From Apostichopus japonicus (taxonomy: Eukaryota > Echinodermata > Holothuroidea > Aspidochirotida > Stichopodidae), in NCBI RefSeq assembly GCF_037975245.1, contig NC_092562.1:27391554-27455553 (forward strand): a DNA stretch of 64,000 nt, given 5' to 3'. Positions 1 to 64,000 of this stretch are shown here, piece by piece (positions within the stretch are counted from its first letter, which is position 1; every line of letters begins with the position of its first letter). The notes beneath the pieces are model-generated. The model was not told the DNA's origin. It saw only the letters and a program-made list of their open reading frames with translations, and did not search any database. A program made the translations under genes and the position numbers.

Positions 1-534
1 TACTCCTGTGCTTGTCTGAAGCGTGATCATTGTAATGATAAAGTTTCTTACCCCAATGAATGAAAGTGAAACACAGACTGTTTCATTGACATTGGGAACT
101 ACGTGCATTGTTTCTTTCTTAAAAAGTAGAGAACTTGGTTGTAAGAAATGCCTTTGTCACTTGAAGCTATTACTTCTTCGTTAGTGGCTGATCATGATTT
201 CTCGTTCTTTCAGCACTAAGATCAATTTGTATCTTTGCAGCTTCTACACCAATTCATCTATGATAAACCACTATGATATACCAGCAGCATAGACAATTTG
301 AATATAAAAAAATACCTACATGTTTATTTCTTCATGTGATTTCTGTGCACTTATAAACAAATAACTTTGCATGTGAATGATACCACAAATGAAAATTGTG
401 TTAATTTAGGATTAGTAATTAAATACAGCATTACATTGTACTTGGCCGTGGCAGTAATGTGTTGGATTTTGCACAGTGCGACTTATATGTTATAAAGACC
501 AATGTGAGTGTTTCCCATTCTTTCCTAATTTAAG
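1..534. other. Left flank, intron upstream of the Ig exon
   Basis: AT-rich sequence with no exon I can support. It ends in a pyrimidine-rich tract and an AG at 533-534, the acceptor of the first visible exon. It is taken as intron because that exon starts in phase 1, in the middle of an extracellular domain series, so earlier exons must lie to the left of the window. Confidence 0.6.
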
Positions 535-828
535 GTATAATAGATGCCGCCTATACTCGTAAGAATCCTGGAGATACAGTTCCTGTGACTTGCACAGCTG
601 CCAAGGGTCCAAGTCCTTCAGACATTAATCAATTAAATTTTGTTCTGTCAAGACACCATGAGAATCTAGATGCCAATGACATTTCTCCTGGAAATATTAC
701 TAATGCTGAAACAACAAAAACTGCTTCATTCATGGTAGATAGTGTCAGCGATGGACAGACACTTTACTGTCAGCTGAGGAAAGATGGCAAGAAATATGCA
801 GTGTATAGCATAACTATAGATGTATTTG
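535..828 (+). CDS. R-PTP exon: Ig-like domain
   Basis: A 294-nt exon, phase 1 at both ends, flanked by AG at 533-534 and GTGAGT at 829. It encodes about 98 residues forming one immunoglobulin-like domain. The first cysteine is in VPVTCTAAKG and the second in LYCQLRKDG, about 60 residues apart, the usual spacing for the core disulfide; the preceding DGQT replaces the common DxGxY motif. An N-glycosylation sequon (GNIT) lies between the cysteines. Symmetric 1-1 phase is the classical form of shuffled extracellular domains. It would be the most membrane-distal domain visible here and probably takes part in ligand binding or adhesion. The start of the protein is outside the window. Confidence 0.85.
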
Positions 829-1869
829 GTGAGTAGCATAATTGCAGTGTACGAGGTAAATTCTGGTCTCTTTAGAATTGCTAAATATTAAGCAGGAAGG
901 AAAGCCATTTTTCTGTATCCATGAAACCCTCTTCAATATACAGTTTGCAACTTGTAACAGTGAACTATCCAACACTATGGGAAGATGATCCAAAGGAGGA
1001 TACTAACCATAATATGAAAATACCTCTAATTCTAGAGAGGAAAGTTTGAAGTTTCAAGTAATGTAACAGGCACTGTCATGCTACCACACTCACTTTATTT
1101 ATTTGAATTATATTTGGAGATTTGATTTCGTATTACTATTGTGATATCGTGATATTGGTTTATCAACTGAAGTTCAAGTTTCTACTTCAAAAAAATCACT
1201 GACAATACACCGTACCATTAGGTAAACTGAGTTTAAATGTTCTCTTCTTCATTTTACCTAAACTTCAATATGAAAACTATGTAATGCAAGATAATTTCCA
1301 CCATCAATGTTGTTTGATTATGTGTTGTGTTGGTCCATGTAGTTTTTTGAGTGCAAATGTTCTATTGTTTTGGTAAAGAAGAATGTTAGTGAAGTCAGCT
1401 TCTGTCAGAATCAAACCTTGGAAGTACGATATATCCAATAGCAGTGCTTGTTGGACTTAAGTCTTTTTATAAATTGCTCCATGCACGTTGGCAGAGATCA
1501 TATGTATATTATGTCAACAATATCTCAAGTAAAAATTGTAACAGATTGATACACTGTGCACATATATTAATGACACTGTATTGTACATAGCACTGTAAAT
1601 GAATTACACACTATCCCTAAAGCTAGCAACAAATAACCAAAGGCAGTATTCAGGTTTTATTACGTAAATTGCAAGTATTATCACCAGATATCGACTAGAC
1701 CTACTACACAGCTGAAATTACAATTATTCATATTTCAATAGTATTATATTGTTCATTATATATAGGGATAGACCATGTTCATGTTTGGCGTAACATTTAG
1801 TAGTCAACAATAATTTCTTTCAATATAGGATCTGTGTTTTGTTTACAACTTTCTCATTTGGGTTTCTAG
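829..1869 (+). other. Intron
   Basis: AT-rich intron between the Ig exon and the first FN3 exon, from GTGAGT to TTTCTAG. I see no exon, repeat array or mobile element in it. Confidence 0.75.
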
Positions 1870-2184
1870 ATCTGCCTGTACTGCAATCTGCTCCAGAAAG
1901 AGGTTCTATAACTTATTCCACAGCCAGCATCAGCTGGTCAGCCTGGGATGAAGAAAATGAAGATGGGGACCCTCCTGTTATCGGGTATACACCTTACTAC
2001 AAGCTGGAATCAGAACAGGATTGGTCTAACCAGGATATCTATACCTCTATCAAGGCCCTGAATTTCACATTTACGGCCCTCACACCAGAGGAAAGGTACT
2101 CATTCAGTGTAGCAGCAGTAAGGGAAGGAGAGATGGGAGAAGGTCCAAAGAGTCCAATGCTGAATGCTACTACCATTTGTGCAG
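1870..2184 (+). CDS. R-PTP exon: fibronectin type III domain 1
   Basis: A 315-nt phase 1-1 exon encoding a complete FN3 domain of 105 residues. FN3 hallmarks are visible: SISWSAW (strand B tryptophan), PPVIGYTPYYKL (strand C), LTPEERYSFSVAAV (strand F tyrosine) and VREGEMGEGPKSP before the G strand. Sequons NFT and NAT suggest glycosylation. The domain is closely similar to the third FN3 domain (shared GYxPYxKL and AVVREG/AAVREG stretches), so the two arose by internal duplication. The acceptor TTTCTAG at 1863-1869 was chosen because it keeps phase 1 with the preceding exon; an in-frame start further left would include intron sequence. Confidence 0.88.
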
Positions 2185-2727
2185 GTATTGTGTAGTATAT
2201 TATATCACAGTGCATAGGCTTTTAGTTATTTGTCACATCAAATTGTTGCTTGTGACATTTCAAGGTAGTTGCATGTGATACTAAATGCATTTCTTGCAAG
2301 TGTTAAGTCTTTTTGATTTTGTTCTACCTTTCTAGATTTTATTTTGTCATATGATTGAAAAGAAAATTTCAGGCATTTTTTTTTGTCTGTCAACATTGGG
2401 TGATTATGACAGTAACCTTCCCTTGTTACTTAATTACCCCTTCTACAATTCACCTTACAACAGTTTGATATTACTGTAAACTGCACATTTACACTAGTTC
2501 CATCAGAGGATAGGCCAACTCTCAGAAACATACCTACTAGGTAGCACCCTTGTCGTTCTCTTCTTCTAGGACATATAGTGAATAGATCATTACTTTGCAT
2601 GGACTATTTGGCGCATTTAAAATAACATAACGTTATTAATTAACTAGCTTTATATTAAAATGCATAAAGTTACTATTTTATACATAATAAAGTTACTAGT
2701 TACTTCAAATCTATTGATCCTTTACAG
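2185..2727 (+). other. Intron
   Basis: Intron from GTATTG to CTTTACAG. AT-rich; nothing else seen. Confidence 0.75.
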
Positions 2728-2804
2728 TTCCATTAAGTGGTCCAGGAAAAGTTCAAGCAACCGTTGCAGGTGAAAGGCAAGAAAATGTAGAGATAACTTG
2801 GCAG
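2728..2804 (+). CDS. R-PTP exon: FN3 domain 2, first part
   Basis: A 77-nt exon (phase 1 to 0), too short to show as an open frame on its own. It reads PLSGPGKVQATVAG and ends VEITWQ, the A and B strands of an FN3 domain including the conserved strand-B tryptophan. It lies between TTTACAG and GTATGT. The domain is completed by the exon at 3751. An intron just after the strand-B tryptophan is common in FN3 domains of R-PTPs. Confidence 0.85.
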
Positions 2805-3750
2805 GTATGTCAAATATAGCTAAATTCTTTTTAAAACATGCATTATTGCAGATCTAACACTATTCACTTGAAACAAGTCTAGTCCCATATTGTATCACTT
2901 ATTCTGCTAGTTTAGTATCCCTATTGTAATAATTTTGTTAGTTTATAAAGTCTGTAAGGTTCTGCTTGGTTCAAGCAGTTCCAAATCATAATAATATAGA
3001 AGTAAGTAGAACAATGTTATGGTAGTATTTTTCTCTGCAACTCCATAATACATATTGCTTTTGCAATGTTATCTCCATTTTCCATTGTTGTTTTGGAAGA
3101 AAAAAAGTATGGTTTCACAGTAGATGTGGTAAACAGTACGAGTTACAGATTGTATTGATTGCTTATAATCCAACAACGAGGCTAGTAGCTTCGCATATAC
3201 AATTATGATTATGCTTCACGTAAATAGAGCAATTTAAATGAACATTTATTGAGTTGAAATGAATAAAATTGGTGAAGTGAAATTCCACAGCTGGCATGAA
3301 AGTTGATGCCTCTGGTCTGTCCTGCTGTGCTATGCGGTTGAACTTATATTTTTACGGTATATGTGTACAGAGCTATTAGTGTAAATCTTGGTATATTGAG
3401 AGGGAAAGGAATCAGGTAACTAGGCCAGTAGCCTTTGCTTGCCTTTGTTATAAGAAAACTTGAGGTACTCTTCTGTTATCTCTAATTTCATACCACAAAA
3501 TGTGAATAAACCGTTTTGCAATATAAACATATTTATTGATCTAATTCCAACTTTTTCCATGTAATATGTAACCACTCATACCAGGTACCGGTAGTAATAA
3601 ATCATGGAATCGTTCTGCGAATAAATTACTGAATCTAAAATCGTGATGTTAGGTCTGAGTACTAGAAAACCTTCAAGTTAGGAGTATGTAAAGATAGTTG
3701 AAACTAGGATCTTACATTTGAAAATGTCTACTGCACTGCAATTTTCAAAG
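2805..3750 (+). other. Intron
   Basis: Intron splitting FN3 domain 2, GTATGT to TTTCAAAG. The acceptor has a weak pyrimidine tract. No other feature seen. Confidence 0.7.
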
Positions 3751-3985
3751 GTACCCTCAGATGAACAAGTTAACTGTGGAAGTGGTGTGTCTGCGTTCAC
3801 CATCTACTACTCTTCAAATGAAGTGGAACCAAATGATGAAGGAACTAAGGATATTCTGGATCCTGATGCTACATCACACATATTTGAGAATCTAATGGTG
3901 GGAAAAATTTACTCCTTCCAAATGACAATGACTACTGCTGGTGGTGAAAGCCCTTTCAGTGATGAAGCAACTCACCTTTTACCAA
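3751..3985 (+). CDS. R-PTP exon: FN3 domain 2, second part
   Basis: A 235-nt exon (phase 0 to 1) encoding strands C to G of FN3 domain 2: AFTIYYSSNE (strand C), HIFENLMVGKIYSFQM (L..L..G..Y core of strands E-F) and AGGESPFSDEA (F-G loop and G strand). The open frame extends left to 3718, but VPSDEQV at 3751 continues directly from ITWQ of the preceding exon, so that extension is intronic. The donor is A|GTGAGT at 3986. Confidence 0.87.
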
Positions 3986-4212
3986 GTGAGTTAAAAATCA
4001 GCTGAATAATATATATCCATCATCTCATTTAGAAATATGTGCACAGATCTATTATAGTGAATGTTTCTGTTATGGCAGAATTTCTTAGGATTACTTAGAT
4101 ATGTGAAGAGACGGTAGTGTAGAAAGGCTCTGAGGTTGTAGAGAATTCAGTGTGGAGGGGATGGGGTGGGTGGAGGGCAGGGTGAAGGGTGGTTTGGCAT
4201 CTGTAGTTGTGA

Positions 4213-4223
4213 TGGATATATAC

Positions 4224-4272
<49 letters not shown>
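4213..4272. repeat. (TA)n microsatellite
   Basis: About 60 bp of alternating TA with a few C interruptions (tacatata). It precedes a G-rich stretch and the first copy of the 65-bp direct repeat. Confidence 0.95.
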
Positions 4273-4273
<1 letters not shown>

Positions 4274-4330
4274 GCCCAGAGGTGTTAGGTGGGGCTGGGG
4301 TATTGGGGGGGCCAGGCGGCTCATCCGGCT

Positions 4331-4394
4331 ATAAAGGAGGGGAAGAGAAACCAGAAAGCTGATCGTTTGATTGATCGGACAGCAACGAGTTGTA
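4331..4394. repeat. Direct repeat copy 1 (pairs with 5109-5180)
   Basis: A 64-bp block beginning ataaagg, with a purine stretch, then agctgatcgtttgattgatc and ending acgagttgta. The second copy at 5109 is nearly identical except for a longer G run. The core gatcgtttgattgatc is partly palindromic. The two copies enclose about 710 bp of unrelated sequence. Confidence 0.85.
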
Positions 4395-5108
4395 TTATAA
4401 CTACTACTTTACGAGCCACATGCTCGCAACTCTCAAAACAATTAAATTTAACTTAATATCAATAATATGCAACTATATACGAAAATGAATGACTAATGAT
4501 ATAATTGTCAAGATGATCCCTGGATTATCATTGATGAGTGAATATGTACTGAATATAAACAACTGTTGAGATAGTCCCTGATCCCGAATAATGTGTGTAC
4601 TGTACATATACAAAGCTCCCCAGTTTTTGAGTCGGTCCCTGGAGTAATTCCCATGCCCAGGTCTATATATACGAACAACGTGTACACGCCCATCCTTTCC
4701 TAGCTGCGTGACACTCAAAAGCTTAGGAATGCATTACCAAATTAACACTAATTGGACTCATCCGAGTTATCATTGGCTAAGAATGGCACCGTAAAAATGC
4801 TTGATGCTTCATAAAACACTAGAAATGACATCTCAATACACACGACATACTAAAAGTGACTGAATTATGGTGACGAATGTGTCGCTTTTGGCACTTAACG
4901 ATGGCCATGACGACTACATTGTGTGCCATCCTAACATATATAGATAACCTTAGGCTAATGTTATTATTTTATCATATTTTAGCCCGATAACTCAGTGAAA
5001 TCTGACATCCTGCTACCAAACTACTGTTACTCATTTAGAATAATATATAATACACAGGTGAATCAGTTTAGCAGGTAATATAAGTCTAATTTATGCATCT
5101 ACTCACCT

Positions 5109-5180
5109 ATAAAGGGGGGGGGGGGGGGAAGAGAGACAAGAAAGCTGATCGTTTGATTGATCGGACAGCAACGAGTTGTA
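5109..5180. repeat. Direct repeat copy 2 with poly-G run
   Basis: Second copy of the block at 4331, here with a run of about 16 G. It is followed 73 bp later by a long (TA)n tract, mirroring the tract that precedes copy 1. Confidence 0.85.
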
Positions 5181-5251
5181 ACAGAAACTGTCCTTGCGCC
5201 CTCTATTACGACAATCAAAATTCTGTGGGGTCTACTAAATAGTTCACTCAT

Positions 5252-5252
<1 letters not shown>

Positions 5253-5339
<87 letters not shown>
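5253..5339. repeat. (TA)n microsatellite
   Basis: About 87 bp of alternating TA with one central TTTA interruption, ending 113 bp before the FN3 domain 3 exon. Confidence 0.95.
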
Positions 5340-5343
<4 letters not shown>

Positions 5344-5452
5344 TACACATTTTGGTTAATGTATCATTCAGGTAATATAATTGTGATACCTGATATAATG
5401 AACAGGTAAATATTAACAGTGTTTTTCTGTACCTTGTTTCCTGCATCTTCAG

Positions 5453-5782
5453 TACTACCAGCTTTGTCCTCAGCACCTGAACTTGGGGCAAGCAGCTGTG
5501 ATAGAGTGAATATAACATGGAGAAGATGGAAAGAAGGATTGGATGTCGGAACTCCACCAATCTGTGGTTATATCCCTTACCATAAGTTAACTGCTAATTT
5601 ATCATGGACTGCCAATGAGATGGTACCTCACCAAGGTGAAAATTTGGAACTGTGGTTTGAATTTGTAAACTTGAGTGAAGTGTCCAATTACACGTTTGCA
5701 ATTGCTGTTGTTCGTGAGGGACTTGAAGGAAAAGGAGACATGGGTACCAACCTTTATCATGAAACACCGCCATGCGAGACAG
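5453..5782 (+). CDS. R-PTP exon: fibronectin type III domain 3
   Basis: A 330-nt phase 1-1 exon encoding the membrane-proximal FN3 domain (110 residues). Visible features: NITWRRWKEG (strand B), PPICGYIPYHKL (strand C), NLSEVSNYTFAIAVVREG (strands E-F) and GKGDMGTN in the F-G region. Sequons NIT, NLS (twice) and NYT predict heavy glycosylation. It is the closest relative of FN3 domain 1 in this gene. The frame extends left to 5419, but ATCTTCAG at 5445-5452 is the acceptor that restores phase 1. The donor is ACAG|GTGAAG. Confidence 0.88.
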
Positions 5783-6610
5783 GTGAAGTGGATATGTAAA
5801 TTGGAGTAATGGCAGTATGATAAGTCATCTGGCCCCCCAAAAAGGCAAACTAGGTAGAAGTTGTATCTGTTATGTGATCACGGTAGCAAAAAGTGGTCTC
5901 AAAGGATAAAGGGGAGGACATGGGCACAAACCCCACACATATGTTCATTTTATTTACCCCACACTTCTATGGGTCTGGTGATGTCAGGATTAACAACATT
6001 CCCCCCATCCCCCCTCTCGTTCCAAACATCAACATAAATGATGTATTAAGATGACTAAGAACCTTTGAAGGTGCGTTTCATTTAATAGTTTCCAAGTTTA
6101 GCTCAGAGATGACATACCAATTAATCCCTAGCTTTTACCCACTTTGAAAGAAAGGACATTATTGACAATCTAAGGAAAGTAAATTAAACACCCCACACAA
6201 ACAGCAGCCAGCTTAATTCATTTCTGTCCCAGATATATGTATACAGGTATCATAACACAATTACTTCCTCCATTTTCTGACTGCTAATATTTCAGGCAGA
6301 TGTTCACTTCTCTAATTGTGGTACTGTACCTACATAAGCTTGTGTTCAACACTTGAGCTTAAGCTTTATCTTGGGCATTGTAACTCACCAGTCGCCGCAT
6401 CCTTCCTTAATTCCTTTAGAAAGTCACAGTACAATGTCTTGTTGATATTGATGTGTAGCTAGTAGAGTATTGGTGTAACATGCAATTGTACTAGCTTACT
6501 CTGATCATCTTCTACCTTGCCTTAAGTTTGAATAATCTTAATCTTGTACATGTTATTCTTCTTTCTTTATTTCTTGCTCTAAATTGTCTTTCTTCTATCA
6601 TGATATGCAG
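5783..6610 (+). other. Intron
   Basis: Intron from GTGAAG to GATATGCAG, before the transmembrane exon. It contains C-rich stretches near 5834 and 6000 and nothing else I can name. Confidence 0.75.
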
Positions 6611-6692
6611 GTCCTTCTGCAGGTTTAATTGCTGGATCCACAATTGGAGCATTCCTTTTGATTGTGCTGCTGGCACTACTGGTTATATATCT
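6611..6692 (+). CDS. R-PTP exon: transmembrane helix
   Basis: An 82-nt exon (phase 1 to 2) reading PSAGLIAGSTIGAFLLIVLL and on through ALLVIYL. This is a single hydrophobic helix of about 24 residues rich in L, I, V and A with small residues (AG, GS, GA) at its outer end. The following exon begins with the basic stop-transfer WRKSK, so the protein is type I: Ig and FN3 domains outside, phosphatase in the cytoplasm. Splice sites are GATATGCAG and CT|GTAAGT. Confidence 0.9.
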
Positions 6693-7716
6693 GTAAGTTT
6701 TAACATCATATTTCATTGTATTGTTTATGTATAGTAGAAGGGTCATGTTACTTGGAAACTCTACAGACCAGCTATATGCTGCTTATTCACTTCTAACACA
6801 TTCTGTGATATGGTTTTTTCAATGAAAAACAACATTTTAGTTACTGTTTTCTCATTGTAGTGATCCACCTAATTTGTTCATGATGTCACTAAGGACTCTC
6901 TAGGGATTAGGTTTGTTTGATAAGCATGATCATGATATAGACACACAATAGAACTGACATATGAGAATACATGACAACTGATATATAACATGAGAATGCA
7001 TGACGTTTAGGATAGCTGCATTGTACCCTATTTGTATTTTACCTATGTCCATTCAAATCTTTCATTTTCCCATTTAGCTGCCAACTCACTGGTAACTTGT
7101 TACATCTAGGTGGTCTTTACTGTCCTACCTTAGAGTAAACGGCCATCCTCTCTTACCAACACGATCGCTCTTAAGTAACACACAAACATTCACAATGCAT
7201 TATTTCATCATAAGCTTTTCAAAGAGAGAGAAGAAAAAAAGAGTAGCAATATACTTTCTGTTATCAACTTTAAACAGTCTGTGTAGGTGATAGTCTAAAA
7301 ATGTACAATGTGGCCCTGGTAAGTTATGTCATTGGATATGGGTAGAGCAACCATAATGAGGGACTACTTTAATTACTGATGATGTTACATATTTCCAAAC
7401 TAAAGGTAAAAATAACTATGATCATACTTTGTAGTCGCTTAATTGTCCCATGACAGAATCTCTACTGTGCTAAATCAAACGAGCCACTGAATGGGCTTAT
7501 CTATTCCCTTCTATGTTACACAATGAAAAACTTACCAAATGGTTTCTTTTTCTTTTCTTTTCTCTTTATCATGTTTTTTTGTTTGCATTTCTAGAATGGC
7601 TATACCTACATTGCAAACAGTCACATATCGAATTTTGTATATGTGCAGTAACTTAAGAATTGTATGTTAAGGCTAAATCATGCACTGACAATGAGTTGTT
7701 GCTTGGATTATTTAAG
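6693..7716 (+). other. Intron
   Basis: The 1.0-kb intron after the transmembrane exon. No repeats or exons recognised. Confidence 0.75.
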
Positions 7717-7778
7717 GTGGAGGAAGAGCAAGAGTGACAAAGGTATGAATGACTCACAGGCTGCACGGACAAAGTTTG
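7717..7778 (+). CDS. R-PTP exon: stop-transfer and juxtamembrane start
   Basis: A 62-nt exon (phase 2 to 1) encoding WRKSKSDKGMNDSQAARTKF, the basic cytoplasmic anchor right after the transmembrane helix. There are two possible donors, GTATGA at 7743 and GTATGT at 7779. Both leave phase 1, so the 12 residues from GMND to TKF could be optional without breaking the frame. The acceptor AAG at 7714-7716 has a weak pyrimidine tract but is required by phase. Confidence 0.75.
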
Positions 7779-8654
7779 GTATGTTGATTTATACATGAGA
7801 TCACATTTCTCTCTCTAATTATCTTTTGGAAAAAAATTCGGACATTTTTTACTCTGATAGACTCTGCTACTCTGTAACACGAATTATGTGTCAACATTAC
7901 TTGTTGGGTTTTCTCGATAAACCAATAACCAAATTTCCATATGGTTTTTGCGGAGACTTAATACAACCAGTGTTTGGGAGAATGATCAACAATGGAGTTT
8001 TAATTAGAATACTTTACTGATTTGGATGTTGTAATGGTAATCGTATTTAACTGACTTTTTCTTAATTCCCTTCATGCCTTCTTTCAAAAGACAGCATGTT
8101 ATCAGTTAGGCCTTTCTTGAAATTTATACTTTGTAGATGTAAATTGCCATTTAAACCAATACACATGATCATGTTTACTGTACATTGTGCAATGTGGGAG
8201 CTGGCTTGCCCTTAACTAGTCTAATAAAGGTAGAAAATATAGATTGGACGATTCCCAAACTATAAAGTTCGTCTTGAGAATTTGAAAATAATCTTAATGT
8301 ATACCACTTGTCTTAATGATTGTTCTTTTATAATTTACTGCTATTTATACTTTGTTTCATACTTATGATATCCAAATGGGTAATTTATTGTTTGAAGGCT
8401 TCATTTTGAAGGTTCGGTAGTGTATGAGTAGAAGAAAGGAATAATTGTGTATTTAAATTGAGAGCAAATTTAAATGTTATATATTTAATTTACAGTCAAA
8501 TTTACTTCCATACCAGTCACCATTCTCCATATGGCCTCATCGACATCAATATGTTTGTATTTTATGACTTATAAGCAATTTTAAAGATTTCAGCTTTTTA
8601 AATGAAGACACATGCATGATTACTTGTTGAAATGTATTTTCCAACATTTGACAG
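7779..8654 (+). other. Intron
   Basis: Intron from GTATGT to TTTGACAG. An open frame at 7826-8020 lies wholly inside it and has no splice context; it is not considered coding. Confidence 0.75.
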
Positions 8655-8833
8655 GAACTTCATCTTCAGCATTTAATCCAGATGTAGAACCTGTTACAGT
8701 CATAACTGGAGAGGATGTAGACGATCTTTACATCAACATTGTAAAACCTGTCCCGATCCTTGTCACCAATCTTGAAACTTACATGAAAAACTGTGAAGAA
8801 AGCAAGTCCAACACCTTAGAACAGCAATTTCAG
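8655..8833 (+). CDS. R-PTP exon: juxtamembrane region and wedge
   Basis: A 179-nt exon (phase 1 to 0). It begins GTSSSAFNP, continues DDLYINIVKPVPILVTNLET and ends SNTLEQQFQ. The stretch KPVPILVTNLETYMKN matches the conserved PIPVxxFxxYV helix-turn-helix wedge found N-terminal to D1 of receptor PTPs. The tyrosine in DLYINI is followed by I-N, fitting the YxN consensus of Grb2-type SH2 ligands; that reading is inference. The exon joins directly to GFNKGKQF in the next one. Confidence 0.88.
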
Positions 8834-10224
8834 GTCAGTCGCATTTTAAAGTATAGTTTTGAGTGGAAAGATAAACTATATAGATCTTGGTTTAGCTAAC
8901 AACATTTACAAAATATCTGGTATGCTGAAAATGTTGAAGAAGTAATGAAATTGATTAACATAAATAAGAGTTCCCTTGAAATCATGTGATAATCCTGTTC
9001 ATTTGCTGTCCTATATATGTATTTCCACATACATCAATTTTTATACAATCTCAAAGATCATCAGAATGAAGACCAAATTTAGCAAGCCATAAATATCATC
9101 CATCTGCTGAAAAGTACTAAACTTTCAAAAGCTATACAAGCTTTCAAAAGTACTTTCCCTGAGGCATTGATACTACAAATTAGTCCCAGTCACTGATGAT
9201 TGAAATAGACAATTCACTATGGCGGTGTGAATAAATACTTTTAGAGCGGCAGTAAACTATATGTTGAAATTTGTGCACGGTTGACCATTACCTGACTACT
9301 TGGGTTTTAACACCAATGACTTTAAAGAGCTATTCTGAGCATATTTTCCTGCAATCTCTAGGACACTAGCTTCATGAACTTTTCTTGATGGTAGGAGGGA
9401 CAGTGTTTAAATTGACATCAGTTGTGACATACATCCAATCTGATGCACGATTCAACTTATCTTCTTTTAATTACTAATGACTATTTCAGTCAGCTTTCAA
9501 GACAGATATAAGTAGCTTGATCAGATCATGTAGATGGCAATGTCACTAAGAATCTACCAAAGTAAACAGAGAGAAAAAACACAAAAGAAGTAATTATTAG
9601 TTTATTAGACTAGTATGAAGTGACACAATAATTATCAGATATGCTAAGTGGCCTCAAGTTCTAAAAACTTACTGCAAAATGTTTAGCTACTGAACAGCTT
9701 TAAATATTTATTTGCATGGCATTTATGATTCTTTGATCTTAATCATTGTTATCAGCTTTGGTGCCATTAAATAATATGTTTCTAGTTGCTTCATTCCTAA
9801 GGGATCAAGATATGAAATCTGAGTTTCTTCTTCAATATACATATATGGTCAAATTAAAAGTTTAATAGGACAACTAGGAATCGAAAGTTTGGAAGTGCTT
9901 TGGGTAAAAGTTGTTTTTACAATCTGTTATGACTTTATCTGGCCTTTGTTTCTTTGTTTTTATTTATAAGGCTTACTAATGTCGTGGTTAATTTTTCGCA
10001 CATTAATTACAAATCTTGACACAAAAAATGCAAATGATGTCCTGTTTTGAAATATAATTACATCAGTTATATTTTTTTTCAATTATCAATAAATTAGTTT
10101 CTCAGTTTTTTTAGCTAAACCTAGCATCCTTCTGAACAATAAGTCAAGGTTTCTATTTTGAAAATAATGTTATATGATTGATGGCTATGTCTTGTAATCT
10201 GTCAAACTGCCGACTGTTTTACAG
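8834..10224 (+). other. Intron
   Basis: The 1.39-kb AT-rich intron between the wedge exon and the first catalytic-domain exon. Nothing further recognised. Confidence 0.75.
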
Positions 10225-10312
10225 GGCTTTAACAAAGGTAAGCAGTTTGCCAGTGAAGTTGGAGAGGAAGACGACAACAGGCAAAAGAACAGATTCAAGA
10301 ACATGATTGCTT
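10225..10312 (+). CDS. R-PTP exon: start of D1 catalytic domain (KNR motif)
   Basis: An 88-nt exon (phase 0 to 1) ending QKNRFKNMIA, the start of the phosphotyrosine-recognition loop. Most active PTPs have KNRY here; this gene has KNRF, so the aromatic ring that stacks on the substrate phosphotyrosine is kept but the hydroxyl is lost. The acceptor is TTTTACAG and the donor T|GTAAGT. The donor is followed within 100 bp by the minisatellite. Confidence 0.88.
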
Positions 10313-13300
10313 GTAAGTTTGAACCCTTCTAGTTAATAGAATGTCTATGGAATTTAAGCTATAGGCAAGAGTGGCAATATATCTTCCACATTGCTTGTGT
10401 CATGTAGTAGTAATGTAGTGTAATGTAGTGGTAATGTAGTAGTAATGTAGTAGTAATGTAGTAGTTATGAAGTAGTTATATGGTAGTAATGTGGTAGTAA
10501 TGTGGTAGTAATATGGTAGTAATGTAGTAGTAATATAGAAGTGATGTAGTAGTAATGTAGAAGTAATGTCGAAGTAATGTAGTAGTAATGTAGTAGTAAT
10601 AATGTAGAAGTAATGTAGTAGTAATGTAGTAGTAATGTAGTAGTAATATAGAAGTGATGTAGTAGTAATGTAGAAGTAATGTAGAAGTAATGTAGTAGTA
10701 ATGTAGTAGTAATATTGTAGAAGTAATGTAGTAGTAATGTAGTAGTTATGTAGAAGTAATGTAGTAGTAATGTAGTAGTAATGTAGAAGTAATGTAGTAG
10801 TAATGTAGTAGTAATGTAGTAGTAATGTAGAAGTAATGTAGTAGTAATGTAGAAGTAATGTAGTAGTAATGTAGTAGTAATATAGTAGTAATTTAGAAGT
10901 AATGTAGTAGTAATGTAGTAGTAATGTAGAAGTAATGTAGAAGTAATGCAGCAGGAATGTAGTAGTAATGTAGAAGTAATGTAGTAGTAATGTAGTAGTA
11001 ATGTAGAAGTAATGTAGTAGTAATGTAGTAGTAATATAGAAGTAATGTAGTAGTAATGTAGTAGTAGTGTGTAAGTAATGCGGTAGTAATGTAGTAGTAA
11101 TCTAGTAGTAATGCAGTAGTAATGTAATAGTAATCCAGTAGTAATGAATAAGTAATGCAGTAGTAATGTAGAATTAGTGTAGAAGTAATGTAGTAGTATT
11201 GTTGTTGTAGTGTGGTAGTAGTGTGGTAGTATTGTAGTAGTAATGTAGTAGAAATGCAGAAGTAATGCAGTAGTAATGTAGTAGTGATGTAAAATTAATG
11301 TAGAAGTATGTGGTAGTAGTAATGCGGTAGTAATGTAGTAGTAATTTAGAAGTAATGTAGTAGTAATCTAGTAGTAATGCAGTAGTAATGTAATAGTAAT
11401 CCAGTAGTAATGAATAAGTAATGCAGTAGTAATGTAGAATTAGTGTAGAAGTAATGTAGTAGTAGTGTTGTTGTAGTGTGGTAGTAGTGTGGTAGTAGTG
11501 TGGTAGTATTGTAGTAGTAATGTAGTAGAAATGCAGAAGTAATGCAGTAGTAATGTAGTAGTGATGTAAAATTAATGTAGAAGTATGTGGTAGTAGTAAT
11601 GCGGTAGTAATGTAGTAGTAATTTAGAAGTAATGTAGTAGTAATCTAGTAGTAATGCAGTAGTAATGTAATAGTAATCCAGTAGTAATGAATAAGTAATG
11701 CAGTAGTAATGTAGAATTAGTGTAGAAGTAATGTAGTAGTAGTGTTGTTGTAGTGTGGTAGTAGTGTGGTAGTATTGTAGTAGTAATGTAGTAGAAATGC
11801 AGAAGTAATGCAGTAGTAATGTAGTAGTGATGTAAAATTAATGTAGAAGTATGTGGTAGTAGTAATGCGGTAGTAATGTAGTAGTAATCTAGTAGTAATG
11901 CAGTAGTAATTTTGAAGTAATGCAGTAGTTAGGTAGAAGTAATGTAGAAGTAATGTGGTAGTAGTGTTGTAGTATATAGTAGTGATGTCGTATTAGTGTG
12001 GTAGTAATGTGGTAGTAATGTAGTAGTAATGAAGAAGTAATGCAGTAGTAATGAAGTAGTAATGTTGTAGTAATGTAGAAGTAATGTTGTAGTAATGTAG
12101 AAGTAATGTAGAAGTAATGAAGTAGTAATGTAGTAGTAATGTAGTAGTAATGTAGAAGTAAAGTAGATGTAACGTAGAAGTAATGAAGTAGTAGTGTTGT
12201 AGTATTGTGGTAGTAATGTGGTAGTAATGTAGAAGTAATGCAGTAGTAATGTAGAAGTAGTGTAGAAGTAATGTAGAAGTAATGTAGTAGTAATGTAGAA
12301 GTAATGCAGTAGTAATGTAGTAGTAGAGTTGTAGTATATAGTAGTGATGTGGTAGTAGTATGTTCGTAATGTGGTAGCAATGTAGTAGTAATGTAGAAGT
12401 AATGCAGTAGTAATGTAGAAGTAATGTAAAAGTAATGTAGTACTGCGTGTTTTAGTATTGTGGTAGTACTGTGGTAGTAGTGTGTTAGTAATGTGGTAGT
12501 AATGTAGAAGTAATGCAGTAGTAACGTAGTAGTAATGTAGAAGTAATGTAGTAGTATTTTGTATTATTGTGGTTGTAGTGTGTTAGTAATGTTGTAGTAA
12601 TGTAGAAGTAATGTAGAAGTAATGTAGAAGTAATGTAGAAGTAATGTAGTTGTAATGTAGAAGTAAAGTAGATGTAACATAGAAGTAATGAAGTAGTAGT
12701 GTTGTAGTATTGTGGTAGTAATGTGGTAGTAATGTAGAAGTAATGCAGTAGTAATGTAGAAGTAGTGTAGAAGTAATGTAGAAGTAATGTAGTAGTAATG
12801 TAGAAGTAATGCAGTAGTAATGTCATGTAGAAGTAATGCAGAAGTAATGTAGTAGTAGAGTTGTAGTATATAGTAGTGATGTGGTAGTAGTATGTTAGTA
12901 ATGTGGTAGCAATGTAGTAGTAATGTAGAAGTAATGCAGTAGTAATGTAGAAGTAATGTAAAAGTAATGTAGTACTTAGTGTTGTAGTATTGTGGTAGTA
13001 CTGTGGTAGCAGTGTGTTAGTAATGTGGTAGTAATGTAGAAGTAATGCAGTAGTAATGTAGAAGTAATGTAGAAGTAATGTAGTAGTATTTTGTATTATT
13101 GTGGTAGTAGTGTGTTAGTAATGTGGTGGTAATGTAGAAGTAGTGTAGCAGTAGAGTTGTATTATTGTGGTAGTAGTGTGCTAGTTATGTGGTAGTAATG
13201 TAGTAGTAATGCAGAAGTAATGCATTAGTAATGTAGAAGTAATGTAAATGTAATGTAGTAGTTAGTGTTGTAGTATTGTAGTAATGTGGTAGTAGTGTGT

Positions 13301-13812
13301 TAGTAATGTTGTAGTAATGTGATAGTAATGTAGAAGTAATGCAGTTGTAATTTAGAAGTAATGTAGTAGTAACGTAGAAGTAATGCAGTAGTACTGTAAT
13401 TTAGTTGTAATGTAGAAGTAATGTAGAAGTAATGTAGTAGTAGTGTGGTGGTAATGTAGTAGTAACGTAGTAGTAATGTAGTAGTAATGTAGCTATATCA
13501 TAAACATATCATTTAAAGCATGGGCTTCCATGCCTCTTTGTCTAACGAGTAACTACTGTACTTACTTCCTGTTCCCGAGTTTATTCACTCCTCAATATGC
13601 ATGCTTAACCACAGATGACAACCTGTTGCATCTCATGTGTATATACAAAAGTGGTTAGTCATAGCCCTCTGCTACTGTATGTGCCTTAGTAATTATCAGT
13701 AAAAGAGTCTGTGACAATAAGTTGATGATACTAAAGTTACATGAGATATTTTTTACTATTGGTAGTACTTGTGGAGTGTGATCATAATTTATTGTTTTCT
13801 TCAATAAATCAG
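10313..13812 (+). other. Intron with 3.1-kb minisatellite
   Basis: The 3.5-kb intron inside the KNR-YDDHSRV region of D1. About 88% of its length is the 11-bp minisatellite listed next. The remaining 13500-13812 is ordinary AT-rich sequence ending in the acceptor AATCAG. Confidence 0.85.
10403..13497. repeat. 11-bp minisatellite TAGTAGTAATG
   Basis: About 280 tandem copies of an 11-bp unit, tagtagtaatg or tagaagtaatg with single-base variants. The plus strand is almost free of C. A higher-order repeat of about 266-277 bp is visible at 11070-11880, for example the variant aatccagtagtaatgaat recurs near 11132, 11398 and 11675. Because the minus strand lacks stop trinucleotides, it shows long spurious frames (11889-12380 and 12485-12826) of repeating H-Y-Y-I-T-T-T-L-L; these are not genes. 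Confidence 0.95.
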
Positions 13813-13889
13813 ATGACCACTCTAGAGTAATTTTGGAGAAGCTGGACGGAGACCCTCATTCAGACTATTACAATGCAAACTACATTGAG
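13813..13889 (+). CDS. R-PTP exon: D1 YDDHSRV and NANYI motifs
   Basis: A 77-nt exon (phase 1 to 0) encoding [14 protein letters not shown] and DYYNANYIE. These are the conserved YDHSRV and DYINANYI motifs of D1, here with DYYNANYI. The acceptor is AATCAG and the donor GAG|GTAAGT. The last 42 nt of this exon and its donor form the first of six tandem 92-bp copies running into the intron. Only the first copy joins the upstream half of the exon, so it is the functional one; read-through past its donor meets a TAA after four codons. Confidence 0.9.
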
Positions 13890-14399
13890 GTAAGTAAATG
13901 TTAAGAAACATTCATGAAATCCTGGCAGGTAGGCTACAAGGAGAACCTCATGCAGACTATTACAATGCAAACTACATTGAGGTAAGTATATTTTAGGAAA
14001 TATTCATGAAAGCCTGGCATGTAGATTACAAGGAGAACCTTATTCAGACTATTACAGTGCAAACTAAATTGAGGTAAGTATATTTTAAGAACTATTCATG
14101 AAATCCTGGCAGGTAGGCTACAAGGAGAACCGCATTCAGAGTATTACAATGCAAACTACATTAAGGTAGGTAGATTTTAAGAAATATTCATTAAAGCCTG
14201 GCATGTAGGCTACACGGAGAACCTCATTTAGACTATTACAATGCAAACTACATTGAGGTAAGTATATTTTAAGAACTATTCATGAAAGCCTGGCAGGTAG
14301 GCTACAAGGAGAACCGCATTCAGAGTATTACAATGCAAACTACATTAATGTAGGTAGATTTTAAGAAATATTCATTAAAGCCTGACAAAGTTTGCTGTA
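13848..14399 (+). repeat. Six tandem 92-bp copies of an exon end plus its 5' splice site
   Basis: Copies start at 13848, 13940, 14032, 14124, 14216 and 14308, exactly 92 bp apart. Each holds ggaga(a/c)c.cat.cagactattaca, the rest of the exon end, a donor and about 45 bp of intron. The donors sit at 13890, 13982, 14074, 14166, 14258 and 14350; four are GTAAGT and two (14166, 14350) are GTAGGT. Copies 2-6 are exon-donor fragments without the 5' half of the exon, so they are pseudo-exon ends inside the intron. Confidence 0.93.
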
Positions 14400-14960
14400 T
14401 CTTTACACAAATAGACAAATTTACACCATATTAGCCTAAGATATGTTGCTTTAACCCTATTATTCTCTGTCGATGTTTATTATATTTTCTCCATTGTGAA
14501 CTTTGCAGGGACAGTGTGGTTTGTGACAGTGTGACAATTGTTTTTGCCAGTTGTCCTTGCCCGTCAGAGCATTGACCCAGTAACACGGACACTAATGTCA
14601 GACATAGTGGACACCAAAGACAGACATAGTGTCCCTTTCGGTATTAGTGTTCATTCCACTGTAGACCTCTCTCCATTGATCTTAATTCTTACACACACAT
14701 TTGGAGAATGATAATTTAGTTATAATAATATATGGTGGTATTTATTCTCTTCTTATTGTAAACACTTAATAGACTTAATGTATCTTGATGCCAACAAAAA
14801 ATCTGCTTTGGTGCAAAAGTCATTGGTGAAAGGATTAAACTGTTTCTTTTAATGAGTTTAGTTCACTTTTAAGCAATCAACTCACAAGGCTTAATTCCAA
14901 GGCTAACAGTAAATGAAAAAATACATTTCTACGTTTTTTTACATTATTTCTTTTTCATAG
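13890..14960 (+). other. Intron holding the 92-bp repeats
   Basis: The 1.07-kb intron. Its first half consists of the 92-bp exon-end copies; 14400-14960 is AT-rich sequence ending in the good acceptor TTTTTCATAG. Confidence 0.8.
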
Positions 14961-14997
14961 AATGCTGAGGAAAATAACGCATTTATTGCTTGCCAAG
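14961..14997 (+). CDS. R-PTP micro-exon: D1 AFIACQG
   Basis: A 37-nt exon (phase 0 to 1) reading NAEENNAFIACQG, with the final glycine completed by the next exon. It corresponds to the conserved AYIATQGP strand of PTP domains, with F for Y and C for T. Small exons at this position are usual in R-PTP genes. Splice sites TTTTTCATAG and CAAG|GTAATA are clear. Confidence 0.88.
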
Positions 14998-15426
14998 GTA
15001 ATATTCTTTATGTTTATTATTTTCATGTGTATATAAATCCTAGTTACATGTTTGTCAATAGGACTGTTCCAGTGCTGTATTACCTGAAATTGTTAATTGT
15101 TTTAGAGTTTGTAGACTACCACTGACAGCATCTACATTAACTACCGTATAGCAAATGCTAATCTGTTTTAATAGCATCAAATGTTTAGATGATAAGGTTC
15201 TCTCATAACATTCAATGCCAAACTTTCTCTGTCACACCTATCCCCAGCAACATTATGAATTACATGTTTGTTGAATTTGAACAATGGCAAAGCATTCAAT
15301 TGAGGATCATAAGTCATCAAGCATATAAATGTAGGCTATTGAAAATATAATCTTTTATTTAAAAACGATCTCTTGTTTCCAAATGTATCGATTGGGGTAG
15401 TGAATATCTTGATTCTGTTTTGACAG
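14998..15426 (+). other. Intron
   Basis: Intron of 429 bp from GTAATA to TTTTGACAG. Nothing else seen. Confidence 0.75.
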
Positions 15427-15524
15427 GACCAAATACTGCATCCATTGACGACTTCTGGAGAATGGTGATACAGGAGAAAGTGTTAAATATAGTCATGCTG
15501 ACAAACCTGATTGAGAAAGGAAAG
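15427..15524 (+). CDS. R-PTP exon: D1 QGP-DFWRM-IVMLTNL
   Basis: A 98-nt exon (phase 1 to 0). It encodes PNTASIDDFWRMVIQEK followed by VLNIVMLTNLIEKGK. These match the PTP core motifs QGPxxxTxxDFWRMVWE and IVMLTNLVEKGR nearly residue for residue, forming central strands and helices of the catalytic fold. The acceptor is TTTTGACAG and the donor AAG|GTAATG. Confidence 0.92.
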
Positions 15525-16382
15525 GTAATGTATGGGTCTAATATATTTCACTTGTTCGATCCTTAAAACAAAGCAAGAACATCGTGAGTTGTTAGCAGTA
15601 ATGTAGGCTGACCATACACTGTTTTTCTGAAGGTTCAAACTACTACCTTCCATCAAATCAAAGATGACAGTGATGTTTTCATTAGCTATTTTTCTGCAAC
15701 TCTCTATAAATGTTCCTTCATCCTCCAAATTTGCACCAATCTCTTTGAGTGTGTCCACTAATGTATGATTTTTTTTGCTGTTTACCATATGACAATTAAG
15801 TCGTTTTCTCTAAAAAGATTGATGTTCAAAAGACTTTTAAGTTTAAATGACATTTAGATTCCGAGGACAAGATGGACTTTGAAAATTATTTTCAACAGTA
15901 ATAACAGGTCTGACTGGAAGTACTTACTGAAAAAAAATCTGTTGTCACTTGAACAGACAGAATGACTAGGAATTGTTTTGCTAACAGGAAATGATTATGT
16001 ATAGGACTCTCAACAACCCTTACACAGCAGCTCCGAGGCACATACAATCACCTTCTTTGGTTTACTACTTTAGTGCTTAAAATTTGTGGTCATTTACGGT
16101 AGCTTAAGGTTCAAGTTTTCTTCTGCTACTTCAAGCATTGCCAATATTTGCATTAAAAAGTCCATGTTTTGAATTACAAGATAGTCCCAATTGAAGACTC
16201 AATGACTGCTTGCATCCCCGAATGGGAATATCTTTTATGAGCCAGTTGTTTCTAAATTTAGAGCATCATTAATTCATCTCTGTCATCCGATCCCCTTGGC
16301 TCAGCACAACAACCCCTCCCCTTAATTTTGTTCAAATTTGTCAAGAAATTCTACAAATAGGACATTATGAACTCTCTTGCAG
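15525..16382 (+). other. Intron with an unexplained antisense frame
   Basis: The 858-bp intron in D1. On the minus strand a 101-codon frame (15483-15788) runs from inside the exon at 15427 into this intron, with plausible amino-acid composition (LVDTLKEIGANLEDEGTF). I do not recognise it; see findings. Confidence 0.7.
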
Positions 16383-16508
16383 GAACGTTGCAAGCAATAT
16401 TGGCCAAAAGCTGTAGGTGACACACAGAAGTTTGCCACTTGTGAAGTGAAATGGAAGTCGACAGAAAATTTTGCAGATTATGAAATTAGATCATTGACTG
16501 TTACATTC
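16383..16508 (+). CDS. R-PTP exon: D1 CKQYWP
   Basis: A 126-nt exon (phase 0-0, 42 codons) starting ERCKQYWPKAVGDTQKF and ending DYEIRSLTVTF. It matches the C-x-QYWP motif and the following strands (FxVxxxxxxxxxDYxxRxLxV) of D1. The acceptor is CTCTTGCAG and the donor TTC|GTAAGT. The exon holds the surface hairpin before the WPD loop. Confidence 0.9.
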
Positions 16509-17048
16509 GTAAGTGAATTGAGTGATACAAAAGTATTCTTCATATTAAACTAAATTTTTACAGTGTCCATATCAATATGAATTACAACGTCAATGCTGTG
16601 AAGGGAATTTAGTTTGGAAGTATTCTGCAATACATTTCTTAAGACCAAAAATACATGTTGAATTAACTACTCTTGTATCTTAATGTGATATTCTTGCGTA
16701 TAGATTCTTTCTCGTGAACACAAGTCATTTTTTTTCCATCCTGAGTTTCAGTTTCATTTCTATTTCACTTCAAAAGTAATTGTGCCATTTGAAAATTCCA
16801 GTAATATATATCACAGATGATTGCAATTGCTAGGCTCTTCTGTCCGAGGTGGGACTGTTTATTTTTGTTTTTATTTACTTTTAATCAGAGCATATAGTAA
16901 TATCAGATAAAACACCACTTGAAAAGTTGTAAAGAAAAATTACTAAGTGAACTCTGCGCTTGCAAAGGTGTAATTCACATGTGTTAATATTGTCTGCAGT
17001 GTTTATCTTTCCATCATAATAATCAAATGGAATGTGATATATTCATAG
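16509..17048 (+). other. Intron
   Basis: Intron of 540 bp, GTAAGT to ATTCATAG. No further features. Confidence 0.75.
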
Positions 17049-17197
17049 GGTAATGAACGAAGGAAAGTTAGAAACTGGCACTACCGAACCTGGCCAGACA
17101 TGGATGTACCACAGCAGGCCACTCCATTGATTGGATTTGCTAAGAAAGTGAAACTACAACAGTCTGCTTCAACTGGTCCCCTGGTGGTTCACTGCAG
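17049..17197 (+). CDS. R-PTP exon: D1 WPD loop and start of the PTP signature
   Basis: A 149-nt exon (phase 0 to 2). It encodes VRNWHYRTWPDMDVPQQATP, the WPD loop whose aspartate (codon 17097-17099) is the general acid, and ends PLVVHC plus two bases of the next codon. The catalytic cysteine codon is 17193-17195, two bases before the splice site. WPDMDVP differs from the common WPDHGVP but keeps W, P, D and P. An intron inside the HCSAG signature is typical for this family. Confidence 0.94.
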
Positions 17198-17600
17198 GTG
17201 ATTATTTCCCCTCCCCAACCACACCTTTCAGTGACAGAAAAGACAAAATCCTTTGTCATATGTATAGTTTTTCACATGTGAGTGCTGCTTTGTTACGAGT
17301 GGAGGGAACGTATCAATTTATGAGATTGTCGTCATGATATGACTGTTTCCACTGAATTTTCTTCTTCTTTTATAAGCTCCTTTTCGTATTTTACTTTTTT
17401 GTGGGAGAGACCATGAGATAAAACTATCGTGATTTGGACCTACTCGTGGAGTTTGATCATAAAATATTTAGAAGATGAATACCATTTTAGTAATTTGGGA
17501 GAGAGGGGGATTCTATTCTATGTGAAAAAAATTGATGCTGTTACTTTCGTATCTGTGCATCAGCATATCCAAGTTAATTTTCGTATTATTATTATATTAG
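17198..17600 (+). other. Intron
   Basis: Intron of 403 bp interrupting the PTP signature, GTGATT to TTATATTAG. The open frame 17429-17638 on the plus strand is in the wrong frame and mostly intronic. Confidence 0.8.
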
Positions 17601-17736
17601 TGCTGGTGTGGGAAGGACAGGTACATTCATCGCTCTGAGTACTCTCATGGACGCCATCCACAACAAGGACATAATTGATATCTACGGATTTGTGGAGGAA
17701 ATGAGAGAAAACAGAATTATGATGGTGCAAACTGCT
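17601..17736 (+). CDS. R-PTP exon: D1 signature SAGVGRTGTF
   Basis: A 136-nt exon (phase 2 to 0) that completes the active-site loop: HC from the previous exon plus SAGVGRTGTF here gives the HCxxGxxRTG consensus. The phosphate-binding arginine is codon 17614-17616. It continues IALSTLMDAIHNKDIIDIYG, then FVEEMRENRIMMVQTA, the alpha-helices and the first Q of the Q-loop (QT). All catalytic residues I can check (D, C, R, Q) are present, so D1 is predicted to be an active tyrosine phosphatase. The donor is GCT|GTGAGT. Confidence 0.94.
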
Positions 17737-18149
17737 GTGAGTTCTACATTCATATCAATTCAGTCTTGTGGATATTTAAGTTGACATTCTGTGTTGTTTA
17801 GCATTGACTGGTTCTGATAATTCCGATAATGATTGGTTCAATTCATACTGAGGACATATTTCTAACTCCGGATTCCTTGTTTTGATTGGATAAGTATTCT
17901 GAGTTTGTATCTCACAAGCTCATTGATTTATAAAAAAGGTTATGTATCGAGAAAAACACACATGTAAATTTCCTGATGCTTTGTTAATTGAAATTTCATC
18001 ATCAAATAAATAAATTCCAGTATTTGTGACAATAATAGCCTCACTTTTCTTAACAAACTGCTATAAATCAGTAAACTGTGATCTAATAAATACTACTAGT
18101 TAAATGTGTATCTAAACATATACTCCCTTCATTGTTACTTTGCAAACAG
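17737..18149 (+). other. Intron
   Basis: Intron of 413 bp, GTGAGT to TTTGCAAACAG. AT-rich, no other feature. Confidence 0.75.
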
Positions 18150-18278
18150 TTGCAGTTTAAGTTTTTGCACACCTGTCTGCTGGAAGTTTACTTGACCGGT
18201 GAGACAGAGATAACACTTGGGAACATATCTTCCTTTAATGCGGATGAAAAATCGCAACAGCTGGACAAGGAATTCAAG
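18150..18278 (+). CDS. R-PTP exon: end of D1 and D1-D2 linker
   Basis: A 129-nt exon (phase 0-0). LQFKFLHTCLLEVYLTGET corresponds to the QYxFIHxALLE helix that closes D1. The linker continues EITLGNISSFN and ends QQLDKEFK, resembling the EEEFKKL stretch that leads to D2 in tandem-domain R-PTPs. Because it ends in phase 0 it can join either the next exon at 18727 or any of the phase-0 cassettes in the array at 20397-39240. Confidence 0.9.
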
Positions 18279-18726
18279 GTTAGTTAAAAAAATATGTAGA
18301 TATAAGAAAATCAGTTATAAAAAGAAGAAAAAAATGTTATGAAGCTAAACATCATGTCAACATGACTAAAACAAAATCGCAGAATTTACTCCAATTGAGA
18401 AAATGTGAGCTTTTTTTTTTGAAAGTGTTATCAGCATATTTCAGAACGGAAGTCTAATGTAACATTTCTTACAGAGACAAATGGCTAAACTAAAAACTTA
18501 AAGGATTAATAAAATAACCAGTAAAAGAAAACTGTCATAATACACCAGCACTAAACTATTTACACAAGTTCCTATGTTACCAACAATTTTGTGAGCAAAG
18601 TATGAGATGTTTGCAAAAAGATGTTAGGCCAAACTTGCTACATTTCTGAAAATCTGTTCATGGACTTCATTTGAAGATAAATATGACACATGATAAAACT
18701 AAAAAATATTTCCTTTATATCTACAG
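18279..18726 (+). other. Intron
   Basis: Intron of 448 bp, GTTAGT to ATATCTACAG. Nothing else seen. Confidence 0.75.
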
Positions 18727-18817
18727 CTTTTGTCTAAGTTGGATAAAATGTCAAAAACAGCCCACAAAGCCACAAAGGAACAGGCTTTGAAATGCCGATT
18801 CCCGACAATGATTCCAG
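18727..18817 (+). CDS. R-PTP exon: linker and first residues expected of D2
   Basis: A 91-nt exon (phase 0 to 1) reading LLSKLDKMSKTAHKATKEQA and LKCRFPTMIP. In tandem-domain R-PTPs the same place reads like FKKL...(K)KNRxxxIIP and is followed by the YExxRV motif of D2. Here ALKCRFPTMIP fits that boundary, but no exon with D2 motifs (second YDxxRV, QGP, WPD or HC signature) was found in the remaining 45 kb. The last phosphatase-like exon is therefore followed by 32.6 kb of repeats before the candidate terminal exon. The donor is CCAG|GTAAGA. Confidence 0.8.
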
Positions 18818-18993
18818 GTAAGAAACCAATTTAAATATTTGTACTGTAGAAATTAAATGTGCTGAAATGTTCCCTGAAAAATGTTTGTACTCCAGCAATA
18901 ATAAAATATGTGGCAATGCTGATAAACTGTTCTACTAATGCAAATTTCCAAGTAAGAGTTCTTATCTTTTATTCTGTTATATTTCTTTATTTT

Positions 18994-18997
<4 letters not shown>

Positions 18998-19060
<63 letters not shown>
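18998..19060. repeat. (TA)n microsatellite
   Basis: About 63 bp of alternating TA with one CATATA interruption, directly left of the GTGGAC motif block. Confidence 0.95.
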
Positions 19061-19062
<2 letters not shown>

Positions 19063-19074
19063 TACTCTCACTCG

Positions 19075-19320
19075 ACCTGGATTACGTGGACATTCGTTAG
19101 TATCCCACCGCGCTATGTGGACACCAACCGATTATGTGGACATTCGATGTCCACGTAACGCAGTTGCTCTAAACAGGCTCTACCCCCCACAAAACATACG
19201 CTCCTAGTGAAATTACGAACTTTTATTTTTGTCCACATAATCGGTTGAAAGTGATTTTAATCATTCCAAAATTCGCATAGCGCCCTCAAAAATCCGGTCC
19301 ACATAATCTTGTACAGCAGC
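19075..19320. repeat. Block of inverted and direct GTGGAC motifs, possible small transposon remnant
   Basis: It contains gattacgtggacattcg near 19079, gctatgtggac near 19112, gattatgtggacattcg near 19132, the inverted cgatgtccacgtaac near 19146, gtccacataatcgg near 19231 and gtccacataatcttg near 19302. The half-site gattatgtggac is the same as in the palindromic satellite at 56-64 kb. Inverted half-sites at both ends of a 200-250 bp block suggest a miniature inverted-repeat element; boundaries and target duplications are not clear. Confidence 0.5.
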
Positions 19321-20396
19321 TTAACATCTCAATGAGCGTGAGCAAGCACCGTCGCTACAGTATCTGAATGAGAAAGCCGACGCCTTCAAGTTTGCTAATG
19401 ACCTTACTCGTCACTTTACGTAATACAGTCTACGGCCGAAGTTTACTCTACTTTATTCAAGGTTAGTACAGTTGTTTAAATGGTATAACTCTAACGATAG
19501 GGTGTCGGATAACACTATCGTGAAGTTCATGCTGGATATTATTATAGGTACGGTCCTAAAAGAGTACCGGAATTAATTCTGCAGTTGGCATAGAGACCTA
19601 CGAAAGAAGCGAGAAGTTTTCATAACGTAGAGCCTATGAATTACACTGTAGTTACATCGGCTAGTATTGATAATATTAACGTTAACGTTAGGCTGTACTA
19701 CGGCTAACTTAATTACTCTGTTGGAGTGTTGGCTTACACTAGTTGTAAATTACGGTACGCTGACCTTAAAAAAAGGTTAGGCCTACATGCATGCATACTG
19801 GCGAGAAAAAAAAATATTGTCAGTTTGGTTGTTTTCGTAGCTTATAGTGGTAGTTATCTTTCGAAAGGAAACACTGCAGCCTTTCATGTGAATGCGTTTT
19901 GTTTACTTTAGTTTGAGGAATGACAGTCCTAATAAATGTAGACTATAGACTGTGTCATGTAAACAATGTGCTAATAAATGCACTGTTTGCCCCAAGGACT
20001 TAATGTTGTTGTGCCTACATGCACAAACAAGCCTTAACCAAAAAAAGGTTTACTAATTGGGTAAATGTTGAACATTCACTGAGATTATGTTACTATCTTT
20101 TTAAGTGGGCCTATCCTTACTCCCGGCCCTAGGTTACCCTTAGTCATTATTCATGGACAGCTTCTCAGAGTGGCAAATAGACGCCCGAAAGCTGTCATAG
20201 TTTTCATGATGGTCTTGGTGCGGTGCAAAATCATGCATAGGCTACTCCATATTAGTTTGGCCACTAGCTGTACCCTATCAGACTTACTAGGCCCAAACCA
20301 ACAACTGTTCATCTATAGATAATAAAACAGATAAGGTAGGCTACTCTTGTACGGTTTTGATTTTCTAGCCGTCCCAGATGACTGTATAAATCCTAC

Positions 20397-23300
20397 ACTG
20401 TTAATATCTCCTTTTCCAGTCTCTAGGGACAATAGTTTTGTGAGTGAATCAATTGAACTTAATTTCAAGCCATGTTCGTAGCACTCTTGACTTGTACTCC
20501 TAACAGTGTACTCTTGTACAGTTTCAGATTGTGTGGACAATGCTTAATGCTTACTGTGCACTCTATTTTCTACTTTTAGAAATTAATCCAGTTACATTCA
20601 GTTATTGCCAGGAACTGCAGAACATGATCTAGGTTAAAGCACAATTAATCTTAGGTTTTTGTCTCAAATATACCCACTGCAACTGTTGCTAAAGTACACA
20701 CATGTTTGAATTGCGTAGAATATAGAACCTGTACATTTTCCTAAATATTATAGATTTTCAAGTGCTGTCAAATCTGGCATAGTAACTCCACATTTCTTAC
20801 TGTGTATACCTTCTTCATTTTACACATGTTTGGATATTGTGGACAATATAACCTATTCATTCTATATTGCAGATGAATATCAATTATTAAATATCATATT
20901 ATAATAAAAAAAGGTGATTCTATTTTCCATTAACCAGCTGTATCAAGGCAATGTAGTTAATGACTTTATATATGCTTTTTCAACAGGCAATGGAAAGGGC
21001 TCTTGAAGTGTTCCAACCATTTCTTTTCCTGAAGATGGACGTTAATATCACTGGTAGGTTAAATGAGGGCAATGAATTGAAGTTAATTGTGTAATAAACA
21101 GATTAGAAGATGAATGACTGCTTCAGATACGATTGTCATTGTGTGAGTTACCCGATCTGAATCAGCCTTAACCTTCAACACTAATATCTCCTTTTCCAGT
21201 CTCTGGGACAATTGTTTTGTAAGTGAATCAATTGAACTTAGGTTCAAGCACAATCAGGCCATGTTTGTAGTCACTTGTACTGTACTCTTAACATTGTACT
21301 CTTGTACAGTTTCAGATTGTGTGGACAATGCTTAATGTGTACTTTACCTTGTAACTAGTCTAATCATAATAGGCATGAACGAAAAAATTTAAATACTGTG
21401 ACTCCTCTTTCAGTCTTTGCAGACAATATTTGTCCAAATGAATCAATTGAACTTAAGTTCAAGCACAATCAAACCATGTTAGTATTTACTTGAGCTCCTA
21501 ACATTGTACTCTTATACAATTTCAGATTGTGTGGACAATGCTTACAATAGTCTTGTAAGTGAATCAATTGAACTTATGTTCAAGCACAATCAAGCCATGT
21601 ATGTAGTCACTTGTACTCATAACATTGTACTCTTATACAGTTTCAGATTGTGTGGACAATGCTTACTGTGCACTTCACTCTATTTTGTACTTTTAGAAAT
21701 TAATCCAGTTGTTACATTCAGTTATTGCCAGGAACTGCAGAACATGATATAGGTTAAAGCACAAATAATCTTAGGTTTTTGTCCAAACAATACCCACTGC
21801 AGCTTTTGCTAAAGTGCACACTTGTTTGGATTGTGTAGAATATAGAACCTGTACATTTTCCTAAATATTATAGATTTTCTAGTGCAGTCAAATCTGGCAT
21901 AGTAACTCCACATTTCTTACTGTACCTTCTTCATTTTACAAAGGTTTGGATATTGTGGACAATATAACCTATTCATTCTATATCGCAGATTAATATCAAT
22001 TATTAAATATCATATTATAATAAAAAAGGTGATTCTATTTTCCATTAACCAGCTGTATCAAGGCAATGTAGTTAATGACTTTATATATTCTTTTTCAACA
22101 GGCAATGGAAAGGGCTCTTGAAGTGCTCCAACCATTCCTTTTCCTTGAGATGGACGTTAATATCACTGGTAGGTTAACTGAGGGCAATGACTTTAAGTTA
22201 ATTGTGTATTAAACAGATTAGAAGATTAATGACTGCTTTAGTTCAATTGTCGTTGTGTAAGTTACCCGATCTGAATCAGTCTTAACCTTAAACATTAATA
22301 TCTCATTTTCCAGTCTCTGGGGAAAATAGTTTTGTAAGTGAATCAATTGAACTTAGATTCAAGCACAATCAAGACATGTTTGTAGTCACTTGTACTCCTA
22401 ACATTGTACTCTTGTACAGTTTCAGATTGTGTGGATAATGCTTAATGTGTACTTTACCTTGTAACTAGTCTAATCATAATAGGCATGAACAAAAAAAAAA
22501 AAATACTGTGACTCCTCTTTCAGTCTTTGCAGTCAATATTTGTCCAAATGAATCAATTGAACTTAAGTTCAAGCACAATCAAACCATGTTAGTATTTACT
22601 TGAGCTCCTAACATTGTACTCTTATACAGTTTCAGACTGTGTGGACAATGCTTACCGTGCACTCTATTTTGTACTTTTAGAAATTAATCCAGTTCTTACA
22701 TTCAGTTATTGCCAGAACTGCAGAATATGATACTGTATAGGTTAAAGCGTAAATAATCTTAGAGTTTTTTTCTGAACAATACCCACTGCAATTGTTGCTA
22801 AAGTGCGCACTTGTTTGGATTGTGTAGAATATAGAACCTGTACATTTTCCTAAATATTTTAGATTTTCTAGTGCAGTCAAATCTGGCATAGTAATTCCAC
22901 ATTTCTTAATGTACCTTCTTCATTGTACACAGGTTTGGATATTGTGTACAATATAACCTATTCATTCTATATTGCAGATTAATATTAATTATTAAATATT
23001 ATAATGTAATAAAGCATGTGATTCTATTTTCTATTTACCAGCTGTATCAAGGCAATGTAGTTAATGATTTTATATATGCTTTTTCAACAGGCAATGGAAA
23101 GGGCTCTTGAAGTGTTCCAACCATTTCTTTTCCTGAAGATGGACGTTAATATCACTGGTAAGTTAACTGAGGGCAATGAATTGAAGTTAATTGTGTAATA
23201 AGCAGATTAGAAGATCAATGACTGCTCAGTTACGATTGTCATTGTGTGAGTTACCCGATCTGAATCAGCCTTAACCTTCAACACTAATATCTCCTTTTCC

Positions 23301-24282
23301 AGTCTCTGGGACAATTGTTTTGTAAGTGAATCAATTGAACTTAGGTTCAAGCACAATCAGGCCATGTTTGTAGTCACTTGTACTCCTAACATTGTACTCT
23401 TGTACAGTTTCAGATTGTGTGGACAATGCTTAATGTGTACTTTACCTTGTAACTAGTCTAATCATAATAGGCATGAACGAAAAAACTTAAACACTGTGAC
23501 TCCTCTTTCAGTCTTTGCAGACAATATTTGTCCATATGAATCAATTGAACTTAAGTTCAAGCACAATCAAACCATGTTAGTATTTACTTGAGCTCCTAAC
23601 ATTGTACTCTTATACAGTTTCAGATTGTGTGGACAATGCTTACTGTGCACTTCACTCTATTTTGTACTTTTAGAAATTAATCCAGTTGTTACATTCAGTT
23701 ATTGCCAGGAACTGCAGAACATGATATAGGTTAAAGCACAATTAATCTTAGGTTTTTGTCCAAACAATACCCACTGCAACTTTTGCTAAAGTGCACACTT
23801 GTTTGGAATGTGTAGAATATAGAACCTGTACATTTTCCTAAATATTATAGATTTTCTAGTGCAGTCAAATCTGGCATAGTAACTCCACATTTCTTACTGT
23901 ACCTTCTTCATTTTACACAAGTTTGGATATTGTGGACAATATAACCTATTCATTCTATATTGCAGATTAATATCAATTATTAAATATCATATTAAAATAA
24001 TAAAAGGTGATTCTATTTTCCATTAACCAACTGTATCAAGGCAAAGTAGTTAATGACTTTATATGCTTTTTCAACAGGCAATGGAAAGGGCTCTTGAAGT
24101 GTTCCAACCATTTCTTTTCCTGAAGATGGACGTTAATATCACTGGTAGGTTAACTGAGGGCAATGACATGCAGTTAATGTGTAATAAACAGATTAGAAGA
24201 TTAAAGACTGCTTCAGTTACGATTGTCGTTGTGTAAGTTACCCGATCTGAATCAGCCTTAACCTTCAACATAAATATCTCCT
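20397..24282 (+). repeat. Block 1 of a 3870-bp higher-order repeat
   Basis: Four units with spacings 1115, 989, 987 and 779. The motif ctctagggacaatagttttg marks its start at 20421 and recurs at 24291 (3870 bp later) and 26184 (1893 bp later). It is nearly identical to the block at 26176-30040, with scattered single-base differences. Confidence 0.85.
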
Positions 24283-26175
24283 TTTCCAGTCTCTAGGGAC
24301 AATAGTTTTGTGAGTGAATCAATTGAACTTAATTTCAAGCCATGTTCGTAGCACTCTTGACTTGTACTCCTAACATTGTACTCTTGTACAGTTTCAGATT
24401 GTGTGGACAATGCTTAATGCTTACTGTGCACTCTATTTTCTACTTTTAGAAATTAATCCAGTTACATTCAGTTATTGCCAGGAACTGCAGAACATGATCT
24501 AGGTTAAAGCACAATTAATCTTAGGATTTTGTCTCAAATATACCCACTGCAACTGTTGCTAAAGTACACACATGTTTGAATTGCGTAGAATATAGAACCT
24601 GTACATTTTCCTAAATATTATAGATTTTCAAGTGCTGTCAAATCTGGCATAGTAACTCCACATTTCTTACTGTGTATACCTTCTTCATTTTACACATGTT
24701 TGGATATTGTGGACAATATAACCTATTCATTCTATATTGCAGATGAATATCAATTATTAAATATCATATTATAATAAAAAAAGGTGATTCTATTTTCCAT
24801 TAACCAGCTGTATCAAGGCAATGTAGTTAATGACTTAATATATGCTTTTTCAACAGGCAATGGAAAGGGCTCTTGAAGTGTTCCAACCATTTCTTTTCCT
24901 GAAGATGGACGTTAATATCACTGGTAGGTTAAATGAGGGCAATGAATTGAAGTTAATTGTGTAATAAACAGATTAGAAGATGAATGACTGCTTCAGATAC
25001 GATTGTCATTGTGTGAGTTACCCGATCTGAATCAGCCTTAACCTTCAACACTAATATCTCCTTTTCCAGTCTCTGGGACAATTGTTTTGTAAGTGAATCA
25101 ATTGAACTTAGGTTCAAGCACAATCAGGCCATGTTTGTAGTCACTTGTACTGTACTCTTAACATTGTACTCTTGTACAGTTTCAGATTGTGTGGACAATG
25201 CTTAATGTGTACTTTACCTTGTAACTAGTCTAATCATAATAGGCATGAACGAAAAAATTTAAATACTGTGACTCCTCTTTCAGTCTTTGCAGACAATATT
25301 TGTCCAAATGAATCAATTGAACTTAAGTTCAAGCACAATCAAACCATGTTAGTATTTACTTGAGCTCCTAACATTGTACTCTTATACAATTTCAGATTGT
25401 GTGGACAATGCTTACAATAGTCTTGTAAGTGAATCAATTGAACTTATGTTCAAGCACAATCAAGCCATGTATGTAGTCACTTGTACTCATAACATTGTAC
25501 TCTTATACAGTTTCAGATTGTGTGGACAATGCTTACTGTGCACTTCACTCTATTTTGTACTTTTAGAAATTAATCCAGTTGTTACATTCAGTTATTGCCA
25601 GGAACTGCAGAACATGATATAGGTTAAAGCACAAATAATCTTAGGTTTTTGTCCAAACAATACCCACTGCAGCTTTTGCTAAAGTGCACACTTGTTTGGA
25701 TTGTGTAGAATATAGAACCTGTACATTTTCCTAAATATTATAGATTTTCTAGTGCAGTCAAATCTGGCATAGTAACTCCACATTTCTTACTGTACCTTCT
25801 TCATTTTACAAAGGTTTGGATATTGTGGACAATATAACCTATTCATTCTATATTGCAGATTAATATCAATTATTAAATATCATATTAAAATAATAAAAGG
25901 TGATTCTATTTTCCATTAACCAACTGTATCAAGGCAAAGTAGTTAATGACTTTATATGCTTTTTCAACAGGCAATGGAAAGGGCTCTTGAAGTGTTCCAA
26001 CCATTTCTTTTCCTGAAGATGGACGTTAATATCACTGGTAGGTTAACTGAGGGCAATGACATGCAGTTAATGTGTAATAAACAGATTAGAAGATTAAAGA
26101 CTGCTTCAGTTACGATTGTCGTTGTGTAAGTTACCCGATCTGAATCAGCCTTAACCTTCAACATAAATATCTCCT
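24283..26175 (+). repeat. Block 2: shortened 1893-bp copy of the higher-order repeat
   Basis: It contains only the first and last units of block 1; the two inner units (about 1977 bp) are missing, as expected from unequal exchange between adjacent units. Flanking sequence is almost identical to blocks 1 and 3. Confidence 0.85.
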
Positions 26176-29100
26176 TTTCCAGTCTCTAGGGACAATAGTT
26201 TTGTGAGTGAATCAATTGAACTTAATTTCAAGCCATGTTCGTAGCACTCTTGACTTGTACTCCTAACATTGTACTCTTGTACAGTTTCAGATTGTGTGGA
26301 CAATGCTTAATGCTTACTGTGCACTCTATTTTCTACTTTTAGAAATTAATCCAGTTACATTCAGTTATTGCCAGGAACTGCAGAACATGATCTAGGTTAA
26401 AGCACAATTAATCTTAGGATTTTGTCTCAAATATACCCACTGCAACTGTTGCTAAAGTACACACATGTTTGAATTGCGTAGAATATAGAACCTGTACATT
26501 TTCCTAAATATTATAGATTTTCAAGTGCTGTCAAATCTGGCATAGTAACTCCACATTTCTTACTGTGTATACCTTCTTCATTTTACACATGTTTGGATAT
26601 TGTGGACAATATAACCTATTCATTCTATATTGCAGATGAATATCAATTATTAAATATCATATTATAATAAAAAAAGGTGATTCTATTTTCCATTAACCAG
26701 CTGTATCAAGGCAATGTAGTTAATGACTTAATATATGCTTTTTCAACAGGCAATGGAAAGGGCTCTTGAAGTGTTCCAACCATTTCTTTTCCTGAAGATG
26801 GACGTTAATATCACTGGTAGGTTAAATGAGGGCAATGAATTGAAGTTAATTGTGTAATAAACAGATTAGAAGATGAATGACTGCTTCAGATACGATTGTC
26901 ATTGTGTGAGTTACCCGATCTGAATCAGCCTTAACCTTCAACACTAATATCTCCTTTTCCAGTCTCTGGGACAATTGTTTTGTAAGTGAATCAATTGAAC
27001 TTAGGTTCAAGCACAATCAGGCCATGTTTGTAGTCACTTGTACTGTACTCTTAACATTGTACTCTTGTACAGTTTCAGATTGTGTGGACAATGCTTAATG
27101 TGTACTTTACCTTGTAACTAGTCTAATCATAATAGGCATGAACGAAAAAATTTAAATACTGTGACTCCTCTTTCAGTCTTTGCAGACAATATTTGTCCAA
27201 ATGAATCAATTGAACTTAAGTTCAAGCACAATCAAACCATGTTAGTATTTACTTGAGCTCCTAACATTGTACTCTTATACAATTTCAGATTGTGTGGACA
27301 ATGCTTACAATAGTCTTGTAAGTGAATCAATTGAACTTATGTTCAAGCACAATCAAGCCATGTATGTAGTCACTTGTACTCATAACATTGTACTCTTATA
27401 CAGTTTCAGATTGTGTGGACAATGCTTACTGTGCACTTCACTCTATTTTGTACTTTTAGAAATTAATCCAGTTGTTACATTCAGTTATTGCCAGGAACTG
27501 CAGAACATGATATAGGTTAAAGCACAAATAATCTTAGGTTTTTGTCCAAACAATACCCACTGCAGCTTTTGCTAAAGTGCACACTTGTTTGGATTGTGTA
27601 GAATATAGAACCTGTACATTTTCCTAAATATTATAGATTTTCTAGTGCAGTCAAATCTGGCATAGTAACTCCACATTTCTTACTGTACCTTCTTCATTTT
27701 ACAAAGGTTTGGATATTGTGGACAATATAACCTATTCATTCTATATCGCAGATTAATATCAATTATTAAATATCATATTATAATAAAAAAGGTGATTCTA
27801 TTTTCCATTAACCAGCTGTATCAAGGCAATGTAGTTAATGACTTTATATATTCTTTTTCAACAGGCAATGGAAAGGGCTCTTGAAGTGCTCCAACCATTC
27901 CTTTTCCTTGAGATGGACGTTAATATCACTGGTAGGTTAACTGAGGGCAATGACTTTAAGTTAATTGTGTATTAAACAGATTAGAAGATTAATGACTGCT
28001 TTAGTTCAATTGTCGTTGTGTAAGTTACCCGATCTGAATCAGTCTTAACCTTAAACATTAATATCTCATTTTCCAGTCTCTGGGGAAAATAGTTTTGTAA
28101 GTGAATCAATTGAACTTAGATTCAAGCACAATCAAGACATGTTTGTAGTCACTTGTACTCCTAACATTGTACTCTTGTACAGTTTCAGATTGTGTGGATA
28201 ATGCTTAATGTGTATTTTACCTTGTAACTAGTCTAATCATAATAGGCATGAACAAAAAAAAAAAATACTGTGACTCCTCTTTCAGTCTTTGCAGTCAATA
28301 TTTGTCCAAATGAATCAATTGAACTTAAGTTCAAGCACAATCAAACCATGTTAGTATTTACTTGAGCTCCTAACATTGTACTCTTATACAGTTTCAGACT
28401 GTGTGGACAATGCTTACCGTGCACTCTATTTTGTACTTTTAGAAATTAATCCAGTTCTTACATTCAGTTATTGCCAGAACTGCAGAATATGATACTGTAT
28501 AGGTTAAAGCGTAAATAATCTTAGAGTTTTTTTCTGAACAATACCCACTGCAATTGTTGCTAAAGTGCGCACTTGTTTGGATTGTGTAGAATATAGAACC
28601 TGTACATTTTCCTAAATATTTTAGATTTTCTAGTGCAGTCAAATCTGGCATAGTAATTCCACATTTCTTAATGTACCTTCTTCATTGTACACAGGTTTGG
28701 ATATTGTGTACAATATAACCTATTCATTCTATATTGCAGATTAATATTAATTATTAAATATTATAATGTAATAAAGCATGTGATTCTATTTTCTATTTAC
28801 CAGCTGTATCAAGGCAATGTAGTTAATGATTTTATATATGCTTTTTCAACAGGCAATGGAAAGGGCTCTTGAAGTGTTCCAACCATTTCTTTTCCTGAAG
28901 ATGGACGTTAATATCACTGGTAGGTTAACTGAGGGCAATGAATTGAAGTTAATTGTGTAATAAGCAGATTAGAAGATCAATGACTGCTCAGTTACGATTG
29001 TCATTGTGTGAGTTACCCGATCTGAATCAGCCTTAACCTTCAACACTAATATCTCCTTTTCCAGTCTCTGGGACAATTGTTTTGTAAGTGAATCAATTGA

Positions 29101-30040
29101 ACTTAGGTTCAAGCACAATCAGGCCATGTTTGTAGTCACTTGTACTCCTAACATTGTACTCTTGTACAGTTTCAGATTGTGTGGACAATGCTTAATGTGT
29201 ACTTTACCTTGTAACTAGTCTAATCATAATAGGCATGAACGAAAAAACTTAAACACTGTGACTCCTCTTTCAGTCTTTGCAGACAATATTTGTCCATATG
29301 AATCAATTGAACTTAAGTTCAAGCACAATCAAACCATGTTAGTATTTACTTGAGCTCCTAACATTGTACTCTTATACAGTTTCAGATTGTGTGGACAATG
29401 CTTACTGTGCACTTCACTCTATTTTGTACTTTTAGAAATTAATCCAGTTGTTACATTCAGTTATTGCCAGGAACTGCAGAACATGATATAGGTTAAAGCA
29501 CAATTAATCTTAGGTTTTTGTCCAAACAATACCCACTGCAACTTTTGCTAAAGTGCACACTTGTTTGGAATGTGTAGAATATAGAACCTGTACATTTTCC
29601 TAAATATTATAGATTTTCTAGTGCAGTCAAATCTGGCATAGTAACTCCACATTTCTTACTGTACCTTCTTCATTTTACACAAGTTTGGATATTGTGGACA
29701 ATATAACCTATTCATTCTATATTGCAGATTAATATCAATTATTAAATATCATATTAAAATAATAAAAGGTGATTCTATTTTCCATTAACCAACTGTATCA
29801 AGGCAAAGTAGTTAATGACTTTATATGCTTTTTCAACAGGCAATGGAAAGGGCTCTTGAAGTGTTCCAACCATTTCTTTTCCTGAAGATGGACGTTAATA
29901 TCACTGGTAGGTTAACTGAGGGCAATGACATGCAGTTAATGTGTAATAAACAGATTAGAAGATTAAAGACTGCTTCAGTTACGATTGTCGTTGTGTAAGT
30001 TACCCGATCTGAATCAGCCTTAACCTTCAACATAAATATC
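26176..30040 (+). repeat. Block 3: second full copy of the higher-order repeat
   Basis: The same four-unit order as block 1 (spacings 1115, 988, 987 and then a more diverged unit). Near 30050 the sequence switches to a diverged version (ctctggggacaatcgttttg), the end of the recently duplicated part. Confidence 0.85.
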
Positions 30041-33000
30041 TCCTTTTCCAGTCTCTGGGGACAATCGTTTTGTAAGTGAATCAATTGAAATTACGTTCAA
30101 GCACACTCAAGCCTGTTTGTAGTCACTTGTACTCCTAACATTGTACTCTTGTACAGTTTCAGATTGTGTGGACAATGATTAATGTGTACTTTACCTTGTA
30201 ACTGGTCTAATCAAAATAGGCATGAATGAAACAATTTAAACACTGTGACTCCTCCTTCAGTCTTTGCAGACAATATTTGTCCAAATGAATCAATTGAAGT
30301 AAAGTTCAAGCACAATCAAACCATGTTAGTATTAACTTGAGCTCCTAACATTGTACTCTTGTACAATTTCAGATTGTGTGGACAATGCTTACTGTGCACT
30401 CTATTTTGTTCTTTTAGAAATTAATCCAGTTCTTACATTCAGTTAATGACAGGAACTGCAGAACATGATAAAGGCTAAAGCACAATTAATCTTAGGTTTT
30501 TGTCTCAAAAATACCCACTGCAACTGTTGCTAAAGTACACACATGTTTGGATTGTGTAGAATATAGAACCTGTACATTTTCCTAAATATTATAGATTTTT
30601 AGTGCACCCAAATCTGGCATAGTAACTCCACATTTCTTCATGTTCCTTCTTCATTGTACACATGTTTGGATCTTGTGGACAATATAACCTATTCATTCTA
30701 TATTGCAGATGAATATCAATTATTAAATATCATATTATAACAAAAAAGGTGATTCTATTTTCCATTAATCAGCTGCATCAAAGCAATGTAGTTAATGACT
30801 TTATATACTTTTCAACAGGCAATGGAAAGGGCTCCTGAAGTGTTCCAACCATTCCTTTTCCTTGAGATGGACGTTAATATCACTGGTAGGTTAACTGAGG
30901 GCAATGACTTTAAGTTAATTGTGTATTAAACAGATTAGAAGATGAATGACTGCTTTAGTTCAATTGTCGTTGTGTAAGTTACCTGATCTGAATCAGTCTT
31001 AACCTTAAACATTAATATCTCATTTTCCAGTCTCTTGGGAAAATAGTTTTGTAAGTGAATCAATTGAACTTAGATTCAAGCACAATCAAGCCATGTTTGA
31101 AGTCACTTGTACTCCTAACATTATACTGTTGTACAGTTTCAGATTGTGTGGACAATGCTTAATGTGTACTTTACCTTGTAACTGGCCTAAAAACAAAATA
31201 GGCATGAACGAAACAATTTAAAAACTGTGACTCTTTCAGTCTTTGCAGACAATATTTGTCCAAATGAACCAATTGAACTTAAGTTCAAGCAAATTCAAAC
31301 CATGTTTGAAGTCACTTGTACTCCTAACATTATACTCTTGTACAGTTTCAGATTGTGTGGACAATGCTTAATGTGTGCTTTACCTTGTAACTGGTCTAAT
31401 CAAAATAAGCATGAACGAAACGATTTAAACACTGTGACTCCTCCTTCAGTCTTTGCAGACAATATTTGTCCAAATGAATGAATTGAAGTAAAGTTCAAGC
31501 ACAATCAATATAACCTATTCATTCTATATTGCAGATTAATATCAATTATTAAATATTATAATATATTAAAGCAAGTGATTCTATTTTCCATTAACCAACC
31601 AGCTGTAGCAAGGCAATGTAGTTAATGACTTTATATATGCTTTTTTAACAGGCAATGGAAAGGGCTCTTGAAGTGTTCCAACCATTCCTTTTCCTGAAGA
31701 TGGATGTTAATATCACTGGTAGGTTAACTGAGGGCAATGACTTGAAGTTAATTGTGTAATAAACAGATTAGATTAATGACTGCTTCAGTTACGATTGTCG
31801 TTGTGTAAGTTACCCGATCTGAAACAGCCTTAACCTTAAACATTGATATCTCCTTTTCCAGTCTCTGAAGATAGTTTTGTAATCGAATCAATTGAACTTA
31901 GGTTCAAGCACACTCAAGCCTGTTTGTAGTCACTTGTACTCACTAACATTGTACTCTTGTACAGTTTCAGATTGTGTGGACAATGCTTAATGTGTATTTT
32001 ACCTAGTTACTGGCCTAATCAAAATAGGCATGAACGAAACAATTTAAATACTGTGACTCCTCTTTCAGTCTTTGCAGACAATATTCGTCCAAATAAATCA
32101 ATTGAACTTAAGTTCAAGCACAATCAAGCCATGTTAGTATTAACTTGCGCTCCTAACATTGTACTCTTATACAATTTCAGATTGTGTGGACAATGCTTAC
32201 TGTGCACGCTATGTTGTACTTGTAGAAATTAATCCAGTTCTTTCATTCAGCTATTGCCAGGAACTGCAGATCATGATATAGGTTAAAGCACAATTATTCT
32301 TAGGGTTTTATCTCAACAATAGCCACTGCAACTGTTGCTAAAGTGCACACATGTTTGGATTGTGTAGAATATGGAACCTGTATTTTTTCTTAAATATTAT
32401 AGATTTTCTAGTGCAGTCAAATCTGGCATAGTAACTCCAAATTTCTTACTGTACCTTCTTCATTGTACACAGGTTTGGATATTTTGGACAATATTACCTA
32501 TTCATTCTATATTGCAGATTAATATCAATTATTTAATATTATAATATAATAAAGCATGTGATTCTATTTTCCATTCACCAGCTGTATCAAGGCAATGCAG
32601 TTAATGGCTTTGTATGCTTTTTAAACAGGCAATGGAAAGGGCTCTTGAAGTGTTCCAACCATTCATTTTCCTAAAGATGGATGTTAATATCACTGGTAGG
32701 TTAACTGAGGGCAATGACTTGAAGTTAATTGTGTAATAAACAGATTAGAAGATTAATGACTGCTTCAGTTACGATTGACGTTGTATAAGTTACCCGATCT
32801 GAAAACAGCCTTAACCTTAAACATTCATATCTTCTTTTCCAGTCTCTGAAGAATGTTTTGTAATTGAAACAATTGAACTTAGGTTCAAGCATACTCAAGC
32901 CATGTTTGTAGTCACGTGTACTCCTAACATTGTACTCTTGTACAGTTTCAGATTGTGTGGACAATGCTTAATGTGTATTTTACCTAGTTACTGGCCTAAT

Positions 33001-36000
33001 CAAAATAGGCATGAACGAAACAATTTAAATACTGTGACTCCTCTTTCAGTCTTTGCAGACAATATTTATCCAAATGAATCAATTGAAGTAGAGTTCAAGC
33101 ACAATCAAACCATGTTAGTATTTACTTGCGCTCCTAACATTGTACTCTTATACAGTTTCAGATTGTGTGGACAATGCTTACTGTGCACTCTATTTTGTAC
33201 TGTTACAAATTAATCCAGTTCTTTCATTCAGCTAATGCCAGGAACTGCAGATCATGGTATAGGTTAAAGCACAATTAATCTTAGGTTTTTGTCTCAACAA
33301 TACCCACTGCAACTGTTGCTAAAGTGCACACTTGTTTGGATTGTGTAGAATATAGAACCTGTACATTTTCATAAGTATTATAGATTTTCTAGTGCTTTCA
33401 AATCTGGCATAGAAACTCCACATTTCTTACTGTACCTTCTTCATTGTACACAGGTTGTGATATTGTGGACAATATAACCTATTCATTCTATATTGCAGAT
33501 GAATATCAATTATTAAATATTAGAATACAATAAAGAATGTGATTCTATTTTCCATTAACCAACTGTATCAAAGCAATGTAGTTAATGACTTTATATACTT
33601 TTCAACAGGCAATGGAAACGGCTCCTGAAGTGTTCCAACCATTTCTTTTCCTAAACATGGACATTTGCCTAATGTGTATTTTACCTTGTAACTGGCCTAA
33701 TCAAAATAGGCATGAACAATAAATAGAAATACTGTGACTCCTCTTTCAGTCTTTGCAGACAACATTTGTCCAAATGAACCAATTGAAGTAGAGTTCAAGC
33801 ACAATCAAACCATGTTAGTATTTACTTGAGCTCCTAACATTGTTCTCTTGTACAGTTTCAGATTGGGTGGACAATGCTAACTGTGCACTCTATTTTGTAC
33901 TTTTAGAAATTAATCCAGTTGTTACATTCAGCTATTGCCAATAACTGCAGATCATGATATAGCTCAAGCACAATTAATCTAAGAGTTTTGTCTCAACAAT
34001 ACCCACTGCAACTGTTGCTAAAGTGCACACTTGTTTGGATTGTGTAGAGTATAGAACCTGTACATTTTCATAAATATTACAGATTTTCTAGTGCAGTCAA
34101 ATTTGGCATAGTAAGTCCACGTTTCTTACTGTACCTTCTTCATTGTACACAGGTTTGGATATTGTGGACAATATAACCTATTCATTCTATATTGCAGATG
34201 AATATCAATTACTAAATATTAGAATACAATAAAGAATGTGATTCTATTTTCCATTAACCAGCTGTATCAAAGCAATGTAGTTAATGACTTTATATACTTT
34301 TCAACAGGCAATGGAAAGGGCTGTTGAAGTGTTCCAACCATTTCTTTTCCTAAACATGGACATTTGCCTAATGTGTATTTTACCTTGTAACTGGCCTAAT
34401 CAAAATAGGCATGAACAATAAATAGAAATACTGTGACTCCTCTTTCAGTCTTTGCAGACAATATTTGTCCAAATGAACCAATTGAAGTAGAGTTCAAGCA
34501 CAATCAAACCATGTTAGTATTTACTTGAGCTCCTAACATTGTTCTCTTGTACAGTTTCAGATTGGGTGGACAATGCTAACTGTGCACTCTATTTTGTACT
34601 TTTAGAAATTAATCCAGTTGTTACATTCAGCTATTGCCAATAACTGCAGATCATGATATAGCTTAAGCACAATTAATCTAAGAGTTTTGTCTCAACAATA
34701 CCCACTGCAACTGTTGCTAAAGTGCACCCATGTTTGGATTGTGTAGAATGTAGAACCTTTACATTTTCATAAATATTACAGATTTTCTAGTGCAGTCAAA
34801 TCTGGCATAGTAACTCCACATTTCTTCATGTTCCTTCTTCATTGTACACATGTTTGGATCTTGTGGACAATATAACCTATTCATTCTATATTGCAGATGA
34901 ATATCAATTATTAAATATCATATTATAACAAAAAAGGTGATTCTATTTTCCATTAATCAGCTGCATCAAAGCAATGTAGTTAATGACTTTATATACTTTT
35001 CAACAGGCAATGGAAAGGGCTCTTGAAGTGTTCCAACCATTCCTTTTCCTGAAGATGGATGTTAATATCACTGGTAGGTTAACTGAGGGCAATGACTTGA
35101 AGTTAATTGTGTAATAAACAGATTAGATTAATGACTGCTTCAGTTACGATTGTCGTTGTGTAAGTTACCCGATCTGAAACAGCCTTAACCGTAAACATTG
35201 ATATCTCCTTTTCCAGTCTCTGAAGATAGTTTTGTAATCGAATCAATTGAACTTAGGTTCAAGCACACTCAAGCCTGTTTGTAGTCACTTGTACTCACTA
35301 ACATTGTACTCTTGTACAGTTTCAGATTGTGTGGACAATGCTTAATGTGTATTTTACCTAATTACTGGACTAATCAAAATAGGCATGAATGAAACAATTT
35401 AAATACTGTGACTCCTCTTTCAGTCTTTGCAGACAATATTCGTCCAAATAAATCAATTGAACTTAAGTTCAAGCACAATCAAGCCATGTTAGTATTAACT
35501 TGCGCTCCTAACATTGTACTCTTATACAATTTCAGATTGTGTGGACAATGCTTACTGTGCACGCTATGTTGTACTTGTAGAAATTAATCCAGTTCTTTCA
35601 TTCAGCTATTGCCAGGAACTGCAGATCATGATATAGGTTAAAGCACAATTAATCTTAGGGTTTTGTCTCAACAATAGCCACTGCAACTGTTGCTAAAGTG
35701 CACACATGTTTGGATTGTGTAAAATATAGAACCTTACATTTTCATAAATATGATAGATTTTCTAGTGCAGTCAGATATGGCAACTCCACATTTTTTCTGG
35801 ACCTCTTCATTGTACACAGGTTTGGATATTGTGGACAATATAACCTATTCATTCTATATTGCAGATGAATATCAATTATTAAATATTATAATATAATAAA
35901 GCATGTGATTTTATTTTCCATTAACCAGCTGTGTCAAGTCAATGTAGTTAATGACTTTATATATGCTTTTTCAACAGGCAATGGAAAGGGCTCTTGAAGT

Positions 36001-36269
36001 GTTCCAACCATTCCTTTTCCTAAAGATGGACGTTAATATCACTGGTAGGTTAACAGAGGGCAATGACTCGAAGTTAATTGTGTAATAAACAGATTAGAAG
36101 ATTAAAGACTGCTTCAGTTATGATTTTCATTGTGTAAGTTACCCGATCTGAATCAGCCTTAACCTTAAACATTAATATCTCATTTTCCAGTCTCTGGGGC
36201 CAATAGTCTTGTAAGTGAATCAATTGAACTTAGGTTCAAGCACAATCAAGCCATGTATGTAGTCACTTG

Positions 36270-37470
36270 TACTCTTGTACAGTTTCAGATTGTGTGGACA
36301 ATGCTTAATGTGTATTTTACCTTGTAACTGGCCTAAACAAAATAGGCATGAACATAAAAATATAAATACTGTGACTCCTCTTTCAGTCTTTGCAGACAAT
36401 ATTTGTCCAAATGAATCAATTGAACTTAGGTTCAAGCACAATCAAGCCATGTATGAAGTCACTTGTACTCCTATCATTGTACTCTTGTACAGTTTCAGAT
36501 TGTGTGGACAATGCTTAATGTGTATTTTACCTTGTAACTGGCCTAAACAAAATAGGCATGAACATAAAAATATAAATACTGTGACTCCTCTTTCAGTCTT
36601 TGCAGACAATATTTGTCCAAATGAATCAATTGAACTTAGGTTCAAGCACAATCAAGCCATGTATGTAGTCACTTGTACTCCTAACATTGTACTCTTGTAC
36701 AGTTTCAGATTGTGTGGACAATGCTTAATGTGTATTTTACCTTGTAACTGGCCTAAACAAAATAGGCATGAACATAAAAATATAAATACTGTGACTCCTC
36801 TTTCAGTCTTTGCAGACAATATTTGTCCAAATGAATCAATTGAACTTAGGTTCAAGCACAATCAAGCCATGTATGCAGTCACTTGTACTCCTAACATTGT
36901 ACTCTTGTACAGTTTCAGATTGTGTGGACAATGCTTAATGTGTATTTTACCTTGTAACTGGCCTAAACAAAATAGGCATGAACATAAAAATATAAATACT
37001 GTGACTCCTCTTTCAGTCTTTGCAGACAATATTTGTCCAAATGAATCAATTGAACTTAGGTTCAAGCACAATCAAGCCATGTATGTAGTCACTTGTACTC
37101 CTAACATTGTGCTCTTGTACAGTTTCAGATTGTGTGGACAATGCTTAATGTGTATTTTACCTTGTAACTGGCCTAAACAAAATAGGCATGAACATAAAAA
37201 TATAAATACTGTGACTCCTCTTTCAGTCTTTGCAGACAATATTTGTTCAAATGAATCAATTGAACTTAGGTTCAAGCACAATCAAGCCATGTATGTAGTC
37301 ACTTGTACTCCTAACATTGTACTCTTGTACAGTTTCAGATTGTGTGGACAATGCTTAATGTGTATTTTACCTTGTAACTGGTCTAATCAAAATAGGCATG
37401 ATCGAAAAAAATTAAATACTGTGACTCCTCTTTCAGTCTTTGCAGACAATATTTGTCCAAATGAATCAAT
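36270..37470 (+). repeat. 210-bp tandem repeat, open for 466 codons
   Basis: About six copies of a 210-bp subunit inside the cassette array, differing by a few bases. Because 210 is divisible by three, one stop-free frame runs through all copies (36275-37675), repeating SFRLCGQCLMCILPCNW, then SVFADNICPNESIELRFKHN, then VTCTPNIVLL. The same subunit is also open on the minus strand (69 codons per copy). The frame has no clear initiator and each copy contains acceptor-like TTTCAG and CTTGTACAG signals. Openness of identical copies is a single property copied six times and is not proof of coding. Confidence 0.8.
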
Positions 37471-39240
37471 TGAACTTAAGTTCAAGCACAATCAATCCAT
37501 GTTACTTGAGCTCCTAATATTGTACTCTTATACAATTTCAGATTGTGTGGACAATGCTTACAATAGTCTTGTAAGTGAATCAATTGAACTTAGGTTCAAG
37601 CACAATCAAGCCATGTATGTAGTCACTTGTACTCCTAACATTGTACTCTTGTACAGTTTCAGATTGTGTGGATAATGCTTAATGTGTATTTTACCTTGTA
37701 ACTGACCTAAACAAAATAGGCATGAACATAAAAATATAAATACTGTGACTCCTCTTTCAGTCTTTGCAGACAATATTTGTCCAAATGAATCAATTGAACT
37801 TAAGTTCAAGCACAATCAAGCCATGTATGTAGTCACTTGTACTCCTAACATTGTACTCTTATACAGTTTCAGATTGTGTGGACAATGCTAACTGTGCACT
37901 CTATTTTGCACTTTTAGAAAGTAATCCAGTTCTTACATTCAGCTATTGCCAGGACCTGCAGATCGTGATATAGGTTAAGCACAATTAATCTTAGGTTTTT
38001 GTCTCAACAATACCCACTGCAACTGTTGCTAAAGTGCACACATGTTTGGATTGTGTAGAATATAGAACCTGTACATTTTCCTAAATATGATTGATTTTCT
38101 AGTGGAATCAAACCTGGCATATAGTAACTCCACATTTCTTCTGTACCTTCTTCATTGTACACATGTTTGGATATTGTGGACAATATAACCTATTCATTCT
38201 ATATTGCAGATGAATATCAATTATTAAATAATATAATATAATAAAGCAAGTGATTCTATTTTCCATTAACCAGCTGTATCAAGGCAATGTAGTTAATGAC
38301 TTTATATATGCTTTTTCAACAGGCAATGGAAAGGGCTCTTGAAGTGTTCCAACCATTCCTTTTCCTAAAGATGGACATTAATATCACTGGTAGGTTAACT
38401 GAGGGCAATGACTTGAAGTTAATTGTGTAACAAACAGATTAGAAGATTAATGACTGCTTCAGTTACGATTGTCGTTTTGTAAGTTACCCGATCTGAATCA
38501 ACCTTAACCTTAACCATTAATATCTCATTTTCCAGTCTCTGGGGACAATAGTTTTGTAAGTGAATCAATTGAACTTAGGTGCAAGCACAATCAAGCCATG
38601 TTTGTAGTCACTTGTACTCCTAACATTGTACTCTTGTACAGTTTCAGATTGTGTGGACAATGCTTAATGTGTACTTTACCTTGTAACTGGTCTAATCAAA
38701 ATAGGCATGAACAAAAAAATGTAAACACTGTGACTCCACCTTCAGTCTTTGAAGACAATATTTGTCCAAATGAATAATTGACCTTACGTTCAAGCACAAT
38801 CAATCCATGTTAGTATTTACTTGAGCTCCTAATATTGTACTCTTATACAGTTTCAGATTGTGTGGACAATGCTTACTGTGCACTCTATTTTGTACTTTTA
38901 GAAACTGAATCCAGTTCTTACATTCAGTTATTACCAGGAACTACAGAACATGATATAGGTTAAAGCACAATTAATCTGAGGTTTTTGTCTCAAAAATACC
39001 CACTGCAACTGTTGCTAAAGTACACACATGTTTGGATTGTGTAGAATATAGAACCTGTACATTTTCCTAAATATGATCGATTTTCTAGTGCAGTCAGATA
39101 TGGCGTAGTAACTCCACATTTCTTAATGTACCTTCTTCATTGTGCACAGGTTTGGATATTGTGGACAATATAACCTATTCATTCTGTATTGCAGATTAAT
39201 ATCAATCAATTATTAAATATTATAATATAATAAAGAAGGT

Positions 39241-39959
39241 GATTCTATATTTTGGGGACTGAGGGTTTGAACTTAAGTCACACAAAGGGACGCCCATGGT
39301 GGGGTACTCAAAAGTGACTGGTAGTACATGACTGAGGTAGCGGTCAAAAGATGTCTATGTGTGTGTCAGTGTTAGTTTAATCTAGGCTATAATCCAGTGT
39401 TCAATATCCATATCTTAACAAGTGTATCAATGGTCCATAAGCTCATACTAGGCAAATTGATATATGTCTAACTCATTTTAGAAGAGATGGCTTTTGGAAG
39501 ACCAGGATAGGTACAAGAGCTGTAGAAGAATATAAAAATGCATTGCTAGCATTATTTTGAGGTTGCAAGTTCAAAAAGAGAAAGGCTGGTGTAAAGGTAC
39601 TGCAAAGCACCCACGACTTTACCTCATACCAATATGGGCTAACCAGAATGAAAACATTTCATGTTGATTTGATTAACACGGAACACTCCGAGTATATAAT
39701 GATCATGAAGCAAGATCAATAATTGCCATGTGAAGTTATTGGTCATACAAACTTGTAACCTAAACAATGCAAGCCCCACATCATGAATTCACAACTTTTC
39801 ATTGTTACACACATCACTGTGTGTAGGCTACCTACCAATCACAAACTCACATTTGATGAAACTGTGATTTATGATTGTCTAGGTATTACAATTTTGACTA
39901 TTTTCACATTTGACCCTGTGACCTCATTAATATTCATTATATGAGCACAAAAATCAATA
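39241..39959. other. Sequence between two arrays, no feature seen
   Basis: About 0.7 kb of AT-rich non-tandem sequence after an abrupt end of the cassette array (tattttggggactgagggtt). No exon, RNA gene or transposon end recognised. Confidence 0.6.
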
Positions 39960-40567
39960 TGGGTTATCAACTAATTATGTCTAAGCTCAAATATGTGTTT
40001 AATATTGAAAACTAGTCTTTGAATTAAAAATTTCCAAATTTGACTTCATATTTTAGACAAAAACCAAGCACACCTTACATTATTCTTGGTATACGGGAAC
40101 TGATTTCATGTTGTGGTCCTGGTGTGTGATAATTTGAAGTGGCAACTCAAGTTAATGCCTATGTCTGAGCTTGAATATATGTTTTGTATTGAAAGCAAGT
40201 CTTTGAATTAAAATTTTGCAACTTGGAAATCATATTTCAGACAAAAAACTAGCACACCTAAAATTATTCTTAGTGAACAGTACAGTGTGTTGGGTACTAT
40301 TTTATGTTGTAGTCCTGGTATATGATAGTTTGAAGTGACAACTCAAGTTAATGTCTATGTCTGAGCTTGCATATATGTGTTTTGTATTGAAAGCAAGTCT
40401 TTGAATTAAAATTTCCCAACTTTTACTTTATATTTCACACAAAAAACTAGCAGACCTGACATTATTCTTAGTATATACAGTACAGGTACATACAGTTCAT
40501 ACAGAACATATACAGTACAATATAGTGTGTTGGGTACTGATTTCATGTTGTACAGTACAGTACATAC

Positions 40568-41029
40568 GGTGACATCCCTATGTTCCGACGTCTCTATGTT
40601 CCGACGTCTCTTTGTTCCGACGTCTCTTTGTTCCGACGTCTCTTTGTTCCGACAATTTGTTTGGACTTTATAATTTTTTTTGACCAAAGTTTTTACGGAC
40701 CCAATTTTTGGGGGGAGACTCAATCTTTTTGGATGCTCCAAAAAAAAAAGGGCCCAAAGTTTGTTATGACCCAAAAAGTGCTTGTGACCGAAAATTGCTT
40801 GTGACCCGAAATTTAATTGTTTGTACTCAAATTTTTTGGGACCAAAATCAGTTTGGTCAAAAAAAATTTTGGTCCGAAAAAAGTTGGTTCAAAAAAAATA
40901 TGGTCATAAAAAAATTTGGTCTAAAATAATTTTGGACCAATGAAAATTGAGCCCGAAAATTGTCGGAACATAGAGAAGTCGGAACATAGAGATGTCGGAA
41001 CAGAGACGTCAGAACATAGAGATGTAACC
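40568..41029 (+). mobile_element. 462-bp inverted-repeat element, copy 1
   Basis: It begins ggtgacatccctatgttc and ends with the imperfect reverse complement (gaacatagagatgtaacc), giving terminal inverted repeats of about 25 bp. It is flanked on both sides by gtacatac (40560-40567 and 41030-41037), an apparent 8-bp target duplication, though the satellite target is itself rich in gtacatac. Next to the ends are several tandem copies of a 16-mer (tatgttccgacgtctc on the left, inverted on the right). The interior is low-complexity runs of A or T alternating with ggacc and ggtcc words. No transposase frame; probably a non-autonomous DNA element moved in trans. Confidence 0.75.
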
Positions 41030-43265
41030 GTACATACAGTATACAGTACACTACATACAGTACAGTATGTGTGTTGGGTACCAATTTCATGTTGTAGTCC
41101 TGGGTATGTGATAATTTCAAGTGACAACTCAAGTTAATGTCTATGTCTGAGCTTGAATATACATGTGTTTTGTATTGAAAGCAAGTCTTTGAATTCAAAT
41201 TTCCCAATTTTTACTTCATATTTTACACAAAAAAATAGCAGATCTTACATAAGGCCTATTCTTAGTATATACAGTACAGTACATACAGTACAGTATATAC
41301 AGTATATAGTATAGTGTGTTGGGTACTGATTTCATTTTGAAGTCATGGTATGTGTTAATTTCAAGTGACAACTCAAGTTAATGTCTATGTCTGGGCTTAA
41401 ATATACATGTCTTTTGTATTGAAAGCAAGTCTTTGAATTCAAATTTTTAAATTTTCACTTCATATTTCACACGAAAAAATAGCACACCTTACATAAGGCC
41501 TATTCTTAGTATATACAGTACAGTACAGTACATACAGTACAGTATATACAGTATATAGTATAGTGTGTTGGGTACTGATTTCATTTTGAAGTCATGGTAT
41601 GTGATAATTTCAAGTGACAACTCAAGTTAATGTCTTTGTCTGAGCTTAAATATACATGTGTTTTGTATTGAAAGCAAGTCTTTGAATTCCAATTTTCCAA
41701 TTTTCACTTCATATTTCACAGAAAAAAACTAGCTGACCTTACATTAGGCCTATTCTTAGTATATACAGTACAGTACATACAGTACAGTATATACAGTATA
41801 TAGTATAGTGTGTTGGGTACTGATTTCATTTTGAAGTCATGGTATGTGTTAATTTGAAGTGACAACTCAAGTTAATGTCTATGTCTGGGCTTAAATATAC
41901 ATGTGTTTTGTATTGAAAGCAAGTCTTAGAATTAAAATTTTCCAATATTTTATTTCATATTTCACACGAAAAAATAGCACACCTGACATAAGGCCTATTC
42001 TTAGTATATACAGTACAGTACATACAGTACAGTATATACAGTATATAGTATAGTGTGTTGGGTACTGATTTCATTTTGAAGTCATGGTATGTGTTAATTT
42101 CAAGTGACAACTCAAGTTAATGTCTATGTCTGGGCTTAAATATACATGTCTTTTGTATTGAAAGCAAGTCTTTGAATTAAAATTTTCAAATTTTCACTTC
42201 ATATTTCACACAAAAAAACTAGCAGACCTTACATAAGGCCTATTCTTAGTATATACAGTACAGTACATACAGTACAGTATATATAGTATAGTGTGTTGGG
42301 TACTGATTTCATTTTGAAGTCATGGTATGTGATAATTTCAAGTGACAACTCAAGTTAATGTCTTTGTCTGAGCTTAAATATACATGTGTTTTGTATTGAA
42401 AGCAAGTCTTTGAATTCCAATTTTCCAATTTTCACTTCATATTTCACAGAAAAAAACTAGCTGACCTTACATTAGGCCTATTCTTAGTATATACAGTACA
42501 GTACATACAGTACAGTATATACAGTATATAGTATAGTGTGTTGGGTACTGATTTCATTTTGAAGTCATGGTATGTGTTAATTTGAAGTGACAACTCAAGT
42601 TAATGTTTATGTCTGGGCTTAAATATACATGTGTTTTGTATTGAAAGCAAGTCTTTGAATTAAAATTTTCCAATATTTTATTTAATATTTCACACGAAAA
42701 AATAGCACACCTTACATAAGGCCTATTCTTAGTATATACAGTACAGTACATACAGTACAGTATATACAGTATATAGTATAGTGTGTTGGGTACTGATTTC
42801 ATTTTGAAGTCATGGTATGTGATAATTTGAAGTGACAACTCAAGTTAATGCCTATGTCTGAGCTTGAATATGTGTTTTGTATTGAAAGCAAGTCTTTGAA
42901 TTAAAATTTTGCAACTTGGAAATCATATTTCAGACAAAAAACTAGCACACCTAAAATTATTCTTAGTGAACAGTACAGTGTGTTGGGTACTATTTTATGT
43001 TGTAGTCCTGGTATATGATAGTTTGAAGTGACAACTCAAGTTAATGTCTATGTCTGAGCTTGCATATATGTGTTTTGTATTGAAAGCAAGTCTTTGAATT
43101 AAAATTTCCCAACTTTTACTTTATATTTCACACAAAAAACTAGCAGACCTGACATTATTCTTAGTATATACAGTACAGGTACTGTACATACAGTTCATAC
43201 AGAACATATACAGTACAATATAGTGTGTTGGATACTGATTTCATGTTGTACAGTACAGTACATAC

Positions 43266-43727
43266 GGTGACATCCCTATGTTCCGACGTCTCTATGTTCC
43301 GACGTCTCTTTGTTCCGACGTCTCTTTGTTCCGACGTCTCTTTGTTCCGACAATTTGTTTGGACTTTATAATTTTTTTTGACCAAAGTTTTTACGGACCC
43401 AATTTTTGGGGGGAGACGCAATCTTTTTGGATGCTCCAAAAAAAAAAGGGCCCAAAGTTTGTTATGACCCAAAAAGTGCTTGTGACCGAAAATTGCTTGT
43501 GACCCGAAATTTTATTGTTTGTACTCAAATTTTTTGGGATCAAAATCAGTTTGGTCAAAAAAAATTTTGGTCCGAAAAAAGTTGGTTCAAAAAAAATATG
43601 GTCATAAAAAAATTTGGTCTAAAATAATTTTGGACCAATGAAAATTGAGCCCGAAAATTGTCGGAACATAGAGAAGTCGGAACATAGAGATGTCGGAACA
43701 GAGACGTCAGAACATAGAGATGTAACC
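43266..43727 (+). mobile_element. 462-bp inverted-repeat element, copy 2
   Basis: Nearly identical to the element at 40568 and exactly 2698 bp downstream, with the same gtacatac flanks and the same surrounding satellite variants. It therefore arose by duplication of the satellite segment, not by a second insertion. Confidence 0.75.
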
Positions 43728-45049
43728 GTACATACAGTATACAGTACACTACATACAGTACAGTATGTGTGTTGGGTACCAATTTCATGTTGTAGTCCTG
43801 GGTATGTGATAATTTCAATTGACAACTCAAGTTAATGTCTATGTCTGAGCTTGAATATACATGTGTTTTGTATTGAAAGCAAGTCTTTGAATTCAAATTT
43901 CCCAATTTTTACTTCATATTTTACACAAAAAAATAGCAGATCTTACATAAGGCCTATTCTTAGTATATACAGTACAGTACATACAGTACAGTATATACAG
44001 TATATAGTATAGTGTGTTGGGTACTGATTTCATTTTGAAGTCATGGTATGTGTTAATTTCAAGTGACAACTCAAGTTAATGTCTATGTCTGGGCTTAAAT
44101 ATACATGTGTTTTGTATTGAAAGCAAGTCTTTGAATTCAAATTTTCCAATTTTCACTTCATATTTCACAGAAAAAAACTAGCAGACCTTACATAAGGCCT
44201 ATTCTTAGTATATACAGTACAGTACAGTACAGTACATACAGTACAGTATATACAGTATATAGTATAGTGTGTTGGGTACTGATTTCATTTTGAAGTCATG
44301 GTATGTGATAATTTCAAGTGACAACTCAAGTTAATGTCTTTGTCTGAGCTTAAATATACATGTGTTTTGTATTGAAAGCAAGTCTTTGAATTCCAATTTT
44401 CCAATTTTCACTTCATATTTCACAGAAAAAAACTAGCTGATCTTACATTAGGCATATTCTTAGTATATACAGTACAGTACATACAGTACAGTATATACAG
44501 TATATAGTATAGTGTGTTGGGTACTGATTTCATTTTGAAGTCATGGTATGTGTTAATTTGAAGTGACAACTCAAGTTAATGTTTATGTCTGGGCTTAAAT
44601 ATACATGTGTTTTGTATTGAAAGCAAGTCTTTGAATTAAAATTTTCCAATATTTTATTTCATATTTCACACGAAAAAATAGCACACCTTACATAAGGCCT
44701 ATTCTTAGTATATACAGTACAGTACAGTACATACAGTACAGTATATACAGTATATAGTATAGTGCGTTGGGTACTGATTTCATTTTGAAGTCATGGTATG
44801 TGTTAATTTGAAGTGACAACTCAAGTTAATGTCTATGTCTGGGCTTAAATATACATGTGTTTTGTATTGAAAGCAAGTCTTTGAATTAAAATTTTCAAAT
44901 TTTCACTTCATATTTCACAGAAAAAAACTAGCAGACCTTACATAAGGCCTATTCTTAGTATATACAGTACAGTACATACAGTACAGTATATACAGTATAT
45001 AGTATAGTGTGTTGGGTACTGATTTCATTTTGAAGTCATGGTATGTGAG

Positions 45050-45843
45050 AAAGCAGCATTTTGCGTTGGGTCGCTTTTTTCCACCTTTTTAACATGTGCA
45101 TCGATTTTTTTACATGTATCAATCATAAAACAGCAAACTAAGAAAGCATCCAAGTTTCACCCTGCCAAGAGCGTTAATTAGCGAGTAATTAACGATTTAT
45201 ATCGATAACGAGTAAAAGTGTCCTCGACAAAGTTTTCATATCTCCAAATCCACTAGTTTGAATTCCACCAATCAGTGAATAGTATGTTTATTCATGAGCA
45301 TTTTGCGTTTGGTCGCCGTTTTCTACTTTTTTGACATGTCCATCGAGTTTTTTACATACATCAAATCACAAAACAGCAAATTAAGATATTAGCCAAGTTT
45401 TTCCCTGCCAAAAATGTTAATTGGCGAGTATTCCACATACAAAATTAATCGCATTCAGTTCCCAAACCCACTAGTTTGAATTCAACCAATCAGAGATGCA
45501 GGTTTAGTTACGAGCCGTTGCTAAAAATAGATTCAAGACTTTGCGTTGGAACAACTGCCATATAGACTGTACACAAATCAAGCGTGGTGTTATAATACGT
45601 ATCTGTCAATGACGTTCGTAGGTTTAAATATTCATATTATGGGCGAGGTTTATTGGGTTCCCAACGGAAAATATCTTGGAGAACAACAAAGTTGAAAGTT
45701 GCAATTTTTTCGACTTTTATGCCACCATTTGGAGTAAAATATAAATAGATAAGCTAGTTATGTATGTCGTTATGGCATAGTGGAGTCAGTGAGGTTGAAA
45801 AAAATCATAGTCGAGGACTCAAAATGCTGCTTTAATTTGAAGT
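45050..45843 (+). mobile_element. 794-bp inverted-repeat element inside satellite array 2
   Basis: It interrupts a satellite unit between ggtatgtga and aatttgaagtgac. The ends are aaagcagcattttg and its perfect 14-bp reverse complement. Inside, a segment of about 240 bp is repeated in tandem (cattttgcgttgggtcgc near 45057 and cattttgcgtttggtcgcc near 45299), each with a caaa(a)cagcaaa(c/t)taaga part. No long frame is present. It looks like a miniature DNA transposon; a clean target duplication is not visible. Confidence 0.65.
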
Positions 45844-47240
45844 GACAACTCAAGTTAATGTCTATGTCTGGGCTTAAATATACATGTGTTTTGTATTGAA
45901 TGCAAGTCTTTGAATTAAAATTTTCCAATTTTCACTTCATATTTCACAGAAAAAACTAGCAGACCTTACATTAGGCCTATTCTACAGTACAGTACATACA
46001 GTACAGTGTATACAGTATATAGTATAGTGTGTTGGGTACTGATTTCATTTTGAAGTCATGGTATGTGTTAATTTCAAGTGACAACTCAAGTTAATGTTTT
46101 GTATTGAAAGCAAGTCTTTGAATTAAAATTTTCCAATTTTCACTTCATATTTCACACGAAAAAATAGCACACCTTACATTAGGCCTATTCTTAGTATATA
46201 CAGTACAGTACATACAGTACAATATATACAGTATATAGTATGGTGTGTTGGGTACTGATTTCATTTTGAAGTCATGGTATGTGTTAATTTGAAGTGACAA
46301 CTCAAGTTAATGTTTTGTATTGAAAGCAAGTCTTTGAATTAAAAGTTTCCAATTTTTTATTTCATATTTCACACGAAAAAATAGCACACCTTACATAAGG
46401 CCTATTCTTAGTATATACAGTACAGTACATACAGTACAGTATATACAGTATATAGTATAGTGTGTTGGGTACTGATTTCATTTTGAAGTCATGGTATGTG
46501 ATAATTTCAAGTGACAACTCAAGTTAATGTCTTTGTCTGAGTTTAAATATACATGTGTTTTGTATTGAAAGCAAGTCTTTGAATTAAAATTTTCCAATTT
46601 TCACTTCATTTTTCACAGAAAAAACTAGCTGACCTTACATTAGGCCTATTCTTAGTATATACAGTACAGTACATACAGTACAGTATATACAGTATATAGT
46701 ATAGTGTGTTGGGTACTGATTTCATTTTGAAGTCATGGTATGTGATAATTTCAAGTGACAACTCAAGTTAATGTCTTTGTCTGAGCTTAAATATACATGT
46801 GTTTTGTATTGAAAGCAAAGTCTTTGAATTAAAATTTCCAATTTTCACTTCATTTTTCACAGAAAAAACCAGCAGACCTTACATTAGGCCTATTCTTAGT
46901 ATATACAGTACAGTACATACAGTACAGTATATACAGTATATAGTATAGTGTGTTGGGTACCGATTTCATGTTGTAGTCCTGGGTATGTGATAATTTCAAG
47001 TGACAACTCAAGTTAATGTCTATGTCTGGGCTTAAATATACATGTGTTTTGTATTGAAAGCAAGTCTTTGAATTAAAATTTTCCAATATTCACTTCATAT
47101 TTCACAGAAAAAACTAGCAGACCAGTTACATAAGGCCTATTCTGAGTATATACAGTACAGTAAATACAGTACATACAGTACAGTATATAGTATAGTGTGT
47201 TGGGTACTGATTTCATGTTGTAGTCCTGGTATGTGATAAT

Positions 47241-50200
47241 CATGTAGACCTTCAGTCTTGCTGCCCTTCGGTCTCATGGCCTGTAACGGCTATTTGGTAG
47301 CATGTAGATGTCGTTTTCCAATAATTCTATCACACTTTTGGGAATGCGTTTCCCAGGAACCAAATAGACAAATGTATTAAACTTAGGTAAATCATACTTC
47401 ATTGGGTTTTTTTAATATTCCCATTCAAATTACTTTTTGTCTAGTAATTATATTTTTTCTGTACATTGTGTTCTGTTCTTGACCACTATGCTAGCAACAA
47501 GGTAACAATTGCTATTGAGCCTATTGTTTGTGTATATAAAAGTAGCCCAGACTTGAAACTGTTTATACAGTATATAGTTCATCCCTACACTGCAGGTAGC
47601 TGTACTGTACATACAATACCTGTGTACAAATGTAGCGCATGTACATTCAACCAGGGAGTTGTTATGGAACAACAACTCCCTGATTCAACAGTGGAGTATA
47701 CATGCAGTGAGATGCCATTGATATCTCTCAGGTATGCATTGCACAGCTTGATAATACCAGTGAGTTGTTCCATTAACAACTCCCTGATAAGAGCCCTCAT
47801 CAAGGTCATAGGTGTAACAAAAAGGACAGTGTGCCCACTGTTCTGTCTGTCTCTTGTTTATTGTTCAATGAACTGAAAGCTGCTAACATTTTGGAGGCTT
47901 CTGGCTTGTTTCACAGTCACAGATTCACAGTACACATGGAAATATAATACTAATAGCAGAGGAAAGGTTGCTCCTTTGCTGAAAAAGTTTTGAATGGTCT
48001 TGCAGTACTGTTTACCTCAAAAGTGTTGAACAGGCACAAAATTAGAATTGAAGTATTATCTCGCGGTTTTCATTTATACCAACTTTGATTTTGGATAAGT
48101 TTTGTTTGAAACAGTTAGGTTCATTGGTCAAATTTGTTTCACACTAGTCTCTAGGATATATTTTGTCAGTGTCCTGTCTTGCAGACTCCAGTCATTCAAC
48201 TTATATAATAATAAATAAATACAATGCTTGATATACAGTAGCGCTGTTCCAAATATGATCATAGAGCTTAGACTCAATTGCAATTTTGTTGGTATTGTAT
48301 GTTGACTTGGAAAAAGTGTGAAAGTCAAGTAAATACAACCACCCCCCCCCCTCCTTCTTGTATCCAAGAACTGGTGCAGTATTCAATGTGGTATGTACAT
48401 TCTGTAGGTGTGTCAGGCATAATTCATATAAATTGGAGGGAAAATATGAGCGGTCCCTATCAGTTACTTTATTGGTCACTATATGTTGGATTCAAAGTAT
48501 ATACTTTATGAAAACTTTAAATTGGTTCAAGCAAATTGCACAAGAGTCAATTCTTAGGCATGTTACAAAATAAATGCTAAAAGAAATTGTGTCAAATTGA
48601 AATACCTGCTGTTTTGCACTTAAAGTTAGCATGCCTACACTAAACTAACTAACACTGAAAATTACCTGCTTGTATCTGTCATACTGAACAAATTCTATCC
48701 TTTTTCAAAATGTATACACAATCTACAGTTTAGAGTGTAAGCTCACAGCAAGGACACATGCTACTGAATTTGGTTTACACATAACAAGAAGAAAAGCTTT
48801 CAGCAGTGCAGGCTACTTTTCAGTCAGACTACAGTTCACAATGACAGCAGCTAGATTGTATGAAACTTGTAGCTACGGCATGGTGCTCATACAGCAGATC
48901 TTTCTAATAGGGTTTAATTTTTAAGAATTTGTTGCATTTAACCACATCATAATATATTTGTAATGTCACAAAGGAGGACATTTTAAAAATAAACAAAACA
49001 TCACCCCTGTATCGATATTTTTTGGAAAGTGTAATGAACAGTTTTGCTTTGGCAGAGCAGAAAGCTTTATCATACCAAATCTGATCAGGCAGGTGTGGTG
49101 GGAGAACCATCCCACTTGTCGGGTTAGAAGGGCATCCCGCAGAATAGCTAGAACAGCACACTATATATACAGTAGGCTGCTGTTGGTGAGTAACTGATCT
49201 CTCTATATTTTCATGAAAGTCAATGGTTATATCATGCAGCAGAGGTCCGATTGCATACAAATTTGCAACGTCACCAGTTTGCTCTTTCTATTGGTTAAAT
49301 TTTCGGGCAAATCTTTAAACCCCCTCCCCCCCCTCTCCTCAAATCAAAGTGGGTTCTATACGTGCACATGCCCACCATGCAGCACAGTGGTGAACGTGGT
49401 TTTCATTACTGAAAATCCTTATTAGTTTTTGTAATAAATCATTTGTAATCATTGCCCAGCTCAAATGAACGATAATAGCTTTACTTAATACATACATGAT
49501 ATGTAATTAATAACCATTAAAACAAGGAAAACGCCCCTCCTCCTCCCACTCTCCCCTCCCCATTCACACACTATGCACTGCTATCTGACTTCAAATATGG
49601 TTCAATCAAGAACGAAAAAACTTTGAGTTTCAAGATTGGAAAACTGTCTGTCAGTTCAATCGACATGAAAACTACCTTTCGTTGTATGGTCCAGTCTTTG
49701 CATGTGTTGCATATTGTCTCTTTGTTACTTAATTCCCATAACAAAGACCTTCCGTAGCCTGCATTTCAGGGATATATTTTACAATTTACACCATCAGTAT
49801 TTCACTGTTAAATATTCCAACCTCTAACACCACTTAGTTATTTATTGCTACACAAGCTTGTGATCAAGTCTCCCTTCATTTCATGTAAGAATTATCTGAG
49901 AGTTATTAGTTTCCATTGCTTCCCCTCAGTGAACCCTATGATCCCATTACTGTATGTATCATCACAAGGACATTGTGTCATTATTGTCATCACTTCTGAA
50001 ATCTATACCAAATTGTACTGACCTGTTTATCTTAAATCTTATTTAAATTTTAGCCTAGCCATTGACAAAACAGCTTAATTTATTGTGAGGTAAAGTGTCT
50101 CGCCATCCCCATACATAGACCACTTTGAAAAGATTAATTTCAGGGTTAATAACTGTATTGGTCAAACTCTCACACAGCTTGCATTGGGCTGATCATTATG

Positions 50201-50326
50201 ACACGTTCGTTGAACTTTGAGATGAGGAGGACTTGTAGCAATATAGTCCTAGCCATTGCAGTAGGTGGGGTCTTAGTTTGTAAAAGGGTCCTAGTTTTGC
50301 AGATGATAGGGTCTTAGCTCTGCAGG
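47241..50326. other. Region without recognisable genes
   Basis: About 3 kb of AT-rich sequence with several C-rich runs (48340, 49320, 49540). Short frames on both strands (for example 47466-47876 plus and 48904-49260 minus) have no conserved motif, no splice signals and no supporting context. If the terminal exon at 51406 is right, this is intron. Confidence 0.55.
47653..47782. repeat. Two related small hairpins
   Basis: Hairpin 1 has 11-bp perfect arms agggagttgtt (47653-47663) and aacaactccct (47671-47681) with a 7-nt loop. Hairpin 2, about 110 bp on, has gagttgtt (47762-47769) and aacaactc (47775-47782). Both continue into ccctgat, so one is probably a duplicate of the other. Function unknown. 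Confidence 0.6.
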
Positions 50327-50806
50327 GGTTACATCTCTATGTTCTGACGTCTCTATGTTGCAACATCTCTATGTTCCGACAATTTTTTTTGACCAAAATT
50401 CTTGACCAACATGTTTTCGGACCAAGTTTTTTCGGATCAAAATGTTCTTGGACCAAAATATTTTTATGACCCAACATTTTTTTTCACTCTAAAATTTTTC
50501 ATGACCAAATTTTTTTTCGGACAAGCACTATTTGGGTCATAACAAACTTTGGGCCCTTTTTTTTTGTGAAAACAAAATTGGTGGGTCCTAACAAGTCACG
50601 TCAGAAAAAATGTTGGTCCCAAAAAACATGAGTACCCCAAAAAAATTGAGTCCCAAAAAATTAAGTCCCCCAAAAAAATTGGGTCCGAAAAATTGGGTAC
50701 GAAGAAATGTTGGTAAAAAAAATTAGTCCAAAAAAATTATCGGAACGTATTCCTCTGAACATAGAGACTTCGGAACATAGAGACGTCGGAACATAGGGAT
50801 GTCACC
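50327..50806 (-). mobile_element. 480-bp inverted-repeat element, copy 3, reverse orientation
   Basis: The same family as the elements at 40568 and 43266 but inverted: it begins ggttacatctctatgttc and ends gaacatagggatgtcacc (with one extra unit variant). The central word ttgggtcataacaaactttg matches the reverse complement of copy 1, while the rest of the interior is strongly diverged. Flanks are part of a local gcaggtcttag repeat, so the target duplication cannot be read. It is an independent insertion. Confidence 0.7.
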
Positions 50807-51405
50807 TTTTTTGCAGGTCTTAGGTCTTTGTAGACACCCCAATTTTCAATGTTAACCATTACAGTGTCCCTCTTTTTGCTTTTTGCATTTTTGCAAGCAC
50901 ATGCTGGCCACTATAGCCACTATGGCCACTATAGTGTCCCAGTAAATAGTCTTTCCAGACAAAAAGTAAGATCTGCATAAAACACATGCTGGCCACTATA
51001 GCTACTATGGCCACTATAGTGTCCCAGTAAATAGTCTTACCAGACAAAAAGGTAAGATCTGCTTTTGATAGGAGTATATCACTTAATACTGACTTGGCTT
51101 AAATTCCTAACTTTTAAGTACCTGTACATGACTTAATATCAAACAATATGCTCCATATCTGGATTATTTCTTTACTGAAATGTGAAGACGCAATGACAAT
51201 TGGGGTTCAAACCAATAGCCTTCTCTCCCAATGATAATTTTTATTTCTATTTTGATAAAAACTGTTCTGAACTGCTAATTCATTCATCATAAAACTTGAT
51301 TGCTGTTTCAGGAGCATTAATTTAGGTAATAACTATATCTACTATACCAAACTTGTTGTGTAAATACATTGCTTTTGTTTCTTTTGATCCTCCATCTATG
51401 TACAG
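50807..51405 (+). other. Intronic sequence with a 95-bp tandem duplication
   Basis: It contains two copies of a segment starting cacatgctggccactatag (50898 and 50993), including gccactatggccactatagt and ending aagatctgc. The remainder up to the acceptor TATGTACAG is AT-rich and empty. Confidence 0.65.
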
Positions 51406-51575
51406 GACACAATGAACTGAACAGCAATAAAGACCTTCCAACTGAATACATTGAGCTGGTCATCTGTTGCTTGGAGCTCAATAATGGAAGCAGCTCCCTG
51501 GTGGAAGCCATTCCCAAAAAGATGGAAATTTATTTTGCTCCACGGAAGCTGTTTGACTGGTTTAAAGAAGCATGA
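51406..51575 (+). CDS. Candidate terminal exon of the R-PTP gene
   Basis: A 170-nt open segment after TCTATGTACAG, entering in phase 1 and ending in TGA at 51573-51575. It encodes about 55 residues: HNELNSNKDLPTEYIELVIC, then LELNNGSSSLVEAIP and finally FAPRKLFDWFKEA. I do not recognise a domain. The phase agrees both with the exon ending 18817 and with cassette A, and the codon composition is protein-like compared with the surrounding DNA. It weakly resembles segment B of the array (both have G/A-D/H-N near the start and an E-x-IEL word). The alternative is that it belongs to a different gene whose 5' exons I could not find between 39 and 51 kb. Confidence 0.6.
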
Positions 51576-52163
51576 GGCATTGTGGGCATGTGTAGCTGAA
51601 AATCATCCATATGACTTAGCCACCATATATGGGCAAAAATAACTACTTGGAACAGTTACAAAGTCATTTATTTGAGCTGGATGAGAGTGGCTATGGACGG
51701 CCATTACCACAAAAACAAGAACAAAAAGTAAATTACATTACATTACACATTACAGAAATTTTCTCCATAGAAAAGAAAATTTCTTCATAAAAAGAATTAC
51801 TTGGATATCAAAAATAAATTTACTCCATCAAATATAAATTTACTAAATCACATCAAAACTTACTGTACTCTTCAAAAAGAAATTTTCTTCATCAAAGATA
51901 AATTTACTTTATGGAAACTAAGTTCACCTCACACATATTAGATCTACCCCGTCCAATATAAACTCATAGCTCATCCCGTCCTAACCAAAAAAAATCCCCC
52001 AATTAATTTATTGGGAATCAGGACAATGTATCTGTTGGAAAAGATATTTGACCCATTATTGTACAAACTGATACAGATGATATTGGAAGAGACTCTTCAT
52101 GTTGGAAGAGTGGAGATGCAGATGGTGGCATATCGATAACCTATTGCAGGTCTCTCAGGACTG

Positions 52164-52169
52164 AATAAA
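52164..52169 (+). promoter_or_regulatory. Candidate polyadenylation signal AATAAA
   Basis: A canonical AATAAA about 590 nt after the putative stop codon; alternatives at 51813 and 52235. In AT-rich sequence this hexamer is expected often, so the choice is uncertain. Confidence 0.25.
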
Positions 52170-52799
52170 TTAATGAATTAAAGGTGAAGGGATTGGGGAG
52201 AACTGCTTATTATTTCTCAATCTATAGCATTACTAATAAACTGAGGTATTGGTAAACTATGGAAGATGGTGCAAATGAAGTTGTTTTGTTCCAAAATTTA
52301 AAATTGATATTTTTTATATAGACATATGTCTCTCATTGTGGTACAAATATTTCAATTGGACCATAACCTTTATCCCCTGTCATTTTTGGATATATATGTC
52401 ATTCATATTAATGAGTGATTAATGTCCGATGATAACATATTGAAAGATCGTCATATGACATACAGTAGTTATATTTTTGCCTAATGTATATGGTCCTTTT
52501 CCTACAGCATGTATTATGTGGTGCACAGGAACTATTGAACAAATTGTATGTCAGTAGGATTATGCATATTATTAAACTAGTGGGCAGAGCTTAGTCAACA
52601 TCATACATTTGAATGAATGCAAAGCTGAAAGTTTGATTGCTATAACTGTGTTAGTAAGACTATTAAATATTGGGTAATGAGGTGAGCAGGGAGGGGCTTT
52701 GGGGACAGGCAGGGGGATTAAATTGAGTGCAGGTTTTCATTATATATTTTGCTGTAGATGACAACACCATTGGTGTAGTCTTGCCCATTCTTTGTTGTT

Positions 52800-52970
52800 G
52801 TTCATATCAGTTGATATTTTGAGATGTAGTACTTTTTTTTATGTTTTAATGTTCATATCAGTCTATATTTTGAGATGTAGTGCTTTTTTTTATTAAATGT
52901 TTTGGTGTTCATATCAGTTAAGATTTTGATATTTTGAGATGGTAGTCCTTTTTTTATTAAATGTTAATTA
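52800..52970. repeat. Three-copy tandem repeat, 51-57 bp
   Basis: Three units starting gttcatatcag, each with tattttgagatg.tagt followed by a T run and, in two of them, ttaaatgtt. Confidence 0.8.
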
Positions 52971-54129
52971 AAACAAGACCAATATCCTGTGTTCATGTGT
53001 AACACTGTACTTCTTTCATTTTAATTAACCTTTGTAAACTATTTGGAAGAGATAAACCAACTTAAAGCAACCTGATGATATTTGTTGTGTATGATCTTTT
53101 TCTTGGTTTTCTTTTGCTTTGCTCAATAAGAATTTGAAGGCACAAACTTTGCTTTTTATGTGTCGTATACCTTTGATACAACTCCTTTTATATTACCATC
53201 TTTGCTAAGCAATTCGCTTCGAATATATTGATATTGATGTTGAATTATTCAATAAGCCTAACTGAAACTATTTGAAGGTGTCAGAAATTTATCATGCTAG
53301 GGAGGAAGTCAAATGGCGCTGCTTTCGACAGGAATAAAAAATTCCATGTAAAATATGTCTTTTCTAAAGGTTCTGTAAATTTCGCATTGTTTTCTGCTTC
53401 ATGCTCTACGCTGTCTCAAAAGGCGTACAGCGAGTAGCAAACATAACACGCGACAATGTCGAAGAGGATAATTATTCAACCACCATGACAGCAGTATCGC
53501 TAACAACCAACACAAACGACATTGCACAGCTGCATATAAGTATATGTACTGCATATGTTCAATCTTGAAATTTATGATGTACAATTTTTTTTATTTTGAC
53601 AGTCCTTGATCAATAATAAGCTTGCAAAATGACAGAAATGGAATGCATGCATGTTTTCCTAAATGTTGATGATAAATACAGTGATCAGTGTTTGTATATT
53701 TTTTGTTACACCTTTTTTTAGTATTTATTTCTTCAAAATTTGCCTGAAAGTTTGCAACCAACCAAATATGCATGTGCATTAACGTGTTCGTGGCAGGTCT
53801 GCTGCATTGGCCCCTTAAATCCTATCGTTAGGAAAGTTTCGTAAAGATTTTAAAAAAGTACTAATTCCTGGAGGTCTGGACTCTCCAAATTGTTTTCAGA
53901 CATTCTATGTACAGCATACCTTAAACTTCTTTTTTTGTTGCCCCATCTAAACATAAAGGCCTATATAAATAAACAAACAATTAACAATAATTCGAATTTT
54001 GAGTACATATAAAAGATGTCTTGAAATTCAAATGATGTCAACATGAAAATCAATGTTTACTTGGTGTTTTTTTCTAAAAGTTTATGTTTGTACCTTCATA
54101 TAGTTATATAAAAGGCACACTTAATCTTC

Positions 54130-54530
54130 ATTATTCGCATCAAAAATAAAGAATGAAGTAACACTTTATGGGGTAGGGGATTGATACCTTTTCAGTAATT
54201 TCTGCTTAAATTTGGGCAAATCCTTTTCCAACCTCCTACAACCCCCCCCCCCCTTCCTACCCCCGCTTTAAATGTTCTCTCTGACGATTCCCATTGTCCA
54301 TTTCCTTGTTCATACATTAGTCAGAGATAGATTTAGAGATAGATTATTCGCATCAAAAATAAAGAATGAAGTAACACTTTATCGGGGAGGGGATTGACAC
54401 CTTTTCAGTAATTTCTGCTTAAATTTGGGCAAAACCTTTTCCAACCTCCTACAACCCCCGCCCCCGTTTTAAATGTTCTCTTGTGCGATTCCCATGGTCT
54501 ATTTTCTTGTTCATAGATTAGTCAGAGATA
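54130..54530. repeat. Two direct copies of a ~190-bp segment
   Basis: The segment starting attattcgcatcaaaaataa at 54132 is repeated from 54344 with a few changes (mainly in the poly-C run), including cttttcagtaatttctgctt and the end ttgttcata.attagtcaga. Period about 213 bp. Confidence 0.85.
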
Positions 54531-54860
54531 AAATTTAAACAGTCCGTTTTTTTGCACTGCCGATTTCTTTGAATAAGCCGTCAAGTGATATTAGAAGAAA
54601 GTATACCAAAGGCTTAGGCTATATCATGCACGTATAGCGATGAATCGCACGTTAAATGTAGACAAGTACCCATCGCAATATATGTACGATACAGAAAAGT
54701 ATACTGCTTACTATAAATACCATTTCCAGATAACCAAACCCGTAATTGAAAATATTAAAAAATTATCAACTACTATAATTCACAACAAGAAGAATCTGGG
54801 AGGGACGCCCCACCCATAAAATCTCGATATTTTACAGGAAGACTTAAACCGGTCAACTAT
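54531..54860. other. No feature seen
   Basis: AT-rich sequence between the 213-bp duplication and the first degenerate piece of satellite 3. Nothing recognised. Confidence 0.5.
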
Positions 54861-54955
54861 AGGTCTGTTAATATCCTTTATTTACCGAACTGGTAGATCT
54901 GTTTAATTCATGCATCATTGAGCATAAATAGATTCAAATTAAAAATAGATAACCC
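54861..54955. repeat. Isolated degenerate piece of satellite 3
   Basis: It contains ggtctgttaatatccttta, accgaactggtagatctg, tcatgcatcattgagcata and attaaaaatagataac, all words of the satellite at 56-64 kb, but without the palindrome. Confidence 0.6.
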
Positions 54956-55369
54956 CCCCCCAATCTTGGTAAAACTGACGATAGTTGGAAATTTGAGTGC
55001 GACATTTTTCCGACTGTCGCACTCTCATTTTCACATATTCTTGTAATTTGTGAGTGACCTAAAATTTTCGGTCAACATTGACCTTCAATCAGTCATTTTT
55101 ACCACGTTTTCCTTGTCACATTGAGAAATTGTATCACGCGATCTTTATACTCCACCATACAAAACTTCGTACGATTTTGAATACTCCCTGTTCGCTAGCT
55201 TCATGTAAGTTCAGGATATACATTGTCCCTATGTATACAAAAAACGCTCAATGCTAATCTACGGAAGCTTTAAAAGTGCCGTCAACATAACAAAAACTTT
55301 GCCCCATAATTTGACATTTTTCAGTAACAAGATAAAATGTTATCAAAATCAGAAAATGTTGGATTGCTC

Positions 55370-55630
55370 AGTTGCTTTAACAGATCAATTGAACCATTTT
55401 CTGAAAAATGTTTAATTGACAACTTATCATTATCTCGTCAGTTTGACATTTTTCTGCAAAATTTCCGATCGTTCACTTCATTCCATCTGAGCAATTGAAA
55501 CATTTTCTGAAAAATGTTTAATTGCCAACTTATCGTATCTCGTCAACTCAACATTTTTCTGCAAAATGTTTAATTGTTCACTTCATTCCGAATGCTCAGT
55601 TGGAATGAAGTGAACAATTAAAACATTTCA
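55370..55630. repeat. 118-bp direct repeats ending in a 26-bp-arm hairpin
   Basis: The words attttctgaaaaatgtttaa and catttttctgcaaaat occur twice about 118 bp apart. The end forms an inverted repeat: 55564-55589 (aaatgtttaattgttcactt...) pairs with 55602-55628, with one bulged A and a 12-nt loop. Confidence 0.75.
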
Positions 55631-56459
55631 TGTGAGTGATAAATATCCCCACCCCCCCTCAAAGAAAAAATATTAAGCGTGCCAATAAAAGCTCTGTATT
55701 TTGGGTAACTCACTTTGTCGTCGAATATAATTTGTTGAAAATAAAAAGTGTTCCTTTTGTTACATTAACATAGCTTTTGCAGTCATTAGTCTATAAGCCT
55801 TCAAACAGATAACTTTACTCAGTTGCTTACCTGCTTTGCTTAACCAGAGTGATAAAGAAGTTTGTGAAGTGAGGGCCAGTGGTATTCAATATGTGAATGT
55901 TGGCGAGTAGAGCGGGGGGGGGGGGGGGGACAAACAGCAGCCGAAATTTTCTGGCTCCAAAACCTATCCAGTTGGAATTTCAGCCTACACCCCCACCCCC
56001 CTCCTAATCATCAGGATTTAGCTACGTCCCTGATTTCATGAAATCATCACTCCGTCAAACAAGGGTCTGTTTATATCCTTTATTTTCCGAAGTTGTAGAT
56101 CTGTCTATATCATGTGTCATTGAGCGTAGACAAATTCAAATTAAAAATAGATATATAAATGTTTCACTCCGTTAAACAAGGGTCTGTTTATATCCTTTAT
56201 TTTTTATTAGAACATGTGTAATGAATGCATTGAAAGAAATCACATCGTATTAACGTCTTCTTTTTTTTTGTAACACGTACAAACTGAAATATATAATCGC
56301 GAGTGTATTAGCGGATTCTGTGGACCGTCCAAATAATCTAAAACACATTTCATTGTATTGTTTATTGATGATAAACCAAAATTAACCAACTCTATTGGTT
56401 GAAAATTGATCAACTCTATTAATTCAAAATAACTGTGTTCTAAGGAAAGACCCCGCACC

Positions 56460-59295
56460 AAATATCGACAGATTCAGGAAGAAATCAACCCGTCAAATAT
56501 GGGTCTGTTTTATATCCTTTAATTACTGAACTCGTAGATCTGTTTAAATCATGTATCATTGAGCATATCAAGATTAATATTAAAAACAGATAACGTTATC
56601 AAATATGTATTTTTTGGCATGTCATACGGTTTTCCTTTAGGTTAATTTATTCTCAACAAATCGTTATTTGGGAACATTGGCAAAAAAAAAACATTTGTAA
56701 GCTGGCATCAACAATCCTCGTTACATGGGTTGGGATTATTATAGGAAACCCCAAAAGAATAACCCCAATCCATTACCCTTAATATTAGTATGATAATACT
56801 GTTGACCGTTTATAAAAATTGTCATAAAAGCAGCTGGTTAAGAAAGATCACAACCTAAATATTTTCTTTTGGTCTATAGAATGTATCTGGATAGTAGTAT
56901 TAACGTTTTTTTTTTTAGTAACACACGTAACCTCAATTGGAATATATAATCGTATGTATATGAGCGGATTATGTGGACCGTCCACATAATCTGAGACACA
57001 TGATATTGTATAACATATTGATTCTTAAGCAAAGCTCCTCTTGAATATATTCAGAAATGATCAGCTAATCTAATACCCACTGACAGCCTTCTGAACAAGG
57101 GCCAAACCCTCAAATCTCGAAATATTTCAGTTAATCATCACTACGTCAAACAAGGGTCTGTTTATATCCTTTATTTTCCGAAGTTATAGATCTGTCTATA
57201 TCATGTGTCATTGAGCATAGAAATATTGATATTAAAAATAGATAGCCATATCATATTAAATTTGTGCATGGAAGTCGGTTTACCTACATTGCAATGAAAC
57301 TTGATCTCAACTTTAATTGGAAACATTGGAAATGAACCACTCCTGTAAACTGACCTCAATGACCACCGGTGCAAAGTTATGGATGGTATTGCTGCCCCCC
57401 CCCCCCGCACCCTTACCCCCCCCCCCCCCGACTTAAAAAGCCTTTGAAAATAAAACTTACTATTACCCTTATCCTGTAAGATAATACTCATAACCATTCA
57501 AATATTAATTGTTTAAAACGAAGCTGTTAAGAAAATAGTGTGTATTAGGATAGTAGTGTAACGTGAATGGTTTTTATACTCATCCGTAGTAAGCGGTGCA
57601 CTTAGCTACATAGCCAGCCATGTCATGAATATTTATAGTCAATTGGGATGTAATTTAGGATGGTTAAATGCTTATTGATGTGTTTTATAGTCTAATTAAG
57701 AGAGTTATGGGTTTAGTAAAACGGTATTATCAGTGAGTTTAATGTCTACGACATATTTGCATATGTTTGGGGGAATAATGTTGTTGTTGTTAATGAAATA
57801 GTTAAAGAGATTTTACGTCACATGTTGTATTGTTTTATTGCTTATTATATGTACCAGAGTGTCACCACCGCGTCAAATTTTTGAAATTAATCTATTATAT
57901 AAGTTCGCATTCACATTTACTAAATATTTATACCCAGAGATTTATTATTTTCTTGTTACTGTAATATGGCCTGGTCTCTAGTTACTACGGTTAACCATGC
58001 AGGTAAAAACGGAATATAACCACGACATTTCCGTAAAGGAACATCTGACAGTATTCTCTGCTGTGCTAAAGAGCCCCCAGAATGCAATAGTAGCATTGAG
58101 GTCTTTGTTTAATAATCCACGTCATCCTAATTGAAATATATAATCGTAATTGTATAATCGGTTTATGTGGATCGTCCACATTATATTTTACGTATGATGT
58201 TGTATTGTTAATTGATTATAACTAAAACCGTAATTGAAAATATTAAAAATTAATCAACTACATTAATTCACAATAACGGTCTTCTGAATAAGGGCTACAC
58301 ACCCTCATATCTTGATATGTTTCAGGTAGGAATCACCCCGTCAAATATGGGTCTGTATTATATCCAGTATTTACCGAACTCGTAGATCTGTTTAAATCAT
58401 GTGTATTGAAGGTATTTAATATATTCATATAGAAGTATTAATGTCTTTTTTCTGTAGCACACGTAATCTCAATTGGAATATATAATCGTAAGTGTACGAG
58501 CGGATTATGTGGACCGTCCACATAATCTTATATACATTTCATAGTATTGTTTATTGATTATAAACCAAAATTAGGGTTTAAAATTTATCAACTACATTAA
58601 TTCAAACAACTGTGTTCAAAGGAAGGACCCAGCACCAAATATCTACAGATTCAGTAAGGAATCAACCCGTCAAATATGGGTCTGTTTTATATCCTGTATT
58701 TACCGAACTCGTAGATCTAATTAAATCATGTGTATTGAAGGTATTTAATATATTCATATAGAAGTATTAATGTCTTTTTTCTGTAGCACACGTAATCTCA
58801 ACTGGAATATATAATCGTAAGTGTACGAGCGGATTATGTGGACCGTCCACATAATCTTATACACATTTCATTGTATTGTTTATTGATTATAAACCAAAAT
58901 TAGGGTTTAAATTTTATCAACTACATTAATTCAAAACAACTGTGTTCAAAGGAATGACCCCGCACCAAATATCGATAGATTCAGTAAGGAATCAACCCGT
59001 CAAATATGGGTCTGTTTTATATCCTGTATTTACCGAACTCGTAGATCTGTTTGAATCATGTGTATTGAATGTATTGAATATATTCATATAGAAGTATTAA
59101 CGTCTTTTTTTCTGTAACACACGTAATCTCAATTGGAATATATAATCATAAGTGTACGAGCGGATTATGTGGACCGTCCACATAATCTTATACACATTTC
59201 ATTGTATTGTTTATTGATTATAAACCAAAATTAGGGTTGAAAATTGATCAACTCTATTAATTCAAAATAACCGTTCTTATGAAAGACCCCGCACC
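56460..59295. repeat. Higher-order repeat 1 of satellite 3 (2836 bp)
   Basis: The marker tcaagattaatattaaaaac is at 56568 and recurs at 59404, giving a period of 2836 bp. The internal order is several diverged monomers, a C-rich variant at 57390-57430, and three standard monomers near 58503-59187. Confidence 0.85.
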
Positions 59296-61800
59296 AAATA
59301 TCGACAGATTCAGGAAGGAATCAACCCGTCAAATATGGGTCTGTTTTATTACCTTTAATTACTGAACTCGTAGATCTGTTTAAATCATGTATCATTGAGC
59401 ATATCAAGATTAATATTAAAAACAGATAACGTTATCAAATATGTATTTTTTGGCATGTCATACGGTTTTCCTTTAGGTTAATTTATTCTCAACAAATCGT
59501 TATTTGGGATCATTGGAAAAAAAAAAAACACATTTGTAAGCTGGCATCAACAATCCTCTTTACATGGGTTGGGATTATTATAGGAAACCCCAAAAGAATA
59601 ACCCCAATCCATTACCCTTAATATTAGTATGATAATACTGTTGACCGTTTATAAAAATTGTCATAAAAGCAGCTGGTTAAGAAAGATCACAACCTAAATA
59701 TTTTCTTTTGGTCTATAGAATGTATCTGGATAGTAGTATTAACGTTTTTTTTTTTTTTAGTAACACACGTAATCTCAATTGGAATATATAATCGTAAGTA
59801 TATGAGCGGATTATGTGGACCGTCCACATAATCTGAGACACATGATATTGTATAACATATTGATTCTTAAGCAAAGCTCCTCTTGAATATATTCAGAAAT
59901 GATCAGCTAATCTAATACCCACTGACAGCCTTCTGAACAAGGGCCAAACCCTCAAATCTCGAAATATTTCAGTTAATCATCACTACGTCAAACAAGGGTC
60001 TGTTTATATCCTTTATTTTCCGAAGTTATAGATCTGTCTATATCATGTGTCATTGAGCATAGAAATATTGATATTAAAAATAGATAGCCATATCATATTA
60101 AATTTGTGCATGGAAGTCGGTTTACCTACATTGTAATGAAACTTGATCTCAACTTTAATTGGAAACATTGGAAATGAACCACTCCTGTAAACTGACCTCA
60201 ATGACCACCGGTGCAAAGTTATGGATGGTATTGCTGCCCCCCCCCTCCGCACCCTTACCCCCCGACTTAAGAAGCCTTTGAAAATAAAACTTACTATTAC
60301 CCTTATCCTGTAAGATAATACTCATAACCATTCAAATATTAATTGTTTAAAACGAAGCTGTTAAGAAAATAGTGTGTATTAGGATAGTAGTGTAACGTGA
60401 ATGGTTTTTATACTCATCCGTAGTAAGCGGTGCACTTAGCTACATAGCCAGCCATGTCATGAATATTTATAGTCAAGTGGGATGTAATTTAGGATGGTTA
60501 AATGCTTATTGATGTGTTTTATAGTCTAATTAAGAGAGTTATGGGTTTAGTAAAACGGTATTATCAGTGAGGTTAATGTCTACGACATATTTGCATATGT
60601 TTGGGGGATAATGTTGTTGTTGTTAATGAAATAGTTAAAGAGATTTTACGTCACATGTTGTATTGTTTTATTGCTTATTATATGTACCAGAGTGTCACCA
60701 CCGTGTCAATTTTTGAAATTAATCTATTATATAAGTTCGCATTCACATTTACTAAATATTTGTACCCAGAGATTTATTATTTTCTTGTTACTGTAATATG
60801 GCCTGGTCTCTAGTTACTACGGTTAACCATGCAGGTAAAAACAGAACCTAACCACGACATTTCCGTAAAGGAACATCTGACAGTATTCTCTGCTGTGCTA
60901 AAGAGCCCCCAGAATGCAATAGTAGCATTGAGGTCTTTGTTTAATAATCCACGTTATCCTAAATGAAATATATAATCGTAATTGTATAATCGGTTTATGT
61001 GGATCGTCCACATTATATTATACGTATGATGTTGTATTGTTAATTGATTACAACTAAAACCGTAATTAAAATATTAAAAATTAATCAACTACATTAATTC
61101 ACAATAACGGTCTTCTGAATAAGGGCTACACACCCTCATATCTTGATATGTTTCAGGTAGGAATCACCCCGTCAAATATGGGTCTGTTTGATATCCAGTA
61201 TGTACCGAACTCGTAGATCTGTTTAAATCATGTGTATTGAAGGTATTTAATATATTCATATAGAAGTATTAACGTCTTTTTTTCTTTAGCACACGTAATC
61301 TCAATTGGAATATATAATCGTAAGTGTACGAGCGGATTATGTGGACCGTCCACATAATCTTATACACATTTCATTGTATTTTTTATTGATTATAAACCAA
61401 AATTAGGGTTTAAAATTTATCAACTACATTAATTCAAAACAACTGTGTTCAAAGGAAGGACCCAGCACCAAATATCTACAGATTCAGTAAGGAATCAACC
61501 CGTCAAATATGGGTCTGTTTTATATCCTGTATTTACCGAACTCGTAGATCTAATTAAATCATGTGTACTGAATGTATTGAATATATTCATATAGTAGTAT
61601 TAACGTCTTTTTTTTCTGTAACACACGTAATCTCAATTGGAATATATAATCATAAGTGTACGAGCGGATTATGTGGACCGTCCACATAATCTTATACACA
61701 TTTTATTGTATTGTTTATTGATTATAAACCAAACTTAGGGCTTAAAATTTATCAACTATATTAATTCAAAAGAACTGTGTTCAAAGGAAGGACCCTGCAC
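59296..61800. repeat. Higher-order repeat 2 of satellite 3 (2506 bp)
   Basis: The marker recurs at 61910, so this copy is 330 bp shorter than repeat 1: exactly one standard monomer is missing. Otherwise the order and sequence are nearly the same. Confidence 0.85.
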
Positions 61801-63261
61801 CAAATATCGACAGATTCAGTAAGGAATCAACCCGTCAAATATGGGTCTGTTTTATTACCTTTAAATACTGAACTCGTAGATCTGTTTAAATCATGTATCA
61901 TTGAGCATATCAAGATTAATATTAAAAACAGATAACGTTATCAAATATGTATTTTTTGGCATGTCATACGGTTTTCCTTTAGGTTAATTTATTCTCAACA
62001 AATCGTTATTTGGGAACATTGGCAAAAAAAAAAACACATTTGTAAGCTGGCATCAACAATCCTCGTTACATGGGTTTGGATTATTATAGGAAACCCCAAA
62101 AGAATAACCCCAATCCATTACCCTTAATATTAGTATGATAATACTTTTGACCGTTTATAAAAATTGTCATAAAAGCAGCTGGTTAAGAAAGATCACAACC
62201 TAAATATTTTCTTTTGGTCTATAGAATGTATCTGGATAGTAGTATTAACGTTTTTTTTTTTTTTTAGTAACACACGTAACCTCAATTGGAATATATAATC
62301 GTAAGTATATGAGCGGATTATGTGGACCGTCCACATAATCTGAGACACATGATATTGTATAACATATTGATTCTTAAGCAAAGCTCCTCTTGAATATATT
62401 CAGAAATGATCAGCTAATCTAATACCCACTGACAGCCTTCTGAACAAGGGCCAAACCCTCAAATCTCGAAATATTTCAGTTAATCATCACTACGTCAAAC
62501 AAGGGTCTGTTTATATCCTTTATTTTCTGAAGTTATAGATCTGTCTATATCATGTGTCATTGAGCATAGAAATATTGATATTAAAAATAGATAGCCATAT
62601 CATATTAAATTTGTGCATGGAAGTCGGTTTACCTACATTGTAATGAAACTTGATCTCAACTTTAATTGGAAACATTGGAAATGAACCACTCCTGTAAACT
62701 GACCTCAATGACCACCGGTGCAAAGTTATGGATGGTATTGCTGCCCCCCCCCTCCGCAACCTTACCCCCCCCCTCCCGACTTAAAAAGCCTGTGAAAATA
62801 AAACTTATTATTACCCATATCCTGTAAGATAATACTCATAACCATTCAAATATTAATTGTTTAAAACGAAGCTGTTAAGAAAATAGTGTGTATTAGGATA
62901 GTAGTGTAACGTGAATGGTTTTTATACTCATCCGTAGTAAGCGGTGCACTTAGCTACATAGCCAGCCATGTCATGAATATTTATAGTCAATTGGGATGTA
63001 ATTTAGGATGGTTAAGTGCTTATTGATGTGTTTTATAGTCTAATTAAGAAAGTTATGGGTTTAGTAAAACGGTATTATCAGTGAGGTTAATGTCTACGAC
63101 ATATTTGCATATGTTTGTGGGATAATGTTGTTGTTGTTAATGAAATAGTTAAAGAGATTTTACGTCACATGTTGTATTGTTTTATTGCTTATTATATGTA
63201 CCAGAGTGTCACCACCGTGTCAATTTTTGAAATTAATCTATTATTAAGGTTCGCATTCACA

Positions 63262-63471
63262 ATTACTAAAAATCGCTTCTCGGCCTTTTGGCTAAGATCA
63301 TGTGTAGTATCTGTTCCCTTAGGGAATGGTGATACACACCTGACGATGATCACACAGTCACAGTCCCGATGGAAGGGGACTGGGGCTGAGAGCGGATCAG
63401 TCGTTTGGTAGTTTGGTTTTCGTGCCCAGGTTCTTTCCTGGGTGACTTTTTCTTAAAAAGTATTACTAAAA
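63262..63471 (+). mobile_element. U2-headed SINE-like retroposon with target-site duplication
   Basis: A 190-bp insertion (63272-63461) flanked by attactaaaa at 63262-63271 and 63462-63471. Its first 45 bases, starting atcgcttctcggcctttt, match the 5' end of metazoan U2 snRNA with one mismatch, including the branch-site-pairing gtagta. From 63317 the sequence no longer follows U2: it has none of the Sm-site and 3' stem-loop sequence. The 3' part has a stem cccagg (63425-63430) with cctggg (63437-63442) and ends in acttttt pairing with aaaaagt; the T run could serve as a Pol III terminator. The two other higher-order repeats have the uninterrupted site (near 57915 and 60748), which proves insertion. 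It is best explained as a SINE whose head was taken from U2, mobilised by a LINE in trans; a functional U2 gene is excluded. Confidence 0.85.
63272..63316 (+). pseudogene. U2 snRNA 5'-end fragment
   Basis: The 45-nt head of the retroposon, equal to U2 nucleotides 1-45 (stem I, start of stem II and the branch-recognition sequence) with a single change (A to T at position 30). It lacks the rest of U2 and any upstream snRNA promoter, so it cannot act as a spliceosomal RNA. Confidence 0.88.
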
Positions 63472-64000
63472 ATTTGTACCCAGAGATTTATTATTTTCTT
63501 GTTACTGTAATATGGCCTGGTCTCTAGTTACTACGGTTAACCATGCAGGTAAAAACAGAACCTAACCACGACATTTCCGTAAAGGAACATCTGACAGTAT
63601 TCTCTGCTGTGCTAAAGAGCCCCCAGAATGCAATAGTAGCATTGAGGTCTTTGTTTAATAATCCACGTTATCCTAAATGAAATATATAATCGTAATTGTA
63701 TAATCGGTTTATGTGGATCGTCCACATTATATTATACGTATGATGTTGTATTGTTAATTGATTATAACTAAAACCGTAATTGAAAATTTTAAAAATTAAT
63801 CAACTACATTAATTCACAATAACGGTCTTCTGAATAAGGGCTACACACCCTCATATCTTGATATGTTTCAGGTAGGAATCACCCAGTCAAATATGGGTCT
63901 GTATTATATCCAGTATTTACCGAACTCGTAGATCTAATTAAATCATGTGTATTGAAGGTATTTAATATATTCATATAGAAATATTAATGTCTTTTTTCTG

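What the first reader, a model, noticed from the sequence alone, without database searches (positions are those of the whole stretch)
63262..63471. U2 snRNA-headed retroposon with target duplication and two internal empty sites
A 190-bp insertion has U2 nucleotides 1-45 as its head, a non-U2 body, a 3' stem and a 10-bp target duplication. snRNA-headed SINEs (SINEU) are known from crocodilians; an independent family in an invertebrate would be notable. The other two higher-order repeats in this window preserve the pre-insertion site, which dates the event after the satellite duplication.
Basis: partly seen in the sequence, partly recalled or inferred. Interest (0 to 1): 0.75.

Follow-up and report, generated by a model that had tools for sequence, protein, structure and literature searches.

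The report
U2-headed SINE seated in U2 genes
A short jumping sequence begins with the first 45 letters of the splicing RNA U2, and copies of it also sit inside the animal's own U2 gene cluster, which suggests it borrows the U2 gene's switch to make the RNA that it spreads with.

Summary
The window copy (63272-63461) is a 190-bp retroposon: U2 nt 1-45, a 145-nt body without Rfam relative, and an 11-bp target duplication. In its genome (671 Mb) the young head-body joint occurs 162 times and the body core 1,888 times (reversed controls 0). Of 76 young copies, 50 have target duplications of 7 nt or more, 49 different.

The surprise lies elsewhere. Contig 16 holds a tandem array of genuine U2 genes. 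At six places there the element's 3' end joins U2 at nt 38, the site also used by LINEs with an L1-type endonuclease and reverse transcriptase (Keno-like). In three, U2 promoter region and U2 1-45 run straight into the body; one of these is letter-identical to 27 of 86 dispersed copies (10 full-length). All 86 checked 3' flanks begin with A, consensus ATCT as in U2.

Best reading: the head is target sequence; U2-resident copies are source genes read from the U2 promoter, and Keno-type LINEs supply the enzyme. Transcription, direction and helper are inferred. Against it: the one LINE end searched occurs only beside U2, while the SINE is mostly dispersed.

The parts
63262..63272 (+). 5' copy of the target duplication ATTACTAAAAA (last A may be U2 +1)
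   Evidence: Sequence; empty repeats aligned
63272..63316 (+). Head: U2 snRNA nt 1-45, identical to the host U2 gene
   Evidence: Rfam RF00004; U2 genes on C16
63309..63316 (+). ATCTGTTC = U2 nt 38-45, the part of the head that lies downstream of the U2 insertion site 37|38 and is repeated after the element in full-length U2-resident copies
63317..63461 (+). Body and tail, no Rfam family; core TGACGATGATCACACAGTCACAGTC occurs 1,888 times in the genome at up to 2 mismatches
63424..63443 (+). 3' hairpin GCCCAGG...CCTGGGT
   Evidence: Fold
63445..63461 (+). Terminal hairpin ACTTTTTCTTAAAAAGT; 3' end of element
   Evidence: Fold; 3' boundary in copies with target duplications
63462..63472 (+). 3' copy of the target duplication ATTACTAAAAA
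57917..57927 (+). Empty site in first higher-order repeat
   Evidence: (repeat 57453-58454)
60749..60759 (+). Empty site in second higher-order repeat
   Evidence: (repeat 60287-61282)

Best explanation
The window copy is a dispersed, probably promoterless copy of a LINE-mobilised SINE whose source genes sit inside U2 snRNA genes. SHOWN: copies sit at U2 37|38 in a U2 gene array on contig 16; three of them read U2 promoter region, U2 1-45, body, AAAAAGT, then U2 38 onwards. The same site holds four LINE families, most copies with long open frames (endonuclease and reverse transcriptase found in the family scanned whole). Of 18 copies that begin at U2 +1 and have a target duplication, 17 have no letter between duplication and +1, and 3' junctions read A, often AT(C), like U2 38-40. 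INFERRED: the U2 promoter transcribes these interrupted genes from U2 +1, giving RNA of U2 1-45 + body + tail + some U2 3' sequence. A Keno-type LINE protein primes reverse transcription at the AGU|AUC boundary. Acting on U2 genes it refills the master site; acting elsewhere it leaves the dispersed U2-headed copies. The U2 head thus began as upstream target sequence (nt 38-45 being the duplicated part), not as a captured pseudogene with an internal promoter.
For: Family: 162 joints at up to 2 mismatches, control 0; 1,888 body cores, control 0. TPRT: duplication of 7 nt or more in 50 of 76 copies at 97% or more with intact tails (the 76 include one U2-resident copy), median 11, range 7-26, 49 distinct. 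U2 residence: the SINE end joined to U2 38 occurs 7 times at up to 2 mismatches, 6 exact in the C16 array, 1 on C20; control 0; all 7 loci were read. Structures: three with U2 1-45 heads (one with a changed head letter); one starting at about SINE nt 69 and one at about nt 120, both behind ATCTGTTCTTTTCAGC (U2 38-53), which returns after the element; one from about nt 91 joined to nt 38 of a resident copy; one old copy in a diverged U2 on C20. Identity: one U2-resident copy equals 27 of 86 dispersed copies over all the letters they have; 10 of the 27 are full length, two start so late (nt 74, 129) that they match several subfamilies. Site memory: +1 after AAAAAGT is A in 86 of 86 (one of them U2-resident), ATC in 28 of 86. 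Of 9 copies with extra letters before the duplication, 8 read A|TC or AT|C as U2 does, 1 reads AA. Copies are joined to the U2-equivalent site of other copies' heads: older ones in L039 (91%) and L010 (79%), an equally young one in L018. Same-site LINEs: in the held 121.9 kb, 16 interrupted U2 genes (13 LINE, 3 SINE) beside 48 intact ones; 9 of 11 long LINE inserts have two long open frames; one ORF2 has APE, RT and zf-RVT domains and matches L1 ORF2p (5.6e-82) better than R2 (3e-20).
Against: No RNA data. The LINE end AAACTTGAAAGAAAAGT occurs 10 times, all on C16 beside U2 or near-U2 letters (reversed control 1), whereas the SINE is mostly dispersed: that LINE seems site-strict, so dispersal needs relaxed trans-mobilisation or a second helper. 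No LINE was found with the SINE's exact last 17 nt, and blast found no match between the SINE and 13 LINE inserts at E up to 1 on the plus strand; the shared end is only about AAAGT. Identity of resident and dispersed copies does not give direction: a dispersed-type RNA could have inserted into U2, with the heads merging by pairing or gene conversion. No duplication by my rule in 26 of 76 copies. The other common subfamily (CCCTTCGGG) was not seen among the resident copies read. Covariation test of the fold was negative: 2 pairs changed on both sides, shuffles equal.
Confidence: 0.64

Rival explanations
1. Ordinary snRNA-headed SINE (SINEU type): U2 RNA was joined to a body by template switching, transcription is from dispersed copies, and insertions into U2 genes are a side effect of a helper that likes the U2 site.
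For: U2 RNA heads on SINEs are known (Kojima 2015, cited in the paper; contents recalled). Body copies far outnumber the U2-resident ones (1,888 against 7). Old, diverged copies already have the head.
Against: Head end at U2 45 and return at U2 38 fit an insertion duplication in full-length resident copies. Extra junction letters copy U2 38-39 in 8 of 9 copies. U2 has no known internal promoter (recalled), so dispersed copies would lack one.
Confidence: 0.22
2. A different, dispersed LINE mobilises the SINE genome-wide; Keno-type LINEs only put copies into U2 genes.
For: The LINE 3' end searched: 10 of 10 in the C16 U2 region, SINE mostly outside. Target duplications at dispersed sites have the usual APE-LINE length (usual length recalled).
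Against: No other element with the SINE's exact 17-nt end was recognised. Dispersed 3' junctions keep the U2-like A-T-C start. Only one LINE end was searched, exactly, so dispersed Keno variants may be missed.
Confidence: 0.3
3. The U2-interrupted genes arose by recombination or gene conversion between dispersed SINE heads and the U2 array, not by insertion.
For: Array units are nearly identical (47 of 48 intact U2 genes identical), so conversion is likely active; L095 shows a head with extra U2 letters.
Against: Two truncated copies without the SINE's own head sit at 37|38 with U2 38-53 repeated on both sides, which conversion through the head cannot give.
Confidence: 0.06

Closest known systems
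SINEU (Repbase class; Kojima 2015, doi 10.1093/gbe/evv100; paper not held, abstract recalled)
   Same: SINE whose head is U1 or U2 snRNA; the recalled abstract links it to a Tx1-group LINE (Tx1-Mar) through shared target preference.
   Different: Recalled families are crocodilian and prefer a Mariner element; no U2-gene-resident source copies are recalled. Sequence relation could not be tested.
R2 SIDEs and R2/R1 hybrid SIDEs in Drosophila 28S genes (PMC3414825; abstract and Discussion read)
   Same: Short non-autonomous elements seated in a multicopy RNA gene at a LINE's site, relying on cotranscription with the host gene.
   Different: SIDEs are built from LINE ends with a ribozyme; here no LINE-derived part was found, the first 45 nt are the host gene's own, and most copies lie outside the target genes.
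Keno / Utopia LINEs in U2 genes (PMC4640811; passages and section 6 read)
   Same: U2 as 3' flank from the same region (Utopia in Phytophthora from nt 39; Keno and Utopia share the 3' flank), several Utopia families in one U2 array; Keno has an APE-like endonuclease, as the LINE scanned here.
   Different: Those are autonomous; here a SINE shares the site. Utopia has a restriction-like endonuclease; the LINE scanned here has the APE type.

Membership tests
SINE (LINE-mobilised short retroposon) | Many dispersed copies, common ends, different target duplications | tested here: met
   162 joints; 50 of 76 with duplication, 49 distinct
SINE (LINE-mobilised short retroposon) | Small-RNA-derived head | tested here: met
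   U2 nt 1-45; 6 of 7 further body loci sampled carry U2 head sequence, the seventh is truncated
SINE (LINE-mobilised short retroposon) | Internal Pol III promoter | tested here: inconclusive
   No tRNA in window, body has no Rfam match; A/B boxes and transcription not tested
SINE (LINE-mobilised short retroposon) | 3' end shared with a partner LINE (many but not all SINEs) | tested here: inconclusive
   Exact 17-nt end outside SINE context: 2 hits, one a deleted SINE, one not read; only about AAAGT shared with three of four U2 LINE families
SINEU | Head from U1 or U2 snRNA | tested here: met
SINEU | Body homologous to crocodilian SINEU | not testable with these tools
   Paper not held, no Repbase
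SINEU | Mobilised by a Tx1-group LINE | tested here: inconclusive
   Shares U2 37|38 with APE LINEs; dispersal unexplained
R2-type SIDE | Built from the ends of the partner LINE | tested here: not met
   No blast match to 13 LINE inserts, E up to 1, plus strand
R2-type SIDE | Seated at the LINE's site in the target gene | tested here: met
R2-type SIDE | Cotranscribed with the target gene | not testable with these tools
   No RNA data
Keno (for the LINEs in the array) | APE endonuclease plus insertion at the Keno/Utopia U2 site | tested here: met
   Exo_endo_phos 3.4e-19 and RVT_1 in the one ORF2 scanned whole; 3' junction at U2 38
Keno (for the LINEs in the array) | Tx1-clade phylogeny | not tested
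   No reference set at hand; L1 ORF2p is the best solved relative

The most novel reading that the evidence does not exclude
A SINE with no promoter of its own that lives in two places: master copies inside U2 snRNA genes, kept there by the U2-site LINEs and read from the U2 promoter, and nearly two thousand dispersed copies that cannot be transcribed by themselves. The head is a record of the home gene, and snRNA heads in general may arise this way.
Probability: 0.53. Interest if true: 0.85.

Novelty: new variant of a known kind. Interest (0 to 1): 0.77.

Why it matters
U1 and U2 genes have external promoters (recalled), so how a SINE with such a head is transcribed is an open question. Here the head, the insertion site, the duplication and the U2-resident copies suggest a simple answer that can be tested in one genome: the SINE sits in the gene whose promoter it uses. 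It would also be a parasite that takes up U2 genes and could make a hybrid RNA carrying U2 5' sequence (stem I and the branch-point pairing stretch lie in U2 1-45, recalled).

Tried and rejected
Body as another structural RNA: rejected at Rfam level. One-off chimera: rejected. Partner LINE by shared 3' end: not found. Utopia as the LINE: rejected for the family scanned, whose endonuclease is APE type. RNA fold by covariation on 11 SINE rows, mostly decayed copies: no support. Template jumping as the source of all tandem copies: not needed where a 99% copy is joined to the U2 site of a 79% copy (L010); it stays possible for L018, whose two copies are both 99%. In tandem loci such as L058 successive insertions at a regenerated site fit better.

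Papers: Kojima 2015 not held, its abstract is recalled. Nothing describing U2-gene-resident SINE copies was seen in the listings of searches; this library lacks most subscription papers and some open ones.

Left undone: number of intact U2 genes in the whole genome, and a list of all inserted U2 genes (those two searches did not complete); species; the 3' ends of the other LINE families outside U2; the C17 hit.

Full report
What the window holds. The element lies at 63272-63461, between two copies of ATTACTAAAAA. Its first 45 nt are U2 and equal the host U2 gene. The rest has no Rfam relative. Two sister repeats in the window have no insert. The RNA is predicted to fold well (z -3.87), with a hairpin in which the first body nucleotides pair with U2 31-45; a covariation test on 11 rows gave no support.

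It is a family. A search of the window's own genome with the 200 bp gave 47 scored matches, most at 98-99% over the full length (2,786 first-look candidates, of which 40 were scored). The 39-nt head-body joint occurs 162 times with up to 2 mismatches and its reversed control 0 times. The body core occurs 1,888 times, control 0. I took 78 loci by best match or listed joint, which favours young copies; blast gave 106 matches reaching the tail, 90 after removing those with the same flanks. Of 76 copies at 97% or more with an intact tail (one of them U2-resident), 50 have a duplication of 7 nt or more, 49 different, length 7-26, median 11; the other 26 have none by this rule. Starts lie at U2 +1 in 27 of the 76, at nt 2-7 in 35 and further in for 14. 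Of the 18 that start at +1 and have a duplication, 17 have nothing between the two. Older subfamilies (for example with CCCTTTCGAGGGG) have the same head.

Where the sources may be. One match, L008, lies in tandem U2 genes. I read 121.9 kb of contig 16 around it. It holds U2 units of 193 + 452 bp: 48 intact U2 genes, 47 of them identical, and 16 interrupted ones. Thirteen carry LINE sequence, three carry the SINE. In 16 of 16 the downstream U2 piece matches from nt 38, or from nt 35 where the insert itself ends in AGT. Genome-wide the SINE end followed by U2 38 is found 7 times at up to 2 mismatches: 6 on C16, 31.007-31.135 Mb, all exact, and one on C20 with one mismatch. All seven were read. 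Three have the array's promoter region, U2 1-45 (one with a changed letter), body, U2 38 onwards. One has U2 1-53 and then SINE from about nt 69. One has U2 38-53 and then SINE from about nt 120, behind a LINE end. One has SINE from about nt 91 joined to nt 38 of a resident SINE. The C20 one is an old SINE (83.5%) in a diverged U2 (89.9%). In the two with U2 38-53 on both sides, ATCTGTTCTTTTCAGC is a 16-nt target duplication: plain target-primed insertions into U2. For the full-length type the repeated part is ATCTGTTC, U2 38-45, so that the 'head' is U2 1-37 plus one copy of the duplication.

The LINEs. The inserts fall into four families by end sequence and blast. Nine of 11 long inserts have two long open frames; the other two have a broken first frame. 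One family's ORF2, scanned whole, has Exo_endo_phos, RVT_1 and zf-RVT domains and its ORF1 zinc knuckles; a second family's partial frame has RVT_1. The first one's best solved relatives are L1 ORF2p, 5.6e-82; R2 follows at 3e-20. With the U2 site this fits Keno as described in PMC4640811 (passages and one section read). Three families end in AAAGT like the SINE, the fourth in AAAAGAA. The end AAACTTGAAAGAAAAGT occurs 10 times in the genome, all in the C16 U2 region (30.885-31.163 Mb): eight are followed by 17 letters of U2 from nt 38, one has a changed letter and one departs from U2 after 13 letters; the reversed control gave 1 (exact matches to one end sequence only, and the pattern left out places with G as the 17th following letter, such as the one in L093).

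Link between the two. The resident copy with CCCTTAGGG is identical to 27 of 86 dispersed copies in hand over all the letters these have; 10 of the 27 are full length, and two start too late to be assigned. After the tail, A stands first in 86 of 86 (one of them U2-resident, some in nested or tandem loci), ATC in 28 of 86. In 41 of 50 copies with a duplication, the duplication itself begins with that A; in the other nine, one or two letters stand between tail and duplication: A (5), AT (3), AA (1), and the A and AT cases all continue to ATC. So the template ended, or went on, as AGU-AUC, as a U2-resident transcript would. In L039 and L010 young copies are joined to the U2-equivalent site of older copies' heads, in L018 to that of an equally young one.

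Mechanism. I think the U2 promoter reads interrupted U2 genes from +1, that the U2-site LINE's protein uses the transcript, and that dispersed copies are end products. The insertion into U2, the same-site LINEs and the identity are shown; the transcription, the helper and the direction are inferred. The weakest step is dispersal: the LINE whose end I searched stays in U2, the SINE does not. Either the helper is less strict in trans or a second LINE acts; the 17-nt end search does not settle that. The CCCTTCGGG subfamily, common among dispersed copies, was not seen among the resident copies read, so its source is unknown.

Against the known. It is a U2-headed SINE, so SINEU is the nearest name, but homology to the crocodilian families could not be tested. 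It works like the R2 SIDEs of Drosophila (PMC3414825, abstract and Discussion) in sitting in the target gene, but is not built from the LINE ends seen here. I found no report of U2-resident SINE copies in the searches listed; that is a statement about this library only.

Noticed in passing
window 63262-63472; L004 (C2:18.07 Mb); L003/L040 (C16:38.41 Mb): The same satellite position carries SINE insertions at three places, one of them a tandem pair, with different target duplications and subfamilies, so they look independent: a local insertion hot spot.
   Followed up: partly
L058, L041, L014, L034, L039, L100: Tandem SINE runs; in L058 and L041 each copy is followed by the same target duplication, and L100 lies in a (TATCC)n repeat. 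New copies seem to use the site that the previous one recreates.
   Followed up: partly
L101 (C5:2227700-2228050): SINE copy with an inverted 3' piece in front of the truncated body, like twin priming.
   Followed up: no
L095 and the older copy in L039: Heads reading CTGTTCTTTT before the body, i.e. a few more U2 letters than usual; may be exchange with U2 genes.
   Followed up: no
window 10402-13492: An 11-bp tandem array (ATGTAGTAGTA) in a stretch with very strong G-over-C skew, 0.62-0.70.
   Followed up: no
window 41041-47240: About 245-bp satellite array with short internal repeats.
   Followed up: no
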